Shown: one piece after another, positions 1 to 64,000 of the stretch
Layout of the letters: each line of letters opens with the position of its first letter
Numbering within the stretch: the first letter of the stretch is position 1
The notes under the pieces: model-generated
What the model was told of the DNA's origin: nothing
Seen by the model: only the letters and a program-made list of their open reading frames with translations
Database searches by the model: none
Made by a program: the position numbers and the translations under genes
From: an uncultured Bacilli bacterium
GTDB taxonomy: Bacteria > Bacillota_I > Bacilli_A > RF39 > UBA660
Direction of reading: 5' to 3'
Assembly: GCA_944350345.1 (NCBI GenBank)
Contig: CALVOP010000001.1
Location: 1-64,000, forward strand
Length of the DNA: 64,000 nucleotides

Positions 1-1984
<1,984 letters not shown>

Positions 1985-2262
1985 CTTATATCCTAATTCG
2001 ATGAGTTTGATTTCTTAATAACTTATAAAATAAGATTACCAGAAAAATTAAACTCGTCCTATCTATAAATATAAATAGAACATCACATTATCAAGTTTTC
2101 AAAGAACAAATTATTGTATAAAACAATAATTGAGAGAATGATCTCTCAAAGCTAAGTAAAATGTATTTCATAGTAGGAATTAATAGGTTTTCGACCATTT
2201 TCTTACTTAGTAAGCTAACCCCGAATGGTCAACGGTTGTTTTCTTTGGTTTTTATACTCCAT
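1985..2262 (-). other. 16S-23S internal transcribed spacer without tRNA genes
   Basis: Spacer of about 280 bases between 16S and 23S. No tRNA cloverleaf is seen in it. It holds a boxA-like TTCTTTGAAAAC (minus strand, about 2094-2107), similar to one in the 16S leader, and the 3' arm of a 16S processing stem. Confidence 0.85.
2152..2177 (-). other. 3' arm of pre-16S processing stem
   Basis: Complementary to 3871-3901 upstream of 16S: both contain CTAAGTAAAATG followed by TTTCATAG on the plus strand or its complement. In the precursor RNA the two arms would close a long stem around 16S, the usual RNase III substrate. The pairing is seen directly; the processing role is family knowledge. Confidence 0.75.
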
Positions 2263-3835
<1,573 letters not shown>

Positions 3836-3870
3836 AAATCAAATTTATTTTTAAATTGATTTCGTTTTCA

Positions 3871-3901
3871 CCTAACTATGAAACTCATTCATTTTACTTA
3901 G
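3871..3901 (-). other. 5' arm of pre-16S processing stem
   Basis: Leader segment of the rRNA transcript, complementary to 2152-2177 beyond the 16S 3' end. A boxA-like element (minus strand ATCTTTGAAAAC, about 3902-3913) sits next to it, matching the one in the spacer and suggesting antitermination control. Confidence 0.7.
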
Positions 3902-3945
3902 TTTTCAAAGATCATTTTTTGCTGTTTTTCTTGCTGTGCTCATAT

Positions 3946-3974
3946 AATATAGCAAATTACATTTTTAAAGTCAA
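3946..3974 (-). promoter_or_regulatory. rRNA operon sigma-A promoter
   Basis: On the minus strand: -35 TTGACT (3969-3974), 17-base spacer, -10 TATATT (3946-3951). It lies about 110 bases upstream of mature 16S. A near-consensus promoter with standard spacing at the expected place. Confidence 0.85.
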
Positions 3975-4033
3975 CAACTTTTTTAATTTTTTTAAAAAAA
4001 ATTGTCAAATTTTAGTTTTTTATGTAATTTATA

Positions 4034-4066
4034 GGCAAAAAAGCTTTTTTGTAAAGCTTTTTGTTT
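4034..4066 (-). terminator. Rho-independent terminator after the DUF402 gene
   Basis: On the minus strand a 10-bp arm AAAAAGCTTT pairs with AAAGCTTTTT across a short A-rich loop and runs into T residues. It follows the stop codon at 4101 and separates that gene from the rRNA promoter. Confidence 0.65.
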
Positions 4067-4100
4067 TATAAACTATTATATGTTTAAAATTATTATTTAA

Positions 4101-4634
4101 TTACTTATTTTTAACTATATTTTTATATATATTAAAATAGTAATTTATTGTTTCTATGTTGAATGGACTAGTGTTGCTTCTTTTCATTTCTATTAAAGAT
4201 GTAAGTTCGTTTTTTATTATAAAATTTATTTCTTTTGAATAATTCATTAATTTTTTATGATAATTATATTCGTTTCTATCTAATATTTTAAATGCTCCAT
4301 CTGGAAATACTCTTAAATCCAAATCGTAATCGATATATTTTATTACTTTACCATCTACTACAAATGGGCTTGCTATGTTGCAATAATAAAATATTCCACT
4401 TTTCTTTAATTGTGCAATTATATTAAACCACCTTTTTGTGTAAAAAAACATAATGGCTGGCTCTCTTGTGTGCCACGTTCTTCCATCTTTTTTTGTTACT
4501 AATACATTATTATTTCCTAAAACTATAAAATCTTTATTTATTTCTAACACTTTAGCATTTTCCCAAGTTTTATATATTATACCATTATGTTTATAACAAT
4601 GTATTACAACATCTTCTTTTTCTTTTATATTCAT
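4101..4634 (-). CDS. DUF402 family nucleoside tri/diphosphatase-like protein
   Basis: 177 residues, resembling the DUF402 family (B. subtilis YgaC type), whose studied members hydrolyse nucleoside tri- and diphosphates with a divalent metal. Visible family features: a GRTWHTREPA segment near residue 60, a central YCNIASPF, and an acidic IDYDLDLRVFPDG strand that supplies metal ligands. The start is set at the second Met (MNIKEKED), because GAAAGAGG sits correctly before it; the longer frame starting at 4649 would put that ribosome binding site inside the gene. Single gene with its own terminator. Confident at family level; the substrate is inferred. Confidence 0.8.
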   Translation of the reverse strand: MNIKEKEDVVIHCYKHNGIIYKTWENAKVLEINKDFIVLGNNNVLVTKKDGRTWHTREPAIMFFYTKRWFNIIAQLKKSGIFYYCNIASPFVVDGKVIKYIDYDLDLRVFPDGAFKILDRNEYNYHKKLMNYSKEINFIIKNELTSLIEMKRSNTSPFNIETINYYFNIYKNIVKNK

Positions 4635-4705
4635 AATAGCCTCTTTCAATTTATATTATACAATATTTGCTGGCTAATTAATAGTTTTTTTATTTTGTGT
4701 TTACA

Positions 4706-4731
4706 ATAAAAAAACGGTTATTTAACCGTTT
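4706..4731 (-). terminator. Rho-independent terminator overlapping the ctpA stop codon
   Basis: Minus strand AACGGTTA-AA-TAACCGTT followed by seven T. The stop codon of the protease gene (4718-4720) lies inside the stem. Confidence 0.85.
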
Positions 4732-5938
4732 GTATTGCTTTTTGTAATTGTGTATCTACTTCGTATGAGTATGTATCATAGTCTTCTAAGTCTATTTCTA
4801 TGTCTGGTACTAAGCCAACATTATTAATTTTCATTCCATTTGGAGTTAACCAATATGCCGTTGTGTATTTTAACATTTCTCCATTATCAAGTTTTTCTGT
4901 TTCTTGAACAGTTCCTTTACCATAACTTATTTTTCCGATTAGTTTTGCTCCGTAGTTTTCTTTTAATGCTGCTGCTAATATTTCTGAGGCTGAAGCACTA
5001 TTGGAATTGATTAAAATTGCAACCTCATAATTTCTTTTTTCTTCTGTTTCATCCTTATATACTCTATATATTTCTCCTTGTTTTTCTAGTTGATATATTA
5101 TCTTTCCTTTTTCTATAAATAATTCAGCTATTTCAGTTGCTGCGTCTAAATATCCTCCTGTGTTATCCCTAACGTCTATTATTAAACTTTTGATTTTTTC
5201 GTTTTCTAGATCTTTTAGTGCTTCTTTAAATTGTGAATATGTAGTGTTTGAAAATGTTTCAATATATATATAGCCCACACCATCAAAATTTTCTGATTGA
5301 ACAGATGGAATAATTACATTTTTTACTACGACTGTTGTTGTTTTTTCTTCATCATCTCTTATATATCCAATTTTTACGTTTTCACTTTGTGACCCTTTAA
5401 TTAAATTGGATACTTCTTCAGCACTTTTTGTTGCTGTATTTTCTCCGTTAACGCTGCTGATTAAGTCTCCTGGTTTTAATCCTGCTTCGTCTGCAGGTGA
5501 GTTTTTAAATACATCTATTACTAAAATATATCCTGTCGTGTATTCTTTAGATATTTCTACGCCTATACCTTGATACTCTCCATTTAATTGTTCTTCTAAT
5601 GTATCTGTTGTAGTTTTATCTAAATAACTTGTGTATGGATCTCCTAAATGTTCATACATTGCTTTTATTGCTTCATCTATTAAATCTGAACCATCTACTT
5701 TTTCTACATAACTATCTAATATATTGTTATATGCTTCTATAAATTTATCTATTTCTTCTTTATTATCATTATTATAATCACTATTTATTTTATTGTAATT
5801 TTTATATACTATTAAACTTGAACTAACACCTACGACAAGTGCTGTCATTATTACTATTACTATGACTTCTAATAGTGAAAAACTTGCGCTTCTTTTATTT
5901 GTCTTTTTGGATTTTACTACTTTAGTTTTTTTCTCCAT
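4718..5938 (-). CDS. S41 family C-terminal processing peptidase (CtpA/CtpB-like)
   Basis: Membrane-anchored serine protease of 406 residues. Order: Lys-rich cytoplasmic start (1-17), one membrane segment (about 20-44), a helical region (60-110), a PDZ domain (about 115-195, with GIGVEI and PADEAGLKPGD), and the S41 catalytic domain (about 215-395). The catalytic Ser is in NSNSASASEI (near Ser314) and the general-base Lys in SYGKGTVQ (near Lys341). The family trims C-terminal tails of secreted or membrane proteins; CtpB in Bacillus signals in the sporulation sigma-K checkpoint. This neighbourhood does not show the substrate. Monocistronic, with a strong terminator over its stop. Confidence 0.92.
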   Translation of the reverse strand: MEKKTKVVKSKKTNKRSASFSLLEVIVIVIMTALVVGVSSSLIVYKNYNKINSDYNNDNKEEIDKFIEAYNNILDSYVEKVDGSDLIDEAIKAMYEHLGDPYTSYLDKTTTDTLEEQLNGEYQGIGVEISKEYTTGYILVIDVFKNSPADEAGLKPGDLISSVNGENTATKSAEEVSNLIKGSQSENVKIGYIRDDEEKTTTVVVKNVIIPSVQSENFDGVGYIYIETFSNTTYSQFKEALKDLENEKIKSLIIDVRDNTGGYLDAATEIAELFIEKGKIIYQLEKQGEIYRVYKDETEEKRNYEVAILINSNSASASEILAAALKENYGAKLIGKISYGKGTVQETEKLDNGEMLKYTTAYWLTPNGMKINNVGLVPDIEIDLEDYDTYSYEVDTQLQKAIQTVK

Positions 5939-6037
5939 TTTGATCTCCTCACTTATTCTTTAGTTATAATATATCATATTTAATCTTTATTTAAAAGATG
6001 TTATTCTACTTTTTCACAATTTTGTTTTGCAAAATAA

Positions 6038-6057
6038 AAAGCATATTTCTATGCTTT
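6038..6057 (-). terminator. Terminator at the end of the S10-spc-alpha operon
   Basis: Minus strand AAAGCATA-GAAA-TATGCTTT followed by T residues. The stem overlaps the rplQ stop codon and closes the roughly 14-kb ribosomal protein transcript. Confidence 0.85.
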
Positions 6058-6400
6058 ATACTAATTCTAATCTTACAATTAATGCGTCGTCTCCACGTCT
6101 TTCTTTTAGTTTTATGATTCTAGTGTATCCACCATTTCTATCTTTGTAACGAACGCTTAAAGTGTCAAATAATTTCTTTGTAGCTTCAGTATCATTTTCC
6201 AAAAATGCTAATGCTTTTCTTCTAGAAATTAAATCTCCTTTTTTTGCATATGTAATCATTCTATCAACAAATTTTTTTGCTTCTTTTGCTCTTTCTTCAG
6301 TTGTTTCTACTTTTTCATGCAATATGCAGTCTTTTGTTAAACCAGAAAGTATGCTTCTTCTAATTTTTGTTTCTCTGTTTAATTTTCTATATAATGCCAT
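6056..6400 (-). CDS. rplQ: 50S ribosomal protein L17
   Basis: 114 residues, with the family start ALYRKLNRETKIRRSILSGL and the C-terminal RRGDDALIVRLELV. L17 binds 23S rRNA near the exit tunnel. Last gene of the superoperon, 8 bases after rpoA, which is its usual partner. Normal length. Confidence 0.97.
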   Translation of the reverse strand: MALYRKLNRETKIRRSILSGLTKDCILHEKVETTEERAKEAKKFVDRMITYAKKGDLISRRKALAFLENDTEATKKLFDTLSVRYKDRNGGYTRIIKLKERRGDDALIVRLELV

Positions 6401-6408
6401 AATACCTC

Positions 6409-7359
6409 CTACTCTTCATCACGGAATTTTAATCCCATATCTTTTATTTTATCAATTACTTCTTTTAATGATTTTTTGCCAAGATTTCTAATTTTCATCA
6501 TTTCAGTTTCTGACATTGATGTTAAATCAGATAGATTGTGTATTGCTGCTCTTTTTAAGCAATTGTAAGCTCTTACTGATAAATCTAGTTCTTCTATTGG
6601 TGTTTCTAATGTTTTCGTGATTGGATCGTCTTCTTTATCAGCTAGTAATCCTGTCATATCTGCTATTTTATTTATTTTTGTTATTACTTCAAAGTGTTCA
6701 ATTAGTATTCTACTAGCTAATGCAATAGCTTCTTCTGGTTTAATTGATCCGTTTGTCCATACGTTAAGTACTAATTTGTCATAGTCCTCACTTTGTCCAA
6801 CACGTGCAGGTTCTACTTCATAACTTACTCTTTCAATTGGACTGTATAATGAATCTATTGCTATTACTCCTATTTCGTCTTTCTTTAATAACTTTTTATT
6901 TGTTTTAGCGTCAACATATCCTCTTCCATTAGATATTGTTAGTTCCATATCAATGCTTCCACCCTTAGATATTGTTGCAATCACTAAGTCTTCATTCACT
7001 ATTTCAACATCTGCATCTTTTTCTATATCTTTTGCTGTTACTACGCCTTCTTTATCTTTCTTTAGGTGTAATACTTTGTCACTTTCAGAGTAATTTTTTA
7101 CTACTAGATTTTTTAAGTTTAGAATTATTTCAGTTACATCTTCTACAATACCATCTATTTTTTGAAATTCATGCATTACACCTTCAATTTTAATGCTTGT
7201 AACAGCACTCCCTGGTAAGTTTGATAACATTACTCTTCTTAATGCATTTCCAATTGTTGTTCCAAAACCTTTTTCTAATGGTTCTAGTTCAAATTTTCCA
7301 TAAAAATTGTTTTCAACATATTCTACTACTTTGTATTCTGGTTTTTCAAATCTTAACAT
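6409..7359 (-). CDS. rpoA: DNA-directed RNA polymerase subunit alpha
   Basis: 316 residues. The N-terminal domain (about 1-230) has LEPLEKGFGTTIGNALRRVML for dimerisation and beta binding. A flexible linker with acidic residues follows. The C-terminal domain (about 250-312) has the helix-hairpin-helix segment RNLGKKSLKEV that contacts UP elements and activators. Sits between rpsK and rplQ as in other Firmicutes alpha operons. Confidence 0.98.
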   Translation of the reverse strand: MLRFEKPEYKVVEYVENNFYGKFELEPLEKGFGTTIGNALRRVMLSNLPGSAVTSIKIEGVMHEFQKIDGIVEDVTEIILNLKNLVVKNYSESDKVLHLKKDKEGVVTAKDIEKDADVEIVNEDLVIATISKGGSIDMELTISNGRGYVDAKTNKKLLKKDEIGVIAIDSLYSPIERVSYEVEPARVGQSEDYDKLVLNVWTNGSIKPEEAIALASRILIEHFEVITKINKIADMTGLLADKEDDPITKTLETPIEELDLSVRAYNCLKRAAIHNLSDLTSMSETEMMKIRNLGKKSLKEVIDKIKDMGLKFRDEE

Positions 7360-7378
7360 TTTTCTTTCCCCTTCCTAA

Positions 7379-7762
7379 TTACATACGTCTTCTCTTAGGT
7401 GGTCTGCATCCATTATGTGGTATTGGTGTTACATCTGTAATCCCAGTTATCTCAAGTCCTGCAGTTTGAAGTGATCTAATTGCAGTTTCTCTACCTGCAC
7501 CAATTCCTTTTACAAAAACTTCTACCTTTTTCATTCCATTGTCTACTGCAACTCTGCCTGCAGCTTCAGCGCTTTGTCCAGCAGCAAATGGTGTTTTCTT
7601 TTTGCTACCTTTGTATCCAAGGTTTCCGGCAGATGACCAACTTACTACATTTCCGTTTTCATCTGTTATTGTAACTATTGTGTTATTGAATGTTGCATGT
7701 ATATGTGCTTGGCCAATTGTTACATCTTTCTTGACTTTTCTTTTTCTTCTATTGTATGCCAT
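7379..7762 (-). CDS. rpsK: 30S ribosomal protein S11
   Basis: 127 residues. Basic N-terminus, [13 protein letters not shown] near residue 22, and C-terminal [15 protein letters not shown], all diagnostic. S11 lies on the 30S platform near the E site. Lies 13 bases after rpsM and 19 before rpoA. Ordinary in length. Confidence 0.98.
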
Positions 7763-7775
7763 TATTTAGTCCCTC

Positions 7776-8141
7776 CTATTTCTTCTTATTAGCTATTGTT
7801 TTAGCTTTACCTTTACGAGTTCTTGCATTTCTACTTGTTCTTTGTCCTCTAACAGGTAATCCTTTTTTGTGTCTTGTTCCTTGATATGAGTTGATTTCCA
7901 TTTTTGTCTTAATATTCATTTCAACTTCTCTTTTTAAGTCACCTGTTAATACATATTTGTCTGCTTCTGCTCTTAGTTTATTAACGTCTTCTACAGTAAG
8001 ATCTTTTGCCCTTATGTCTTCGCTTATTCCTGCATCTTTACATATTTTTTTTGCACGGCTTGGACCTATACCGTAAATGTATGTAAGTGCTACAACGATT
8101 CTTTTATCGTTTGGTAAATCTATATTTTTAATACGTGCCAT
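7776..8141 (-). CDS. rpsM: 30S ribosomal protein S13
   Basis: 121 residues. N-terminal helix-two-turns-helix region with [18 protein letters not shown], and the Lys/Arg-rich tail [19 protein letters not shown] that reaches the P-site tRNA. Follows rpmJ by 8 bases. Confidence 0.98.
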
Positions 8142-8149
8142 AAATCCTC

Positions 8150-8263
8150 CTAACCTTGTCTTTGTTTGTGTTTTGGATTTTCACAAATAACCCTAACAAC
8201 ACCTTTTCTTTTAATTATTTTGCATTTGTCGCATATTTTTTTTACTGATGGTCTTACTTTCAT
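8150..8263 (-). CDS. rpmJ: 50S ribosomal protein L36
   Basis: 37 residues, starting [20 protein letters not shown] and ending with [11 protein letters not shown]. It keeps the zinc ligands Cys-x2-Cys, then Cys and His (the C+ form). Found by translating between infA and rpsM, its standard position. A GGAGGG site precedes the start. Zinc-binding form, like S14 in the same operon. Confidence 0.97.
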
Positions 8264-8275
8264 TTCTACCCTCCA

Positions 8276-8491
8276 TTATTTTCTATAAATTATTCGCCCA
8301 CGTGTTAAATCACATGTTGGAATCTCGAGTAATACTGTATCGCCTGGAAAGATACGGATAAGGTTTTGACGCATTTTTCCAGAAACGCGGGCTTCTACAA
8401 TATGACCGTTCTCGAGTTTCACTTTAAAGTCTCCGCCTGGGATAACTTCTAATACTTTACCTTCAAGTTCAATATAACCTTCTTTTGCCAT
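8276..8491 (-). CDS. infA: Translation initiation factor IF-1
   Basis: 71 residues, one OB-fold. Family signatures: [35 protein letters not shown] and [13 protein letters not shown]-1 blocks the A site during 30S initiation. Four bases after map; this map-infA-rpmJ order is typical of Firmicutes. Confidence 0.98.
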
Positions 8492-8495
8492 TCTA

Positions 8496-9242
8496 TCACT
8501 CTCCTGTTAGTATTTTGTAACCATCTTTGGTTACTACTATGGTATGTTCAAAGTGCGCTGCTACACTTCCGTCTTGTGTAGTTATTGTCCATCCATCTTC
8601 TAACATCCATATGTATCTTTTTTTTAAACTGAACATTGGTTCAATGGCAAGTGTCATTCCTTCTTTTAATATTAACTCTGATTCGTCGTTTTCATAGTTA
8701 AATATGTATGGGTCTTCATGTACTACTGTGCCAATTCCGTGTCCAGTTAATTCTCTTATAACTCCATATCCTTTTTCTTTTGCAACACTTTCTATTGCTT
8801 TGGATACTTCGTTTAATTTTATTCCCTCTTTAATTACACTTAGTCCTTTATAAAGTGCTCTTTCTGTGTCTTCCACTAACGCTTTAATTTCATTAGTAGT
8901 TTTACCTACAATGTATGTTCTTGCAGAGTCAGCGTGATATCCTTTATAACATGCTCCAACATCAACTTTTATTATATCTCCATTTTTAATCTTTCTTTTC
9001 CCTGGAATTCCGTGCACTACTTCATCGTTTATTGATATGCATACGCTTTTTGGATATCCATCATAGTTTAAAAATGACGGTGTGCATTTGTTATCTCTTA
9101 TGTATTTGTCAGCTATTTCATTTAGCTTTTCAGTTGTTATTCCAGGTTTTATTGATGTTTTCATTAGTTCTAAAACGTTATATACTACTGTCCCTGCAAT
9201 ATTTATTTTTTCTATTTCTTCTTTTGTTTTTATACTAACCAT
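8496..9242 (-). CDS. map: Methionine aminopeptidase, type I
   Basis: 248 residues. Removes the initiator Met from nascent proteins. Two-metal site residues are visible: Asp in [17 protein letters not shown] (two Asp), His in [14 protein letters not shown], and Glu in LAIEPMF and HFEHTIVV. No N-terminal zinc finger, so bacterial type Ia. Its start overlaps the end of adk by 13 bases, which suggests translational coupling. Between adk and infA, as in Bacillus. Confidence 0.97.
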
Positions 9243-9880
9243 TTTTCTATCTCTTTCATAGTAGAATCTGCATCTAATGTCGAATCGATTTCTATTAGAT
9301 TGTTTTTGCTTTTAAAGTATTCTATTATTGGTTTTGTTTCTTTCATATATGTATCATACCTGATGTTGTAAGCTTCTTCTGTGTCATCAACTCTACTTTC
9401 TAGTTCTATTTTGCAATCGTCACAAATCCATTCAACTTTTGGCATATTGTAACCTGTTAATTTGTTATATCCTCTTTTACACTTAGGACATGTTAGTCTT
9501 CCAAGAACTCTTTTTAAACCAGTTTCCTTATCTATTTTTAAATATATTGCTTTTCCAATATTTAATCCTAGTTTTTCGAGAATCTCTTCGTAATCTTTTA
9601 CTTGTTTTAGTGTTCTAGGATAACCATCCATTATAAATGGTGTGTTTTTGTCTAGTGTTTTTAATTTTTTTTCTAACATTCTTTTTATTAAGTCATCACT
9701 GACTAATTTTCCACTAGACATTATATCTGATATTTCTTTGCCTAAATCAGTTCCACTTTTTACTTCTTCCCTTAGTAAATCTCCTGTGGATATGTGTACA
9801 TATCCGTATTTTTCTTTAATTAGTTCTGAAAAAGTTCCTTTTCCAGCAGCTGGTGGTGCAATAAATAGTATATTATTCAT
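9230..9880 (-). CDS. adk: Adenylate kinase, zinc-lid form, with a variant P-loop
   Basis: 216 residues; converts AMP and ATP to two ADP. The AMP-binding DGYPRTLKQ is intact, and the LID has a CysX2Cys...CysX2Cys zinc site (LTCPKCKRGYN, then WICDDC), as in Gram-positive enzymes. Odd point: the P-loop reads APPAAGKGT where the family almost always has GxPGAGKGT, so two glycines are Ala or Pro; the Lys and Thr are kept. The encoding DNA (9850-9875) was read directly and shows no frame problem. Two bases after secY in the usual secY-adk-map order. Confidence 0.95.
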   Translation of the reverse strand: MNNILFIAPPAAGKGTFSELIKEKYGYVHISTGDLLREEVKSGTDLGKEISDIMSSGKLVSDDLIKRMLEKKLKTLDKNTPFIMDGYPRTLKQVKDYEEILEKLGLNIGKAIYLKIDKETGLKRVLGRLTCPKCKRGYNKLTGYNMPKVEWICDDCKIELESRVDDTEEAYNIRYDTYMKETKPIIEYFKSKNNLIEIDSTLDADSTMKEIEKWLV

Positions 9881-9882
9881 TT

Positions 9883-11142
9883 TTACCTCTTATATGCTCG
9901 GCTAGCTACTGAGCTTTCTATTTGTTTATATGTTTCTAATAATACTCCGACTACAATTAGTATGCTTGTTCCTCCAAGTGTTACTATGCTTGGCATATCT
10001 GATATCCAACTAAATACTATTGGTAATGCTGCGATTATTGATAGGAATATTCCCCCCATAAATGTTATTCTTGATAAAACTTTACTTATGTAATCGCTTG
10101 TTTCTTTACCTGGTCTTATCCCAGGGATATATCCACCGTTTTTATTTAGATTTTTGGATAAATCTTCTGGATTCACTGCTGCTAAATATGTGTAGAAGTA
10201 TACAAATATAAATATTAATAATATGTATATTATAAATCCTATTGATGTAGTTGTTGTTAAATATTTTGTTACAAATAGTTGAAAGTTTTCACTTTTTATG
10301 AAATATGTTAATGTTGTAGGTATTGCAAGTACTGCTGAAGCAAATATTACTGGTATTACTCCTGCTGAATTTAATCTTAATGGTAGATATGTTTGTCTTC
10401 CACCGTATGCAGATACTGTTCTGTTAGAATATTGTATTGGTATTCTTCTTTGAGCTTCTTGTACGTATATTACCCCTACTATTATCGCAATATATAGTAT
10501 TATGTAAATTGCATAAGATAAAATCCCTATGTATAAGTTTGTGTTGCCTCCTATTAATGATTTGTATGCTTCTATTAACATTGATGGCATTGTTGTTATA
10601 ATACCTGCCATTATTATTAATGATATGCCGTTTCCAATTCCTTTGTTTGTTATTTGGTCTCCTAACCATAATAGGAATGCTGTTCCTGCAGTTAATATTA
10701 TTGCTATTTTAACATATTCAACTGGCTCTAGTCCTGCTGAACCCATAAACATTGCTGTGTATATATAACTTTCTACAAAGGCAAATCCTATACCTATGTA
10801 TCTAGTTATTTTGTTTATTTTTCTTCTTCCTTCTTCTCCCATTTCTCTAAGTTCTTTGAAGTATGGGATCCCCATTATATCCATTTGGAATAATTGTATT
10901 ATGATTGATGCTGTGATATATGGTGTGATACCTAAAGCAAATATTGAAAATTGTTTTAGTCCTCCACCACTCATTGCATTTAATAGTTCTAGAAATCCTA
11001 AGTCTCCTGTAATTTCTTTCATTCCTGGTACAGTTATTGTGTTACCTAAACAAAATATTACTAAGGCACCCAGTGTGTATAAGACTCTGTTTCTAAGATC
11101 TTTATTGGTTTTTTTAAATATTTGTCTAAATGTTTTAAACAC
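9883..11142 (-). CDS. secY: Preprotein translocase subunit SecY
   Basis: 419 residues with about ten hydrophobic segments. Family landmarks: the early GxxITVPG-like start of TM1, LGITPYITASIIIQL (TM2), and the cytoplasmic loop RRIPIQYSNR. C-terminal SSVASRAYKR. Forms the SecYEG channel for export and membrane insertion. Abuts rplO directly, with adk 2 bases downstream. Confidence 0.98.
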   Translation of the reverse strand: MFKTFRQIFKKTNKDLRNRVLYTLGALVIFCLGNTITVPGMKEITGDLGFLELLNAMSGGGLKQFSIFALGITPYITASIIIQLFQMDIMGIPYFKELREMGEEGRRKINKITRYIGIGFAFVESYIYTAMFMGSAGLEPVEYVKIAIILTAGTAFLLWLGDQITNKGIGNGISLIIMAGIITTMPSMLIEAYKSLIGGNTNLYIGILSYAIYIILYIAIIVGVIYVQEAQRRIPIQYSNRTVSAYGGRQTYLPLRLNSAGVIPVIFASAVLAIPTTLTYFIKSENFQLFVTKYLTTTTSIGFIIYILLIFIFVYFYTYLAAVNPEDLSKNLNKNGGYIPGIRPGKETSDYISKVLSRITFMGGIFLSIIAALPIVFSWISDMPSIVTLGGTSILIVVGVLLETYKQIESSVASRAYKR

Positions 11143-11586
11143 TTAGATCACCTCAGCTTTCCCACCTAACTCTTCTATTTTATTTATTGCTGTGTTTGTA
11201 AACAAGTTTGCTTTTACTGTTAATTTCTTAGTTAGTTCTCCGCTTCCTAATATTTTTAAACCTTTTAGTTCTTTTCCAATTAATCCGCTTTCTTTTAGTA
11301 ATTCTTTTGTAACTACTGTTCCGTCTTCAAATCTATTTAAGTTTCCAACGTTAACAATGTTGTATCTGATTGTAAATCTTTTGTTATTAAATCCTCTTCT
11401 TGGTACTCTTTTGTATAGTGGATTTTGTCCACCTTCAAAATATACTGGAATGCTTGCACCAGAACGTGCTTTTTGTCCTTTTTCTCCACGTGTTGAAGTT
11501 TTGCCCATTCCACTTCCTGGACCTCTTCCAACTATTTTTCTCCTATGAGTTGCTCCAACTTGTGTTTTTAGTTCGTTTAACTTCAT
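11143..11586 (-). CDS. rplO: 50S ribosomal protein L15
   Basis: 147 residues. Basic Gly-rich N-terminus (RRKIVGRGPGSGMGKTSTRGEKGQ) that threads through 23S rRNA, then the globular domain ending NKIEELGGKAEVI. It follows rpsE by 2 bases; the gene for L30, usually found between rpsE and rplO, is absent. Confidence 0.97.
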   Translation of the reverse strand: MKLNELKTQVGATHRRKIVGRGPGSGMGKTSTRGEKGQKARSGASIPVYFEGGQNPLYKRVPRRGFNNKRFTIRYNIVNVGNLNRFEDGTVVTKELLKESGLIGKELKGLKILGSGELTKKLTVKANLFTNTAINKIEELGGKAEVI

Positions 11587-11588
11587 AA

Positions 11589-12125
11589 TTATATTTCCTC
11601 CACTTTTTTACCACGAAGATTTGCAATGTGTGCTCTACTTTTTTGTTTTTTTAGTGCATCCATTGTTGCTCTTGCAGTGTTTATTTGTGTGTTGCTTCCA
11701 AGGGATTTTGAAACTATGTCTTTTACACCAGCTAGTTCTAGCACGTTACGTACTGGACCTCCTGCTACAATTCCACGTCCTTCTCTTGCTGGACGAATTA
11801 GTACTTTTGCAGCTCCACATACACCTGTTACTTCGTGTGAAAGTGTACGATTATCTACTAAGTCAACTTTAATTACATTTTTTTCTGCTGATTTTATTGC
11901 TTTGCTTATTGCTGCTTGTACTTCGTTTGCTTTCCCTGTTCCAAGTCCAACTCTTCCTTTTCTGTCTCCAACTGCAACTGTTGCTGAAAATCTCATTGAA
12001 CGTCCGCCTTTTGTTGTTTTTGATACACGGCTTATTGAGATTACTTTTTCTTCGTATGGACTTTTCTTTTCATAATTTTTGTTGAATTCTTTTCTTGGTT
12101 TTCTTTCTTTATCGTTTTTTTCCAT
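11589..12125 (-). CDS. rpsE: 30S ribosomal protein S5
   Basis: 178 residues. A charged N-terminal extension (about 1-25, rich in Lys/Glu) precedes the double-stranded-RNA-binding domain (VISISRVSKTTKGGRSMRFSA) and the C-terminal domain with ARATMDALK. Guards decoding fidelity at the mRNA entry. Directly upstream of rplO with no room for rpmD. Confidence 0.97.
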   Translation of the reverse strand: MEKNDKERKPRKEFNKNYEKKSPYEEKVISISRVSKTTKGGRSMRFSATVAVGDRKGRVGLGTGKANEVQAAISKAIKSAEKNVIKVDLVDNRTLSHEVTGVCGAAKVLIRPAREGRGIVAGGPVRNVLELAGVKDIVSKSLGSNTQINTARATMDALKKQKSRAHIANLRGKKVEEI

Positions 12126-12136
12126 GCTTACCTCCC

Positions 12137-12490
12137 TTAGAATTTTAATCCTGCTTCTCTAGCAGATTCTGCTAGGGCTTTTATACGTCCATGATATAAG
12201 TATCCACTTCTATCAAAAACTACCTCAGTTATTTTTGCATCTTTTGCTTTTTTTGCTATGCTTTCTCCAACTTTTTTAGCAGTTTCAATATTGTTTTTGT
12301 CTAACTTTAATTCTAGTGAAGAAGTGCTTACTAAAGTTTTACCTGACCCGTCATCTATTATTTGTGCATACATGTTTGTATTGCTTCTAAATACATTTAG
12401 TCTTGGTAATTCTTTAGTACCGCTCAAGTTTTTTCTAATACGATTATGCCTTTTTATACGCATACTGTTTCTTGATTCTTTTTTTATCAT
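12137..12490 (-). CDS. rplR: 50S ribosomal protein L18
   Basis: 117 residues. 5S rRNA-binding protein. Basic N-terminus [15 protein letters not shown], then [19 protein letters not shown] and C-terminal [19 protein letters not shown]. Normal length. Between rplF and rpsE. Confidence 0.97.
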
Positions 12491-12500
12491 AATTTACCTC

Positions 12501-13037
12501 CTAAGCAGCTTTCTTTCCTTCCTTACGTCTAATATATTCATCTTTATAACGTATTCCTTTTCCTTTATATGGTTCTGGTCTTCTTACTTTTCTAACTAAT
12601 GCAGCAAATTCTGATACTCTTTGTTTGTCATATCCACTTATTGTTAATTCTGTTACTGATGGGCATTCTATTTTTAGTCCTTCAGGTACGTCCATTTTAA
12701 CTGGGTGTGAATAACCTGCACTTATTGTTAGTACGTTTCCTTGTGCTTGGAATTTATATCCAACTCCGACTATTTCTAGTTCTTTTTTAAATCCTTCACT
12801 TACCCCTTTTATCATGTTGTTTATAAGTGCATTTGTTGTACCATGTAATTGCTTTACTTGTTTTGTTTCGCTTAAACGTTTTGTAGTAACTTTATTATCG
12901 TTTATTTCTACTTTTATGTTTGGGTTAACGTTTAAGTTTAATGTTCCTAATTTTCCAGCAACATTTACGTTGTTGTTATCAACTGTAACTGTTACTCCTT
13001 CAGGTATTGTTAATTCTCTATTTCCTATTCTACTCAT
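12501..13037 (-). CDS. rplF: 50S ribosomal protein L6
   Basis: 178 residues, starting MSRIGNREL. The family signature near the C-terminus is RRPEPYKGKGIRYKDE. The start is set at this ATG because AAGGGGTG lies 5-6 bases before it; a GTG three codons earlier falls inside that site. L6 binds near the factor-binding centre. Confidence 0.96.
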   Translation of the reverse strand: MSRIGNRELTIPEGVTVTVDNNNVNVAGKLGTLNLNVNPNIKVEINDNKVTTKRLSETKQVKQLHGTTNALINNMIKGVSEGFKKELEIVGVGYKFQAQGNVLTISAGYSHPVKMDVPEGLKIECPSVTELTISGYDKQRVSEFAALVRKVRRPEPYKGKGIRYKDEYIRRKEGKKAA

Positions 13038-13049
13038 AAATAGCACCCC

Positions 13050-13445
13050 TTACCAAATGTATGCAAGAACTTCTCCACCTAAGTTTTGTTTTCTTGCTTC
13101 CTTATCTGTCATTAATCCTTTTGAAGTAGAAACTATAGCTATTCCAAGTCCATTTAATACTCTTGGCATTTCATCAGATTTTACATATACTCTTAAACTT
13201 GGTTTGCTGATTCTTTTAAGTCCAGAGATTACCCTTTCTTTTTTTGAACCATATTTTAAAGTTAGTACTAGTATTTCACTACTTCCGTTTTTTACACTTT
13301 CGTATTTTTCAATATATCCTTCATTTGTTAAAATTTCAGCAATTCCTTTTGTCATCTTTGATGCTGGAACTTCAACAGTTGCGTATTTCATACTATTTGC
13401 ATTACGTATTCTCGTAAGCATATCAGCTATTGTATCATTTACCAT
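13050..13445 (-). CDS. rpsH: 30S ribosomal protein S8
   Basis: 131 residues. N-terminal [18 protein letters not shown] and C-terminal [27 protein letters not shown] are diagnostic. S8 binds the central domain of 16S rRNA and in other bacteria can repress its own operon; no such mRNA mimic was identified here. Confidence 0.97.
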
Positions 13446-13463
13446 TACTATAGTCCTCCCTTC

Positions 13464-13649
13464 TTACCAACTTGACTTTTTAACGCCTGGTATTTGTCCT
13501 TTATATGCTAATTCTCTAAAACATATACGGCATAGTCCAAATTTTCTTAATACTCCGTGTGGTCTTCCACATCTTTCACATCTTGTGTATTCACGTACTT
13601 TGAACTTTGATCCTCTTTTTTGACTTACTATTTTACTTGTCTTTGCCAT
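13464..13649 (-). CDS. rpsN: 30S ribosomal protein S14, zinc-binding (type Z)
   Basis: 61 residues, the short zinc form. The ligands are Cys-x2-Cys in CERCGRPHG and Cys-x2-Cys in [10 protein letters not shown]. The C-terminal [11 protein letters not shown] is conserved. Together with C+ L36, the organism shows the zinc-dependent variants at this locus. Between rplE and rpsH as usual. Confidence 0.97.
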
Positions 13650-13658
13650 GCTACCTCC

Positions 13659-14198
13659 CTATTTTCTAAAAGGTAACCCAAAACCACTTAGTAGTTCTAG
13701 TGCCTCTTCATTAGTTTTTGCAGTTGTTACAATTACTACGTCTAATCCTCTAACTTTAATTACTTTATCGTAATCAACTTCTGGAAATACTAATTGTTCT
13801 TTAATTCCTAATGTGTAGTTTCCACGTCCATCAAAACTTCCTTTTGATATTCCACGAAAATCACGTACACGTGGTAAAGCAATTTTAATTAATTTTTCTA
13901 AGAAGATATACATTTTTTCTCCTCTTAAAGTTACTTTACAACCAATTTTATTTCCTTCACGCAATTTGAAACCTGCAATTGATTTTTTTGCTGTTGTTAC
14001 AACTGGTTTTTGTCCGGCAATAACTTCTAGTTCTTTAACTGCAGCATCTATGTACTTCACGTCTGATGCTCCATCTCCTACACCCATATTAAGTACTATT
14101 TTTTCTATTTTTGGTACTTGCATTTTTGAAGTGTATTTGAATTTTTCTATTAAATTAGGAACTATTTCTTTAACATATAATTCTTTTAATGTTTCCAT
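13659..14198 (-). CDS. rplE: 50S ribosomal protein L5
   Basis: 179 residues. Contains [28 protein letters not shown] and [17 protein letters not shown]. Binds 5S rRNA and contacts the P-site tRNA. Ends GFGLPFRK, as is typical. Lies 8 bases after rplX. Confidence 0.97.
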
Positions 14199-14206
14199 AT
14201 GTTCAC

Positions 14207-14500
14207 CTACTTTTTACTTTCTTTTTTTGTTGTTTTCTTTGTCGTTGTTTTTTTGCTTGTTGTCTTTTTTTCTTCTTTTATTTCTTTTGATACTTTTACA
14301 TTTGATATATGAATAGGAGCTTCTACTTCTAGTATTCCTCCTGTTTCGTTTTGTCCGTTAGGCTTAACATGTTTCTTTACTAAATTTACTCCTTCAATTA
14401 CTACTCTATTTTCATCGCGAAGTATTTCTAGCACTTTCCCTTCTTTACCTTTGTTCGATCCAGTTATTACTTTAACTTTGTCTCCAACTTTAATTTTCAT
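14207..14500 (-). CDS. rplX: 50S ribosomal protein L24
   Basis: 97 residues. KOW motif [20 protein letters not shown] at the start, a middle part with [12 protein letters not shown], and a low-complexity Lys/Thr/Ser tail (about 75-97) in place of the family's usual structured C-terminal end. L24 starts 50S assembly at the 5' end of 23S. Confidence 0.95.
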
Positions 14501-14510
14501 GTATATCCTC

Positions 14511-14879
14511 CTATAATACTTCTGGCGCTAATGAAACTATCTTCATGAAATCTTTATCACGTAGTTCACGAGCGACTGGTCCTAGAACACGTGTTCCTAC
14601 AGGACTGTTATCATCTTTTATTAAAACGCATGCGTTATCATCAAACTTAATATGACTTCCATCTGGTCTTTTAACTCCTTGTACAGTTCTGACGATTACT
14701 GCTTTAACTACTTTTCCTTTTTTGATGTTTGAATTTGGAATTGCTTTTTTTACTGTTCCAACTACTACATCACCTATATTTCCGCTTCTTACAAAACTTC
14801 CGCCTAATACTCTTATTACTAGTATTTCACGAGCACCTGAGTTATCGGCAACTTTTAAACGGCTTTCTGGTTGTACCAT
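14511..14879 (-). CDS. rplN: 50S ribosomal protein L14
   Basis: 122 residues. Starts [19 protein letters not shown] and has [19 protein letters not shown]; ends [20 protein letters not shown]. One of the most conserved r-proteins, forming a bridge to 30S. Normal length. Confidence 0.98.
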
Positions 14880-14894
14880 ATTATCGTCTCCCTC

Positions 14895-15152
14895 CTATAG
14901 TATGATAGCTTCTTCTACTATGCTATCTAACACGTATCTTTTTGTTTTTGATAGTGGACGTGCTGCTACAATTTTAACAGTGTCCCCAGTTTTTGCTTTG
15001 TTTTCTTCATCGTGTGCTTTGTATTTCTTTGTGTATTTTATTCTCTTTTTGTATAGTGGATGTTTTCTATATGTTTCAACAGCAACAACAATTGTTTTGT
15101 CCATTTTGTCGCTTACTACTTTTCCCACTAATTCTTGTTTAGCTTTTTCCAT
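14895..15152 (-). CDS. rpsQ: 30S ribosomal protein S17
   Basis: 85 residues. OB-fold protein with [19 protein letters not shown] and the [15 protein letters not shown] loop. Binds the 5' domain of 16S rRNA. One base after rpmC. Confidence 0.97.
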
Positions 15153-15153
15153 A

Positions 15154-15360
15154 TTACTCCACCATCTCTTTCTCGTTTTCTCTTTCTCTTAAGATTGTTT
15201 TGCATCTTGCTACTGTGTGTCTTAATTCTTTAATCTTATGAGGTTTTTCTAAAGATCCTGTTGCACGACTTAAACGTAAGTTGAATAATTCTTCTTTAGT
15301 TTCTTTTATTAATTTATTTATATCTTCAGTGGTCATTTTTCTTATTTCACTATTCTTCAC
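15154..15360 (-). CDS. rpmC: 50S ribosomal protein L29
   Basis: 68 residues, two-helix protein near the tunnel exit. The start is placed at the GTG giving [17 protein letters not shown], which matches the family N-terminus. Two earlier GTG codons would only add basic residues. This start overlaps the 3' end of rplP by 11 bases, so the two are probably coupled. Confidence 0.9.
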
Positions 15361-15787
15361 TTTCTTCACCACTTTCTTCTTTTTTTATGAATTTTGTCTT
15401 GATAGGTAGTTTGTGCCCAGCTAAACGAAATGCTTCTCTTGCAACATCTTCAGGTACATCAGCCATTTCAAACATGATTTTTCCTTCTTTAACTACTGCT
15501 ACCCATTCTTCAACATTACCTTTTCCGCTTCCCATACGAACTTCTAAAGGTTTTTTAGTTCTTGCTAAGTGAGGGAATATGTTAATCCATACTTTTCCTC
15601 TTTTTGATTTTTTCATTTCCCTAGTCATTGCTATACGTGCTGCTTCGATTTGTCTTGCTGTTATGTATGCTCCTTCTTTTGCAACTAATCCGTATTCTCC
15701 ATAAGATAATTTGTTCTTTCCTTTGCTTTTTCCTTCATAACTAAGGCGATGAGGTTTTCTATATTTAGTTCTCTTTGGTATTAACAT
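15350..15787 (-). CDS. rplP: 50S ribosomal protein L16
   Basis: 145 residues. Starts [14 protein letters not shown] and has [18 protein letters not shown] plus [18 protein letters not shown]. The C-terminal tail EESGEESEE is acidic and slightly longer than usual. Overlaps rpsC by 23 bases upstream and rpmC downstream. Confidence 0.97.
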
Positions 15788-16436
15788 TCTTTTTACCTCC
15801 TTCTTTAGCAGGTAGTATTTCTCCTTTATATATCCAAACTTTTACACCGATTTTTCCATATACTGTATCAGCTTCTTTGTGTGAATAATCAACATCACTT
15901 CTTAATGTGTGTAGTGGTACTGTTCCTTCTGTGTATCCTTCACTTCTTGCTATTTCAGCACCATTTAAACGTCCAGATACTAAAGTTTTAATTCCTTTAG
16001 CTCCTGCTTTCATAGTGTTTCTTATGGCTCTTTTTTGAGCTACTCTATATGAAACTCTATTTTGTATTTGTGTTGCAATGTTTTCTGCAACTAATGCAGC
16101 ATTTAAGTCTGGTTGTTTGATTTCAACTATTGAAATGTATATTTCTTCACCAGTTAGTTTTGATAATGCTTTTTTGTGCTTTTCTATTTCTTCTCCACCA
16201 CGTCCGATGACTACGCCTGGTTTTGAAGTGTTAATAATAACGTTAGTTCTTTTTTTGTTTCTTTCAATTACTATGTTAGCAACTGCACAATTCTTAAGAA
16301 CTTTTTCTAGGTATTCACGAATTTTTATGTCTGTTAATAAGTTTTTCTTGAAGTCTTTGTTTGGTGCATACCATTTGCTTTCCCAATCTTTATTAATTCC
16401 TATTCTTAATCCTATTGGATGTACTTTTTGTCCCAC
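15765..16436 (-). CDS. rpsC: 30S ribosomal protein S3
   Basis: 223 residues. N-terminal [22 protein letters not shown] type-2 domain with [16 protein letters not shown] (about 75-90), and C-terminal domain with [25 protein letters not shown]. Lines the mRNA entry and has helicase activity with S4 and S5. Confidence 0.98.
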
Positions 16437-16440
16437 AGCG

Positions 16441-16791
16441 TTAGTCCTCCTTTATTACGTTTAAGTCACTTACTTTTACATAGATGTGACTGCTTCTTTT
16501 GTCTCTTCTGTCTACGTTTCCACGTGATGCTATTTTTGACCTTTTTAGTGTTGGTCCTTCGTTTATGTATGTTTCTTTTATGTATAAGTTGTTTTCGTCT
16601 AAACCTAAATTATTAATAGCGTTTGCAATAGCACTTTCTAAAACTTTGCTTATTAGTCGTGATGCTTTTGTGTTTGTTGTTGCTAGTATTGCTCTTGCTT
16701 CTGCTACGCTTTTTCCTCTAACTAAATCTAGAGTCATTCTTGCTTTTCTAGGTGCGATTAATGCACCTTTATGTATTGCATATGCTTCCAT
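16441..16791 (-). CDS. rplV: 50S ribosomal protein L22
   Basis: 116 residues. Has [19 protein letters not shown] and the C-terminal extended loop [21 protein letters not shown], whose tip reaches the exit tunnel. Between rpsS and rpsC. Confidence 0.97.
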
Positions 16792-16802
16792 ATATTACCC
16801 TC

Positions 16803-17075
16803 CTATTTGTTTTCGCCAGCGTGTCCACCAAACTTACGTGTTAAAGCGAATTCTCCTAGTTTGTGACCTACCATGTCTTCTGTTACATAAACTGGTATGA
16901 AATCTTTTCCGTTGTGTACAGCAAATGTGTGCCCTACAAAATCTGGGTAAATTGTTGAACGACGTGACCAAGTTTTTATAACTTCTTTTTTACCAGTTTC
17001 ATTTAATGTACGTACTTTTTTTAGTAATCTATCAAATACATATGGTCCTTTTTTTAAACTTCTTGACATACTCAC
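16803..17075 (-). CDS. rpsS: 30S ribosomal protein S19
   Basis: 90 residues. [17 protein letters not shown] and [23 protein letters not shown] are diagnostic. Lies in the 30S head, partner of S13. Ends with [10 protein letters not shown]. Confidence 0.98.
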
Positions 17076-17084
17076 AAATCCTTT

Positions 17085-17918
17085 CTATTTATTCTTTCTA
17101 CGAGATATGATTAATTTCTCGCTTTGTTTTTTAGTTTTTCTTGTCTTTAATCCAAGTGCTGGTTTACCCCAAGGTGTCATAGGTCCTTTACGTCCGATTG
17201 GCGCACGTCCTTCACCACCACCGTGTGGGTGATCGTTAGGGTTCATTACAGATCCACGAACTGTTGGTCTGATTCCCATTTTTCTTTTTCTTCCAGCTTT
17301 TCCAAGATGTACAAGTTCATGGTCTAAGTTTCCAACTTCTCCAATTGTTGCTCTGCATGTTCCTTGTATTTTTCTTGTTTCTCCGCTTTTTAATCTTATT
17401 AATACGTATTTATCTTCTCTTCCTAATATTTGGGCACTACTTCCAGCGCTTCTTGCTAGGCTTCCACCTTTTCCTGGATGTAGTTCTATGTTGTGAACTA
17501 CTGTACCTACTGGAATGTTCATTATTGGTAATGAGTTTCCTGTTTTGATATCTACGTTTTCTCCGCTTTCGATTTTATCTCCAACTTTGATGTTTAGTGG
17601 AGCAATAATATATCTTTTTTCTCCATCAGCGTAAGTAATTAATGCAATATTTGCGCTTCTGTTTGGATCATATTCAATTGCAGTTACTGTTCCAATTACC
17701 CCGTCTTTATTTCTTTTGAAATCTATTAGGCGGTATTTTCTTTTTACTCCGCCGCCTCTGTGTCTAACTGTTATTTTTCCTTGATTGTTTCTTCCTGCTT
17801 TTTGATTTTTGCTAGAAAGTAGACTTTTTTCTGGAGTAGTCTTTGTTATTTCATCGTTTACTAGAGTTGTCATATTTCTAGTACCGTTTGTTATTGGTTT
17901 ATATTTTCTTATTGGCAT
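17085..17918 (-). CDS. rplB: 50S ribosomal protein L2
   Basis: 277 residues. Contains [20 protein letters not shown] and the C-terminal peptidyl-transferase-centre segment [17 protein letters not shown], with the conserved His. Basic ends. Normal length and position. Confidence 0.98.
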
Positions 17919-17934
17919 TTCTTAACCCTCCTAA

Positions 17935-18207
17935 TTAAAACTCTATTTTAGAGCCTTCCATTAGTTTTACCATGGCTTTTTTGTATTGTTTAGTTGTTCC
18001 TGTGTAACGTCCTACTCTTCTTTTTTTGCCTTTGGTATTTAATGTTGTTATCTTTTCTACTTTTACATTGAATTTTTTCTCGATTGCTTGTTTTATTTGT
18101 GTTTTGTTTGCTTTTTTATCAACTTTAAAAACTATTACGTTATCTTGCGCTAGTTTTTGTGTCTTTTCAGTTATAACTGGTGCCTTAATTATATCGTAGT
18201 AATCCAT
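17935..18207 (-). CDS. rplW: 50S ribosomal protein L23
   Basis: 90 residues. [15 protein letters not shown] near the start and [16 protein letters not shown]. Docking site for trigger factor and SRP at the tunnel exit. Shares one base with the rplD stop (TAATG), so the genes are coupled. Confidence 0.97.
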
Positions 18208-18830
18208 TATTTAAGCACCTCCTCTATTTTTTTAACGCTATCAACATCTATAACTAGGCTATTTGCATTAACTACGGCTAGTACGTTTATATTTGCCGGA
18301 TTAATTGTTAATACATTTTCTAGATTTCTTGTTGCTAATAGTAATTTGTCGTCTTCTATATTAGTTACTATTAATGTTTTAGCATCTGCTTTTAATGTTT
18401 TTAAGCATCCTAATATTTCTTTTGTCTTGTTGCTTTCAATTTTTAAATTGTCAACTACAATTAATTCTTTGTTTTGGAATTTGTCTGAAAGAGCTGATTT
18501 TATTGCAATCTCTCTTTCTTTTTTGTTCATTTTTTTGTCATAACTTCTAGGTGTTGGTCCAAAAACAGTTCCTCCACCTACCCATTGTGGACTTCTAATT
18601 GATCCTTGACGAGCACGGCCAGTTCCTTTTTGTCTCCAAGGTTTTCTTCCACCACCGCTTACTTCGCTTCTGCCTTTAGTTTTTGCAGTTCCTTGTCTTA
18701 GTGATGATAATTGATTTTTTAACGCTGTTGATAATACTATTTCATTTACTTCTGTGTTCCATACAGCATCATTTAGTGTTAAATCACTTACTTTTTCACC
18801 TTTTAGATTTAATACGTCTATTTTTGCCAT
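18207..18830 (-). CDS. rplD: 50S ribosomal protein L4
   Basis: 207 residues. The tunnel loop [23 protein letters not shown] is complete (about 60-82). Ends with VKKIEEVLK. In E. coli L4 represses the S10 operon; there is no evidence for that mechanism here, although the operon does have a structured-looking leader. Confidence 0.97.
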
Positions 18831-18832
18831 TA

Positions 18833-19612
18833 TTATTCACCGTCCTTTTGTGTAGTTTCTTCTTCGTTGTTCTCACTTGTCTCGGCTACTGGTTCATCGA
18901 TTACTTCTTCAGTAACTACTTCTTCTTTAACTTCGTTTTCAGTAACTTCTTCTATTACATATGTAACTAGTTCTTTTGCTTCGTTCTTTCCGCCTTTGAC
19001 TGCACTTCTAATTAGAACATATCCTTTTTTTGGCCCTGGAACGTTACCTTGTACTAAAATGCAATTGTTTTCTAAATCAACACTTATTACTTCTAGATTT
19101 TGAATTGTAACTTGTTCATTGCCCATATGTCCTGGTAATTTTTTACCTTTAAGTACTCTCATTGGTCTCATTGGTCCTCTTGAACCTACAGCTCTATGAT
19201 AATGTGAACCATGTGACATTGGTCCTCTTGAGAAATTATGTCTTTTTATTGTTCCTTGGAAACCTTTACCTTTGCTTGTTCCAGTAACATCTACTAATTC
19301 TCCTGCTTCAAAAATATCTCCTGCGATTACTTGCCCTACTTCATAGTTAGAAACATCTATTCCTTTTATTTCTTTTAAGAAGCGCTTAGGCATTGTATTT
19401 GCTTTTTTTGCATGTCCAATTTCAGGTTTATTTGATACTTTTTCTTTTTTGTCAAATGTACCTAATTGGATACTGTTATACCCGTCTTTTTCAACTGTTT
19501 TAATTTGTGTTATTACGTTTTTTTCAACTTCAATTACAGTTACAGGTATTAATTTTCCGTCAGTTGTGAATACTTGCGTCATTCCAACTTTACGTCCTAA
19601 GATTCCTTTCAT
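18833..19612 (-). CDS. rplC: 50S ribosomal protein L3 with an acidic C-terminal extension
   Basis: 259 residues, against about 210 in most bacteria. The core (1-210) has the family's [15 protein letters not shown] start, [23 protein letters not shown] and the [11 protein letters not shown] strand. After residue 212 comes an extra tail of about 45 residues, very rich in Glu, Thr and Val ([14 protein letters not shown] and similar), low-complexity and probably disordered. The core is certain; the tail's role is unknown. Confidence 0.96.
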
Positions 19613-19631
19613 TTTTAACTCCTCCTAAATA

Positions 19632-19940
19632 TTATAATTTAATTTCGATATCTACTCCGCTTGGCAAGTCTAAGTGAGTTAGTGACTCAATAGTTTCCTT
19701 GCTTGGATTTTTAATATCAATTATTCTTTTGTGCGTACGCATTTCAAATTGTTCACGTGAATCTTTGTCTTTGTGAACAGCTCTTAAAATTGTGATTTTG
19801 TCGATTTCTGTTGGTAGTGGAATTGGCCCACTTACTTCACCACCAGTTCTTTTTACAGTTTCAACAATTTTAGCTCCTGCTTGGTCTAAAATTCTGTGAT
19901 CAAATGATTTAAGTCTGATACGAACTTTGTTATTTGACAT
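19632..19940 (-). CDS. rpsJ: 30S ribosomal protein S10
   Basis: 102 residues. [23 protein letters not shown] and [35 protein letters not shown]-type blocks are present. First gene of the operon; also the NusE partner in antitermination. Preceded by GGAGGG, a leader and a promoter. Confidence 0.98.
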
Positions 19941-19954
19941 TTGTTTACCCTCCT

Positions 19955-20068
19955 TCGCCTATTTTTGTTTAATAGACTTGCTCGGCGCAAATTACCTGAA
20001 TACTAATTAAGTGTTTCACAACTTAACCGGGTGTATCAGCAACCTTGCGTGTCTTCGCCAGTCATACA
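19955..20068 (-). promoter_or_regulatory. S10 operon 5' leader RNA, possibly structured
   Basis: Untranslated leader of about 125 bases from the predicted start near 20068 to rpsJ. It is far richer in G and C than neighbouring intergenic DNA and holds blocks such as ACACGCAAGGTTGCTGATAC, ACACCCGG and TTTGCGCCGAGC. TTAAGT and ACTTAA can pair across a GTGAAAC-type loop. Similar words occur before rpsJ in other Bacilli as far as I recall, so a conserved regulatory leader is likely. Ligand and mechanism are not known. Confidence 0.5.
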
Positions 20069-20074
20069 TAGTCA

Positions 20075-20103
20075 ATTATATGCTAAACATCCCAAAAAAT
20101 CAA
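20075..20103 (-). promoter_or_regulatory. S10 operon sigma-A promoter
   Basis: Minus strand: -35 TTGATT (20098-20103), 17-base spacer, -10 TATAAT (20075-20080). It appears to drive the whole ribosomal protein cluster; no other clear promoter was seen inside it. Confidence 0.8.
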
Positions 20104-20271
20104 GCATTTTTTAATTTCCTTAAACAACTATTACTTTTTATATAAAAGTATATTTATTTATACAAAATGACAATAAATTTAAAAACAAATTTTACTTTAA
20201 AAATTTGCTAATAATACATATTGACATCATTCCATACAATTTTTAACTCTTTTTTACAAAATAAAAAGAAA

Positions 20272-20460
20272 CTAATCAATGTTAATTTCGTCAATTATTT
20301 TTGTTTCATATTCTATGCTCATATTATATAAATTTATAAATTCAGACGTGATATCTCCCCTCTTAGCAAATTTGACTTTAAAATAAGCCCAAACAACTTT
20401 TTCACATTTATAGTTTACTATATTTTTGCTTTTGTGATATATGCTATAACTTTGAGACAT
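20272..20460 (-). CDS. Possible small hypothetical protein
   Basis: 62 codons with no recognisable family. No Shine-Dalgarno sequence precedes the start, unlike almost all other genes here, and no promoter or terminator is visible. The 20104-20688 stretch otherwise looks non-coding and AT-rich. May be a chance frame. Confidence 0.2.
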   Translation of the reverse strand: MSQSYSIYHKSKNIVNYKCEKVVWAYFKVKFAKRGDITSEFINLYNMSIEYETKIIDEINID

Positions 20461-20518
20461 TTTAGCAAATTAGTAAAAAATCAAACATCACAAATTAACC
20501 ATGTTTTTAAAATGCTGA

Positions 20519-20563
20519 CTATTCATATTTTATCTTACTTTTATTATGATTTAAATAACACAT
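20519..20563 (-). CDS. Possible 14-residue leader peptide
   Basis: A very strong ribosome binding site (GGAGGTAATAAATATG) precedes a 15-codon frame, MCYLNHNKSKIKYE. No following gene on the same strand lies close. Just upstream is a half-CIRCE-like AAGTGCTAA (20585-20593). It could be a relic of a lost heat-shock gene start or a tiny peptide. Confidence 0.25.
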   Translation of the reverse strand: MCYLNHNKSKIKYE

Positions 20564-20688
20564 ATTTATTACCTCCAATGTTAGTTAGCACTTACATTAC
20601 ACTATAGGTAACAATATGTGTCTTTCTGTATATTTTATTTGAACATTTTAACTCATATATTTATATAATAAAAGTTGCAGTATTGTAT

Positions 20689-21249
20689 TTATTTTAATCC
20701 GTTCTTCTTATAATCATCATGCAACTCTTTAAATCTATTAAAATGAACAATTTCTCTTTGCCTTAAAAAACTTAAAGGGGCAAGCAAATCAGAATCATCA
20801 GTTAAATCCATTAAATTTTCATATGTTGCCCTTGCTTTCTCTTCAGCAGCCATATCTTCTTGTAGATCAACTATAGGATCACCAGTTGATTGAAAATAAG
20901 AAACGGTAAAAGGAACCCCACTTGCATCTACAGGATAAATTCCTTTTTTATGTTGAACAAAATAATTATCAAGCCCTGCATCTTTCAATTCTTTTAATGA
21001 CGCATCTTTAGTCAATTGATAAATCATAGTTTGAATCATCTCAACATGACCAAATTCTTCTGTTGCAATATCAGTTAATAATGCTTTACCTTTAGCATCA
21101 GGCATAGTATATCTTTGACAGAAATACCTTAAGGATGCTGCAAGTTCACTATCCGGCCCACCTAACTGAGCCATTAACAATTTTGCCATTCTTAAATCTT
21201 TTTTTCGTATATTTATAGGATATTCTAACATTTTTTCATATTTAAACAT
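20689..21249 (-). CDS. cotJC: Spore coat protein CotJC, manganese-catalase-like
   Basis: 186 residues. Ferritin-like fold of the Mn-catalase family. Candidate metal ligands are in LLTDIATEEFGHVEMIQT (Glu-Glu and His) and DMAAEEKARATYENLM. LAASLRYFCQRYTMPD at about 37-52 is typical of CotJC. In Bacillus cotJ is made in the mother cell under sigma-E and the proteins enter the coat. Overlapped almost directly by the upstream CotJA/B-like gene; GGGGG precedes the start. Supports spore formation. Confidence 0.92.
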   Translation of the reverse strand: MFKYEKMLEYPINIRKKDLRMAKLLMAQLGGPDSELAASLRYFCQRYTMPDAKGKALLTDIATEEFGHVEMIQTMIYQLTKDASLKELKDAGLDNYFVQHKKGIYPVDASGVPFTVSYFQSTGDPIVDLQEDMAAEEKARATYENLMDLTDDSDLLAPLSFLRQREIVHFNRFKELHDDYKKNGLK

Positions 21250-21250
21250 A

Positions 21251-21778
21251 TTAATTAACCCCCTTATCCCATGGCCATGGATTTAAATACCATTCATATT
21301 TACTTCCTTCAACATCAAACGAATTTAAAGGGCCATATTTACCTTCATAAGTCTTTTTTAATTCCTTTAATTCTTTTTCATAACTTTTAAAAATATCAAA
21401 AATATCTGTATTATTTGGATAAACATCCAAATACAATCCTAAATCTTTCATAGCAAAAGTTAATTCTTGAATTTTTAATAACAATTCATCCCTTTCACCA
21501 CTAACGACCACTTTATAAACATAATTTTTATATGGGTCATAAATATTTTTAAATATTCCACCTTTATTTAACGCATCTTTGGGCATACTTAAATCAATTG
21601 ACATATTATCTCTATAATTATTAATATTTATATTATTAATATCATATATCTTATTATTTTTAAAATGATATGTCTCATGATTATTAAGTTCATTATGATC
21701 CTTATCCTCTACCTCAATATAATTATTTACCGCTTCACCAACATAATCCAAATAATTTTCTCTTTCATCAAAATACAT
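21251..21778 (-). CDS. CotJA-CotJB fusion-like spore coat protein
   Basis: 175 residues, not matching one Cot protein end to end. Residues about 1-60 are acidic and Asn-rich, with no clear family. Residues 66-88 (MPKDALNKGGIFKNIYDPY) look like the CotJA core, which in family members reads roughly ALxxGTLFPxLxxPY. Residues about 92-172 (RDELLLKIQELTFAMKDLGL, YLDVYPNNTD, KELKELKKTYEGKYGPL, YLNPWPWD) are a full CotJB. In Bacillus these are separate genes before cotJC, so this appears to be a natural fusion. GGAGG site before the start. Domain calls are by eye. Confidence 0.8.
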   Translation of the reverse strand: MYFDERENYLDYVGEAVNNYIEVEDKDHNELNNHETYHFKNNKIYDINNININNYRDNMSIDLSMPKDALNKGGIFKNIYDPYKNYVYKVVVSGERDELLLKIQELTFAMKDLGLYLDVYPNNTDIFDIFKSYEKELKELKKTYEGKYGPLNSFDVEGSKYEWYLNPWPWDKGVN

Positions 21779-21865
21779 AAAATACCTCCTACTGTATAAT
21801 ATGTAGTCTTTTATACTAGGAAAAGGCGAATAACATCATTTTATATGTAAAGAATAAAAAATATA

Positions 21866-21895
21866 TTGTCCATTATCCATTTTTAATGATACAAT
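21866..21895 (+). promoter_or_regulatory. Promoter of tsaE
   Basis: -35 TTGTCC (21866-21871), 18-base spacer, -10 TACAAT (21890-21895), 18 bases before the tsaE start. Confidence 0.5.
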
Positions 21896-21912
21896 AAAAT
21901 TATGGTGATTTT

Positions 21913-22362
21913 ATGGAATACAAAATAACAACAAATAACGAAGAAGAGACTATAGAATTAGCTCAAAACATAGAAAGCGAAAAATTTCCAAATATGGTTA
22001 TTTGCTTACAGGGAGACCTAGGAAGCGGAAAAACAGTATTCTCAAAAGCCTTTGCTGCATCAATGGGAATAGAGGAAAATATTACTTCACCAACTTTTAC
22101 GATTATTAAGGAGTATGATGGAGAAATAAAACTATTTCACATGGATGTTTACAGACTAAATGAAATAAAAGAAGACATTGGCATCACCGAATATTTTAAA
22201 AAAAAAGGTGTATGTATCATCGAATGGGCAGATTTAATTGAAGATATACTTCCTAAAAACAGACTAGACATAAAAATTAATATAATAGATGAGAATACTA
22301 GAGTTTTTAAAATAATCCCTCATGGAGAAAAATATGAAGATTTATGTGAAAGAGTTTTGTAA
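21913..22362 (+). CDS. tsaE: tRNA threonylcarbamoyladenosine biosynthesis protein TsaE
   Basis: 149 residues. P-loop ATPase that drives turnover of the TsaBD complex making t6A37 in ANN-decoding tRNAs. Walker A GDLGSGKTVFSKAFA, then SPTFTIIKEYDG, and LFHMDVYRL ending the B strand; IIEWADLIEDILP is family-typical. tsaB and tsaD are not next to it here, although they often are. One gene with its own promoter and terminator, on the plus strand. Confidence 0.95.
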   Translation: MEYKITTNNEEETIELAQNIESEKFPNMVICLQGDLGSGKTVFSKAFAASMGIEENITSPTFTIIKEYDGEIKLFHMDVYRLNEIKEDIGITEYFKKKGVCIIEWADLIEDILPKNRLDIKINIIDENTRVFKIIPHGEKYEDLCERVL

Positions 22363-22375
22363 CTCTTTTTTTAAT
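22349..22375 (+). terminator. Terminator of tsaE
   Basis: AAAGAGTT-TTGT-AACTCTTT followed by T residues. The stem contains the tsaE stop codon. Confidence 0.8.
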
Positions 22376-23330
22376 TTATATCTCTTTTTATAAAAAGCAT
22401 TAGAGACAATGTATACATAATAACAAAAGCAAATATCAGAATAAAATTTCCATTGCACAATGACAAATTTGTATTATATTTCATATTAAACAAAATAATA
22501 TTCAATTTATCATTGAAAATTGTGTAATCCAAATATGGTAGAAACGTATACATTAAAAATCGAATATTATATTCAAGTAACCATTGAAAAATTACTATAC
22601 CAAACACATCCAAAAAAAATGAAACAGAAATGGCCACTAAACGATTTAAACATATAACAGACAAACAAAATGAAAAAAGTCCGATAAAAACAACGGGTAA
22701 CATATTAATCAAAAATTTAATAAAACACCTCAAATAATAATTTATATATACTATCTGATCGCTCGAAATAGAAGGTATTTTAAATTTAAATAATTCAAAA
22801 GAATTACTTACCATTATTAATGACAAAGTATATACAAAAAATAAAAATAAATTTAAAATGACTAATAGAATTAAACAGCAAATTAAAAAAGACATAAATA
22901 TTTTAAACCTAGAAAGCCCCTTATTAAGAAACATTTTTATAGTACCATTTTTATATTCATTTAATATAATAACAGAACCAATAATAATTGATATAATAGA
23001 TAAAAAAACTTGAACTTTATAAATATTTTCAAATGAAAATAATTCATTATCATTAAATAAATAATTTAACTTAACTTCATTAATGCTTTCATTGATATAA
23101 AGTTTATAATTAGATAAATATCTATTATATGATCCATTAGGATGTTGAGCGTAATATTCTTCTTCACTAAGCTTACTATCAACTACAATAGTTTCTTTTT
23201 CACTAAATTTATAATTTTTATATGAAATACTACAGACAATTAATGAAGACAAAGTTATTATTATCAAAAACAGAATAAAATAACTTTTTTTTATTTCCCT
23301 TTTTAAAAGTATTTTAATCAATTTAAGCAT
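22371..23330 (-). CDS. ABC-2 type transporter permease
   Basis: 319 residues with about six hydrophobic segments: one near 17-37, then a long extracytoplasmic loop of about 70 residues, then segments near 107-127, 147-175, 207-255 and 290-313. This is the ABC-2 permease layout. Overlaps the ATPase gene by 8 bases, so the pair forms one exporter. Substrate unknown; such pairs often act in bacteriocin or peptide resistance. Confidence 0.8.
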   Translation of the reverse strand: MLKLIKILLKREIKKSYFILFLIIITLSSLIVCSISYKNYKFSEKETIVVDSKLSEEEYYAQHPNGSYNRYLSNYKLYINESINEVKLNYLFNDNELFSFENIYKVQVFLSIISIIIGSVIILNEYKNGTIKMFLNKGLSRFKIFMSFLICCLILLVILNLFLFFVYTLSLIMVSNSFELFKFKIPSISSDQIVYINYYLRCFIKFLINMLPVVFIGLFSFCLSVICLNRLVAISVSFFLDVFGIVIFQWLLEYNIRFLMYTFLPYLDYTIFNDKLNIILFNMKYNTNLSLCNGNFILIFAFVIMYTLSLMLFIKRDIN

Positions 23331-24003
23331 AATCAGTCTCCAAAATATTCACTAATTTTTTTTCTCGATAAATAGAAAACTCACGTTTTTTTATTATTTT
23401 TACTATTTCCCCATTATTTATTAAAATTAATCTATCACAGATTTTAGATAACTCATTTATATCATGAGAAGAAATTAAAATAGTTGCCTCATCTAAATTT
23501 ACCAGTACATTTCGCAAATTTATTATATTTTTTATATCTAATCCATTAGTTGGTTCATCTAATAACAATAATTCTGGTTTATTAATTAAAGCCAAAACTA
23601 AGCCTAGTTTTTGTTTCATACCCAGAGAATATTTCCTAACCTTTTTATTCAAATTTAAATTAAATAATGAACAAAGTTCACTTACATATTTCATATCTAT
23701 ATCATCAAAAAAACTTAACCAAAAAGTAATATTCTCTTTGCCAGTCAAATTTAAATATAAATTTGGATTTTCAATTAAAAATCCAGTTTTATCCAAAAAA
23801 TTGTTTTGTCTGTTATCGACGTAAATTTCTCCATCATAATTCACAAAATTTAAAATACATTTTAGCAAAGTTGTTTTACCGCTACCATTTAGCCCAACAA
23901 TTCCAATTATTTCCCCTTTACTAACTTTTAGATTTATATTTTTTAAAATATAATTTTCATTAACAATTTTACTAACATTTTTAAGTACTAAATATTCCTT
24001 CAT
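23323..24003 (-). CDS. ABC transporter ATP-binding protein
   Basis: 226 residues. Walker A GLNGSGKTTLLK (about 37-48), Q-loop region ENPNLYLNLTG, signature YSLGMKQKLGL, Walker B LLLLDEPTNGLD, H-loop SSHDINEL. A single nucleotide-binding domain, to dimerise with the permease encoded right after it. Relatives handle lantibiotics or unknown peptides; nothing here decides. Confidence 0.92.
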   Translation of the reverse strand: MKEYLVLKNVSKIVNENYILKNINLKVSKGEIIGIVGLNGSGKTTLLKCILNFVNYDGEIYVDNRQNNFLDKTGFLIENPNLYLNLTGKENITFWLSFFDDIDMKYVSELCSLFNLNLNKKVRKYSLGMKQKLGLVLALINKPELLLLDEPTNGLDIKNIINLRNVLVNLDEATILISSHDINELSKICDRLILINNGEIVKIIKKREFSIYREKKLVNILETDYA

Positions 24004-24069
24004 AAACCCTCCTTAAGTGAACTATAACAGATACAAGCATATAATTCAAAAGGCAAAATATCAATTTTA

Positions 24070-24110
24070 AAAACAAAAAAAGCAAATATCTTAATACAAA
24101 TATTTGCTTT
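24070..24110 (-). terminator. Terminator of the AAA-glyA unit
   Basis: Minus strand AAAGCAAATAT pairs with ATATTTGCTTT (24079-24110) and is followed by a T-rich run (24070-24078). It lies 26 bases after the glyA stop. Confidence 0.8.
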
Positions 24111-24135
24111 TTGAATTAAAAGAAATCATAAAAAA

Positions 24136-25359
24136 TCAGTTTTCATATAAATTGAATTTTTTTAATAAATTCAATACCTTATTTTTTATTTCATTTAAAA
24201 TCTCAACATCATCTTTATTTTTTAATGCTCTTACAATGCAATCAGCAATAAACTCAAATTCTTTTTCTTTAAATCCTCTTGTAGTCATTGCTGGTGTCCC
24301 CAGCCTAATCCCGCTTGTTTTAAATGGACTTTCAGTATCAAATGGAATACCATTCTTATTACAAGTGATATTTACCTGTTCCAAAATTTTTTCGGCTTCT
24401 TTACCGGTTAAACCTAATGGTTTAACATCAACAAGAATTAAATGATTATCAGTTCCACCAGTAACAATTCTCAATCCATTCATTTTCAATCTTTCAGACA
24501 ACGCCTTAGCATTATTTATCACTTGCATCTGATAATTTTTAAATTCGGGGTCAAGAGCTTCAGCAAAACATACAGCTTTTGCTGCAATGACATGCATTAA
24601 TGGCCCACCTTGAATCCCTGGAAAAACCATTTTATCAATTTTTTTGGCGATTTCTTCATCATTTGTCAAAATTATTCCTCCACGCGGGCCTCTTAAAGTT
24701 TTATGTGTAGTACTTGTAACCACGTGAGCATATTCACAAGGATTTGGATGCAATCCAGCGGCAACTAATCCTGCTATATGTGCCATATCAACCATTAAAT
24801 ACGCGCCAACTTTATCAGCAATTTCACGAAAGCGTTTAAAATCAATAATTCGTGAATATGCGCTTGCACCAGCTATAATCATTTTTGGCTTCTCCAAAAT
24901 AGCCAATTTTTCAATCTCATCATAATCAATAAATTCTGTTTCTTTATTAACACCATATGAAACAATTTTATAATCTAAACCACTAAAATTAATTGTGTGG
25001 CCATGAGTTAAATGCCCACCAGCACTCAAATTCATACCTAGAACTTTATCTCCAATATTTAATAAAGACTTATATACCGCCATATTAGCAGAACTACCAG
25101 AATGTGGCTGCACATTTACAAATTTTACATTAAACAATTTTTTCAATTCATCGCGAGCAATATTTTCAACTTTATCAACAAATTCACAACCACCATAATA
25201 TCTATTACCAGGGTATCCTTCGGCATACTTATTGGTTAAAACGCTCCCTTGTGCCTTCATCACATCTATTGAGACAAAATTTTCTGAAGCAATCAATTCA
25301 ACATTATTTCTTTGACGCGATAATTCTTCATTTATAACTTCAAAAATTTGTTTATTCAC
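24136..25359 (-). CDS. glyA: Serine hydroxymethyltransferase
   Basis: 407 residues. PLP enzyme that interconverts serine and glycine while loading one-carbon units on tetrahydrofolate. Seen: [14 protein letters not shown] at the start, [33 protein letters not shown]-type region, and the PLP Lys in [13 protein letters not shown]. Full length. Nine bases downstream of the AAA+ gene and on the same strand, so probably co-transcribed. Confidence 0.97.
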
Positions 25360-25368
25360 TATACCACC

Positions 25369-26322
25369 TCAATCTAATTTTGCATTTTCATCCGCAATTA
25401 TATCTTTAAAACTTTCTTTAAATTTTATCAATTCTTTTTTCTTAACATCATCATACACATTTTTAGCGTTTTTAATAGCATTATAAATATGATGAATTCT
25501 CAAAACGCTCATATTTTCAAACACAGCATTAGAAAAAGCATTTCCTAATAACGACAAGGAAATATCCGGATATCTATTACCAATTTCATATATTCTTTTA
25601 TACTCATCAGTCATTTGCACAATAAATTCACAAATTCTCTTTTTAACATAATCATTATATACAACATTAACTCCAGTTTGTTTTTCAATTTTTGGCATAG
25701 TTCCGACTAGAATTTCCACTGTTTCTTCTTGGGTAGGTTCAGCTACATCAACCCTTTGAAAACGCCTTAAAAAAGCACGATCTCTTAAAATATAATATTC
25801 ATATTCTTCAGTAGTAGTAGCGCCTATCATTTTTATAGTACCGCGATCTAAACCCGGCTTTAACATGTTCGCAAAATCAACATTTAAATTTGAAGTATTT
25901 CTACTAACCAACAAATGTACTTCATCAATAAATAAAATTATATTAGATTTTTCTTTTAATTCTTCTACAAGCAATTGTAATTTATTTTCATTTCTTCCTT
26001 CACTAACTACATTACCAAGTAAACTAGTAATGTTAACTTTTATTAACTCATAATTTTTTAAAGCATCAGGAACTTCTCCCCTTTGCATTCTATATCCAAG
26101 TCCTTCAACTATTGCAGTTTTACCTATACCCGGCTTACCAGTTAACAAAGCACTTTTTTCAGGAGTTAGCAAAATCAAAATAGTCTCATTTATTTCCTTA
26201 TCACGTCCAATAGCAGGATTAGTAATATAAAATTTCTTACTTAAGTTTTCACCATAAGTTTCCAATATACTAAATTTAGAATTTTTATTTTCAAAATCAA
26301 GTACTTCAATGTTATCCTTCAT
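25369..26322 (-). CDS. Stand-alone AAA+ ATPase resembling the first ATPase domain of ClpA/ClpB
   Basis: 317 residues, one AAA+ module. Walker A LLTGKPGIGKTAIVEGLG (about 58-75), Walker B NIILFIDEVHLLV (about 127-139), sensor-1 MIGATTTEEYEYYI, and Arg finger region DRAFLRRFQRVDVAEP. Order and wording follow the Clp D1 domain, but the N-terminal substrate domain, the M-domain and the second ATPase are absent. The first 30 residues are unlike Clp. Partners unknown; it could be a remodelling factor or an adaptor. Upstream of glyA in one unit. Confidence 0.8.
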   Translation of the reverse strand: MKDNIEVLDFENKNSKFSILETYGENLSKKFYITNPAIGRDKEINETILILLTPEKSALLTGKPGIGKTAIVEGLGYRMQRGEVPDALKNYELIKVNITSLLGNVVSEGRNENKLQLLVEELKEKSNIILFIDEVHLLVSRNTSNLNVDFANMLKPGLDRGTIKMIGATTTEEYEYYILRDRAFLRRFQRVDVAEPTQEETVEILVGTMPKIEKQTGVNVVYNDYVKKRICEFIVQMTDEYKRIYEIGNRYPDISLSLLGNAFSNAVFENMSVLRIHHIYNAIKNAKNVYDDVKKKELIKFKESFKDIIADENAKLD

Positions 26323-26385
26323 TTACATTCACCAAGTATATTATAATAAAAAAATAACAATAATACAATTTTTTTAATAAATTTA

Positions 26386-26414
26386 TTGACTTTACAAACC
26401 ATATTTAATATAAT
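26386..26414 (+). promoter_or_regulatory. Promoter of tRNA-Asn
   Basis: -35 TTGACT (26386-26391), 17-base spacer, -10 TATAAT (26409-26414), 12 bases before the tRNA. Confidence 0.85.
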
Positions 26415-26425
26415 ACTTATGCAAT

Positions 26426-26501
26426 GCCTGATTAGCTCAGTCGGTAGAGCGCACGGCTGTTAACCGTTAGGTCGCAGGTCCGAGTCCTGCATCAGGCGCC
26501 A
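26426..26501 (+). tRNA. tRNA-Asn (anticodon GTT)
   Basis: 76-base cloverleaf with CCA encoded. Acceptor GCCTGAT/ATCAGGC, D arm GCTC/GAGC, anticodon loop CTGTTAA, T arm GCAGG/CCTGC, then G and CCA. The first pair of the anticodon stem is a C-T mismatch in the stem as drawn (CACGG/CCGTT). Stands alone with its own promoter and terminator. Confidence 0.95.
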
Positions 26502-26513
26502 TCTATAAAAACC

Positions 26514-26538
26514 AAACAATTCGTTGAATTGTTTTTTT
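26514..26538 (+). terminator. Terminator of tRNA-Asn
   Basis: AAACAATTC-GTT-GAATTGTTT followed by T residues. Confidence 0.85.
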
Positions 26539-26657
26539 ATAAATATTTTTTATAAAAAATCCTTTTTGAATAAAAATTATTTACAAAAATTAATTTTTAG
26601 TTTATAATAATTTTGTTCTTGAAAAAGAACAAATATTCACAAATGTGTTCAACAACA

Positions 26658-26687
26658 CAAAAAACTCTAGAAATTCTAGAGTTTTTT
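26658..26687 (-). terminator. Terminator of the HAAS-like membrane protein gene
   Basis: Palindromic stem AAAAAACTCTAGAA / TTCTAGAGTTTTTT; reaches into the stop codon of the minus-strand gene. Works in both directions. Confidence 0.8.
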
Positions 26688-27723
26688 AATATACATTTAT
26701 CTTATCTTTATCAATTTCATTTATATAAATTGTAATATCATATCTTTTTAATTCATCCAAATTATATATCTTATCATCCCTAAGGCCCTCAATTAATGTA
26801 CTTATAACATTTCTATTATTAACATGAAAAGAAATATAAACATCTCCTCGATTTTTTTTAATAACATAATCATAATAATTTCTATAATAATTAGTAACTA
26901 TTTTAACCTGGCCAGTTAAAGAATCATCATATTTAATTTTATATTCATTACCATACCTAGAATTAAACTGAATATCTAGCGTATCATCTTCTAACAAATC
27001 AAACAAATTAGTTTCACCAGACATAACATAAACATCTGAAAAATCATCAATTTCGCTTAACTTATAAAATTCATACATTGAATATCCAACACTACACCCC
27101 AATAAAATTATCAAAACCACAAAATGAACATGAAACTTTTGAAAATCAATTTTAATATTATGTAAAACACCATTTAAAATAAATAAAACCAACATAATAA
27201 ACAATATAATCAAACACGTAGTAGAAATAAGACTAAAAATCCTAACGCCATCTAAAATGGCAACAATATTTATAAAAAAGAAAATACCAAACAAAAACAA
27301 AATAAAAATTAAGAATATATACAAAATAACAATAAAAACTTTAAAATAAGTATGATTTTTTTTCTTTAAATTAGCATTATCAACAATAAGTTTCTTATCT
27401 TTTTTTACTGTATTACGATTTTTAGAAGCATTTTTTCTTTCAGTAAATAACTTAGTAAAATTTAAAGTTTTTAAATATAAAAACTTTAAAAAACCTAAAA
27501 TTTTACTAAAAACATTTTTAAAAAAAGATTTAAATTTAAACACAAACAATTCTCTTTTTACTATTTTTTCAATATTAAACTTATCAACAGCCTCTTTTTC
27601 AGACATAGACTTCATGTTAATTGTTATTTTATGATCGTACTTATTCAAAATTTTTTGTTTATCATTTTCATCGATATGATCAATTTTTCTACCCAACAAA
27701 TCCAAAAATCTTTTCTTTTTCAT
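26686..27723 (-). CDS. Membrane protein with an N-terminal HAAS/DUF1700-like domain
   Basis: 345 residues from the ATG preceded by GGAAG (MKKKRFLDLLG). Residues about 1-60 (FLDLLGRKIDHIDENDKQ ... KEAVDKF) resemble the helical HAAS domain of DUF1700-type proteins. A basic linker (about 60-125) follows, then three membrane segments (about 128-152, 162-187 and 197-217). A C-terminal domain of about 125 residues follows, predicted outside. HAAS proteins usually sit beside a PadR-type regulator; here the nearest regulator is a divergent XRE-type protein. No specific function can be given. Confidence 0.6.
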   Translation of the reverse strand: MKKKRFLDLLGRKIDHIDENDKQKILNKYDHKITINMKSMSEKEAVDKFNIEKIVKRELFVFKFKSFFKNVFSKILGFLKFLYLKTLNFTKLFTERKNASKNRNTVKKDKKLIVDNANLKKKNHTYFKVFIVILYIFLIFILFLFGIFFFINIVAILDGVRIFSLISTTCLIILFIMLVLFILNGVLHNIKIDFQKFHVHFVVLIILLGCSVGYSMYEFYKLSEIDDFSDVYVMSGETNLFDLLEDDTLDIQFNSRYGNEYKIKYDDSLTGQVKIVTNYYRNYYDYVIKKNRGDVYISFHVNNRNVISTLIEGLRDDKIYNLDELKRYDITIYINEIDKDKINVY

Positions 27724-27916
27724 AAAGTCACACTTCCTATAATTTATTTTACCAAAGAGACATAAGTTAAACAATATATTAAATTTCTATTTAATAATCA
27801 TTTTTTGGTAAAAAATGGTAAAATAATATAAAAAAAATAAAATTAATTTTAAAGTCATGCATATAGTGACTAAATGAATATTAAAATTATGAGAAAATTA
27901 AATAGGTGAAGTAGTA

Positions 27917-28159
27917 ATGGTATATATTAAAGAAAAACCCAAAACTAGAAACATTTATACAATAGTTGGTAAAAACATTCAAAAATTTAGAAAGCAAAGA
28001 GGATTAACAGGCGAGGATCTAGCCGAATTATGTAACTTATCTTACGGCTATATAAAAAACTTAGAGTCATCAAAAGTTCATGCAACTATATCAATTGAAA
28101 CTTTAAAATTAATTGCTGATAAACTAGAAATTAAATTAGGAGACTTTTTCGAAGAATAG
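27917..28159 (+). CDS. XRE-family helix-turn-helix transcriptional regulator
   Basis: 80 residues, essentially one HTH domain: VGKNIQKFRKQRGLTGEDLA, CNLSYGYIKNLESSKVHATI, TLKLIADKLEIKLGDFFEE. This is the small Cro/C1 type with no effector domain. AGGTGA precedes the start. The gene is divergent from the HAAS-like gene and 110 bases before hsp20. It may regulate either; not shown. Confidence 0.88.
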   Translation: MVYIKEKPKTRNIYTIVGKNIQKFRKQRGLTGEDLAELCNLSYGYIKNLESSKVHATISIETLKLIADKLEIKLGDFFEE

Positions 28160-28206
28160 TTTCCTTTTTTTTACATAAAATATAAATGTGAAAGAAATAT
28201 GAAAAT

Positions 28207-28233
28207 TTAGCACTCTATATTGACAAGTGCTAA
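28207..28233 (+). promoter_or_regulatory. CIRCE operator (HrcA site)
   Basis: TTAGCACTC, nine bases, AAGTGCTAA. It differs from the CIRCE consensus (TTAGCACTC-N9-GAGTGCTAA) at one base. It overlaps the -35 box of the hsp20 promoter, so HrcA binding would block transcription. hrcA itself is not in this window. Confidence 0.9.
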
Positions 28234-28248
28234 TTATGGTGTTATATT
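28220..28248 (+). promoter_or_regulatory. hsp20 sigma-A promoter
   Basis: -35 TTGACA (28220-28225), 17-base spacer, -10 TATATT (28243-28248). The -35 lies inside the CIRCE element. Confidence 0.85.
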
Positions 28249-28270
28249 AAAAATGTAAGGAGGGATAGAT

Positions 28271-28660
28271 ATGAGTTTATTGCCAGGAAGATTTTATCTT
28301 GATAATTTCTTTGATGATTTTCTAGATGAAAGAAGAAGTAATGCAATGAAATGTGATATCTACGAAAAAGATAACAAATATCATGTAGAAATGGACATAC
28401 CAGGATTCAACAAAGAAGACATTTCTATTGACATTAATGATGGTTACCTTACTGTAGAAGCAACAAAAGGAGAAGACAAAGAAGAAAAAGATAAAAACTA
28501 CATTAGAAGAGAAAGAACTTATGGAGAAATTAAAAGACAATTTTATGTAGGTAATGTTGACACAGAAAAAACAAAAGCCGAATTTAAAAACGGAACATTA
28601 AAAATTGTAATTCCAAAAGTTGAAGAAAAAGAAAATAAAAAACTTATTAATATCGACTAA
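28271..28660 (+). CDS. Hsp20 family small heat shock protein
   Basis: 129 residues. Alpha-crystallin domain about 27-118, with YHVEMDIPGFNKEDISIDIN and the C-terminal conserved FKNGTLKIVIPKVEE. The short N-terminal arm and C-terminal INID tail (I-x-I-like) suit oligomer formation. ATP-independent holdase. Strong GGAGGG site. Heat control through CIRCE is directly visible, which is unusual for a small Hsp compared with the classic groE and dnaK targets. Confidence 0.95.
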   Translation: MSLLPGRFYLDNFFDDFLDERRSNAMKCDIYEKDNKYHVEMDIPGFNKEDISIDINDGYLTVEATKGEDKEEKDKNYIRRERTYGEIKRQFYVGNVDTEKTKAEFKNGTLKIVIPKVEEKENKKLINID

Positions 28661-28686
28661 AAAATGCCAAGTTGTTGGCATTTTTT
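28659..28686. terminator. Bidirectional terminator between hsp20 and trxB
   Basis: AAAAAATGCCAA-GTTG-TTGGCATTTTTT. Serves hsp20 on the plus strand and the nrd-trxB operon on the minus strand; the trxB stop lies in its arm. Confidence 0.9.
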
Positions 28687-29575
28687 AATTTTGCAAATAA
28701 TTTAAAGCGTTTATAGCTGCAACAGTTCCATCACTTACAGCCGTGGTTACTTGTCTCACATTTTTATTTCTACAATCTCCAGCAACGAAAATACCAGGCA
28801 AGTTAGTTAACGTATCAACACTATCATAATATTCATTATCAGTTTTATTTAAATTTAATTTAATACTAGTTTCAGGATCCATTCCAATTGACAAAAATAA
28901 CCCATTAACTTGAATTTCTTTTTCACAAATTAAGTCCTTAACAACAATTCTTTCTAACTTATCAACACCTAAATATTGAGTAACATTAGAATTTAATAAT
29001 ATTTTAACATTTTGAAGTTTACTAACTTTTTCTTTTAACTTATTTTCACACCTTAAATCTTTACCTCTATAAATTAAATATACTTTATCGCATAAAGATG
29101 ATAAATAAATTGCATTTATAACAGCACTATTAGCGCCTCCAACCACAGCGACAACTTTATTTTTATAAAAAGGACCATCGCAAGTAGCACAAAAATGAAT
29201 ACCTGAACCAATAAATTCTTCTTCTTTTTCCAAATTTAATTTTCTATGTTTAACACCTGTAGCAATTATAACCGTTTTTGTCTCATAAACAGCATTGTCG
29301 ACAAAAACTTTTTTTATCTCACCATTTTCAATTGACTTTACCTCGCCAATTTCAATATCAACCCCAAGATCAACCACTTGTTCATAAAACGTATCTACAA
29401 GTTCACTTCCACTCACACTTTTAAATCCAGGATAATTTTCAACCAAAGGAGAAGAAGCAATTTGTCCACCAATACTTTCCTTTTCAATTATTAAAGTTTT
29501 AGCACCACCACGAGCTAAATAGATGCCAGCTGTTAACCCAGCTGGCCCTGCTCCAATTACAATTGCATCATACAT
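28685..29575 (-). CDS. trxB: Thioredoxin reductase
   Basis: 296 residues from the ATG that overlaps the nrdD stop. FAD site DAIVIGAGPAGLTAGIYLAR; redox site FCATCDGPF (CATC); NADPH motif VVAVVGGANSAVINAIYL; C-terminal FAD motif PGIFVAGDCRNKNVRQVTTA. The NADPH motif reads GGANSA where GGGxSA is common. Last gene of the ribonucleotide reductase operon. This points to use of NADPH through TrxB to re-reduce the glutaredoxin-like tail of NrdD; that link is inferred from context. Confidence 0.93.
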   Translation of the reverse strand: MYDAIVIGAGPAGLTAGIYLARGGAKTLIIEKESIGGQIASSPLVENYPGFKSVSGSELVDTFYEQVVDLGVDIEIGEVKSIENGEIKKVFVDNAVYETKTVIIATGVKHRKLNLEKEEEFIGSGIHFCATCDGPFYKNKVVAVVGGANSAVINAIYLSSLCDKVYLIYRGKDLRCENKLKEKVSKLQNVKILLNSNVTQYLGVDKLERIVVKDLICEKEIQVNGLFLSIGMDPETSIKLNLNKTDNEYYDSVDTLTNLPGIFVAGDCRNKNVRQVTTAVSDGTVAAINALNYLQN

Positions 29576-31907
29576 GACAAACCACATTTTCATTTACATA
29601 TTTTTTAATATTAGAAATATTTTTAATTAGTTCAACTTCACCATTTTTTATAACCACTAAAGTAGGGGCTTGTTTAACGCCATAAGATAAACTTAAATCA
29701 GCATCTTTTTCAGCATCAACGTATTTATAATCAACTTCAGCATCATCTAACACTTTTTTAGCCATTTTACAATTAGGGCAAGTCTTAGTTCCAAAAAGTA
29801 ATATTCCATCTTCAACTTTTTTTGAATGAGGTTCTTTAGAACAATTAACATCATACAATTTACGCATCTTATATTCTTTAGCTTTACCATCATTCCAGTT
29901 TTTAACTGGCCTATAATAACCTGTAATTCTACTATAAACTTCTGTTTCGCCATCGCAAACAGGGCATTTAAATACTTCACCTGCAAAATAACCATGCTTC
30001 TTACAAACAGAATATGTAGGACTCAAAGTATAATAAGGCAACTTATAATTTTCTGCAATCTTCCTAACTAAATTAGCTGCAGCTTTCCAATCAGGCAATC
30101 TTTCACCCAAGAATGCATGGAAAACAGTACCTGATGTGTATAAAGTTTGAAGTTCATCCTGAATATCCAAAGCTTCGAAAATATCACTAGTAAATCCAAC
30201 TGGTAAATGAGAACTATTAGTATAATAAGGTGTATCATCATCAGAAGCAGTAATAATTCCAGGATACAAGCTTTTATCTTTTTTAGCTAAACGATAAGAC
30301 GTACTTTCTGCAGGAGTTGCCTCTAAATTATATAAGTCACCATATTCTTCCTGATAATCAGAAAGTTTTTCTCTCATATAATTAAGAACATCTTTAGTAA
30401 ATTTTTGAGCTTTTTCATTAGTTAAATCTTCTTTAATCCACTTAGCATTTAAACAAGCTTCATTCATACCTACTAAACCTATAGTTGAAAAATGGTTATT
30501 AAAAGTACCTAAATATCTTTTAGTATAAGGGTACAATCCTTCATCAAGCAGTTTAGTTATAACATTTCTTTTTACCTTTAAACTTCTAGCAGAAATGTTC
30601 ATCATTTTCTCTAATCTCTCATAAAAATCTTTTTCATCTTTAGCCAAATAAGCAATTCTTGGCATATTAATTGTAACAACACCAATAGACCCAGTAGATT
30701 CTCCACTACCAAAATATCCACCAGACTTTTTTCTTAACTCCCTTAAATCAAGTCTTAAACGACAACACATACTTCTAACATCACTTGGCTCCATATCGCT
30801 ATTTATATAATTTGAAAAATAAGGAGTACCATATTTTGCTGTCATTTCAAACAATAATTTATTATTTTCACTTTCTGTCCAATCAAAATTTTTAGTAATT
30901 GAATACGTAGGAATTGGATATTGGAAACCTCTACCATTAGCATCACCTTCAATCATAATTTCAATGAAAGCTTTATTTACCATATCCATTTCTTTTTGAC
31001 AATCTTTATACTTAAAATCAACTTCTTTTCCACCAATTATACAATTTAATTCAGCTAAATCATTTGGAACAACCCAATCTAAAGTTATATTGGTAAAAGG
31101 AGCTTGAGTTCCCCATCTACTTGGAGTATTTACGCCATAAACAAATGATTGAATACATTGTTTAACCTCTTTTTGAGACAAATTATCAATTTTAACAAAA
31201 GGTGCCAAATAAGTATCAAAAGAAGAAAATGCTTGTGCACCGGCCCATTCATTTTGCATAATACCTAAAAAGTTAACCATTTGATTACACAAAGTACTTA
31301 AATGTTTTGCAGGACTTGATGTTATTTTGCCTGGAACGCCACCCAAGCCTTCTTGAATTAATTGCTTCAAACTCCAACCAGCACAGTAGCCAGTCAACAT
31401 AGATAAATCATGCAAATGTATATCACAATTTCTATGTGCATCAGCTATTTCCTTATCATAAACTTCACTTAACCAATAATTAGCTGTAATAGCCCCTGAA
31501 TTACTTAAAATTAAACCGCCTACAGAATATGTAACAGTAGAATTTTCCTTAACTCTCCAGTCAGTAACATTGATATAACTATTTACAACATCCTTATAAT
31601 CCAAAATAGTTGATTGCATTGCGCGTTGTTTTTCATGCAATTTTCTATATAAAATATAAGCTTTTGCAACATCTGCATATCCAGCTTGCGAAAGAACTTT
31701 TTCAACACTATCTTGAATATCTTCAACATCTATGATGTCATCTTTAACTTTACTTTCAAAATCAGCAGTAACTTTTAATGACAAGAAATCAATTACATTT
31801 TCATCATAATTTTTATCTTCTGCATCAAACGCTTTAGTAATAGCTGCTCCTATCTTTTTAATATCAAATGACACTATTTTGCCATCTCTTTTTCTAACCT
31901 TATACAT
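29568..31907 (-). CDS. nrdD: Anaerobic ribonucleoside-triphosphate reductase with fused C-terminal glutaredoxin-like domain
   Basis: 779 residues. ATP-cone at 1-95 (VRKRDGKIVSFDIKKIGAAI). The ten-stranded barrel follows, with catalytic Cys candidates in VRSMCCRLRLD. Then the zinc site (CKKHGYF ... CPVC) and the glycyl radical loop SRITGYYRPV near residue 680. Unlike ordinary NrdD, about 80 more residues follow: LLFGTKTCPNCKMAKKVLDD, a CxxC redoxin, then APTLVVIKNGEV. Some class III enzymes (NrdD2/NrdD3 types) take electrons from redoxins instead of formate; a fused redoxin plus trxB fits that. Makes dNTPs without oxygen. Confidence 0.96.
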   Translation of the reverse strand: MYKVRKRDGKIVSFDIKKIGAAITKAFDAEDKNYDENVIDFLSLKVTADFESKVKDDIIDVEDIQDSVEKVLSQAGYADVAKAYILYRKLHEKQRAMQSTILDYKDVVNSYINVTDWRVKENSTVTYSVGGLILSNSGAITANYWLSEVYDKEIADAHRNCDIHLHDLSMLTGYCAGWSLKQLIQEGLGGVPGKITSSPAKHLSTLCNQMVNFLGIMQNEWAGAQAFSSFDTYLAPFVKIDNLSQKEVKQCIQSFVYGVNTPSRWGTQAPFTNITLDWVVPNDLAELNCIIGGKEVDFKYKDCQKEMDMVNKAFIEIMIEGDANGRGFQYPIPTYSITKNFDWTESENNKLLFEMTAKYGTPYFSNYINSDMEPSDVRSMCCRLRLDLRELRKKSGGYFGSGESTGSIGVVTINMPRIAYLAKDEKDFYERLEKMMNISARSLKVKRNVITKLLDEGLYPYTKRYLGTFNNHFSTIGLVGMNEACLNAKWIKEDLTNEKAQKFTKDVLNYMREKLSDYQEEYGDLYNLEATPAESTSYRLAKKDKSLYPGIITASDDDTPYYTNSSHLPVGFTSDIFEALDIQDELQTLYTSGTVFHAFLGERLPDWKAAANLVRKIAENYKLPYYTLSPTYSVCKKHGYFAGEVFKCPVCDGETEVYSRITGYYRPVKNWNDGKAKEYKMRKLYDVNCSKEPHSKKVEDGILLFGTKTCPNCKMAKKVLDDAEVDYKYVDAEKDADLSLSYGVKQAPTLVVIKNGEVELIKNISNIKKYVNENVVCHV

Positions 31908-31937
31908 AACTTTCTCCTCCTAATCACCTGTATAATT

Positions 31938-32621
31938 TTATATTCCTCTAACTTTAACATTAGGAAATTTTTCATTTAATTTAGCACACATTTCTAAAAG
32001 TTCATCTTTTGTAAAACCTTTTAAATTAGCATCTAAAACCCTAGAACTACTTTCAAAATTTTGTAAAAAATATTTAGAATCTTTACCAACAAATTCACAA
32101 ATACCTAACAAATCATTTAAAGTATGATAATTTTTAACAACCGTTGTTCTAAATTCAAAATCTAATCCAGACTCTTTTATAAGTTTTACACTTTCAGAAA
32201 TTTTATCTAAGTCAACACTTACCCCACTTACTACTGAATAATTATTATTGCTACTTTTTATATCCATTGCAATATAATCAATCAAATTTAATTCTATTAT
32301 TTTTTTTAAAACCTCGGGTTTAACACCATTCGTATCCAATTTAACTTTTAATCCTAGCTCTTTTACCTTATTTAAAAAACTAACTAAATCTTTTTGCATA
32401 GTTGGTTCTCCACCAGTAATAACCACACCATCGAGCATTTTTTTACGTTTACTCAAATAATCTAAAATCTCATTTTCATCAATTGTTCCATTCTTGAAAC
32501 AGATCAAATTACTATTATGACAAAAAGGACATTTAAAATTACAACCTTGAGTAAAAACAATAGCCGCGACAGAACCAGGATAATCAGTTAAAGTCATTTT
32601 TTCAAAACCGCTTATTTCCAT
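31938..32621 (-). CDS. nrdG: Anaerobic ribonucleotide reductase activating protein
   Basis: 227 residues. Radical SAM enzyme that makes the glycyl radical on NrdD. Cluster motif CNFKCPFC (Cys-x3-Cys-x2-Cys) near residue 30, SAM-binding GGEP, then a partial barrel. It starts at the ATG sharing one base with the stop of the NrdD-like gene (TGATG), with AAGGAAG before it. Longer than the 150-180-residue NrdG of enteric bacteria; resembles the long NrdG/PflA-like group. Confidence 0.92.
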   Translation of the reverse strand: MEISGFEKMTLTDYPGSVAAIVFTQGCNFKCPFCHNSNLICFKNGTIDENEILDYLSKRKKMLDGVVITGGEPTMQKDLVSFLNKVKELGLKVKLDTNGVKPEVLKKIIELNLIDYIAMDIKSSNNNYSVVSGVSVDLDKISESVKLIKESGLDFEFRTTVVKNYHTLNDLLGICEFVGKDSKYFLQNFESSSRVLDANLKGFTKDELLEMCAKLNEKFPNVKVRGI

Positions 32622-34573
32622 CAAGTCACTTCCTTACTTCTAAACTTTAACAACCCTATATCATTATCAAATAAATTAAATATCATTTCTTCAAGTTTAT
32701 TAATACTTATACTCTTGTTTAACTTTATTTCATAAACACTTCCGCCACTTATAAACTTTTGTATTTCACCAATACTTTTATAATCATCTTTTAAAATTGG
32801 TAAATTATATACAGAATCATAACTATATTTATTTTTTATTTCTTTTCTTATTCCATAAATAGATTTATCCAAAGTCATCAATTCCCTCGCAGCCAAACTT
32901 TCATAAGGCGCGTTAATATAAAAATTTAATCTTGTTTCTTCACGATAGTTTAAACACTTATAATTTAAAAACTTTAATATATCTCTAAGCACAGATAATT
33001 GCTTACTCTCATCCTTTTCCAAAAGATTAACGCACTCTTTTAAACCTATCACACCAATCAATAAATCACCATTTTTTATAACTTTTCTTATTTTTTGTCC
33101 ATTTTCAAGTTTTTGATTACTCATTACGTTATTATTAAACAAATAATCATAATTATCTTTATTCTTATTTCCAATAGTTTCAAAAGTCAATAATAGTTCA
33201 TTTTTAACAGTTTCTAACACAAAATCTAATTTATTATAAAAATTCTTTATCGTATCATTTTCAAATTCTAATCCTAATCTAGCAAAATTAATAGAAGTAA
33301 TTGCAATCATCATTCTACCAACAGAACCACTCTCATCATCATTATTATTTTCAAAAATTCTAACACCATCAGAGAAATATTCAACTTCATTTATATTCTT
33401 GTTATATGAAGCATTTAGATTAGCAATAAGAACATTTTTTCCATTAAGTACTAAAGAACAAATTTCTTTCAAATAATCTTTATTAATCTGATTATATTTA
33501 AATGTTGCAGAAACATTACTTAATCTATCTAACTCATTTAAAACTTCAATAATTATTTTATTTAAACATGAACCTATATAATTAGAACTAGTGCCAAAAC
33601 TAAATGAATATTTCCTATTTGAAGCATCTAAAGTACAAAATAGATTTTTAATATTTAAATAAAAGTCATTTTTACATTTATTAACACTATCTTTATAAGC
33701 TTGACTAAATATATTTTCAACTTGAGAAGATAACATATATATTGAATAGTTAGACATCTCAAACATTATATCAGATTCTTTATTAACCATTTCAATTATC
33801 TTATTTAAATTAATATATTGATCAAATCCGGATACTTTCAAATACTTAGACAAATAATCAATATAAATCTTTTTAAATGTCTGCAAGCAATATTGTTCTA
33901 ACAACTTATCCAAAGCTGGAATACTAATTTCGCCATTTACTTCAGTACTTAAACTTTTCAAATAGTAAATAAAACTATCAAAAGAATTATTTCTTAAATA
34001 TTCAGTCATATCGATATGAATATTAGATAATCTACCTAAAGAAAAATTACACATATCATGAATAAAAATATTTCCTTCATCATGCTCTCTAAGATATTTA
34101 TTATCTATTATATAAGATTTTGTTATTTCATTAATAACCGTCATCCCATATTTAACAACCACATCATTAAGTTTAAACGTATTATCACTTAGTAAAACAT
34201 TATCATCGTTTATTTTTTCAATAGCTTTTAAAAATTTATGCTGTTGTTTTTGAGTAAATATTTTTCTACTAATAGCCCTTTTTTTCCTATATTCACTAAA
34301 AGCCGTATAAACTTCAAAATATTTGTCTTCCTGTAACATAGCTTCAATAATATCTTGAATATCTTCAACATTTATTGTTTTTCTATTCTCATAATTATTT
34401 TCTATATATTTTAAAACTTTTTCATAGACCTTATTAATACTAGATTCATCACTATTATCATATACACTATCAAAGGCACTTTTAATTGCAACAGCTATCT
34501 TATAACTATTAAAATTAACTCTTTGACCACTTCTTTTTACAACTACAAGATCGTCAAATATATCTTTTTGCAA
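32621..34573 (-). CDS. NrdD-like pseudoenzyme with ATP-cone, lacking catalytic Cys and glycyl radical site
   Basis: 650 residues, first in the reductase operon. The N-terminus (about 8-105) is an ATP-cone (VVKRSGQRVNFNSYKIAVAI) like that of NrdD. The middle resembles NrdD: IHDMCNFSLG and GSVGRMMIAITSINFARLGL (GSIGVVTINMPRIAYL in the true NrdD). But where NrdD has VRSMCCRLRLD this protein has LIANLNASYN without Cys, and it ends without the zinc cysteines or a TGYY radical loop. So it should not reduce nucleotides. Likely a regulatory or structural partner; dATP/ATP sensing is a reasonable guess. Confidence 0.75.
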   Translation of the reverse strand: MQKDIFDDLVVVKRSGQRVNFNSYKIAVAIKSAFDSVYDNSDESSINKVYEKVLKYIENNYENRKTINVEDIQDIIEAMLQEDKYFEVYTAFSEYRKKRAISRKIFTQKQQHKFLKAIEKINDDNVLLSDNTFKLNDVVVKYGMTVINEITKSYIIDNKYLREHDEGNIFIHDMCNFSLGRLSNIHIDMTEYLRNNSFDSFIYYLKSLSTEVNGEISIPALDKLLEQYCLQTFKKIYIDYLSKYLKVSGFDQYINLNKIIEMVNKESDIMFEMSNYSIYMLSSQVENIFSQAYKDSVNKCKNDFYLNIKNLFCTLDASNRKYSFSFGTSSNYIGSCLNKIIIEVLNELDRLSNVSATFKYNQINKDYLKEICSLVLNGKNVLIANLNASYNKNINEVEYFSDGVRIFENNNDDESGSVGRMMIAITSINFARLGLEFENDTIKNFYNKLDFVLETVKNELLLTFETIGNKNKDNYDYLFNNNVMSNQKLENGQKIRKVIKNGDLLIGVIGLKECVNLLEKDESKQLSVLRDILKFLNYKCLNYREETRLNFYINAPYESLAARELMTLDKSIYGIRKEIKNKYSYDSVYNLPILKDDYKSIGEIQKFISGGSVYEIKLNKSISINKLEEMIFNLFDNDIGLLKFRSKEVT

Positions 34574-34602
34574 TTAAATCACCTCCTATGCTGACTACAT
34601 TA

Positions 34603-34631
34603 ATCTTACTAAAGGTACACATATAAGTCAA
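34603..34631 (-). promoter_or_regulatory. Promoter of the ribonucleotide reductase operon
   Basis: Minus strand: -35 TTGACT (34626-34631), 17-base spacer, -10 TAAGAT (34603-34608), about 30 bases before the NrdD-like gene. I looked for paired NrdR boxes around it and saw none that are convincing. Confidence 0.75.
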
Positions 34632-34718
34632 TGTTTTTTTTGACAAAAATTTTGAAAATTAAAAAAATATTTTTTAATAAAAATATTTTTTTCACAAAAA
34701 AAACATAGTTTCTAAAGA

Positions 34719-34747
34719 AAAAGTAAATATTATGATATTTACTTTTT
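34719..34747 (-). terminator. Terminator of the acyl-CoA ligase unit
   Basis: Minus strand AAAGTAAATATCATAATATTTACTTT with T residues, just after the stop at 34752. Confidence 0.75.
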
Positions 34748-34751
34748 TACA

Positions 34752-36515
34752 TTAATTTACATTTTTATTTTCATCAGCTAATTCTTTAAAAGCAACCTTA
34801 CCAACCAATGTTCTTGGTAAAGAATCTCTGAATTCATATTCGCTTGGCAAAGAATACTTAGCTAAATTCTTTTTACACAATTCTTTAATCTCATTTTTTA
34901 TTTTTTCAGTAGGATTCACGCCATCTTTCAAAACTATATATGCTTTCGCAACCTGAACTTTATAGGGGTGATCTACACCAATAACAGTACAAGTAAGAAC
35001 ATCAGGATGAGATGAAATCACATTTTCAATATAAGTAGGATATATATTATAACCAGAAGAAATTATTATTCTTTTTAATCTTTGCTTAAAATATACAAAC
35101 CCATCTTCGTCCATTGCGCCAATATCACCAGTATGAAGCCAAAGTAGCCCATCATTATGTTCTCTTAAAGTCTGCATAGTTTCCTTAACATCATTTAAAT
35201 AACCCATCATAACACTAGGCCCATGAATACATATTTCTCCATCTTCTCCATATGGAAGTTCATCATGAGTTCCAATTTTAACAATTTTATAATAAGTATC
35301 AGGAAATGGAATTCCTATTGTTCCATCTCGATATTCACCACTAGGAGTCAAACAACTAGCCGCACTTCCTTCCGTCAATCCATAGCCAATTCTAACTTTA
35401 GCACTAGACCCATGTTCTTCTAAAAATCTATCGATTTTTCTTTTTAATTCAGGTAACATCATATCACCACCAGAAACAACACAACTAACCGATGCCATAT
35501 CATTACCCTTAATATCTTTATTTTTCAATAAACTTTCAAATAATGTAGGAACTCCAACAATAAAATTTGGCCTATGTTTTTTTATTAAATTTCCAAATTT
35601 TTTATAATTAAACTGCGGTATCAAAATACATCTCATTCCACAAATAAGCGGTGTATGTATACAAACGCCTAATCCAAAACCATGAAAAATTGGCATTATA
35701 GATAATACGGAATCTCCCGCTTTACTAGGATCCGCCATCAAATGACTTTGTATAGCTAATGCATTAAAATTATTATTAGATAACAAAATACCTTTAGGTT
35801 TTCCAGTAGTTCCACCACTATATAATATCACTGCAGGATCATATTTACCTCTTTTAACAATATACTCATCATTATACATATAACCAAAGTCAATAAAATC
35901 TCTCCAAGACATAATATTGCTTTTGTCAAAAGGAACCTTAGTTTTTCTACCTTGTACAAGCCAATACATTGCAGACATAAACATTGGCATACTACCATTA
36001 GCAGTCATCACTACAATTTTTTTAACTCTAGTTTTATCGATAATATTAAGTAACTTTTCGCAAGCAATATCTATAGAAAAAACAAAAGTACTATTTGAAA
36101 TCGACAAATAATTAAGAATTTCATTTTCAGCAGATAGCGGATGAATCATATTAGCAACTGCTCCAACCATATTTATAGCATAAAACATTACAATAGACTG
36201 AGGCATATTAGGCGCACATATAGTTACAACATCATTTTCACTAACTCCTAATGCTCTCAAAGCCCTTGCTGCTTCATGAATCATACTAACTAATTTAGAA
36301 TAAGTTATTTCTTGACCAAAATACTCCAAAGCAACATAATTAGGGTACATCTTTGAAGCATCATCAATTAATTCCCACATCATCATATCAGGATAATTTA
36401 AATGTTTAGGAACATCTTTATAAAACTTAGTCCAAGGACTTTTTAACTTACTCTCTAACTTATTTTCTTTCTTTTCCTCTTTAGTTAACTTAATTTTTTC
36501 TTTCAATTTTTTCAC
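34752..36515 (-). CDS. AMP-binding acyl-CoA ligase (FadD-like)
   Basis: 587 residues. ANL superfamily: P-loop-like ILYSGGTTGKPKGILLSN (about 230-247), A5 motif IGYGLTEGSA, A7 WLHTGDIGAMDEDG, A8 RLKRIIISSGYNIYPT, and the A10 Lys in LPRTLVGKVAFKEL. It adenylates a carboxylic acid and passes it to CoA or a carrier. The substrate is unknown; long-chain fatty acid is the default guess. GTG start with AAGG before it. Overlaps the E2-like gene by 26 bases, so the two are a tight pair. Confidence 0.88.
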   Translation of the reverse strand: MKKLKEKIKLTKEEKKENKLESKLKSPWTKFYKDVPKHLNYPDMMMWELIDDASKMYPNYVALEYFGQEITYSKLVSMIHEAARALRALGVSENDVVTICAPNMPQSIVMFYAINMVGAVANMIHPLSAENEILNYLSISNSTFVFSIDIACEKLLNIIDKTRVKKIVVMTANGSMPMFMSAMYWLVQGRKTKVPFDKSNIMSWRDFIDFGYMYNDEYIVKRGKYDPAVILYSGGTTGKPKGILLSNNNFNALAIQSHLMADPSKAGDSVLSIMPIFHGFGLGVCIHTPLICGMRCILIPQFNYKKFGNLIKKHRPNFIVGVPTLFESLLKNKDIKGNDMASVSCVVSGGDMMLPELKRKIDRFLEEHGSSAKVRIGYGLTEGSAASCLTPSGEYRDGTIGIPFPDTYYKIVKIGTHDELPYGEDGEICIHGPSVMMGYLNDVKETMQTLREHNDGLLWLHTGDIGAMDEDGFVYFKQRLKRIIISSGYNIYPTYIENVISSHPDVLTCTVIGVDHPYKVQVAKAYIVLKDGVNPTEKIKNEIKELCKKNLAKYSLPSEYEFRDSLPRTLVGKVAFKELADENKNVN

Positions 36516-37347
36516 TCGCCTTTTTTTCTAATAATTCTGGATTTTGTAATATATATTCAAATAATTTTATAGACTTTACAAAATAAACCCCATCAGCTAT
36601 TCTCTCATCAACATTCACACCAAACTCACAAATATCTCTTATTTGAACAGTTCCATCAAACATAACTACTTGTTCTTTATGTATCTTACCAATAGTCATC
36701 AAAATAGAATTGGTGCCAAAATCAGTCAAATTATGATAAATTGCACCACAATCAATACTTCCTAAATTAGACAAAATAATTGAACTATGGTAAATATCAT
36801 TTTCAATCAAACTATAAGGAATAAGACCATGATTATCTAGTTTTTTCAAAAGCCACATAACAAAAACTCTCAAAAGTCTAGGCAACTTTCCTACAACATT
36901 TACCGCATCGTCTGTACCATTTTTAGAATTACTCCTAACTTTTTTAACTGTGCCACTTATTTTATTTTTAATATCAATCAAAGTATCATTTTCATTAACA
37001 CGAATAACATTCAAATATTCAGGGGAATCATCCTCAAATTCTACCTTTGCAACAAAAGATAAAGAGACCTCTTTCCTATCATAAAAATGCTTATTTAAAA
37101 CAAACCTATTTAACAATGGTCTATTATAAAAAACTTTTGCAATAGCAGTAGAAAAAGCATGAAAATAAGTTAAATCATTATCACTTTTTTTCTTTTCCTC
37201 AATATACTTTACGAGTTCAGTAACATCTATTTTTTGATTAATATAAACATCAGAGTCAGCTCTTAATGGTTTGATATCGCACATAATCATATGCATCCCA
37301 TCAACATTTCTAACTCTAACAGCATCTTTTCTATCTCTAAAACTCAC
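36490..37347 (-). CDS. Stand-alone 2-oxoacid dehydrogenase E2-like acyltransferase with altered active site
   Basis: 285 residues from a GTG start (GGAGG eight bases before). It is the catalytic-domain fold of E2 or chloramphenicol acetyltransferase type: DVTELVKYIEEKK, TYFHAFSTAIAKVFYNRP, IILSNLGSIDCGAIYHNLTDFG and the end VNVDERIADGVYF. E2 enzymes have DHRxxDG at that end; here Glu stands in place of the catalytic His. No lipoyl or peripheral-subunit-binding domain. Probably uses or binds the acyl-CoA made by the ligase after it, but the chemistry may be lost or different. Confidence 0.75.
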   Translation of the reverse strand: MSFRDRKDAVRVRNVDGMHMIMCDIKPLRADSDVYINQKIDVTELVKYIEEKKKSDNDLTYFHAFSTAIAKVFYNRPLLNRFVLNKHFYDRKEVSLSFVAKVEFEDDSPEYLNVIRVNENDTLIDIKNKISGTVKKVRSNSKNGTDDAVNVVGKLPRLLRVFVMWLLKKLDNHGLIPYSLIENDIYHSSIILSNLGSIDCGAIYHNLTDFGTNSILMTIGKIHKEQVVMFDGTVQIRDICEFGVNVDERIADGVYFVKSIKLFEYILQNPELLEKKASEKIERKN

Positions 37348-37398
37348 TACAATAACCTCCAACTATAATTATATAAGATTAAAGTAAATTATTCAACT

Positions 37399-37917
37399 TC
37401 AATGCGAATGAGCATTAATACCATATTTATTTGAGATAGGATCTCTAAACAAAAAACATTTAGGTGGATAAAAGGTCCATTTTAAATATGCAACAATAAT
37501 AAAAAGAATTCCTATAATCCCAATATAATTTAAATTATAATTAAGAATAATATAATCTAAATAATAATTTAACAAAATTGATACAAACAAGGAAAAAACA
37601 AAAATAAATATATCAATAATTAAAAAGTGTTTTTTCAAAAAAAATTTGTATATATAAAAGAGAAAAGGTATCATCAAAATAAAACACAAAAAAGATAAAA
37701 ACTTGTTAAACCAATAATTATACACATATCCATTAAAAAAAGCATCAATAAAAGTACATAAAAATAATGGTGTTAAACCAATTTTAATATGTTCCCAAGT
37801 ACTTTCGTTAACAGCAAAAAACAAAGCAACAATTTTATTATAATTACTAAATTTATACAAAAAATGGCCTATAAATCCAATAATAATTGAAAATATAAAA
37901 ATCAAAAAATAATTCAT
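37399..37917 (-). CDS. Small membrane protein, DUF6512-like
   Basis: 172 residues with five predicted membrane segments. Contains GFIGHFLYKFSNYN and ALFFAVNESTWEHIKIGLTPLF, which match a family of unknown function (I believe DUF6512). C-terminal LFRDPISNKYGI. The start is set at the ATG after GGGTGAT. Between the E2-like gene and the dehydrogenase on the same strand. No function known. Confidence 0.6.
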   Translation of the reverse strand: MNYFLIFIFSIIIGFIGHFLYKFSNYNKIVALFFAVNESTWEHIKIGLTPLFLCTFIDAFFNGYVYNYWFNKFLSFLCFILMIPFLFYIYKFFLKKHFLIIDIFIFVFSLFVSILLNYYLDYIILNYNLNYIGIIGILFIIVAYLKWTFYPPKCFLFRDPISNKYGINAHSH

Positions 37918-37938
37918 AAAATCACCCAATAAATTATA

Positions 37939-38700
37939 TTAGTTTTTGCTACCTTTTTTAACCTGAATATTATAAATAATTCTTAACAACATTTTCACAT
38001 TTAAACATCTTTGAAAAAACAAACCACACTTTACCATAAAACCAGGCACTATCACTAATTTGTTTTTAAACATTTTATTTATAGCATACTCAGCTACAAA
38101 GTCACTACTCAAAGATTTTAAATTAAATCTAGTACCAGCTACTTCATTAAAATTTGTATTAATTGGTCCAGGACATAATATAGATAAGTGAACATTACTT
38201 GAATTTCTTCTATTTTCTTCATATAAACCTAAAGTTAAACTCCTAACATAACTTTTAGTAGCATAATAAGTGCTTAATAACGGTCCGCCAGGCATAAGTC
38301 CTGCAGATGACGCAACATTTAAAATATATCCACCATTTAAATTTTTCATCATTTTGTACACTTCTTTTGTAAGCCTATGAACAGCAATTACATTAACATT
38401 AATCATTTCAATTTCTCTATCCAAATCACTTTCATAAAACGACCCGTACAAACCAAATCCAGCATTATTAATTAAGACATCTATTTTCTCATCTAAAGAC
38501 TTTTTTATTACTTTATCAACATCTTTTTTAATTCTCAAATCAGCAATTAAAATTTCTCCCTTTGTTGAAAGTTTGCTTAATACTTGATTTAATTTTATTT
38601 TATCTCTAGCTACTAAAATAACTTCATAACCAATTCTTGACAAATAAATTGCCATATCTCTACCTATACCACTAGATGCCCCAGTAACAAGCGCTTTCAT
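37939..38700 (-). CDS. Short-chain dehydrogenase/reductase
   Basis: 253 residues. Rossmann motif ALVTGASSGIGRDMAIYL, NNAG in LINNAGFGLYG, catalytic Ser in NVASSAGL, and YxxxK in STYYATKSYVRSL. PGPINTNF after the active site is classical. The C-terminus is basic (about 225-253). NAD(P)-dependent oxidoreductase with unknown substrate; resembles the DltE/YqjQ-like group. Confidence 0.92.
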   Translation of the reverse strand: MKALVTGASSGIGRDMAIYLSRIGYEVILVARDKIKLNQVLSKLSTKGEILIADLRIKKDVDKVIKKSLDEKIDVLINNAGFGLYGSFYESDLDREIEMINVNVIAVHRLTKEVYKMMKNLNGGYILNVASSAGLMPGGPLLSTYYATKSYVRSLTLGLYEENRRNSSNVHLSILCPGPINTNFNEVAGTRFNLKSLSSDFVAEYAINKMFKNKLVIVPGFMVKCGLFFQRCLNVKMLLRIIYNIQVKKGSKN

Positions 38701-38775
38701 ATATTCACCACCATAAACATATTATATCACGTATTTTATAATAAAAAACTTAAATACTATAAATAGGTGATTAAA

Positions 38776-39225
38776 ATGAGTAATCAAGATGAATTAATAT
38801 TATATTTATGTGAAAATGTAAAAATGGGCCTATCAAGCACAACAAAAATTATAAAAATATTAAAAAACAAAGATAACAAGATAAAAAAAGTTTTAGAAAG
38901 TTATATAAAAACGTATGAGCATTACTTAAAGAAAACAAAAGAATTAAAGCAAAAATATAATGTAAAAACATCAAAAAACAAATTCATGCAAAAATTAATG
39001 GCAAACACTATGATGGAAGAAGAAATAAAAAGAGACAACAGCGATAGTAAAATTGCAAACATTCTAATTAGAGGTTTCACAATGGGAGAAATAGATTTAG
39101 AAAAAAGAATAAAAGATTTTGTAAATAATTTAGATAAAAAAGAAAAAAGCGACATCCTTGACACAGCAAAAGAATTGCACGCTTTTAATAAAAATAGCAT
39201 TGTAGAACTTAAAGATTATCTATAA
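38776..39225 (+). CDS. Hypothetical helical protein
   Basis: 149 residues from the ATG after AGGTGAT (MSNQDELILY). Almost all helix, very Lys-rich, with DELILYLCENVKMGLSSTTK and KTKELKQKYNVK. The layout recalls small ferritin-like or PA2169/DUF2383-like four-helix proteins, but no metal-ligand pattern is visible, so I do not assign one. Converges with the DUF6020-like gene and overlaps its end by 10 bases. Confidence 0.6.
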   Translation: MSNQDELILYLCENVKMGLSSTTKIIKILKNKDNKIKKVLESYIKTYEHYLKKTKELKQKYNVKTSKNKFMQKLMANTMMEEEIKRDNSDSKIANILIRGFTMGEIDLEKRIKDFVNNLDKKEKSDILDTAKELHAFNKNSIVELKDYL

Positions 39226-41006
39226 CGTATTCTCTTTATCAATAATGGAATTAAAATAGGTAAAGTAAACGTTAAAGGTAAAATATATCTAAAATATGTA
39301 TTTGCAGGCCCAGCAACACAAGTAAGTAAAAGAACAAAACCAGGCAATAAAGTAAATATATATTTTTTGTTTTTTGTGATAATTAGTGAAAATAACAAGA
39401 ATAAATAAATCCAAGTAGTAAAACCTATATTAACTATTAACCCCAAAAAAGGAATTCTAGAGTAAGCATTTGAAAATCCGACAAAAACATTTCTAACAAT
39501 ATTTAAATTATTAAAGTGGTAATCAAAACCCGCTTCTTCTAATTTTGTATTATAAACATTATATAAATACCACTGAGCAGTATTAGGATAAAAATAACCA
39601 TAAATATTATTCAAAGTTGCATCCACATAAATCATAGGCTCTTTTAATAAATATTTAAACCAAACAATAAAATAACGTTTTAAATCTTCACTTGTTGCAT
39701 ACTTATTATATTTATTTTTAACATTGTCGCTTAGATCAGGTTCATATCTTTCTGCCAATGTATCATAGTCTAAAATTACATCAATTATTTTTTTATCATT
39801 TTCCTCAATAATATGTTCTCTATATTTTACTAACCTAGCAGTTTGTTGAAAAGGAATAGATAATGCCTCTCTAATACTAGTATTTGTAATTTCAAAATAG
39901 TTTAATAACCTGTTGTACCCAAAATAAGAAAGCAACGATAAAACAAATATTAAAACTAAAGATTTTCTTTTATCCTTTAAAACTATAATCATAAAAGGAA
40001 AAACCAATAGTAAAATATAAAGACCATTATTTCTAAATAACATCATAAAAAGAACTATAACAAAAAATATAAAATAATCTTTTTTCAGTACATCATTTAT
40101 AATAAATTTATATATATATATCACTAAAAGCAAAATTAAACAAGAAAATATTACATCTTTTACTGTAGTCATAGCGTACATTGGAAATACAGGAACAAGT
40201 GCAAAAATCAATAAAGATATAATGAGATATTTACTTTTAATACCCTGTTTTTTCATAAAATAAATCGCATAAGAAAAAGTCATAATAACTAAAGCAGTTT
40301 GCAAAATACTATACAAAAATAATCCAAAATTAACACTACCAAGATTATACCCAAGTTTAAAGAGCCCACCTAATAACAGAGTATGAATAACTGGGTTAAA
40401 ATTAGTTATAAACACATTTTCATTTATTAAAACAACACTATCCATATATCTAGTATGAATTCCCATAACCTCTTTAATTTGATTAGCAGCATCATAATTA
40501 ATAACAGCAGGATAATAAGCAATCATATAAGGTAAATAACAAATTAATAACAAAATACAAGAAAACAAAAAAGGATTTTTTTCAAAAAGTAATAACAATT
40601 TATTTTTTTTCACAAAATCAGGAAAATCATATTCCTTTATAAAATTAAAAATCACATTAATTGTCACATTAAAAAATATAAAATATCCAACAATTTTTAA
40701 AAGCGATAAAAAGAACAAAAACCATGAGCCAAACAACAAATCACTGCTATCAGTAACATCAAAACTATAACCTATTACCATAAATAAACTAAATAATAGT
40801 GATAAAAAATTAAAAATCTTATTATATTTTAAACTATATAAATACTTTTTATAATACAAAAACAACAATATTACAAAAACTAAGTAAAGCAAAAAAGAAT
40901 TATCCTTTTGAGTAAAAACCAAACCGTCTAAATCCATAGGAGTAACAAATGATACAACAGTTAATAGTGAGCATAAAAACATACAAAAATATTTAAATTT
41001 TTTCAT
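39216..41006 (-). CDS. DUF6020-like polytopic membrane protein, putative glycosyltransferase
   Basis: 596 residues with about 12-14 hydrophobic segments. An early extracytoplasmic loop holds YYPAVINYDAANQIKEVMG and FNPVIHTLLLGG, which resembles the acidic catalytic loop of GT-C transferases (Asp in NYDAA). It starts at the ATG after GGGAG (MKKFKYFCMFL). Last gene of a four-gene unit with GT2, DUF2304 and GtrA, so it probably moves a lipid-linked sugar to an outside acceptor. Confidence 0.7.
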   Translation of the reverse strand: MKKFKYFCMFLCSLLTVVSFVTPMDLDGLVFTQKDNSFLLYLVFVILLFLYYKKYLYSLKYNKIFNFLSLLFSLFMVIGYSFDVTDSSDLLFGSWFLFFLSLLKIVGYFIFFNVTINVIFNFIKEYDFPDFVKKNKLLLLFEKNPFLFSCILLLICYLPYMIAYYPAVINYDAANQIKEVMGIHTRYMDSVVLINENVFITNFNPVIHTLLLGGLFKLGYNLGSVNFGLFLYSILQTALVIMTFSYAIYFMKKQGIKSKYLIISLLIFALVPVFPMYAMTTVKDVIFSCLILLLVIYIYKFIINDVLKKDYFIFFVIVLFMMLFRNNGLYILLLVFPFMIIVLKDKRKSLVLIFVLSLLSYFGYNRLLNYFEITNTSIREALSIPFQQTARLVKYREHIIEENDKKIIDVILDYDTLAERYEPDLSDNVKNKYNKYATSEDLKRYFIVWFKYLLKEPMIYVDATLNNIYGYFYPNTAQWYLYNVYNTKLEEAGFDYHFNNLNIVRNVFVGFSNAYSRIPFLGLIVNIGFTTWIYLFLLFSLIITKNKKYIFTLLPGFVLLLTCVAGPANTYFRYILPLTFTLPILIPLLIKRIRYR

Positions 41007-41436
41007 GGTTCTCCCTTCTAACAAAAATAAACTTTTTTTGTACAAAATAATTTACAACAAAAATTAATACATCAACAGGTATTTTAATTAAAGTTTCATT
41101 AAAATTAGTTAATAGATAAACGAAATACACGCTTAAAGAGGAAACACACATTTGAACTACAACTAAAATATAATATTTAATCAATGTGGAATTTTCAACT
41201 ACCTTATTATTGCTTCTAAAAACCATATTACCATTTAACAAATAATTTATAAATGAACTTATAACTCTTGCAATAAAAGTAGACAAAATAATTGCATAAG
41301 CACTAATATATTGTTTCAATACTAATGAAAAAATACTAAATAACACCAAATCTATCACAAAAGATAACCCAGCAGAAAATATATATTTTAAAAAAACCTT
41401 ATATTTGTTATATAATTTACAAATAATCTCTTTCAT
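40993..41436 (-). CDS. GtrA family membrane protein
   Basis: 147 residues, four membrane segments. Starts with FLKYIFSAGLSFVIDLVLFS, the GtrA signature region, and has SFINYLLNGNMVF and a basic end NYFVQKKFIFVR. GtrA proteins are linked to flipping of lipid-linked sugars made by a GT2 such as the one upstream. Overlaps both neighbours slightly. Confidence 0.88.
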   Translation of the reverse strand: MKEIICKLYNKYKVFLKYIFSAGLSFVIDLVLFSIFSLVLKQYISAYAIILSTFIARVISSFINYLLNGNMVFRSNNKVVENSTLIKYYILVVVQMCVSSLSVYFVYLLTNFNETLIKIPVDVLIFVVNYFVQKKFIFVRRENHEKI

Positions 41437-41776
41437 CTAATTCCTTAACTTTCTTTTTTAAAATTGCTAACTCTTGAGTTAACAAAACAATTTTTTCTTT
41501 CTGCATAGAAATAATTGAAGTTAAAGCAAAAGTAATAGACATTAAAAGCAAAAATCCAATCAGAAAAACCATATTGCTAGCAACTTCAAATCCCAAAAAT
41601 TTAGCAAATTTTTCTATCAAACCATGAAAAATTAAACTTAATAAAAACATAAGCGCAAAAATTAACCACAACAACGAATATTTTAAAGACATCTTCTTTT
41701 TTAAAATAACTATAAAGATAGATACTATAAGAATAAAACACAATATAGATAAAAAAATTATTAAACTAGTTTTCAT
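41417..41776 (-). CDS. DUF2304 family protein
   Basis: 119 residues: three membrane segments, then a coiled-coil end (EKIVLLTQELAILKKKVKEL). LSLKYSLLWLIFALMFLLSLIF is typical of DUF2304, which is nearly always found beside GT2/GtrA genes. Overlaps GtrA by 20 bases and the GT2 gene by 11. Confidence 0.85.
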   Translation of the reverse strand: MKTSLIIFLSILCFILIVSIFIVILKKKMSLKYSLLWLIFALMFLLSLIFHGLIEKFAKFLGFEVASNMVFLIGFLLLMSITFALTSIISMQKEKIVLLTQELAILKKKVKELDERDYL

Positions 41777-42488
41777 TTTTTTCTCCTTTTGTACTTAACG
41801 CTGTAATCATAATAGCGAGCGACACTTTAATCATATAATAAACTGATTTGAATGCATTTATAGAACTTAAACCATTAACTCTTTCTTTCATTTTTACTGG
41901 TATTTCAAAAACACTATAACTCTTTTTCAAAACATAAACTATAGAATCAGGTTCAGGATAATCAATAGGATAATTGTCAGAAAATAATTCTATTATTTTT
42001 TTATTACAAGCTCTAAATCCACTTGTAGGATCAGTAATTTTTTTACCAGTAAATATTTTTATTAAAAAAGACAAAATTGATATACCTATTCTTCTTATCT
42101 TAGTAGATTTAAATTCACTAACACCATTAATAAATCGCGACCCGATAACTAAATCCACACCTTTTTCTAGTTCAGTTATTAATGCCTCAATATAAGTTGC
42201 ATCATGTTGCCCATCACCATCAAACTGAATTGCATAATCATAACCATTATCAAATGCATATTTATATCCAGTTTGTACCGCGCCTCCAATACCTAAATTT
42301 AGAGGCAAACTTATATAATTAAAATTATTTTCAATACATACTTCTAAAGTATTATCCAATGAACAATCATTAATAACAATATAGTCTATTAAACAATAAT
42401 CACTTTCAATATTTTTAATAGAATTAATTGTGTTGACAATATTATTTTCTTCATTAAAAGCAGGTATTATAACCAACAACTTCTTCAT
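41766..42488 (-). CDS. Family 2 glycosyltransferase (dolichyl-phosphate mannose synthase-like)
   Basis: 240 residues from ATG after AGGTG. Donor site: VIIPAFNEENNIVNTINSI, DYIVINDCSLDNT, and AIQFDGDGQHDATYIEAL (DxD-type). Then SRFINGVSEF and DPTSGFRACNKKIIELF. Makes a polyprenyl-phosphate sugar in the cytoplasm. First gene of the four-gene cluster; no C-terminal membrane anchors, since GtrA and DUF2304 are separate. Confidence 0.9.
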   Translation of the reverse strand: MKKLLVIIPAFNEENNIVNTINSIKNIESDYCLIDYIVINDCSLDNTLEVCIENNFNYISLPLNLGIGGAVQTGYKYAFDNGYDYAIQFDGDGQHDATYIEALITELEKGVDLVIGSRFINGVSEFKSTKIRRIGISILSFLIKIFTGKKITDPTSGFRACNKKIIELFSDNYPIDYPEPDSIVYVLKKSYSVFEIPVKMKERVNGLSSINAFKSVYYMIKVSLAIMITALSTKGEKNEN

Positions 42489-42609
42489 ACAAACACCTAA
42501 TTTATATTTTAGCATATATAATAAATAAAGTCTAATTTGCGCTTGTGCGCTTGTTTGTTAATTAATAATTTGATATCATATAAAATATATGGCAAAATAG
42601 GGTGATAAA

Positions 42610-43254
42610 ATGTTGTCAAAATTAATAATTCTTTTCTTTATTTATTCGGTAATAGGTTATATTTGTGAAGTAATTAATTGTTATAGAGCAAGCAAAAAAT
42701 TAAAAGATCGGGGATTCTTAATTGGGCCTTATTGCCCTATATATGGATTTGGTGCAATATTACTAACTTTGACATTAACAAAATATCAAAATGACTTACT
42801 AATATTATTCGCCACATCAATGTTAATCTGCGGCATACTAGAATATTTAACCAGCTACATTTTAGAAAAAATTTTTAAAATGAGATGGTGGGATTATACA
42901 AAAAATAAATATAATATAAATGGACGAATTTGCTTAGAAACATTAATACCTTTTGGGCTTGGCGGAGTAATAATCATTAAATTACTAAACCCTATTTTCA
43001 TAAACGTAATTAACCACTCAAATATGACTATTATACATATTACAGCATTTATAATAAGTTGTATATTAATTATAGATTTAACCATTTCATTTAACATAGC
43101 ATTTAACTTTAAAAATATTGCAAAAAAAGTTAGTAAAGACTCTACAGATGAAATAAAAGAATATATTCAAAAATATGTAGTGAATAAAACATTATACAAA
43201 AGACTTATTAATGCATTTCCATCTTTACAAAATTTCAAAAAAACAAAAAATTAA
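42610..43254 (+). CDS. Putative ABC transporter permease of the CmpB/PF06541 type
   Basis: 214 residues with five membrane segments. Family marks: FFIYSVIGYICEVINCY, RGFLIGPYCPIYGFGAILLT, EYLTSYILEKIFKMRWWDYT and LNGRICLE-like NINGRICLETLIPFGLGG. The family is named as an ABC permease but its role is unproven. GGGTGAT precedes the start. Followed by a basic C-terminal tail. Confidence 0.8.
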   Translation: MLSKLIILFFIYSVIGYICEVINCYRASKKLKDRGFLIGPYCPIYGFGAILLTLTLTKYQNDLLILFATSMLICGILEYLTSYILEKIFKMRWWDYTKNKYNINGRICLETLIPFGLGGVIIIKLLNPIFINVINHSNMTIIHITAFIISCILIIDLTISFNIAFNFKNIAKKVSKDSTDEIKEYIQKYVVNKTLYKRLINAFPSLQNFKKTKN

Positions 43255-43399
43255 AAATAATTTGTTGTGTTAACATTTCCATAAAAGTATTTAGACAGCC
43301 ATTATTATAAAACTATTACAAAATTAATTAATATTAATAAAGTTGATTTTATTTTTATTTTTTGTTATTGTATGTCTAATTTTTTAAGAGGTGGTAGGG

Positions 43400-43831
43400 A
43401 TGAATCATATACAAAAAAAATATCCATATTTTTGGATTTTAGCAGAAATAAATGCACAATTTGCCTTAGATCCTTCGCTTAAGAATATTCTTTCTAATAC
43501 CAATCCACTTGATAATATAAGACCCAAAAGTTATGAAAATGTGCCATATTTAAATAATCTTTTTAAAAAATTTTTTAAAATATTAATAAAATCTAAAAAT
43601 AATAACGAAAGATTAATCGCCTTATTGTCTGTAACTGGTGTAACACTTTATTTGCAACCGTTTTATGAAGGTAATAGCCGAACATTAAAACATTTTATAA
43701 GCATAATATTAAAAAAATTAGACTATGATTACACTTTTAATCATGAAGATTTTATAATACCAATGCTTTATGAGGGTGAAGAAGCTACATTAAATGACTT
43801 AAAAAAACTTCAAATGAAAATAAAAAGTTAA
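43400..43831 (+). CDS. Fic-like protein with degenerate active site
   Basis: 143 residues from the ATG after AGAGGTGG. A helical protein whose core, LQPFYEGNSRTLKHF (about 95-109), lines up with the Fic motif HPFxxGNGRxxR. The catalytic His is Gln and the GNGR Gly is Ser, so AMP transfer is unlikely. No inhibitory helix motif was seen. May be a dead toxin, an antitoxin-like or regulatory form. The gene borders a debris-rich region (43.8-45.0 kb). Confidence 0.6.
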   Translation: MNHIQKKYPYFWILAEINAQFALDPSLKNILSNTNPLDNIRPKSYENVPYLNNLFKKFFKILIKSKNNNERLIALLSVTGVTLYLQPFYEGNSRTLKHFISIILKKLDYDYTFNHEDFIIPMLYEGEEATLNDLKKLQMKIKS

Positions 43832-44095
43832 AATTGTGATTTTTTAAATACACAGTATTTTTAAATAATTTTAAAATTTATAAACATTTAATACGTACTA
43901 ATACCAATAATTTATTTTACACTTATTTAATTATTTATTTTCAATCTATTAACCTTAGATTACATTTTGATTCTTAATGCATTTCTTTACAAAGTCAGCA
44001 TATCCATATTTTAAGGTGTTATTAACTTTAATATGCTAATTAGCAATAAAAATATAATCTTTTTTAAATCAAATTTTATGTTTTAAATCACTATA

Positions 44096-44600
44096 TCAAA
44101 ACTTTATCATTGTTAAAACTACATCCAAATTAGTAAATAACTGCCTTGCTGAAAATATATCAATAATATTTAAGAAATCATTTAATTGTTTATATAATCT
44201 ATTACTATCAAGAGTCAGCTCAAAACCTTTATTACTTGTATTTACTAACTTAAGATCTAAAATTTTCTTTAATTGATACATACTTCTAGTTAAGCTAGAT
44301 TAAGAAATAATATTTTTTCGACTGTCTTCTGAATAACTTTTTTCTTTTACAGTAATTAAAAAATCATTATAATAAGCAAAATTGTTTCTTAAATCTAAGA
44401 TTCAAACACAATGTTGCCCCTAAAATTATCCTATATATTGTATAAAAAAATTGAAAAGTAAAGTTTGACAATTTTTTATTGATTATTATAAATAGTTTTT
44501 CTATAAAAGAGTTGTTCTTCTATATCTCTCTCAAAATAATCTTTAAAATAATCACCTAATAAATTAACAAAATTATCAAAAGTTATATTTTATTCTTAAA
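44096..44600 (-). pseudogene. Decayed gene fragments of unknown family
   Basis: On the minus strand three coding-like stretches in different frames: one near 44495-44580 (DYFKDYFERDIEEQLFYRKT), one near 44300-44380 (NFAYYNDFLITVKEKSYSED), and the last at 44096-44281 (LKKILDLKLVNTSNKGFELT, then LYKQLNDFLNIIDIFSARQL). Each ends in a stop. They look like one gene broken by frameshifts and stops. I recognise no family. The rest of 43832-44095 is AT-rich with nothing I can support. Confidence 0.45.
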
Positions 44601-44611
44601 TATCTAAGAAC

Positions 44612-44650
44612 AAAAAAACGACTTTTTCCTTATAAATTAAGAAAAAATCG
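44612..44650 (-). terminator. Terminator of tRNA-Trp
   Basis: Minus strand CGATTTTTTCTTA pairs, with one G-T and one bulge, with TAAGGAAAAAGTCG (44619-44650), followed by seven T (44612-44618). Confidence 0.75.
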
Positions 44651-44659
44651 GAATTTTTC

Positions 44660-44733
44660 TGGCAGGGAATAAGTGAATCGAACACTTATCGATGGTTTTG
44701 GAGACCATAGTTTTACCATTAAACTAATTCCCT
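44660..44733 (-). tRNA. tRNA-Trp (anticodon CCA)
   Basis: 74-base cloverleaf on the minus strand, with CCA encoded. Acceptor AGGGAAT/ATTCCCT, D arm GTTT/AAAC, anticodon stem ATGGT/ACCAT with loop CTCCAAA, T stem AAGTG/CACTT. Decodes UGG only, consistent with TGA being a stop here. Own promoter and terminator. Confidence 0.95.
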
Positions 44734-44767
44734 AAATACAAATTTGTGCCACTAATTAACACAAATT

Positions 44768-44797
44768 ATTTTATCATAAATTGTATATTTATTTCAA
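44768..44797 (-). promoter_or_regulatory. Promoter of tRNA-Trp
   Basis: Minus strand: -35 TTGAAA (44792-44797), 18-base spacer, -10 TAAAAT (44768-44773). Confidence 0.5.
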
Positions 44798-45022
44798 AAA
44801 ATGTTAAATTAAATTTAGAAGCATAGATTTACGCAAAAGCAAGTTAGAATTATTATTTTATAAAACTGCCCACAAGAATGTATTTTGAAAAAAATACTAA
44901 AAATATATTGTTCTTTCAAAGGACAGAAAAATTATAGCATATTAAATTTTCTTTTTCAATGATATATAACCTTTTTATGTAAAAATAGTTTTTATTTACA
45001 TATTATTAAATAGGTGATATAA

Positions 45023-45445
45023 ATGCTAATTAATTACACTAGCAAAGAACTTGATTTATGTGCACGATTAATGAGAGCTGAAGCCCTAAGTGAAGGAAAC
45101 TTAGGAATGTTAATGGTGGGAAATGTTATAGTTAACAGGGCCATCGCAGATTGCTTAACCTTCTCAAATTTAAGAACAATTACTGATGTAATCTACCAGA
45201 ACAATCAATTTAGTGGAATAAATAATTCATTATTTTACAGTTCTGCAACTACAAAAGAAAAATCTCTTGCAGAAAGAGTATTAAAAGGGGAATATTATCA
45301 TCCAGCAACAAATGCTTTATGGTTTTATGCTCCTTCAGGCGCGTCATCTTGCAAAACCACTTGGTATGGCCAAACACTTTCTGGAAGATATAAAAGCCAC
45401 TGTTTTTACCAACCTGACCCAGGAGTTTGCAAAGAATTACATTAA
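45023..45445 (+). CDS. Cell wall hydrolase, SleB/CwlJ-type (spore cortex-lytic)
   Basis: 140 residues, a lone Hydrolase_2 domain: LCARLMRAEALSEGNLGMLMVGNVIVNR with the catalytic Glu (near 20), VIYQNNQFSG, and HPATNALWFYAPSG. No signal peptide or peptidoglycan-binding domain, which fits CwlJ, made in the mother cell and placed on the cortex surface. CwlJ acts at germination on muramic-lactam cortex. AGGTGAT precedes the start. Converges on the disrupted LysM amidase. Confidence 0.85.
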   Translation: MLINYTSKELDLCARLMRAEALSEGNLGMLMVGNVIVNRAIADCLTFSNLRTITDVIYQNNQFSGINNSLFYSSATTKEKSLAERVLKGEYYHPATNALWFYAPSGASSCKTTWYGQTLSGRYKSHCFYQPDPGVCKELH

Positions 45446-45470
45446 AAAATGTGAATTAATCACATTTTTT
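45444..45470. terminator. Bidirectional terminator between the cortex hydrolase and the LysM amidase
   Basis: AAAAAATGTG-AATTAAT-CACATTTTTT, between two converging genes. Confidence 0.85.
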
Positions 45471-46610
45471 ATTTTGTTGGAATTATTAATTCTTGTCCAA
45501 TAGATAAATTACTACTATTTAAATTGTTTGCTTTCATTATATCATTAACAGTAACACCGTATTTATTGGCAATTTTCCATAAACTATCACCTTTTTGTAC
45601 AGTATAATTAGCATAATCTTTTGTACCAGGAATTACTAAAATTTGCCCAATACTTAGAATATTTGAAGACAAATTGTTTGCTTCTTTTAATTCATCTACT
45701 GTAACGTTATATTTATTTGCTATACTATATAAATTATCTCCTTTAACAACAACATACTTAATCTCATCAATTTCCTCTCCTTGATCAGGCTCAACAGTCG
45801 TTGTTTTAACAGGAATAATAAGTTCTTGATTAATACTTAATAAATCAGATGATAAATTATTTGCTTTTTTTAGTTCATCTACTGTAATACCATAACTATT
45901 GGCAATTTTCCATAAACTATCGCCACTTTTGACCTTATAAATAATTTGACTATCTTCGCCAACATTTATATCTAAATCTTCTTCTTTAGGAATTAATAAT
46001 TGTTGATTTATTTGTAAAGTTGTCCCACTCAAATTATTAAGTTTTTTTATTGTTTCAACCGTCGTATCATATTTATTTGCTATACTCCACAAACTATCCC
46101 CCTTTTGTACCGTATAAATTAAATAATCACTAGGAACAACTTCATCTTCTTTTTGAACTTTTAAAGTTTGACCCACATTTATAATATTACTACTTAAATT
46201 ATTAAGTTTCTTTAACTCATCAACAGTAATACCATATTTATTTGCTATACTCCACAAACTATCTCCTTTTTGTACTGTATAATAACCACTATCTACAGGT
46301 GCTATATAATTCAAATTTTTATAATCCATAACCGCTCTTACAACGGCTTCTGCATAATCTTTATAATTATTTTTTAATTGATTGACATCATCTTTTGAAC
46401 TATCTAAAAAGCCATATTCAACAATTACAGCTTCAGTATTAGGCGTTTCTCTATGAATAAAATAATAATCTTTTGAAGGATTACTTGGCAATCTTTGTTG
46501 ATAATTTTTTCTAATATTTTGGCCTTCTTTTTCTAATTCACTTAAAATTTTAGAAGATAAAGTATTTGTATTTCTAAGTGCGTATATTACTTCAGCACCA
46601 TCGCCACCTC
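45469..46610 (-). pseudogene. C-terminal part of an interrupted N-acetylmuramoyl-L-alanine amidase with five LysM repeats
   Basis: About 380 codons open from the island edge. Begins GGDGAEVIYALRN, the second half of an Amidase_3 domain, and includes FIHRETPNTEAVIVEYGFLD with the catalytic Glu in VEYGF. Five LysM repeats follow (each opening like YTVQKGDSLWSIANKYG), separated by short acidic linkers. The His zinc ligands are missing; they lie in the fragment at 54776-55090. There is no start codon or ribosome site here, and an in-frame stop lies just upstream, within the island. Inactive unless the island is excised. Frames join exactly (470 codons in total). Confidence 0.9.
46605..46610. repeat. 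Island attachment core, left copy (CACCTC / GAGGTG)
   Basis: Six bases shared with 54817-54822. They are the only exact overlap needed to restore the amidase frame. Core-proximal island arm: GTTTAGTTACC at 46615-46625, four bases from the core. Confidence 0.8.
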
Positions 46611-46635
46611 GCGTGTTTAGTTACCGCTAGTAAAA

Positions 46636-46667
46636 TTAATCGATGACTAAATAAAGTCATCGATTAA
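46636..46667 (-). terminator. Terminator at the left end of the island
   Basis: Perfect 13-bp stem TTAATCGATGACT / AGTCATCGATTAA, then TTTTA on the minus strand. It would stop island transcripts before they reach the amidase remnant. Confidence 0.85.
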
Positions 46668-47060
46668 CTATTTTAAACTCAATAATCCCTGATATTCTAA
46701 CTTTATTAATTTGTCATTTATACTTAAAATCATTTTAATCTGGTTATTATCAATATCGCCAAATTCTAAATTGACCACGCTATCAATAAAATCAATAAAA
46801 TCAGTGGTATCAAATATTTCTATCATTGTTATTTTAGAATCTATTTCCGTTGGTAATTCTACATATTTTCTATTTTCTATCTTTTTAAAATCTTTGTCTT
46901 CAAAAAAATCAACATAAAAACTAACATAACCTTTAGCATTATTTAATTCTATATCTAACGATACTAAAATAGAATATCCTTTTCTTGCATTATGAGTGGC
47001 ATTAACATATTTAATTTCTGATGCTAAAACCTTATATTCGCTATTATTTATCTTTAGCAT
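46668..47060 (-). CDS. Hypothetical protein, last gene of the island
   Basis: 130 residues, no family recognised. Predicted mostly beta in the first 75 residues (ARKGYSILVSLDIELNNAKG, YVSFYVDFFED), then helical (DTTDFIDFIDSVVNLEFGD). Acidic. Its start is 1 base from the stop of the CFI-box gene, so the two are co-translated. The size, acidity and position after a multi-domain gene would suit an immunity-like or accessory partner; that is inference only. Confidence 0.6.
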   Translation of the reverse strand: MLKINNSEYKVLASEIKYVNATHNARKGYSILVSLDIELNNAKGYVSFYVDFFEDKDFKKIENRKYVELPTEIDSKITMIEIFDTTDFIDFIDSVVNLEFGDIDNNQIKMILSINDKLIKLEYQGLLSLK

Positions 47061-47061
47061 T

Positions 47062-47634
47062 TTATATACCTAACTTTAAAGACTTAACAAGTCTTTTTTC
47101 TAAAAGTGGTCTTGCAAATTGTTCTTCTAGCGTTAAGACACTGTTTTTATATCTACTATATGCTTTATCATAATGTCCTTGTTCAATTTGTTCAACACAA
47201 TAATCTACAATGTTATCATAAATATAATCATAAATAATACCAGATTGTTCTTCTTTATTAATTGTTTCAACAATTATTGGGGCAACTTCATAATAATGTT
47301 CTTTATCTTCCTTTGACACGAAATTATCCCTAAACCATCTTAATACTGTTAATTCATAACAATTATCATCAAAGTTTTCTTGAAAATATTTCATACAAGC
47401 TGTTGTTAAAAAACAAATAACATCTGTTGATGACTTTTCAGATTTATCAGCATTATGTTGATCAATGCTTCCTTTTCCAGTATTAGTATCATAATTTATT
47501 GTATCTCTAGTATGTCCTCCTTTTTCTCTCTCATTACCCTCATAGATATCAATTCTTACTTTGTCACCACCATTAATTCTAATTAATCCACCATCTTTAG
47601 TTTCATATCCTTTTCTATCACTATTATAAGCCAT
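47062..47634 (-). CDS. CFI-box domain protein
   Basis: 190 residues. The N-terminal 65 residues are Gly/Asp-rich (GGLIRINGGDKVRIDIYEG, YDTNTGKGSIDQHN). Residues about 72-175 resemble the CFI-box-CTERM domain, with CFLTTACMKYFQENFDDNCY (usual form CFITTAxC), then ELTVLRWFRDNFV and YYEVAPIIVETI. The family has many cysteines and no proven function; it is widespread in accessory DNA. Followed at once by the 130-residue gene. Confidence 0.6.
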   Translation of the reverse strand: MAYNSDRKGYETKDGGLIRINGGDKVRIDIYEGNEREKGGHTRDTINYDTNTGKGSIDQHNADKSEKSSTDVICFLTTACMKYFQENFDDNCYELTVLRWFRDNFVSKEDKEHYYEVAPIIVETINKEEQSGIIYDYIYDNIVDYCVEQIEQGHYDKAYSRYKNSVLTLEEQFARPLLEKRLVKSLKLGI

Positions 47635-47699
47635 TTAAATCTTTCCTCTCTTGTCTTTTATTATAGACTTTTTTCAAAATAAATCAATAATTCTAATAA

Positions 47700-49361
47700 T
47701 TAAATTCTATTTTTTCCTCTTTTTCCATAGGGATTTCTTACTAAATTTCTATTTTCATACGTAAAATTAATTTCTTGTATAACATCATATTTAAATATAA
47801 TGGTTATATTCCTATTTTCATCAATTATTATTTTATTTATTAACGAATTAATTAACTCCTTTTTAGTTTTCTTTAAATCTAATAGTTCTTTTATCTTTTT
47901 TGTATAATCTGGCAGTATATTTGCTTTATTCTTTATATTTTGTTTTTTTATTTTTTCTACTTCTATTATATTATTAATCTTTTTTAATTTAGTTTCTGAC
48001 TCTGTAGATAATTCTTTATATAATTCTGCTGAAATAATATTATTACATCTATCACTATATAAAGTGGATAACTTATTCATAATTTGTTCTTTTTCTTTTG
48101 AAAAATCATTTATCTTCTTATCTATATCTTCTGTTTCCTTATGAACGTTTTTTTGTACTTCTTTATTTAATTCTTCTATATCAAGATCTTTTATAAATTT
48201 TGATACTGAATTATTAAATTGTTCTAGTATTTGTTCTTCTAAATAGTCATATGGATAAAAGTGTGAACTACATCTTCCTCTCTTTGGATCTCTAGAATAC
48301 CTATTACAATTAATAGACCAATAATCAAGTTTCTTTCTATAATAAACAGATAGTCTATTACCACACTCTTTACAAAATATTTTTCCTTCTAAAATTCTTT
48401 TTGGTCTTTCTGTTTTTAAACCGTAATTTCTAGTTTTTATTTTTCCTAAAGAATTAACATATTTAAAAGTTTCTTTATCAACTAAAGGTTCATGAGTATC
48501 TTCAACTATTACCCATAAACTTTCATCTAATGTTATCTTCTTCTTTGATTTATAATTTACTTTTGTCTGAGTGTGTTGAACCATATCTCCAGTATAGATT
48601 CTATTACTTAATATTTTCTTTACTGTCGATATATTCCAACTATCTCTATCAATCAATCTAGAGGAATAATTTGTTTTTTTATATCCTGCTGGTGTAGGTA
48701 CATTCATATCATTTAATCTTGTTGCTATTTCGGTTGGCCCTATTCCTTCTGTTCTCCACTTAAATATTTTTTTAACAATTGATGCAGTTTCTAGATTAGG
48801 TATTAAATGTCCTTTATCTAAAGGATCTCTCATATATCCATAACAAGGTTGACTCCCTATAAATTTACCATTTTTTCTTTTATCATTTAATACATTTCTT
48901 ATCTTTATAGAATTTTGTTTACTATAATAATCATTACAAGCAATTATAAATGTTGAAGAATCATTACTAGCTTGATTTTTAAAACTATCATATGATTCAA
49001 GTATAGATATAAATCTTATGTTATTTTCAGGAAAAAATGTTTCAATATAATATCCTGTCATAACATGATCTCTACCAAACCTAGATAAATCTTTAACTAC
49101 TACACAATTTATCTTTTTTTGTTTTATATCCTCTAACATTTTTTGAAATCCCGGTCTATCAAAATTAGTTCCAGAATATCCATCATCTATATATTCTCCA
49201 CATAGATTAAAATTATTATTTTTAACATAACTTCTTAGTAATTCTTTTTGATTAATAACACTTTCACTATCAGATTCATATTTTTTATCTTTATCTTCTT
49301 GAGATAATCTTATATAGATTCCAACGTTGAAATCTATTTCAGTTAAGTAAGTATTATACAT
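47700..49361 (-). CDS. Large serine recombinase (integrase/excisionase of the island)
   Basis: 553 residues. Resolvase domain about 11-160: VGIYIRLSQED with nucleophile Ser20, SVINQKELLRSYV, DDGYSGTNFDRPGFQKML, and Arg residues in KDLSRFGRDH. Recombinase domain about 170-290 (CYGYMRDPLDKGHLIPN, GPTEIATRLNDMNVP). Zinc ribbon about 315-375 (GKIFCKECGNRLSVYY, then Cys residues). Long coiled coil about 395-480, the part that controls synapsis direction. The type fits the short core and the symmetric arms at the ends. GGAGG before the start. Confidence 0.95.
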   Translation of the reverse strand: MYNTYLTEIDFNVGIYIRLSQEDKDKKYESDSESVINQKELLRSYVKNNNFNLCGEYIDDGYSGTNFDRPGFQKMLEDIKQKKINCVVVKDLSRFGRDHVMTGYYIETFFPENNIRFISILESYDSFKNQASNDSSTFIIACNDYYSKQNSIKIRNVLNDKRKNGKFIGSQPCYGYMRDPLDKGHLIPNLETASIVKKIFKWRTEGIGPTEIATRLNDMNVPTPAGYKKTNYSSRLIDRDSWNISTVKKILSNRIYTGDMVQHTQTKVNYKSKKKITLDESLWVIVEDTHEPLVDKETFKYVNSLGKIKTRNYGLKTERPKRILEGKIFCKECGNRLSVYYRKKLDYWSINCNRYSRDPKRGRCSSHFYPYDYLEEQILEQFNNSVSKFIKDLDIEELNKEVQKNVHKETEDIDKKINDFSKEKEQIMNKLSTLYSDRCNNIISAELYKELSTESETKLKKINNIIEVEKIKKQNIKNKANILPDYTKKIKELLDLKKTKKELINSLINKIIIDENRNITIIFKYDVIQEINFTYENRNLVRNPYGKRGKNRI

Positions 49362-49429
49362 TCAATCCTCCAATCTTCTTACTTGACTGAGTATTAAGAC
49401 AATTTAATAATACCGCATTATAAAAAAAA

Positions 49430-49513
49430 TTACAGCGCATTATTTTCTTTTTCTATCTCTTCGATAAGATATTTTAAAATAAGATCTTTAAAAGTTATAT
49501 TATTTTCATTCAT
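49430..49513 (-). CDS. 27-residue ORF before the recombinase
   Basis: MNENNITFKDLILKYLIEEI and then EKENNAL, with AGTAGGTG before the ATG. Its start overlaps the stop of the preceding 21-residue ORF. Amphipathic helix pattern. Too short for family assignment; may be a leader or a tiny directionality factor. Confidence 0.5.
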   Translation of the reverse strand: MNENNITFKDLILKYLIEEIEKENNAL

Positions 49514-49571
49514 AGCAACACCTACTTAAAGTTATGTTGTTTTTATTTGTTTTATTATTATTTAAACTCAT
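49506..49571 (-). CDS. 21-residue ORF before the recombinase
   Basis: MSLNNNKTNKNNITLSRCCY and a final Glu. A strong site (GGGGGT) precedes the ATG. It ends TATGAATGA, overlapping the next start, which indicates coupled translation. Probably a leader peptide. Confidence 0.45.
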   Translation of the reverse strand: MSLNNNKTNKNNITLSRCCYE

Positions 49572-49596
49572 TTTATGTTACCCCCTTTTTATTCAA

Positions 49597-49631
49597 TAAA
49601 AAAATCCCTACATTATTTTGATATAAGGATT
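49597..49631 (-). terminator. Terminator after the RHH gene
   Basis: Minus strand AATCCTTATAT pairs (two G-T) with ATGTAGGGATT (49603-49631), followed by T7. It isolates the RHH gene from the recombinase, or limits recombinase expression to read-through. Confidence 0.75.
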
Positions 49632-49632
49632 A

Positions 49633-49797
49633 TTATTCTTTTATAACTGAATCAATATTTTTTATAATATATTCTATTAATAAAGTTTCCATTATAGATT
49701 GTATTGTAATTTTTTTATTTTCTAGTACTCTTTTAAAAGCCATTTTTGTATGGTCATCAATTCTAAATTTAACTTGATTATTTTTTGGTAAAGCCAT
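49633..49797 (-). CDS. Ribbon-helix-helix DNA-binding protein
   Basis: 54 residues. NQVKFRIDDHTKMAFKRVLE has the RHH beta strand and first helix, then ITIQSIMETLLIEYII, the second helix. Typical of small plasmid and phage repressors and some recombination directionality factors. AGAGGAGAG sits before the ATG. Next to a palindrome-rich intergenic region, its likely target. Confidence 0.8.
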   Translation of the reverse strand: MALPKNNQVKFRIDDHTKMAFKRVLENKKITIQSIMETLLIEYIIKNIDSVIKE

Positions 49798-49904
49798 TTT
49801 TCACTCTCCTCTCTAATAAATTGGTTCCAAAGTATGCACGTTAATTTTTAAACACTATTTTAGGAAAAGGATTTTGATAAAGCAGGATAAACCTGTTTAC
49901 AAAC

Positions 49905-49923
49905 AACTCACCAGTGGTGAGTT
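49905..49923. repeat. Perfect 9-bp palindrome AACTCACCA-G-TGGTGAGTT
   Basis: Perfect inverted repeat with a one-base centre, 108 bases upstream of the RHH start. Either an operator or, on the plus strand where TTTT follows, a short terminator. Confidence 0.6.
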
Positions 49924-49981
49924 TTACCTTATTTTATAAGCATTTATAAAATTAAGTAGCGTTTACACTTTTCATATTTGT

Positions 49982-49995
49982 TATACAATTGTATA
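49982..49995. promoter_or_regulatory. Palindromic site 1 (TATACAATTGTATA)
   Basis: Perfect 14-bp palindrome. Site 2 (50025-50038, TATACAATTGTACA) repeats it 43 bases away, about four helical turns, so a protein could occupy both on one face. A further palindrome, CCTTATA-T-TATAAGG (50005-50019), lies between them. Reads as an operator array. Confidence 0.6.
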
Positions 49996-50024
49996 CTTTT
50001 GATTCCTTATATTATAAGGGGTGT

Positions 50025-50038
50025 TATACAATTGTACA
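50025..50038. promoter_or_regulatory. Palindromic site 2 (TATACAATTGTACA)
   Basis: One-base variant of site 1 with the same flanking GTT at its left. Confidence 0.55.
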
Positions 50039-50064
50039 CAATTTCTAAAATAACTAACTAAGGT

Positions 50065-50111
50065 TTTTGGTACTAAAAATATAAAAACAAAATTAATACT
50101 TAGTACCAAAA
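50065..50111. repeat. 12-bp inverted repeat with a 23-base loop
   Basis: TTTTGGTACTAA (50065-50076) and TTAGTACCAAAA (50100-50111) are exact complements. The loop is nearly all A and T. Could form a hairpin or be two protein sites. Confidence 0.6.
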
Positions 50112-50149
50112 CTTTTTATATTGAATTTAAAGAGGGATTTTTGAATATG

Positions 50150-50220
50150 AAAAAAAGCACTGACCTTTCCCATAAGATCAATGCTATAAATACATCTAAT
50201 TGCATTATTATTTCATATTC
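50150..50220 (-). ncRNA. Candidate small RNA or attenuated leader
   Basis: A strong promoter (50227-50254) and a strong terminator stand about 70 bases apart on the minus strand. The terminator stem is AGCATTGATCTT / AAGGTCAGTGCT (two G-T pairs) with loop ATGGGA and T7. A transcript of about 70 bases would end near 50150. No start codon with a ribosome site lies between. It could be a free regulatory RNA, an antisense to a plus-strand transcript, or the attenuated leader of the RHH/recombinase genes. Confidence 0.5.
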
Positions 50221-50226
50221 TACTAT

Positions 50227-50254
50227 ATTGTATCACATGATTGTCGAAAGTCAA
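50227..50254 (-). promoter_or_regulatory. Island promoter for the small RNA or leader
   Basis: Minus strand: -35 TTGACT (50249-50254), 16-base spacer, -10 TACAAT (50227-50232). Confidence 0.7.
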
Positions 50255-50264
50255 TCAGTAATAA

Positions 50265-50311
50265 ATGTTGTACAAATTTTGATAAAAATGTTGTATAAAA
50301 TCTTGATAAAG
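50265..50311. repeat. Two tandem 23/24-bp repeats upstream of the island promoter
   Basis: ATGTTGTACAAATTTTGATA and ATGTTGTATAAAATCTTGAT open the two units (50265 and 50288). A shorter related stretch (TTTTGATAAAGC) lies near 49871-49883. Iteron-like or activator sites. Confidence 0.55.
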
Positions 50312-50426
50312 CCATATAAATACTGCATTTATGAAAATAGATACTTTAATAGATTATATGTTATTGACAAGCATATGTAATTTTATTTCTTAAATTTTTA
50401 TCAAAATAATGTTGTTATTATAACTA

Positions 50427-50819
50427 TTATTTATAATTCCAAATACCTAATTGTCCTTTAACTTTTATTGGAGTTATTGGTTCTACATCTTCCAAAATCC
50501 ATGCATATCTTCCAACTTCATAATGACCTGCAATAAAATTATTTATATTATTTTCTTTTTCTTTTTTTATAAACTCTTCTGTCATATAAATACAATCAAC
50601 TAAATTGCACTTACATATTATATGTCCATAATTAAGTTCATCTTCATTATATAGTTCAGATAATCCTTTTCTTTCTTTTACTTCTTTTCTTATTTTTGCA
50701 ACTCCAGCTTGTATGTATAATTCTCCGCGATAATTTGTTTTCCAACTTCTTGTTTCAATATATTTAACTTTATTTTTTATCAATGTAGCAAAGGGTTCTT
50801 TAATTGTTAATACTTTCAT
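50427..50819 (-). CDS. ASCH domain protein
   Basis: 130 residues. Starts MKVLTIKEPFATLIKNKVKYIETRSWKT-like with the ASCH core (conserved KTIETRSWxTxYRG), then LYIQAGVAK, FIAGHYEVGRYAWILEDVEPI and KGQLGIWNY. ASCH proteins share the PUA-like fold; some are nucleotide-modifying (N4-acetylcytidine amidohydrolase) or RNA-binding. Encoded just after a methyltransferase and probable nuclease, so it may belong to that defence unit. Role in it unknown. Confidence 0.8.
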   Translation of the reverse strand: MKVLTIKEPFATLIKNKVKYIETRSWKTNYRGELYIQAGVAKIRKEVKERKGLSELYNEDELNYGHIICKCNLVDCIYMTEEFIKKEKENNINNFIAGHYEVGRYAWILEDVEPITPIKVKGQLGIWNYK

Positions 50820-50836
50820 AAACTCTAACTCTCTTT

Positions 50837-51961
50837 TTAATCTAAAACTGCTTGTTTTAAATCTGAAGCTAATTTATTCATAGAGTCATTTAATTTATCA
50901 ATATCATGCTTTGACATAAAATATTCTTCACCATCATTACTACTTCTATCTAAAATATCAAATGTAATTCTATAAACATGATCTTTTATTAAATTATTGT
51001 TTTGCCACATACAATCTTTTTTAGCTTTAATATAAAAATTATTTTTATTAATCTTTAATATATCAATATCTTCTGGTGATGAAACATAAAAACCTGTTGT
51101 CCTAACTTTTTTACCATTTTTATATGTAATACCCTCTTCATCTACACTTTCATACCAATTAGAATTAAAATAATATAGTCCATTTACATTTGCATTACAA
51201 TAATCCAACAAATTACCACGATATGCATCTTTTAATTTATTAGCCGGACATTCTTCACAAGCCTTTATATACTCAATGCTAACACGAGATTCACATTTGA
51301 CAGCCTTTTTCATAAAATCTTCTGCTGTCGTAACCACTAATAATTTTACAGAACCTAAAGTTTTATCTGATAATTCAACTTTATGAGGTTGCGCTATATT
51401 ACCTTCATCATTTGAAATTATAAATATTTTATCGTCCATATGCAAATCCAAGAAAATTTGTTTTGAAAATAATGCTTTATTTAATAGTGGTATTAAGTAA
51501 TCTACTCTAAAATTTGCTTCAGCCATCACTAAATATTTTTGATCATAACCTTGATTTCTTAATGAAATCATATATTGATTTTTCTTAAATGTCTTAACTT
51601 CTATTTGTGGTCTTTTTTCTATAGGAAACCAGTGATTATCAAACTTTACAAATGGAATAGCTTTCTTTTTATATTTTATTCCGATAACATCAGGAGCAAT
51701 CCCAGCAGTTTTAGGATTATAATCATAATAATCAGTAATAACTTCAACTTTTTCACCTTTAAAAACTTGAGGTAAAATAATTTTATTAAATAAAACACTT
51801 TCTGTAATTATATTTATCCATCTATCAAAAATTCCACCCATATAATCTGCTTTAGATGTTAAAGCACCTTGCATCGGTCTATCCCCTTGCATTTGTGTTA
51901 AATTAGCAATAAAATATACTGCCTTTTTAGCATCATTAATACTTATTTTTACTTCATTCAT
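50837..51961 (-). CDS. Probable type II restriction endonuclease
   Basis: 374 residues from ATG after GGAGG. No family recognised with certainty, but a PD-(D/E)xK pattern is visible: GIAPDVIGIKY (about 90-100) and then PQIEVKTFKKNQ (about 121-132), that is PD...ExK at normal spacing. A CxxC pair (ACEECPANK) lies near residue 239. It follows the cytosine-5 methyltransferase by 14 bases on the same strand, the classic R-M arrangement. Recognition site unknown. Confidence 0.7.
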   Translation of the reverse strand: MNEVKISINDAKKAVYFIANLTQMQGDRPMQGALTSKADYMGGIFDRWINIITESVLFNKIILPQVFKGEKVEVITDYYDYNPKTAGIAPDVIGIKYKKKAIPFVKFDNHWFPIEKRPQIEVKTFKKNQYMISLRNQGYDQKYLVMAEANFRVDYLIPLLNKALFSKQIFLDLHMDDKIFIISNDEGNIAQPHKVELSDKTLGSVKLLVVTTAEDFMKKAVKCESRVSIEYIKACEECPANKLKDAYRGNLLDYCNANVNGLYYFNSNWYESVDEEGITYKNGKKVRTTGFYVSSPEDIDILKINKNNFYIKAKKDCMWQNNNLIKDHVYRITFDILDRSSNDGEEYFMSKHDIDKLNDSMNKLASDLKQAVLD

Positions 51962-51975
51962 ACTAACCTCCAAAA

Positions 51976-53136
51976 TTATTCAGACATATCTGATTTTTCT
52001 AATAGTTCTAACAAGTCAGTAGCAAGCATCTGTATTACTGGAACCGAAACTGCATTTCCTGCTTGTTTATACAATTGAGAATCAGGATATACTCTGCCTT
52101 TTATAACCGTAGGTAATTTGTATCCATTATCAACGGGAAAACCTTGTAATTTAAATGTTTCTTTTGGTGTTAATTTTCTGATACCATCATTTACTTTTAT
52201 TAAAGGGACATTATGACCACCAGTTCCCATATTTGCTGTAAGTGTAGGACAAACACCACTTTGATTTTTTCTTATATACATTCCTCTTCTACATTGATAA
52301 AACTCGTACATTTCATCAATTTGTGTATTTAAATTTATTTTTTCTTTTTTATTAGATTTTTCAAATTCTTCATCTGACATAAAATAGTTTGGATATTTTT
52401 CTTTTGTATAATAATACTTAGTTGCATTTTCTTTTGTCAAATTATAATCAATAACCTTTTTAATATCTTTAATTCTTGATGCTTTATCTTTATTCTTTAT
52501 CCTATTTTCAATATCCTTAAATATTTCAAAATTTTTTATATCATTTTCATTTAATAAACCTATAATATATATTCTTTCTCTGTTTTGTGGTACATCAGTA
52601 TAATCCATGGTATTTAATACTTTTTCATAAACTTTATATCCACAATTCTCAAGTTTTTGTTTAATATGCGTATAAGTTTTTTTGTCATCGTGTGCTTGAA
52701 GATTTTTTACATTTTCAAGAAATAATATACGTGGCTTATGAAATTTTTCACCCAATTGTTCAATTAAATCTATAATGTTTAAAAATAAGTTTCCTCTATC
52801 ATCTTCAAATCCTTTACGTTCTCCAGCAATACTGAATGCTTGACAAGGAAAACCACCGTTCAAAATATCTATCGGTTCACTTAATATTTTATCATGTAAT
52901 TTTTGATAATATTTTTGTTCTGTTTTCTCTGTCGCTTGTTCTGGATGAAGTACTAATTTTATATCACCTTCTAGTAATTGATGTGAAAAATTAGTTCTAT
53001 ATGTTTCACATGCATATTCATCTATTTCATTTGCCCAAAGCAATTTATATCTAGAATTCTTTGTCTTTGCATTTTTAAAACCTAAGCATATTCCACCAAC
53101 ACCAGCAAATAAACTTCCAACCTTATATTCAACCAT
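51976..53136 (-). CDS. DNA (cytosine-5) methyltransferase
   Basis: 386 residues. Motifs in order: I VGSLFAGVGGICLGF (SAM), IV GGFPCQAFSIAGERKGF with catalytic Cys, VI FLENVKNL, VIII QNRERIYIIG, the target-recognition region (about 235-310), IX RKLTPKETFKLQGFP, and X YKQAGNAVSVPVI. Complete, so likely active. Starts at the ATG with AAAGGA nine bases upstream. First gene of the R-M-ASCH unit. Recognition sequence cannot be read from this. Confidence 0.95.
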   Translation of the reverse strand: MVEYKVGSLFAGVGGICLGFKNAKTKNSRYKLLWANEIDEYACETYRTNFSHQLLEGDIKLVLHPEQATEKTEQKYYQKLHDKILSEPIDILNGGFPCQAFSIAGERKGFEDDRGNLFLNIIDLIEQLGEKFHKPRILFLENVKNLQAHDDKKTYTHIKQKLENCGYKVYEKVLNTMDYTDVPQNRERIYIIGLLNENDIKNFEIFKDIENRIKNKDKASRIKDIKKVIDYNLTKENATKYYYTKEKYPNYFMSDEEFEKSNKKEKINLNTQIDEMYEFYQCRRGMYIRKNQSGVCPTLTANMGTGGHNVPLIKVNDGIRKLTPKETFKLQGFPVDNGYKLPTVIKGRVYPDSQLYKQAGNAVSVPVIQMLATDLLELLEKSDMSE

Positions 53137-53281
53137 ATGTACCATCCTTTCTAGTTTTTATATGCTAATACAATTATAACATAAAAACTATCTATTTTTT
53201 CTCTAATATGATTTATATATTCAAAAATCATATAAAAAAAGAAAGAAATCAATCTTCCCATTTTTATAGAATACTTATAAT

Positions 53282-54046
53282 TTAAAATATAGTATTGCAT
53301 TTTAAAATAATTTCTTCAGATTTTAACATCCCTTTGGGCGAAATTGTACATTTCTCATTATCATATTCTATATATTTTTCATTATGCATTTGTTTTAATA
53401 ACTTCTTAAATGTCGCTTTATTAGAATATTCTACATTTTTTATAAGTTCATCAACTCCCATAGTATCATTAATATAAAGAATAATAAGAATTTTATCACA
53501 ACATTTCATATTATTATCTAATATCCTAAATTTATCTTCAACACGCCAAAGCAAATCAATCTCTTTATTAATTATCGAATCTATATTTTTTTGACATTTA
53601 GTCATATCTTCTTTTGAGAAAACTCTATATAATTCTGCCAAAATCCATTTTGCATTTGATAATAATAAATTGGCATCCATTTTATTAGGAATAATATCGT
53701 TTTTGTGAATCGCTCCTCTTTTATTTCTAATACAATACATAGCATATAATACCCTAGGAATTATTACTCTAATATTTTCTTCTACATTTTGAACATTTTC
53801 CCATTTAATTAAAATTGTTTCGTTAAAATTATTTAATTTATTTTTTAACGGTGTATAACTACCCGTTAGCATATATTCAATAATTCTGTATACAGTTTCA
53901 TTAAATTGTCCCATTTCATTAATAAAATACTGCCAATTTCCTTTAGAATATTCCTTTAAACCTTTACAATAAGAATCAAATAATCCATTTGATAAATCAA
54001 GTGGAATTTCATTATCAAAAGTGTTCTTTATATTGGATACATTCAT
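53282..54046 (-). CDS. HEPN-like and winged-helix protein of a putative two-gene defence unit
   Basis: 254 residues. The helical middle has YAMYCIRNKRGAIHKNDII, where Arg-x6-His matches the loose HEPN RNase signature (Rx4-6H), followed by DANLLLSNAKWILAELYRVF. The last 70 residues (GVDELIKNVEYSNKATFKKL, MHNEKYIEYDNEKCTISPKG) look like a winged helix. I do not know the family. It is co-translated with the upstream 189-residue gene (1-base gap). Abortive-infection or RNA-targeting roles are inference. Confidence 0.6.
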   Translation of the reverse strand: MNVSNIKNTFDNEIPLDLSNGLFDSYCKGLKEYSKGNWQYFINEMGQFNETVYRIIEYMLTGSYTPLKNKLNNFNETILIKWENVQNVEENIRVIIPRVLYAMYCIRNKRGAIHKNDIIPNKMDANLLLSNAKWILAELYRVFSKEDMTKCQKNIDSIINKEIDLLWRVEDKFRILDNNMKCCDKILIILYINDTMGVDELIKNVEYSNKATFKKLLKQMHNEKYIEYDNEKCTISPKGMLKSEEIILKCNTIF

Positions 54047-54047
54047 A

Positions 54048-54617
54048 TTAAACAGATTTGCAATATTCTATAAGCATATTTTGAGCTAAAGAAAATTTAG
54101 AAGCCATTAAAATGATTTTGTTACTTTCATATTTTAACCACTCGCAATTTTTATAAGATCTTGCGGCATTATTTGAAGAAATATTTAATTGTTTTAATAC
54201 AGTAATGACATCTTTTTGCATTACATCTCCTAAATTGGCACTTTTTTTCCATAAAGCTAAAATTGTCCCTACTATTACAACATCAGGCAGTGCTCTTTTA
54301 TTTGCAAACTGTTTTTTATAATTCTCCCAAGTTTTCATATCTAAGTGAATAAATGGTGTTTCCATAGTCGGATTAAGAGCATCTTTAATTAAATCCACTT
54401 CTATATCAATTTCTTTCGCAAATTTTTCAATCGGAGATAAAATAGTCTTGCTCTCATTATCTTTATTTTCGCTTTTATTTATAGCATTTAAAGGTTGAGA
54501 GTCATTGCATTTAATACTACTTAATACACTTTGCCATAATGTTAAACTATTACTAGTTGCCACAACCTTATCATCTACATATAAAACCGTTTTAAAAACA
54601 GGTTCGTTTTCGTTCAT
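54048..54617 (-). CDS. Hypothetical protein, first gene of the putative defence unit
   Basis: 189 residues from ATG after GGGAGGTG. First 45 residues beta-like (FKTVLYVDDKVVATSNSLTL), a Ser/Asn/Lys-rich linker (45-65), then a helical domain with APFIHLD-like TPFIHLDMKTWENYKKQF and a C-terminal helix-turn region (LGDVMQKDVITVLKQLNISS, NCEWLKYESNKIILMASKFS). No family recognised. Has its own strong promoter at the right end of the island. Confidence 0.6.
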   Translation of the reverse strand: MNENEPVFKTVLYVDDKVVATSNSLTLWQSVLSSIKCNDSQPLNAINKSENKDNESKTILSPIEKFAKEIDIEVDLIKDALNPTMETPFIHLDMKTWENYKKQFANKRALPDVVIVGTILALWKKSANLGDVMQKDVITVLKQLNISSNNAARSYKNCEWLKYESNKIILMASKFSLAQNMLIEYCKSV

Positions 54618-54663
54618 TTTTATACACCTCCCTAACATTTTCAAATAAACGATTACAACTATA

Positions 54664-54692
54664 TTATTACATAATCAAGGCTTTTTTGTCAA
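54664..54692 (-). promoter_or_regulatory. Promoter of the two-gene unit, with upstream inverted repeat
   Basis: Minus strand: -35 TTGACA (54687-54692), 17-base spacer, -10 TAATAA (54664-54669). Just upstream GGTTA-N6-TAACC (54700-54715) is a possible operator. Confidence 0.8.
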
Positions 54693-54775
54693 CCCTAGCG
54701 GTTATTTTTGTAACCTTTTTTGTTTATTTTTTTAAACGTTAGTGATGATTTTCGTGTTTTTTAAATTTTATTGCC

Positions 54776-55090
54776 TTAATACTCAATCATTTCTTTGTAG
54801 TGGCAACTGAACTCTGCACCTCCGGCGTTTATGTGATTAGAAATAACTATAACATCTTTCCCATTCCCATAAGCGTCAAGAATTCTATCCACCCTTTCAG
54901 ATGAATCTAAAGTTTCATCCGTAGTTCTAGTCATTTTAACTGGCACACCTAATTCTCTAAATCGATCATACATATAAGTACTTATTAACAAATTTAAATC
55001 TTTTTCAACTATACCATTTCCTGAAGCTCCGCCATCTACTCCGCCATGACCAGCATCTATTACAATTCCAGTTAACACCCTATCATTCAT
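54776..55090 (-). pseudogene. N-terminal part of the interrupted amidase
   Basis: Starts at ATG 55090 with AGAGGTG before it: MNDRVLTGIVIDAGHGG. It carries the Amidase_3 zinc ligands: His in DAGHGG, Glu in VEKDLN and His in ISNHINAGG (about residue 85). After the core at 54817-54822 the frame runs into island DNA for about 14 codons (AEFSCHYKEM) and stops at 54776. So the zinc ligands are here and the catalytic Glu is 8.2 kb away. Amidase_3 cuts the bond between MurNAc and the stem peptide. No signal peptide is seen at the native start. Confidence 0.9.
54817..54822. repeat. Island attachment core, right copy (CACCTC / GAGGTG)
   Basis: Exact copy of 46605-46610. Island arm GGCAACTGAAC (54802-54812), four bases from the core, mirrors the left arm with two transitions. 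The reconstructed empty site has the dyad CGCC-GGAGGT-GGCG. Confidence 0.8.
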
Positions 55091-55240
55091 GCATTTCACC
55101 TCTATAATAATGTATGAAAAATAAATAAATGTGATATTTATAACCACTATAATTAGTAAAAAAATGTAAACAAACAAAGTAAAAATAAATAAAAATACTT
55201 ATAAATGCTATAATAAAAATATAAGAAAGGAAGGTATAAA

Positions 55241-56290
55241 ATGAAAAACATTAAAGTAGTACAATACGGATGTGGAAAAATGTCAGTCTATATAATGCGC
55301 TACATTTTAGAAAACGGCGGAACAATAGTAGGTGCAATCGATATTAATCCAAACGTCATTGGAAAAGACATTTCAGAAATAATTGGATGTGATAAAACAG
55401 GAACAATAGTAAAAAATGTTACTGAAGCAGAGGCAATGTTAAAAGAAACAAATCCAGACATTTGTATTATTACAACGATGAGTTTAATGAACGACTGCAA
55501 AGATGCTTTATTACTATGTGCAAAATTAGGTATAAATGCTATTACAACCTGTGAAGAAGCATTTTACCCATTTAACTCTTCACCTAAATTAACTATGGAA
55601 ATAGACAAATTAGCCAAAGAAAACAATTGCACAATTACAGGAAGCGGATATCAAGACGCCTTTTGGGGAAATTTAATAACAACTCTTGTAGGAGCAAGTC
55701 AAAAAATAACAACTATTAAAGGAAGCAGTTCATATAATGTAGAAGATTATGGAATTGCACTTGCAAAAGCACACGGGGCTGGATTAACAAAAGAAGATTT
55801 TGAAAAAGAAATTGCAGCTGCAGATAATATATCAAATGAAGAAAGACAAAAACTAATTGAAAATGGAGAATTCTTACCAAGTTATATGTGGAATGTAAAT
55901 GGATGGTTATGTGATAAACTAGGTTTAACAATTACAAATCAAAGTCAAAAATGCATACCAACATTTTGCAACCACGACATCACATCAAGTACATTAAACA
56001 TGACTATTAAAACTGGAAACTGCACAGGAATGCGAGCAATAGTAACAACGACAACCGAAGAAGGCATAACATTAGAAACTGAATGTATTGGAAAAGTGTA
56101 TTCAGAAGAAGATTACGATTGTAACAACTGGGAAGTTATTGGTGAACCAACTACAAATTTAACAATTGCTAAACCACAAACAGTTGAACTAACATGTGCA
56201 ACGATAGTAAATAGAATACCAGATGTAATAATGGCTGAACCTGGATTTATACCAACAAGTCAAATGGGCGAACTAACAAAAGAATTTTAA
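55241..56290 (+). CDS. DapB-like NAD(P)-dependent dehydrogenase, resembling 2,4-diaminopentanoate dehydrogenase
   Basis: 349 residues. Rossmann start KVVQYGCGKMSVYIMRYIL, then GGTIVGAIDINPNVIGKD. The middle has TITGSGYQDAFWGNLITTL and SSSYNVEDYG. The C-terminal third (TTTEEGITLETECIG, GEPTTNLTIAKPQTVELTCA) is longer than in DapB of lysine synthesis and fits the diaminopentanoate dehydrogenase family of ornithine and lysine breakdown. No other gene of that pathway is near, so the substrate is uncertain. Extended -10 TGCTATAAT at 55206-55214; GGAAGG site. Confidence 0.75.
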   Translation: MKNIKVVQYGCGKMSVYIMRYILENGGTIVGAIDINPNVIGKDISEIIGCDKTGTIVKNVTEAEAMLKETNPDICIITTMSLMNDCKDALLLCAKLGINAITTCEEAFYPFNSSPKLTMEIDKLAKENNCTITGSGYQDAFWGNLITTLVGASQKITTIKGSSSYNVEDYGIALAKAHGAGLTKEDFEKEIAAADNISNEERQKLIENGEFLPSYMWNVNGWLCDKLGLTITNQSQKCIPTFCNHDITSSTLNMTIKTGNCTGMRAIVTTTTEEGITLETECIGKVYSEEDYDCNNWEVIGEPTTNLTIAKPQTVELTCATIVNRIPDVIMAEPGFIPTSQMGELTKEF

Positions 56291-56312
56291 GATGGAAACA
56301 TCTTTTTTCTTT
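56289..56312 (+). terminator. Terminator of the DapB-like gene
   Basis: AAGATG-GAAA-CATCTT followed by T residues, right after the stop codon. Confidence 0.8.
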
Positions 56313-56364
56313 ACACTTTTTTACACTTTCAACATTATCACACCAAAAACTTACTTTTCAGATC

Positions 56365-57909
56365 TTAAATATTGAGAATTTCAATGTTTTGAAAATTCTC
56401 TTTTATTATCTCTTTTACAAAAATAGAAGGATTTCTTTTATCGACTAACAAATAAACATAAGATTTTGTTCTCGTTAAAGCAACATAAAAAAGTCTACGT
56501 TCCTCAGAATAAGGACATCTTTCTTTACCAAGTAAAACATAATTAAAAATCCTTTCATTTTTTTTCTTATTAGGAAACCCCCACACATCATCAATTAAAG
56601 AAACAACAATAACGCACTCTTCTTCCAAACCTTTTGATTTATGAACAGTTAAATATCTTATTTTTAAGTCATCGAAACCATTTAATGACAAATAATTTTC
56701 TTCATTAATGGTAAAATAAAAACTTAAAACATCATTTAAATTGTTATTGTTTCTACCTAAAACCATTATATTTCGTACACCCAAATTATATAAATACTTA
56801 ATCAAATTAAAAAACATTTTTCTTTGATCACTATAATAAATTATCTTTATTGGCTTACATAAATTTATATTTGATTTTAACTTTTTATCCAATTGATCTC
56901 GGTTTACTTTAATGAACTTTTCACAAATTTTAATTAAATCCAAACTATTCCTATAAGTTGTTTGAATTTTATAAATTCTACAATCATCAAAAAATTTATT
57001 AAAATTTAAAAACAACCCAAGTTCACATCCTGAAAATCTATAAATAGATTGATAATCATCGCCAACCGCCATAAAATTAGCATTTGTTTTATTTAGCAAA
57101 CTTTTAATCAAATTATATCTAGCAAAACTAGTATCTTGAAACTCATCAATGATTATATACTTATACTTATAACTTTTACCACTTTCATTTACTATTTTAG
57201 CAGCGATCCTTATCATATCATCAAAATCAACCTTACCAGCCGAACATAATTCAAGTTCATATTCATACATTAATTTAACAACTAAAATCAAAAAAAAGAC
57301 ATTATTCCTATTAAAATACTTATTTTTTCCCTTATTGAAAATTTTGTTTAAATGCTCATAATCTTTTCCACTTGACTTAAACAGCCTAATAAAAGTGCAA
57401 ATTTTATTAATTAACATATCAACATCTTTTTTCCTTGTAACTAATAAACTTTTATATAAAGCATTAACATTTCTAAACAATAAACTAACACCAAAATATT
57501 TTAAAACAATGTTTTTATAAAAACGATCATCAACAAAAACATAATTAATAAACTCATTTACAAGAAAATCAAGCAAGTTACTTTCTGCTACAAAATAATT
57601 TAAATTATTATCTTTCAAAATATTTAAACCCAATTTATGAAACGTTAAAACATCAACATTACATCCCAATTCTTTTAAAATACTTGATTTTAAAGAATTA
57701 CAAGAATCATTAGTAAAAGAAATACACAAAATTTCTTCTTCTCTTAACCTTTTTACTTCAATTAAATATTTAATTTTACCAACAATAGTCAAACTTTTTC
57801 CACTACCTGCACCAGCTATTACCAATATATTTTTAGCATTACTTTTAACTATTTTCATTTGTTCATCATCCAAAAGATACCCTTTTACAGTAAAAATTTT
57901 TTTATTCAT
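56365..57909 (-). CDS. UvrD/Rep-type superfamily 1 DNA helicase
   Basis: 514 residues, compact compared with UvrD (about 720). Q-motif region LDDEQMKIVKS, motif I VIAGAGSGKSLTIVGKI, II IIIDEFQDTSFARY, III GDDYQSIYRFSGCELGLF, IV QTTYRNSLDLIKIC, V TVHKSKGLEEECVIV, VI RRLFYVALTRTKSYVYLLV. It ends shortly after motif VI, with no nuclease domain or long C-terminal tail. 3'-5' helicase, probably in repair. The start is the ATG at 57909; a TTG seven codons earlier has no ribosome site. Confidence 0.9.
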   Translation of the reverse strand: MNKKIFTVKGYLLDDEQMKIVKSNAKNILVIAGAGSGKSLTIVGKIKYLIEVKRLREEEILCISFTNDSCNSLKSSILKELGCNVDVLTFHKLGLNILKDNNLNYFVAESNLLDFLVNEFINYVFVDDRFYKNIVLKYFGVSLLFRNVNALYKSLLVTRKKDVDMLINKICTFIRLFKSSGKDYEHLNKIFNKGKNKYFNRNNVFFLILVVKLMYEYELELCSAGKVDFDDMIRIAAKIVNESGKSYKYKYIIIDEFQDTSFARYNLIKSLLNKTNANFMAVGDDYQSIYRFSGCELGLFLNFNKFFDDCRIYKIQTTYRNSLDLIKICEKFIKVNRDQLDKKLKSNINLCKPIKIIYYSDQRKMFFNLIKYLYNLGVRNIMVLGRNNNNLNDVLSFYFTINEENYLSLNGFDDLKIRYLTVHKSKGLEEECVIVVSLIDDVWGFPNKKKNERIFNYVLLGKERCPYSEERRLFYVALTRTKSYVYLLVDKRNPSIFVKEIIKENFQNIEILNI

Positions 57910-58031
57910 AAAACCATTATAACTAGACAATAAAAATAATCAAAAAAACAATACAAAAAAATTGCATTTAAATTAAATACCAAAATGCTATTATTGAAAA
58001 ACAATTAATAAAATTTTGCAATCAAAAAACA

Positions 58032-58721
58032 TTATAATTTTACTTTCATACTTTTTAAAACATTTTTTTCAAAATCAGTGCACTTCAAAGATTCAGTTAT
58101 TTTTTGAATAGTTTTATTATGTGTATTAAAATCTAAAGAATGATTAGATAATTCTGCCATAACCTTACTTTTAAATTTAAAGTATATAACTGACATCAGC
58201 CAAGCTTTAGCCATAACAGCATAATATCTGTCATCTTTATCCACAGAAACAGCAGAAATTAGTTTATCAACGTACTCTTGATCAACATAATAAGTTAAAA
58301 AAACCACAAAAACAAATCGTCTTTTAAACTCATTATAGTCAGATAACATATTTAAAAAATAATCAAATAAATCAATCTTATATTTTTTTATACATTTCAA
58401 ATTACCAACAAAAACGTCACATAATGCCCAGTTAGAAACTTTATTTAAGTAATAATTAATATATTTTTTTAAATTTGCTTCATCTAAATTTAATAAACCT
58501 ATAATCATACCTTGAATAATTAACTCTTCAAAATACAAATCTTCATCAAAATTTAAGTATTCAATGTAGTTTTCTTTAACAATAGTTTTAGCAATTTTTC
58601 TTAATTTAGGAACTCTAACACCAATAACATTATTTAAATTTGGAACAACCTTTTTATAATAACAAATTACATTCATTTCCTGTAAAGAAAATAACATTTT
58701 TCTAACATCATAAAACATCAT
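58032..58721 (-). CDS. AlkD-like DNA alkylation repair protein
   Basis: 229 residues, all-helical HEAT-like repeats. IGVRVPKLRKIAKTIVKEN, EELIIQGMIIGLLN, VSNWALCDVFVGNLK and AKAWLMSVIYFK are typical of the AlkD family, whose members remove N3/N7-alkylpurines without base flipping. The WxxCD-type pair (Trp and Asp in SNWALCD) used in catalysis is present. Overlaps the stop of the lipid kinase gene (ATGA). Confidence 0.85.
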   Translation of the reverse strand: MMFYDVRKMLFSLQEMNVICYYKKVVPNLNNVIGVRVPKLRKIAKTIVKENYIEYLNFDEDLYFEELIIQGMIIGLLNLDEANLKKYINYYLNKVSNWALCDVFVGNLKCIKKYKIDLFDYFLNMLSDYNEFKRRFVFVVFLTYYVDQEYVDKLISAVSVDKDDRYYAVMAKAWLMSVIYFKFKSKVMAELSNHSLDFNTHNKTIQKITESLKCTDFEKNVLKSMKVKL

Positions 58722-59584
58722 TTCAATAAATCCTTAATTAACGATTTATTATTATATACGAGAATAAATTTTTTAATAATCTTAATTTTAAATTCATTAT
58801 TTAAATATTTTTCACCATCAACATTAGCAACCACATTCCTATCTGTTTTAACAACGATATTATTAACTCTCATTTTATGCACGTACGGAGAATTTTCGTG
58901 AAGTCCATTTTTTAATTTCATAAGTAAATTTACTAATTTAACCTTAGGTAGTTTGTCCACATAATAAACATCAAAAAAGCCATCATCAATTTTAGCATTT
59001 GGTGAAATCTTAAAACCATTGCCATAAAATTTGCCATTACAAATAACCAAAGTAGTAAATTCACCGCTCATATTTACATCATTTACCTTAAAATTTAATC
59101 TTTTAAATTTAAATTTTAACAATGTATGTATAATACTTGCAACATAAAGCCTACTAGTAGGAATACCCTTCATCTTCATTAAATCAATGTTATTAGCTAC
59201 ATCAGCATCAACACCAAAGCAAACGGTATTCAAAAAATATATATCATTTATTTTGCCAACATCGCATTTAATCATACCATCTGAATTTAACTTCAAAGTT
59301 TTATAAAAATCATTGCCACTTCCTACAGGCAACACACCTAAGATATTTTTAGTATTAACAATTCCATTTAAAACTTCATTAACAGTCCCATCCCCACCAA
59401 CTGCAAAAATAATATTTTTTTCTTTCTTGTACTTCAAAGAAATTGCTGTAGCCTCACCAGCACATCTAGTATAATGAATAACAAAATCTATATCTTTATT
59501 ATTACAATATTTTACAATATTAGAAGCAATTTTTTTATATTTACCATTGCCAGCAACTTTATTTATAATAAAAATCCATTTCAT
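58718..59584 (-). CDS. Diacylglycerol kinase family lipid kinase, copy 2
   Basis: 288 residues. FIINKVAGNGKYKKIA (phosphate-binding loop), AVGGDGTVNEVLNGI, and LPVGSGNDFYKTLKL, the nucleotide and catalytic region. FKISPNAKIDDGFFDVYYVD is the second-domain signature. DgkB/YegS type. It follows and overlaps (4 bases) a paralogue; identity by eye is low, so this is an old duplication or separate functions. Phosphorylates diacylglycerol or related lipids. Confidence 0.88.
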   Translation of the reverse strand: MKWIFIINKVAGNGKYKKIASNIVKYCNNKDIDFVIHYTRCAGEATAISLKYKKEKNIIFAVGGDGTVNEVLNGIVNTKNILGVLPVGSGNDFYKTLKLNSDGMIKCDVGKINDIYFLNTVCFGVDADVANNIDLMKMKGIPTSRLYVASIIHTLLKFKFKRLNFKVNDVNMSGEFTTLVICNGKFYGNGFKISPNAKIDDGFFDVYYVDKLPKVKLVNLLMKLKNGLHENSPYVHKMRVNNIVVKTDRNVVANVDGEKYLNNEFKIKIIKKFILVYNNKSLIKDLLK

Positions 59585-60522
59585 TTTAGCTGATCAACTT
59601 CTTCAATATTTTTAAACAATTTTACTATATTTTTTTTAGGAACCATCATATTTATATCTTTACTTATATTAAATTCAAACGTTTTATTATCATGCTTCAT
59701 TTCTTCACCATCTATGCACCACGATTCAATTGGCATTTCATCAAAAGTAATAGAAAGATTATTAGTTTTAAAATAAGTAACACCCTTTACTTTATTAATA
59801 TCAGACGTTAAAACAGAAGTCATAGTCACTGCGAGCTGAGCCTTATTAAAGACATCTATAAAAACAACCTCAAACATACTATCGTCAAGTTTGACATCAT
59901 CATATATATTATTAAATCCGCCTATTCTGCTGGTATTAGAAATAAAAATAAACGAATACTCACCAGAATAACTCTTACCATCAACTTCATAAGTCAATTT
60001 ATATTTTTTTATATCACGTTTAAGTTCATTAATAGCATTTATAATATATCCCATTCTTCCAAATTTCTTTTTTAAATCTCTAGGCGTATTATAAGCGATA
60101 TCGACATAATTTCCAATACAAGCAACATAAACAAATGGTTGACCATTTACTAAACAAACATCAATATTTTTAATAGAACCTTCAAGTAATAATTGTAAAT
60201 TTGTAATCAAATTCTTTGTATAACCATACATTGCACCAACATCATTAGTAGTGCCCGTTGGTAAATGCCCAAGTGTCAATTTATTATTACGATGTAAATT
60301 ACCAGTAACAACTTCATTTAAAGTCCCATCTCCACCACAACTAATAAGTAAATCAATGTCGTTTAACTCTTCAACAATTTTAACCGCATGGCCTTTATAC
60401 TTTGTAGGACATAATAAAGTCTCATAGCCATTAATTTCCAATAATTCTATTATTTTATCAATATCTTTTTTACTATTTGTTTTACCACTTTCAGGATTAT
60501 AAACAAACGCACATTTTTTCAT
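59581..60522 (-). CDS. Diacylglycerol kinase family lipid kinase, copy 1
   Basis: 313 residues. FVYNPESGKTNSKKDI, LISCGGDGTLNEVVTGN, LGHLPTGTTNDVGAMYG and the later VKLDDSMFEVVFID. Same family as the next gene, but with a TTND segment where copy 2 has GNDF, and a longer C-terminus. One may act in phosphatidic acid recycling and the other on another lipid. In a unit with alkD-like and the second copy. Confidence 0.88.
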   Translation of the reverse strand: MKKCAFVYNPESGKTNSKKDIDKIIELLEINGYETLLCPTKYKGHAVKIVEELNDIDLLISCGGDGTLNEVVTGNLHRNNKLTLGHLPTGTTNDVGAMYGYTKNLITNLQLLLEGSIKNIDVCLVNGQPFVYVACIGNYVDIAYNTPRDLKKKFGRMGYIINAINELKRDIKKYKLTYEVDGKSYSGEYSFIFISNTSRIGGFNNIYDDVKLDDSMFEVVFIDVFNKAQLAVTMTSVLTSDINKVKGVTYFKTNNLSITFDEMPIESWCIDGEEMKHDNKTFEFNISKDINMMVPKKNIVKLFKNIEEVDQLK

Positions 60523-60590
60523 AATAACCCTCCCAAATAAATTATATACTTTTAAATATAATTTATCAACGAAACAACACCTATCATTTT

Positions 60591-61670
60591 TTACTCACTC
60601 TTATCCAATTTAACATCAACTGTGTTGTACTTTCCATCTCTATAATACTTAATCTCAACAGTTTCACCTGGCTCATATTTATACAAATTATATCTAAATT
60701 CAGCAATATTTTTGATTTCATTTCCATCAATTTCAATTATAATATCACCAGTAGATAAACCTGATAACGATGCTGGACTACCCTCTTCAACTTGATAAAC
60801 AACAACACCGTTCTCTACCTTCCCATCAATACGTATCCCGGCTAACATCAAATCATAACTAGCAGATAAATCCAACATAGAAATTCCAAAATAAGGTCTT
60901 ATAATCTTCGTACCAGATTCAATATGTGAAGCAATATCTATAGCGTCTTCAATTGGAATAGAAAAACCTAAACCTTCAATCTCATCCTCAACAACTTTTA
61001 AAGAATTAATACCGACAACACTACCATTCACATCACATAAAGGGCCTCCGCTATTTCCCGGATTTATTGCAGCGTCAGTTTGCATAACATTCATTATCCA
61101 ATCACTAGAATAACCTGAAATAGAAACACTAACCATTCTATCTTTACCACTTATAATTCCGCGAGTAACTGTCCCAGCATAATCCTTACTTAATGGCGTT
61201 CCAATTGTAAAAACTGTATCTCCAAGTTCCATATCTTCACTGCTACCCAAAGTTGCGACCTTTAACACATACTTTTTAGCGATCTTTAAAACTGCAATAT
61301 CAGCATATTCATCGGAACCAACTATATCAGCAGAAACAACATCTCCATTTGTAAAAGTCAACTGAACACTTTCTGCATCTTCTATAACATGATGATTTGT
61401 CATAACATAAGCATTGTTTCCATCCGTTTTATAAACAAAACCAGTTCCTATTGAAATCACAGAGTTTCTAACTAAACTTTCAACAACAACCACTGCATCA
61501 TAAACATTATCAACACCTGCACTTATACCTTCATCCGTGACAGTTACCTTATTTTCACTTACCTTTTCAACAATAGTATTTGGGAAGAAATAAAATAACC
61601 CATACATAATTCCTGCGCCAACAAATAAACTCAAAACGATAGAACTCAAATATACAATTCTTTTTCTCAA
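60591..61670 (-). CDS. HtrA/DegP-type membrane-anchored serine protease
   Basis: 359 residues. One N-terminal membrane anchor (about 8-30). Trypsin-like domain about 60-260: His in MTNHHVIEDA, Asp in EYADIAVLKI, Ser in NPGNSGGPL. PDZ domain about 265-355 (FGISMLDL, VVYQVEEGSPASLSGLSTGD, IDGNEI). Envelope quality control; in Firmicutes usually stress-induced. Sits 16 bases after the Abi_2 gene. No CssR-type repeats seen upstream. Confidence 0.95.
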   Translation of the reverse strand: MRKRIVYLSSIVLSLFVGAGIMYGLFYFFPNTIVEKVSENKVTVTDEGISAGVDNVYDAVVVVESLVRNSVISIGTGFVYKTDGNNAYVMTNHHVIEDAESVQLTFTNGDVVSADIVGSDEYADIAVLKIAKKYVLKVATLGSSEDMELGDTVFTIGTPLSKDYAGTVTRGIISGKDRMVSVSISGYSSDWIMNVMQTDAAINPGNSGGPLCDVNGSVVGINSLKVVEDEIEGLGFSIPIEDAIDIASHIESGTKIIRPYFGISMLDLSASYDLMLAGIRIDGKVENGVVVYQVEEGSPASLSGLSTGDIIIEIDGNEIKNIAEFRYNLYKYEPGETVEIKYYRDGKYNTVDVKLDKSE

Positions 61671-61685
61671 AACAATCGCACCTTT

Positions 61686-62618
61686 CTATTCTAAATACAT
61701 TATATCTTTATAATTTAATGGGAAACCCATTTTTTCATAGATTTTTTCTATATCAATATGAACAAGCCTACCTTTCAATCTATCAAATTCATAATTAATC
61801 TCATTCATCATCATCTTAAAATCAGCTTGAGTTAACATATGCTTTAATATAAGAATCAAAGCAAATATATCATTCTTTCCGAAAACATACTCTCCATCAA
61901 TCTTATTTATATTAAGAATATGATGATATTTATTATCAGGTATCATTCTTTGCGTAAAATGATCAAACAAAATATCTTCATGAGCGCACAAATTCCTATA
62001 GTTTGCCAAAATAGGCAAAAAAACTTCTAAACTTTTAGAATCTATATTATAAATTTTTGCAATCCTGTCAGCATCCTCCTCTTTAAGTATACTAAATAAT
62101 TCACTCATCAATCCAAAACTAATAACTTTTATTCCAATCCATAAAGGAATATACCCATAATTAGTCATATAATGGCTTGTAGCCCCATGTTGTTTCCCAT
62201 TAACTCTATACTGTCTTTTTAATTTTCTTATCAAATCATTTATTTGTCCCTTTTTATCCTCAGATTGATCAAAGTTAGAAACATTTAAATAATCTTTTTC
62301 TCTGTAGCCGTAATTACTACTCAAAACGTAACTAAAAATAGACTTATAATTATTTTCAACAATCAATAAATTTTTAAAAATTATATTTCTAAAAGCCCTA
62401 TCAAACAAAAATAAAGCATAAAGTTCATTAAAAGATGTTCCATCAATAAATTTTCTACTAGCGTCTTGTTTTAAAAAAGAATGTCTATATCCCATAAGAA
62501 AAAAATAATTTTCTCTAAGTAAAACTGACTTAGCATATTCCTCATCTTCTATAACTAATCCTTTTTCTCTCAAAATTTCAACTTGTTCAGAAATTGATTT
62601 AAAAACTTTTTTTGCCAC
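61686..62618 (-). CDS. Abi_2 family (AbiD/AbiF-like) abortive infection protein
   Basis: 310 residues. N-terminal SISEQVEILREKGLVIEDEE, then YFFLMGYRHSF and LYALFLFDRAFRNIIFKNLL (typical Abi_2), and the HEPN-type site NYRNLCAHEDILFD (Rx4H) near residue 212. The family includes phage-defence proteins that sense infection; several act on tRNA or other RNA. Here it is a lone gene between rpsI and htrA and not in an obvious defence island, so a housekeeping RNA role is also possible. Confidence 0.85.
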   Translation of the reverse strand: MAKKVFKSISEQVEILREKGLVIEDEEYAKSVLLRENYFFLMGYRHSFLKQDASRKFIDGTSFNELYALFLFDRAFRNIIFKNLLIVENNYKSIFSYVLSSNYGYREKDYLNVSNFDQSEDKKGQINDLIRKLKRQYRVNGKQHGATSHYMTNYGYIPLWIGIKVISFGLMSELFSILKEEDADRIAKIYNIDSKSLEVFLPILANYRNLCAHEDILFDHFTQRMIPDNKYHHILNINKIDGEYVFGKNDIFALILILKHMLTQADFKMMMNEINYEFDRLKGRLVHIDIEKIYEKMGFPLNYKDIMYLE

Positions 62619-62696
62619 ACTATCACCTTACCAATTAAGTATAACATACTAAAACAATATGTACTAGCATTTTCACAATAAATTCAAACATAAAAA

Positions 62697-62717
62697 AACT
62701 CTGTATTTCACAGAGTT
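62697..62717 (-). terminator. Terminator of rplM-rpsI
   Basis: Minus strand AACTCTGT-GAAAT-ACAGAGTT followed by T residues, 11 bases after the rpsI stop. Confidence 0.85.
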
Positions 62718-62727
62718 TAAACAAATT

Positions 62728-63123
62728 CTATCTCTTACTAAATTGTGGAGCTCTTCTAGCTTTCTTCAAACCATATTTTTTACGTTCTTTAATTCTAGAA
62801 TCTCTAGTAATCATACCAGTTTCCTTAAGTACGGTTCTATTATTTGGATCAATTTGTAACAAACAACGAGCAATACCCAATCTAATTGCCCCTGTTTGAC
62901 CATTAAATCCACCACCATTAACTTTAACAGAAATATCAAATTTACCATCATTTTCTGTTAAAACTAAAGGTTGCTTTAAATCCATAACTAATGTCTCATA
63001 AGGCATATAAGAATTTACATCTTCACCATTAACAGTTATAGAACCTTTACCATAAGACATTGACACTTGAGCTATACTTCTTTTTCTTCTACCTGTAGCT
63101 TTCCAAACTTTACTTTCTGCCAT
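62728..63123 (-). CDS. rpsI: 30S ribosomal protein S9
   Basis: 131 residues. [15 protein letters not shown] at the start, [21 protein letters not shown] in the middle and the C-terminal [17 protein letters not shown] whose last Arg reaches the P-site tRNA. Ten bases after rplM. Confidence 0.98.
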
Positions 63124-63133
63124 ACCATTCCTC

Positions 63134-63562
63134 CTACAACTCTATCTTTTCAGGTTTTTGAGCTTCGTGATTATGTTCAGCGCCTTCAAAAACATATAAC
63201 TTTCTAAACATATCTCTACCCAATGGACCCTTAGGCAACATACCTTTAACAGCCCTTTCAACCATTTCTACTGGATATTTTTCTTTCATTTCTTTAGCAG
63301 TTCTTTCTCTTAAACCACCTGGAAATCCACTATGATTATAATAGATTTTCTTATTTAACTTATCACCAGTTAACTTAACTTTAGATGCATTAATAATGAT
63401 AACAGCATCTCCACAATTAATATGAGGTGTATATGTCACTTTATGCTTACCACGCAAAATATGAGCAGCTTTAGTAGCAACACTACCCAATGTCTTACCT
63501 TCGGCATCAATTAAATACCATTTAGTAACAACATCCTCTTTTCTTAACATAAATGTTTTCAT
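63134..63562 (-). CDS. rplM: 50S ribosomal protein L13
   Basis: 142 residues. [37 protein letters not shown], and [17 protein letters not shown]; ends near [17 protein letters not shown] plus a short tail. In a two-gene operon with rpsI, separate from the S10 cluster as usual. AAGAAGGAG before the start. Confidence 0.98.
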
Positions 63563-63631
63563 TTTATCTCCTTCTTAACTTCATTATATACGCCTTCCCA
63601 CAGCAATATAACTCCATTTCAAAATGTACCG
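63563..63631 (-). promoter_or_regulatory. rplM leader, possible L13-type leader RNA
   Basis: Leader of about 68 bases between the predicted start and rplM, with a G-rich segment TTGCTGTGGGAAGGCG. An L13 leader RNA is known in Bacillus; I cannot confirm a match to its structure here. Confidence 0.35.
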
Positions 63632-63637
63632 ATTATG

Positions 63638-63666
63638 ATTATATAAAATAAAGTATTAAAAGTCAA
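63638..63666 (-). promoter_or_regulatory. rplM-rpsI promoter
   Basis: Minus strand: -35 TTGACT (63661-63666), 17-base spacer, -10 TATAAT (63638-63643). Confidence 0.85.
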
Positions 63667-63704
63667 ACAAAATCGCATAAAACAACATAAAATAAGTATA
63701 ATTC

Positions 63705-63733
63705 TTGACAAAATACTCATATAATATTAGAAT
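63705..63733 (+). promoter_or_regulatory. Promoter of the last gene
   Basis: -35 TTGACA (63705-63710), 17-base spacer, -10 TAGAAT (63728-63733). Divergent from the rplM promoter. Confidence 0.7.
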
Positions 63734-63762
63734 TATATTATAAAATATTGGAGGAAAAAAGA

Positions 63763-64000
63763 ATGAGAAAATCAATGATAGTTATTATATCAATATTAAT
63801 AGTTGCTTGTACAGCACTTGGAATTGTTGGATATTTAGAGAGTAAAAAGGAAAAAGACCCAAGTGATAATGAAAAAGATTACAAAATTGAATATAAATAT
63901 TATTTAGATGGTGTTGAAGTAAGCGAAATGCCAGTTAATGAAAAAGATGAAAACTCAACTGATGAGAACGAAGACAATAACGATATAAATAACGAAGAAG
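63763..64000 (+). CDS. Membrane-anchored or lipoprotein, partial
   Basis: Starts MRKSMIVIISILIVACTALG with GGAGGAAAAAAGA before the ATG, and runs past the window end (79 residues seen). The hydrophobic start is a signal or anchor segment; IVAC could be a lipobox, but the hydrophobic stretch continues after the Cys, so a plain membrane anchor is as likely. The rest is very acidic and Asn/Asp/Glu-rich (KDENSTDENEDNNDINNEE). Family cannot be told from this part. Confidence 0.75.
   Translation, partial: MRKSMIVIISILIVACTALGIVGYLESKKEKDPSDNEKDYKIEYKYYLDGVEVSEMPVNEKDENSTDENEDNNDINNEE

Follow-up and report, generated by a model that had tools for sequence, protein, structure and literature searches.

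A catalytically dead NrdD paralogue with a conserved ATP-cone, a putative regulatory subunit, beside active class III ribonucleotide reductase operons in a family of Bacilli

The present study describes a catalytically dead paralogue of the class III (anaerobic) ribonucleotide reductase (RNR) NrdD, referred to here as pseudo-NrdD, which keeps its ATP-cone and is encoded beside active NrdD operons in one family of Bacilli. From sequence comparison we give slightly better than an even chance to the reading that it is a regulatory subunit of class III RNR that has no catalytic role but senses ATP/dATP and acts on the adjacent active NrdD. RNR determines how much DNA precursor is supplied, and the ATP-cone switch is its textbook allosteric device, seated on a working RNR subunit or on NrdR.

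The gene and its operon

The window (the whole stretch of 64,000 nucleotides that was analysed) holds four co-directional genes, with pseudo-NrdD first, followed by nrdG2, nrdD with a fused glutaredoxin, and trxB. The features of the operon and of the sequence 5′ of it are as follows.

28685..29593, minus strand: trxB-like thioredoxin reductase, final operon gene (domain matches; position conserved in relatives)
29568..31907, minus strand: nrdD, active class III reductase of PRK08270 type (PRK08270, 1147 bits; Pfam)
31938..32624, minus strand: nrdG2, radical-SAM activase (TIGR02495, 227 bits, over the cut-off)
32621..34573, minus strand: pseudo-NrdD, a catalytically dead paralogue of class III RNR, 650 aa long, made up of ATP-cone, linker and the core of the barrel and lacking the glycyl-radical domain
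34582..34587, minus strand: ribosome-binding site AGGAGG, 5′ of the pseudo-NrdD TTG start (sequence; kept in aligned relatives)
34603..34631, minus strand: promoter-like TTGACT-17-TAAGAT directly 5′ of the pseudo-NrdD gene (conserved in the genus)
34723..34742, minus strand: possible terminator of the gene upstream of pseudo-NrdD, a nearly A+T-only hairpin followed by a T-run (sequence; missed by a GC-based scan)

In the window, the pseudo-NrdD frame starts with TTG after the AGGAGG and runs without an internal stop, and its own stop codon is overlapped by the likely ATG start of nrdG2 at 32621 (TGATG). Thus, a preliminary description that took the frame to be intact over 650 residues, with its ATP-cone, first in the operon and coupled to nrdG, is borne out. 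Five genomes, one of them the more distantly related G207, have largely preserved both the promoter-like sequence and the leader that runs from it to the start codon. Promoter-like sites in this region number 6 against 3.7 ± 1.7 by chance, a slight excess. The operon gave no Rfam match to a known RNA or riboswitch, and a PF02867 search of the window genome found no class I or II RNR.

The active NrdD of the window has its own ATP-cone and the motifs RSMCCRL and RITGYY. Since a glutaredoxin domain is fused to its C-terminus (29568-31907) and trxB comes next, the electron supply of this enzyme seems to be built into the operon.

Retention of the fold and loss of the catalytic parts

Pfam recognises an ATP-cone in pseudo-NrdD (PF03477; residues 9-99, 61 bits, cut-off 25.8) as well as the NRDD domain (PF13597; residues 143-642, 105 bits, cut-off 26.2), for which the neighbouring true NrdD scores 645 bits. 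The best NCBIfam model is PRK07111, whose 168 bits fall far below the cut-off of 764. An AlphaFold2 model (pLDDT 84.9, pTM 0.76) finds its best match among solved structures in the formate-type (PRK07111) enzyme PcNrdD of P. copri (8P23), with a Z of 40.5 over 481 residues at 2.7 Å. The two proteins are homologous over ATP-cone, linker and barrel core, and their a-site contacts are identical. The preliminary description had credited the protein with parts of the NrdD barrel; the barrel is indeed present, and according to the model it is most of the fold, rather than parts, that is retained.

The residues published for PcNrdD (PMC11226230) were located in an alignment that combined 33 main-group and 10 second-group dead members with 14 active PRK07111-type NrdDs. 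The thiyl cysteine, Cys416 of PcNrdD, is a cysteine in 14/14 active relatives and in 0/43 dead members. Its position in the window protein is taken by an aspartate:

33368..33370, minus strand: Asp402 codon, aligned with the thiyl-radical Cys416 of PcNrdD (alignments)

Around it, the active motif YMGCRT has become YFSDGVR in the alignment with active relatives. The 'CC pair region' earlier reported as lacking needs rewording in this light: the catalytic cysteine is gone, but a CC pair is a feature of the other NrdD subtype, the ancestral formate-type motif being MGCRT. Cys171 likewise occurs in all 14 active enzymes and in none of the 43 dead ones (N184 in the window protein), and the NxN flap is found in 14/14 active NrdDs and in no dead member. 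The HxHD motif is mostly lost across the dead family, with F-x-H-D in the window protein. Among the 43, s-site N298 and loop 2 either vary or have been deleted, and residues of the c-site, too, are lost throughout or scattered. The Zn/glycyl-radical domain is missing from 43/43, since all members stop short of it; the zinc cysteines and radical loop are therefore absent, as had been noticed. Asn429, equivalent to N435, is retained.

PcNrdD thus differs from pseudo-NrdD in having the thiyl cysteine, Cys171, the NxN flap, a full HxHD, loop 2 and the Zn/glycyl-radical domain. A search through the 43 sequences for catalytic residues that might have been overlooked found none. Judged by its sequence, pseudo-NrdD is not a reductase and cannot carry out ribonucleotide reduction by the known chemistry.

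The ATP-cone is the constrained part

Two segments of the gene are annotated.

34265..34549, minus strand: ATP-cone, residues 9-103, in which the five a-site contacts that were mapped are all present (Pfam PF03477; alignment; contacts from PMC11226230)
32849..33343, minus strand: further annotated segment within the pseudo-NrdD gene (family alignment, column conservation)

In PcNrdD, the residues K7, R8, Y83, R87 and R91 contact the two nucleotides of the cone or neutralise them (PMC11226230). Their counterparts K13, R14, Y95, R99 and R103 are invariant in 43/43 dead members, and binding of ATP/dATP by the pseudo-NrdD cone is predicted.

Within the genus, dN/dS is 0.10-0.23 for the pseudo-NrdD gene and 0.03-0.12 for its cone, and the neighbouring nrdD, trxB and nrdG2 give 0.04-0.07, 0.16-0.19 and 0.18-0.43, respectively. 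Pseudo-NrdD is under purifying selection. Mean pairwise identity among dead members is 0.64 in the cone, 0.28 in the N-half of the barrel and 0.44 in the C-half; the corresponding values for active relatives are 0.62, 0.74 and 0.74. The constraint pattern of the dead family is therefore inverted relative to that of the active enzymes, and the cone is the only strongly constrained part of pseudo-NrdD. Most columns with at least 95% conservation belong to the cone, the QQHKF linker or the C-half barrel, and residues 201-410 have none.

Descent and distribution

In a tree of 83 NrdD-like proteins, obtained by a quick search and containing several long branches, the dead members group together without exception, 43/43 in a single clade (SH-aLRT 99), and the sister group of that clade consists of active formate-type (PRK07111) NrdDs from the same family. 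Among the genomes sampled, this clade occurs only in the window's own family of Bacilli; outside it, the relatives listed for the class (346 genomes) and for the phylum (382 genomes) included no member. The relatives listed from other families have open frames of at least 714 aa, nearly all of more than 745. A phage origin was considered and rejected, as a scan of viral contigs with two short patterns found no relative. Dead-type genes are present in independent assemblies, and the dead-type homologues in the matches listed are free of internal stops; no decaying orthologue was met among the 43 sequences.

Linkage to active NrdD operons

A survey of gene neighbourhoods, proposed together with the preliminary description, found an active NrdD operon next to the dead gene in nearly every case. 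A co-directional nrdG2 lies at -38 to +7 nt from the dead gene in 35 loci, and wherever the contig is long enough the order is pseudo-NrdD, nrdG2, nrdD (PRK08270), trxB; in G005 the operon and the dead gene sit on separate contigs. In the family sample, 22/26 genomes (17/21 genera) with a PRK08270 NrdD carry the dead clade versus 3/167 without one (Fisher p 7e-22, a value that ignores the kinship of the genomes).

In the clade's second branch, the dead gene and the active operon are divergently oriented and 100-310 bp apart. Its partner is a PMG-type nrdD-nrdG in seven loci (nrdD being visible only in part in two of these, L137 and L068) and nrdG2-nrdD(PRK08270)-trxB in one. The two genomes G187 and G250 of genus g55 have flanking genes of 80-87% identity and a dead paralogue of 66%, which faces the PMG-type operon in one and the PRK08270-type operon in the other. 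With the same flanks and the same dead paralogue beside another NrdD subtype, the active enzyme has been exchanged while the dead one was retained. In the divergent intergenic region (L049:7193-7490, L134:8093-8368), the blocks TTTACAC..AAAA and AATGTTTTTTTT are common to seven aligned loci and kept although the operon on one side was exchanged; they are a candidate shared operator.

An ATP-cone was present in every active NrdD type that was scanned. In 16/20 related genomes outside the family, the PRK08270 NrdD occurs without any other NRDD protein; being paired with a dead NrdD is thus characteristic of this lineage rather than something that the enzyme requires.

Three further loci deserve mention. 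In G339 (L128:4629-7755), a fragment of a PRK07111-type nrdD at the contig end lies 46 nt 3′ of the dead paralogue with no nrdG between them, and it retains NxN, HxHD and Cys171. The PRK08270-like NrdD of G116 (L117:1266-4577; 1104 aa) contains an intein (PF14890 and LAGLIDADG matches) that ends in HN immediately before the catalytic CC motif (THN|CCRL). In G037 (L035:5557-7203), the active nrdD of the operon is an open frame without the residues corresponding to ~211-482 of the window's active NrdD, including the catalytic CC, and trxB is split, which is either an assembly error or a real loss.

Parallel losses in E. coli-type NrdDs

Four genomes with a PRK08270 NrdD (G082, G137, G038 and G177) are without the dead clade. 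Two of them, G082 (L170:5858-7894) and G137 (L108:5506-7491), have an E. coli-type NrdD with intact MGCR that is truncated at the Zn/glycyl-radical domain, and this domain was not found in any frame just downstream; these proteins are possibly pseudoenzymes in the making. In G038 and G177 the E. coli-type NrdD is full-length. Furthermore, G114, G010 and G027 have E. coli-type NrdDs without thiyl cysteine and radical domain directly 5′ of an active nrdD (the G027 protein has a whole cone only if its start lies upstream of the first ATG). Dead NrdDs of this type thus likely represent at least one further independent origin.

Discussion

In the mechanism that we favour, a formate-type (PRK07111) NrdD lost its glycyl-radical domain and active site and retained the ATP-cone and the barrel scaffold. 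The cone would sense the level of ATP/dATP and signal to the active NrdD encoded alongside, most likely by cone-to-cone or cone-to-barrel contact, as in the dATP-inhibited oligomers of PcNrdD. There, dATP in the cone drives tetramer formation; within the tetramers, the roofs of the cones are in contact with outer helices of the C-half barrel, and the cones pair with one another (PMC11226230). The dead family has kept the cone and, to a lesser degree, the C-half barrel; together with the cones of the partners and the contacts in PcNrdD, these parts point to a nucleotide-sensing regulatory subunit of the anaerobic reductase. Through it, dATP would close (or ATP open) the partner NrdD, both the contact with NrdD or NrdG and the sign of the effect being inferred.

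Some observations sit uneasily with a subunit. The PRK08270 NrdD generally needs no such partner, as the genomes outside the family indicate, and the barrel and the dimer-interface region of the dead paralogue are highly variable. A specific interface is awkward because the neighbouring NrdDs are of different subtypes with low mutual similarity, and a second sensor is not obviously needed because the partner NrdD has an ATP-cone of its own. The data do not separate action on NrdD, on NrdG or on expression; a regulatory role as such fits well, since the cone alone is strongly constrained and the linked active operons are of at least two NrdD subtypes. The preliminary description had proposed either an allosteric partner of NrdD or a nucleotide-responsive regulator: a dead paralogue with a conserved cone under purifying selection is upheld, the allosteric partner has only been made more likely, and the regulator would have to do without a DNA-binding domain.

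Alternatively, pseudo-NrdD could be a dead scaffold that binds NrdG, and its ATP/dATP-dependent hold on the activase, or delivery of it, would control formation of the glycyl radical instead of catalysis. That its frame overlaps or nearly overlaps that of nrdG2 in 35 loci suggests that the two proteins are made in a coupled, stoichiometric manner, and the divergent operons contain nrdG too. However, the natural substrate of NrdG, the glycyl-radical domain, is exactly the missing part, radical formation in PcNrdD is not blocked by dATP (PMC11226230), and at L128 the nrdD fragment follows the dead gene without an intervening nrdG. We therefore consider this alternative unlikely.

Somewhat less probable still is a nucleotide-responsive protein that acts on expression or on a target other than NrdD and NrdG, or that serves as a dNTP sink, in place of the absent NrdR. 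NrdR was absent from 192/193 genomes (over the cut-off), the window genome giving no TIGR00244 match, and the divergent branch has a region of ~300 bp in common with the nrd operon, as is often the case with regulators. Nevertheless, neither Pfam nor the fold revealed a DNA-binding domain in pseudo-NrdD, and NrdR is absent also from the rest of the family, which is mostly without the dead paralogue, and from four relatives outside. A plain replacement of NrdR was discarded, as NrdR is absent equally with and without the dead gene.

The tight operon linkage and retained fold would also suit a scaffold or assembly factor of the reductase that requires no nucleotide signal, but the nucleotide contacts of the cone lie in the most conserved part and a pure scaffold would not need them; we regard this as improbable. 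It is highly improbable that the gene is a decaying remnant or an annotation or assembly artefact: catalytic parts are missing and it evolves faster than NrdD, but 43 members without internal stops among the matches listed, the low dN/dS and the independent assemblies speak against decay. Least credible of all is an enzyme served by a radical domain in trans, as YfiD/GrcA serves pyruvate formate-lyase, for in spite of the barrel fold and Asn429 the NxN flap is lost and HxHD mostly so, and a spare glycyl domain would be no help because thiyl cysteine and Cys171 are missing in 43/43.

The cones of the partners were also considered in another light. Partners of the PMG type show changes at a-site residues, and in most of those of the PRK08270 type R87 is replaced by His. 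The idea that the dead paralogue supplies an intact cone for an eroded one was rejected, as His at R87 is common outside the family too, where the dead clade was not found.

Precedents exist for dead paralogues with a regulatory role, for viral RNR large subunits that are inactive, and for the relocation of ATP-cones to NrdB. In the trypanosomatid prozymes, as with pseudo-NrdD, a dead paralogue is maintained beside an active enzyme; those of AdoMetDC (PMC5201418) and deoxyhypusine synthase (PMC3663545) activate their partner by forming a heteromer. In contrast, these are unrelated enzymes and domains, and the active neighbour of pseudo-NrdD is of a different NrdD subtype and not its nearest paralogue; a heteromer of the two is putative. 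The NrdB of L. blandensis (5OLK; PMC5794259) likewise carries an ATP-cone outside the catalytic polypeptide, which exerts dATP control of RNR; in that system it is a functional NrdB that has the cone fused to it, the catalytic subunit having none (PMC5794259), whereas the cone of pseudo-NrdD is on a dead catalytic subunit and its partner has its own. M45/UL45 of cytomegaloviruses (PMC5469499) are also RNR catalytic subunits turned pseudoenzymes, but these viral relatives of class I R1 act on host signalling and have no RNR operon linkage (PMC5469499). NrdR shares with pseudo-NrdD a cone and uses it to sense ATP/dATP for RNR control; it is, however, a DNA-binding repressor of ~150 aa with a Zn-ribbon, a domain that the Pfam scan did not find at the N-terminus of pseudo-NrdD, which starts at the cone. 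A full-text search, covering part of the literature, found no description of a dead or pseudoenzyme NrdD with an ATP-cone.

Pseudo-NrdD may, as a tentative proposal with somewhat less than an even chance, be the first 'prozyme' of a bacterial RNR, in which a dead reductase serves as a free-standing dATP/ATP sensor that controls whichever active class III NrdD adjoins it, survives a swap of subtype, and arose again from E. coli-type NrdDs. If true, sensing and catalysis of RNR would be divided between two proteins, and nature would provide a tool for asking how cones signal. Such a division could explain how an essential reductase is swapped without loss of control.

Follow-up and report, generated by a model that had tools for sequence, protein, structure and literature searches.

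What kind of system is encoded by two adjacent genes beside an R-M system in the genome of an uncultured Bacilli bacterium, and could it be one of defense? The window analyzed here is a stretch of 64,000 nucleotides (contig CALVOP010000001.1, positions 1 to 64,000), in which the two genes, here called A and B, form an operon near the edge of an integrated element. The explanation that best accommodates the findings, and to which about even chances are given, is that A-B is a mobile, defense-like module: a HEPN-type RNase, B, under the control of A-type proteins. Other readings of the pair are weighed below where the evidence bears on them.

Operon structure

The sequence-only reading of this locus had described two genes one base apart, preceded by a consensus promoter. 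Both ORFs, their spacing and a strong promoter-like site were verified, on the minus strand:

53282-54046, minus strand: gene B, 254 aa, ATG start
53705-53728, minus strand: codons for RNKRGAIH (B residues 107-114), R-x6-H with Asn after Arg
54048-54617, minus strand: gene A, 189 aa, ATG behind a ribosome-binding-like site, GGGAGGTG
54692-54663, minus strand: promoter-like site TTGACA-18-AATAAT, with TG before the second hexamer, matching at 11/12 positions

If the first start (TTG) of A is used, the gene extends over 54048-54644 on the same strand. The A stop and the B ATG are separated by one base, and the promoter-like site is the best of 22 sites in 1.8 kb (shuffles gave 14.3 +/- 3.9 sites of at least 9/12). 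The inverted repeat that had been placed beside this promoter is weak and unconvincing: a search of the region returned only two imperfect arm pairs, of 9 and 17 nt, with arms 39-47 nt apart, and a further 8-nt pair with arms 71 nt apart.

The same layout is found in other genomes. An ORF of at least 80 aa ends at the B start in 74 of 79 relatives of B. L013 and L015 were set aside as spurious A calls; in the other 72 loci, the distance from the A end to the B start ranges from -26 to +43 nt and is within 20 nt in 67. Because the pair is conserved across unrelated genomes, it is more than a chance juxtaposition.

The host element and its insertion site

A-B is the outermost cargo of an 8.2-kb element that splits an amidase-LysM gene. 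The pair had been placed at an island edge, in a cargo slot beside an R-M system, and both descriptions agree with the features of this region:

45469-46604, minus strand: split amidase, C-terminal part, with LysM-like repeats (by eye)
46605-46610 and 54817-54822: six-base core GAGGTG
46611-54822: integrated element, 8.2 kb, splitting the amidase-LysM gene, with shared core GAGGTG
47700-49361, minus strand: large serine recombinase, likely the integrase (Resolvase, Recombinase, Zn_ribbon_recom)
50427-50819, minus strand: ASCH-domain protein, cargo (family match)
50837-51973, minus strand: 378-aa protein, probable restriction endonuclease (from its position and an APDVIG...IEVKT pattern seen by eye)
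51976-53145, minus strand: C5-cytosine DNA methyltransferase, cargo (family matches)
54823-55177, minus strand: split amidase, N-terminal part; the ORF, 54776-55177, extends slightly into the element

The content of the element comprises the serine recombinase, two small ORFs, the ASCH protein, the probable restriction enzyme, the C5 methyltransferase, B and A. When its flanks are joined at GAGGTG, they give a single 499-residue amidase-LysM frame, and matches of congeners to the window stop at 54817-54819 on one side and at 46608-46609 on the other. The 378-aa protein encoded between the C5 methyltransferase and ASCH genes matches no family in Pfam, NCBIfam, PADLOC or PHROGs, and is probably an undescribed restriction endonuclease.

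At the same site, the congener G017 carries another insertion of about 9.1 kb (G017:C2 8855-17976, L129), which has a similar recombinase and, by eye, a cargo of a C5 methyltransferase, a second DNA methyltransferase, an HNH-like protein and a regulator. The amidase-LysM gene is a repeated target of serine-recombinase elements, and their R-M-type cargo differs between congeners. Since R-M-type genes occur at this site in both the window and G017, the slot that A-B occupies is one of exchangeable cargo. Within the G017 element (L129 412-4823) there are also a 576-aa protein, which by eye we take to resemble the DUF6119 kind, and an HTH protein, along with two DNA methyltransferases adjoining the HNH-like protein.

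Distribution of B homologues

Automatically patterned scans with the window's protein or a two-row alignment (A2) as queries found no relatives of B. A hand-made DNA pattern for PR-x5-Y-x-[IV]-R-N-x-R-x3-H was run on genome_contigs and matched 92 stretches, from which 80 loci were taken; 79 of these encode B relatives, and the remaining one, L016, was rejected as a chance match of the DNA pattern. Most of the 79 relatives carry the signature IPR-x5-ALYEIRNNRGVGHVGGDVDPNHMDA...W..AEL. They belong to at least 21 phyla, archaea included, and B is a wide family, not an oddity.

Its spread is sporadic. With genomes serving as centres left out, profile A3 found full-length B in 1/196, 1/184, 0/156 and 0/148 genomes of four classes, and an extra match in G1055 covers the wHTH only. 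Used singly as a query, the window's protein had one partial match among 287 other genomes of its order and one among 394 of its class, and profile A2 gave none in 391 other genomes of its phylum. B is single-copy in seven of the eight genomes checked. Two different B genes are carried by the genome of Puia dinghuensis (G768; L099 and L107).

A tree of 77 rows, with 21 named phyla, was built with the window added and without L016 and the open or cut loci L026, L042 and L045. In it, the window's B groups with those of an Oscillospiraceae bacterium (47% identity) and a methanogenic archaeon, with support of 100. Phylum labels change 37 times on this tree, which was made by a quick method and in which long branches meet; the minimum possible is 20, and shuffles give 46. 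The module has spread horizontally.

Protein B and its possible relation to HEPN domains

No family had been recognized for B from its sequence, and the library searches bear this out. The window's B matches nothing above curated cut-offs in Pfam or NCBIfam, and its matches in PADLOC 2.0.0 and PHROGs are weak, partial and mostly in the wHTH region, with no whole-protein model. When 32 relatives were compared with Pfam, NCBIfam and PADLOC, any one family matched five of them at most, and never convincingly; the B alignment, searched as a profile against the PDB, found no relative. A single-sequence structure model of B consists of helices at low confidence (mean pLDDT 46), and a Foldseek search with this model returned poor matches, mostly winged-helix regulators, with HEPN not among them. 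CARF and WH_III-A CRISPR proteins in PADLOC weakly match B (E 6e-4 and 9e-3), the match being confined to its wHTH. Apart from these and a rejected partial Cas6 match of A, no CRISPR-associated matches were found in PADLOC for the scanned proteins of the element; A-B as part of a CRISPR system was rejected, since such models match B's wHTH alone.

The N-terminal part of B, at approximately residues 18-145, is a helical, HEPN-like domain that contains R107-N108-x5-H114 and an invariant E50, and profile matches place a C-terminal winged helix at approximately residues 184-247. The Rx6H site that had been noticed in a helical domain (RNKRGAIH, residues 107-114) lies in a domain with profile similarity to Abi_C, and the winged helix said to follow it is present. 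In all 77 aligned rows, G46, E50, P97, R98, Y104, R107, N108, R110, H114, D124, W134 and G239 are invariant. The search pattern itself fixed P97, R98, Y104, R107, N108, R110 and H114, and the pattern-independent invariants are therefore G46, E50, D124, W134 and G239 alone. The relatives P0001, L107, L108 and L109 were reached by other means than the pattern, and all four keep R-N-x-R-x3-H, although three of them were retrieved by a profile that already contains it.

In the excerpted text of the survey of the HEPN superfamily by Anantharaman et al. (2013; PMC3710099), a likely RNase site has Rx4-6H, a polar residue after the R and an upstream conserved acid, and HEPN families are described in R-M operons. 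In B, RNKRGAIH provides R-x4-6-H with one of N, D or H after the Arg, and the upstream acid, typically Ex3[KR], is found as E50 in 77/77 rows, with a basic residue at +4 (R54, giving Ex3R in the window's B) in just 10/77. The HEPN RNases in those excerpts are like B in Rx6H, the polar residue after R, the upstream invariant acid, a predominantly helical structure (predicted for B) and an R-M neighborhood, the last of these seen for B in the window. None of the families in the excerpts (PMC3710099), however, combines a single C-terminal wHTH with a small, separately encoded wHTH partner, the arrangement proposed for A-B. The EC042_2821-type HEPN-wHTH-REase proteins described there (PMC3710099) share with B the combination of HEPN and wHTH and an occurrence in R-M operons, but are larger fusions with REase and zinc-ribbon domains, and are set apart from B on the basis of that description. 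HEPN-MNT toxin-antitoxin systems are likewise two-gene operons with a HEPN-type protein, putatively so for B; in contrast to these, B bears a wHTH, A-type genes are modular and A has no nucleotidyltransferase match at E up to 1 in Pfam, NCBIfam, PADLOC or PHROGs, and hence not the partner that defines HEPN-MNT pairs.

The N-terminal domain of B also resembles the abortive-infection domain Abi_C (PF14355). In a profile-profile alignment (hhalign) with six Abi_C proteins, the N-terminal domain of B scores 29.1 (P 1.7e-5) with R, N and H in register, as against at most 11.05 in 60 column shuffles and 2.5 for the reversed control. This alignment supports a HEPN-like RNase for B. With the R, N and H columns masked, the score falls to 11.2, hardly above the shuffle maximum of 10.0, and the link between B and Abi_C therefore rests mainly on the motif. 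PF14355 itself does not match the window's B at the Pfam gathering cut-off, and it matches one of the 32 relatives (E 0.046). The R-N-x2-[GS]-x2-H of B recurs at the same spacing in four of the six Abi_C members, followed by a helix of small and hydrophobic residues; unlike in B, the Abi_C domain is C-terminal or nearly so in most members compared, and is without the IPR, GGD and W..AEL signatures. From its motif, Abi_C may itself be read as a HEPN domain. It is not named as one in the excerpts of PMC3710099, and an Abi_C protein searched against the PDB found no relative.

The modular partner A

The window's A has a predicted N-terminal beta hairpin and a C-terminal winged-helix-like region, both from a low-confidence single-sequence model (pLDDT 34). 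It matches no family above the curated cut-offs of Pfam and NCBIfam, and at best weak partial models in PADLOC and PHROGs. Matches to Cas6b_C (Pfam, E 0.033), partial and below cut-off, and to Cas6 (PADLOC, E 0.0024), also partial, were rejected. The protein is labelled A by its position, size and predicted wHTH, and its likeness to other A's is weak: it matches neither of two A profiles in HMM comparisons (E 13 and 99), and by hhalign it gives P 0.008 and 0.018, in register over the C-terminal region only.

Seven module profiles, two N-terminal and five C-terminal, between them match 68 of the 74 A-type ORFs of the relatives at E up to 0.01; this count is partly circular, as the profiles were built from members. 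A helical N-module combines with five C-terminal families, and in L037 it is joined to the C-terminal family of that locus's own B clade. In 12/79 loci, an additional A-like gene is present beside a single B; the one in L037 lies on the opposite strand. Of 2211 pairs from 67 loci (L013, L015, L024, L033, L054, L075 and loci lacking a usable A or B left out), 2185 show lower conservation in A than in B. A-type genes evolve much faster than B and recombine their N- and C-terminal modules. A further small wHTH-like family is encoded upstream of A in three unrelated B loci (L031 1864-2274, L054 3725-4156 and L064 3984-4661).

Mobility and the toxin-antitoxin model

It may be asked whether A-B is a type II toxin-antitoxin system, with B an RNase toxin and A an antitoxin and autorepressor, the pair stabilizing its element with no role in sensing. 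Such a model would account for a small first gene directly before a larger one, as in the 67 closely spaced relatives, for a faster-evolving partner with a DNA-binding-like wHTH and for carriage by an integrative element. Most toxin-antitoxin genes and many abortive-infection genes occur on plasmids or phages, and addiction modules usually abound there. B, however, was found on 1 of 72,556 plasmids, two B queries reaching the same Natronomonas record and a third reaching none, and the three queries found it on 0 of 50,697 phages. This near-absence speaks against a toxin-antitoxin module of the ordinary sort. The plasmid relative (Natronomonas pharaonis PL131) is distant, with 27% identity over half of the query. 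Two A-type proteins used as queries gave no plasmid match, and no B was confirmed in IMG/VR viral contigs, including with a slightly stricter DNA pattern. B also has a wHTH of its own, and two or more different A-like genes for a single B would be odd for an antitoxin. The toxin-antitoxin model is, on balance, rather unlikely.

Gene neighborhoods and the regulator model

The relatives of B have 610 neighboring ORFs in total, of which 146 were scanned. The sequence-only reading was to fall if homologues lay mostly in housekeeping rather than defense contexts, and it stands in part: R-M, AbiE or DarT genes are located near B in about 10 of 79 loci (L008, L029, L033, L034, L049, L059, L063, L064, L070 and L079, judged from sequences and family tables combined), a raw count for which no enrichment is claimed, and most neighbors with a family are housekeeping genes. 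Integrases occur near B in L048 and L074, a resolvase occurs in L029, and a Massilia genome has an Abi_C gene 5.6 kb from B. In a Pacebacteria bin with a B homologue (L063 4383-6499), a nearby C5 methyltransferase is 44% identical to that of the window, and another nearby protein was taken for a NotI-type enzyme match.

Housekeeping neighbors in most relatives, the prevailing single copy and the wHTH (by profile matches in B, probable in A) would suit a complex in which two winged-helix proteins regulate neighboring genes and the HEPN-like domain is a dimerization or RNA-binding module rather than an RNase. This is unlikely. Apart from A-type genes, no neighbor family recurs in more than five B loci, the presence of B is sporadic, and the conserved Rx6H, Asn after Arg and upstream Glu are predicted catalytic residues of HEPN RNases in the excerpts of PMC3710099. 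It is still more improbable that the B domain has some other helical fold, in which R-N-x-R-x3-H serves another purpose, for instance to bind a nucleotide or phosphate: R98 and R110 (both pattern-fixed) and the invariant Trp are unmentioned for HEPN in those excerpts (PMC3710099), Foldseek with the low-confidence model gave no HEPN match and the Abi_C similarity is marginal once the motif is masked, but that similarity includes the same motif spacing and the helix that follows.

A possible mode of action

The preferred reading, a mobile and defense-like module, draws on the conserved pair, on R-N-x5-H and the upstream Glu, on the similarity to Abi_C, on the rapid, modular evolution of A-type genes, on horizontal spread and, in the window, on the R-M-linked cargo position in a serine-recombinase element. 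B would be a probable metal-independent endoribonuclease with a HEPN-type fold, in which R107 and H114 form the catalytic pair and N108 and E50 assist, and its C-terminal winged helix may dock on nucleic acid or on A. A, a small winged-helix protein of modular build, would be translated from the shared message immediately ahead of B. It could restrain B, and release or direct it on sensing an invader or the damage that an invader causes; released B would then cut cell RNA, leading to growth arrest or abortive infection, and phage defense is the presumed outcome. Counting against this reading are the poor B model, the dependence of the Abi_C link on the motif, the housekeeping neighbors, the near-absence from plasmids and phages and the weak match of the window's A to other A's.

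A wider version is more tentative. A-B may represent a kind of immunity that has yet to be described, infrequent but spread over at least 21 phyla and archaea. A single conserved RNase of HEPN type would in this case be coupled to between one and three small winged-helix sensors that can be exchanged. Their N-modules would be swapped and their C-terminal wHTH would track the RNase, so that a fixed killer is re-aimed at new invader signals.

No paper on the A-B pair was recognized in searches of an open-access library. A mostly single-copy family whose putative catalytic motif is strongly conserved, found in at least 21 phyla and in none of the searched copies of Pfam, NCBIfam, PADLOC and PHROGs, is a real annotation gap, and the reading of A-B given here offers many hypothetical proteins a testable annotation. 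Should B prove to be an RNase restrained by exchangeable partners, the module would provide a compact case for studying how evolution replaces the sensors that govern a toxic effector. The site in the amidase gene, as a cargo slot, can be compared among congeners and may reveal further R-M or defense genes; G033 and G161 likewise break at the amidase-LysM insertion site.
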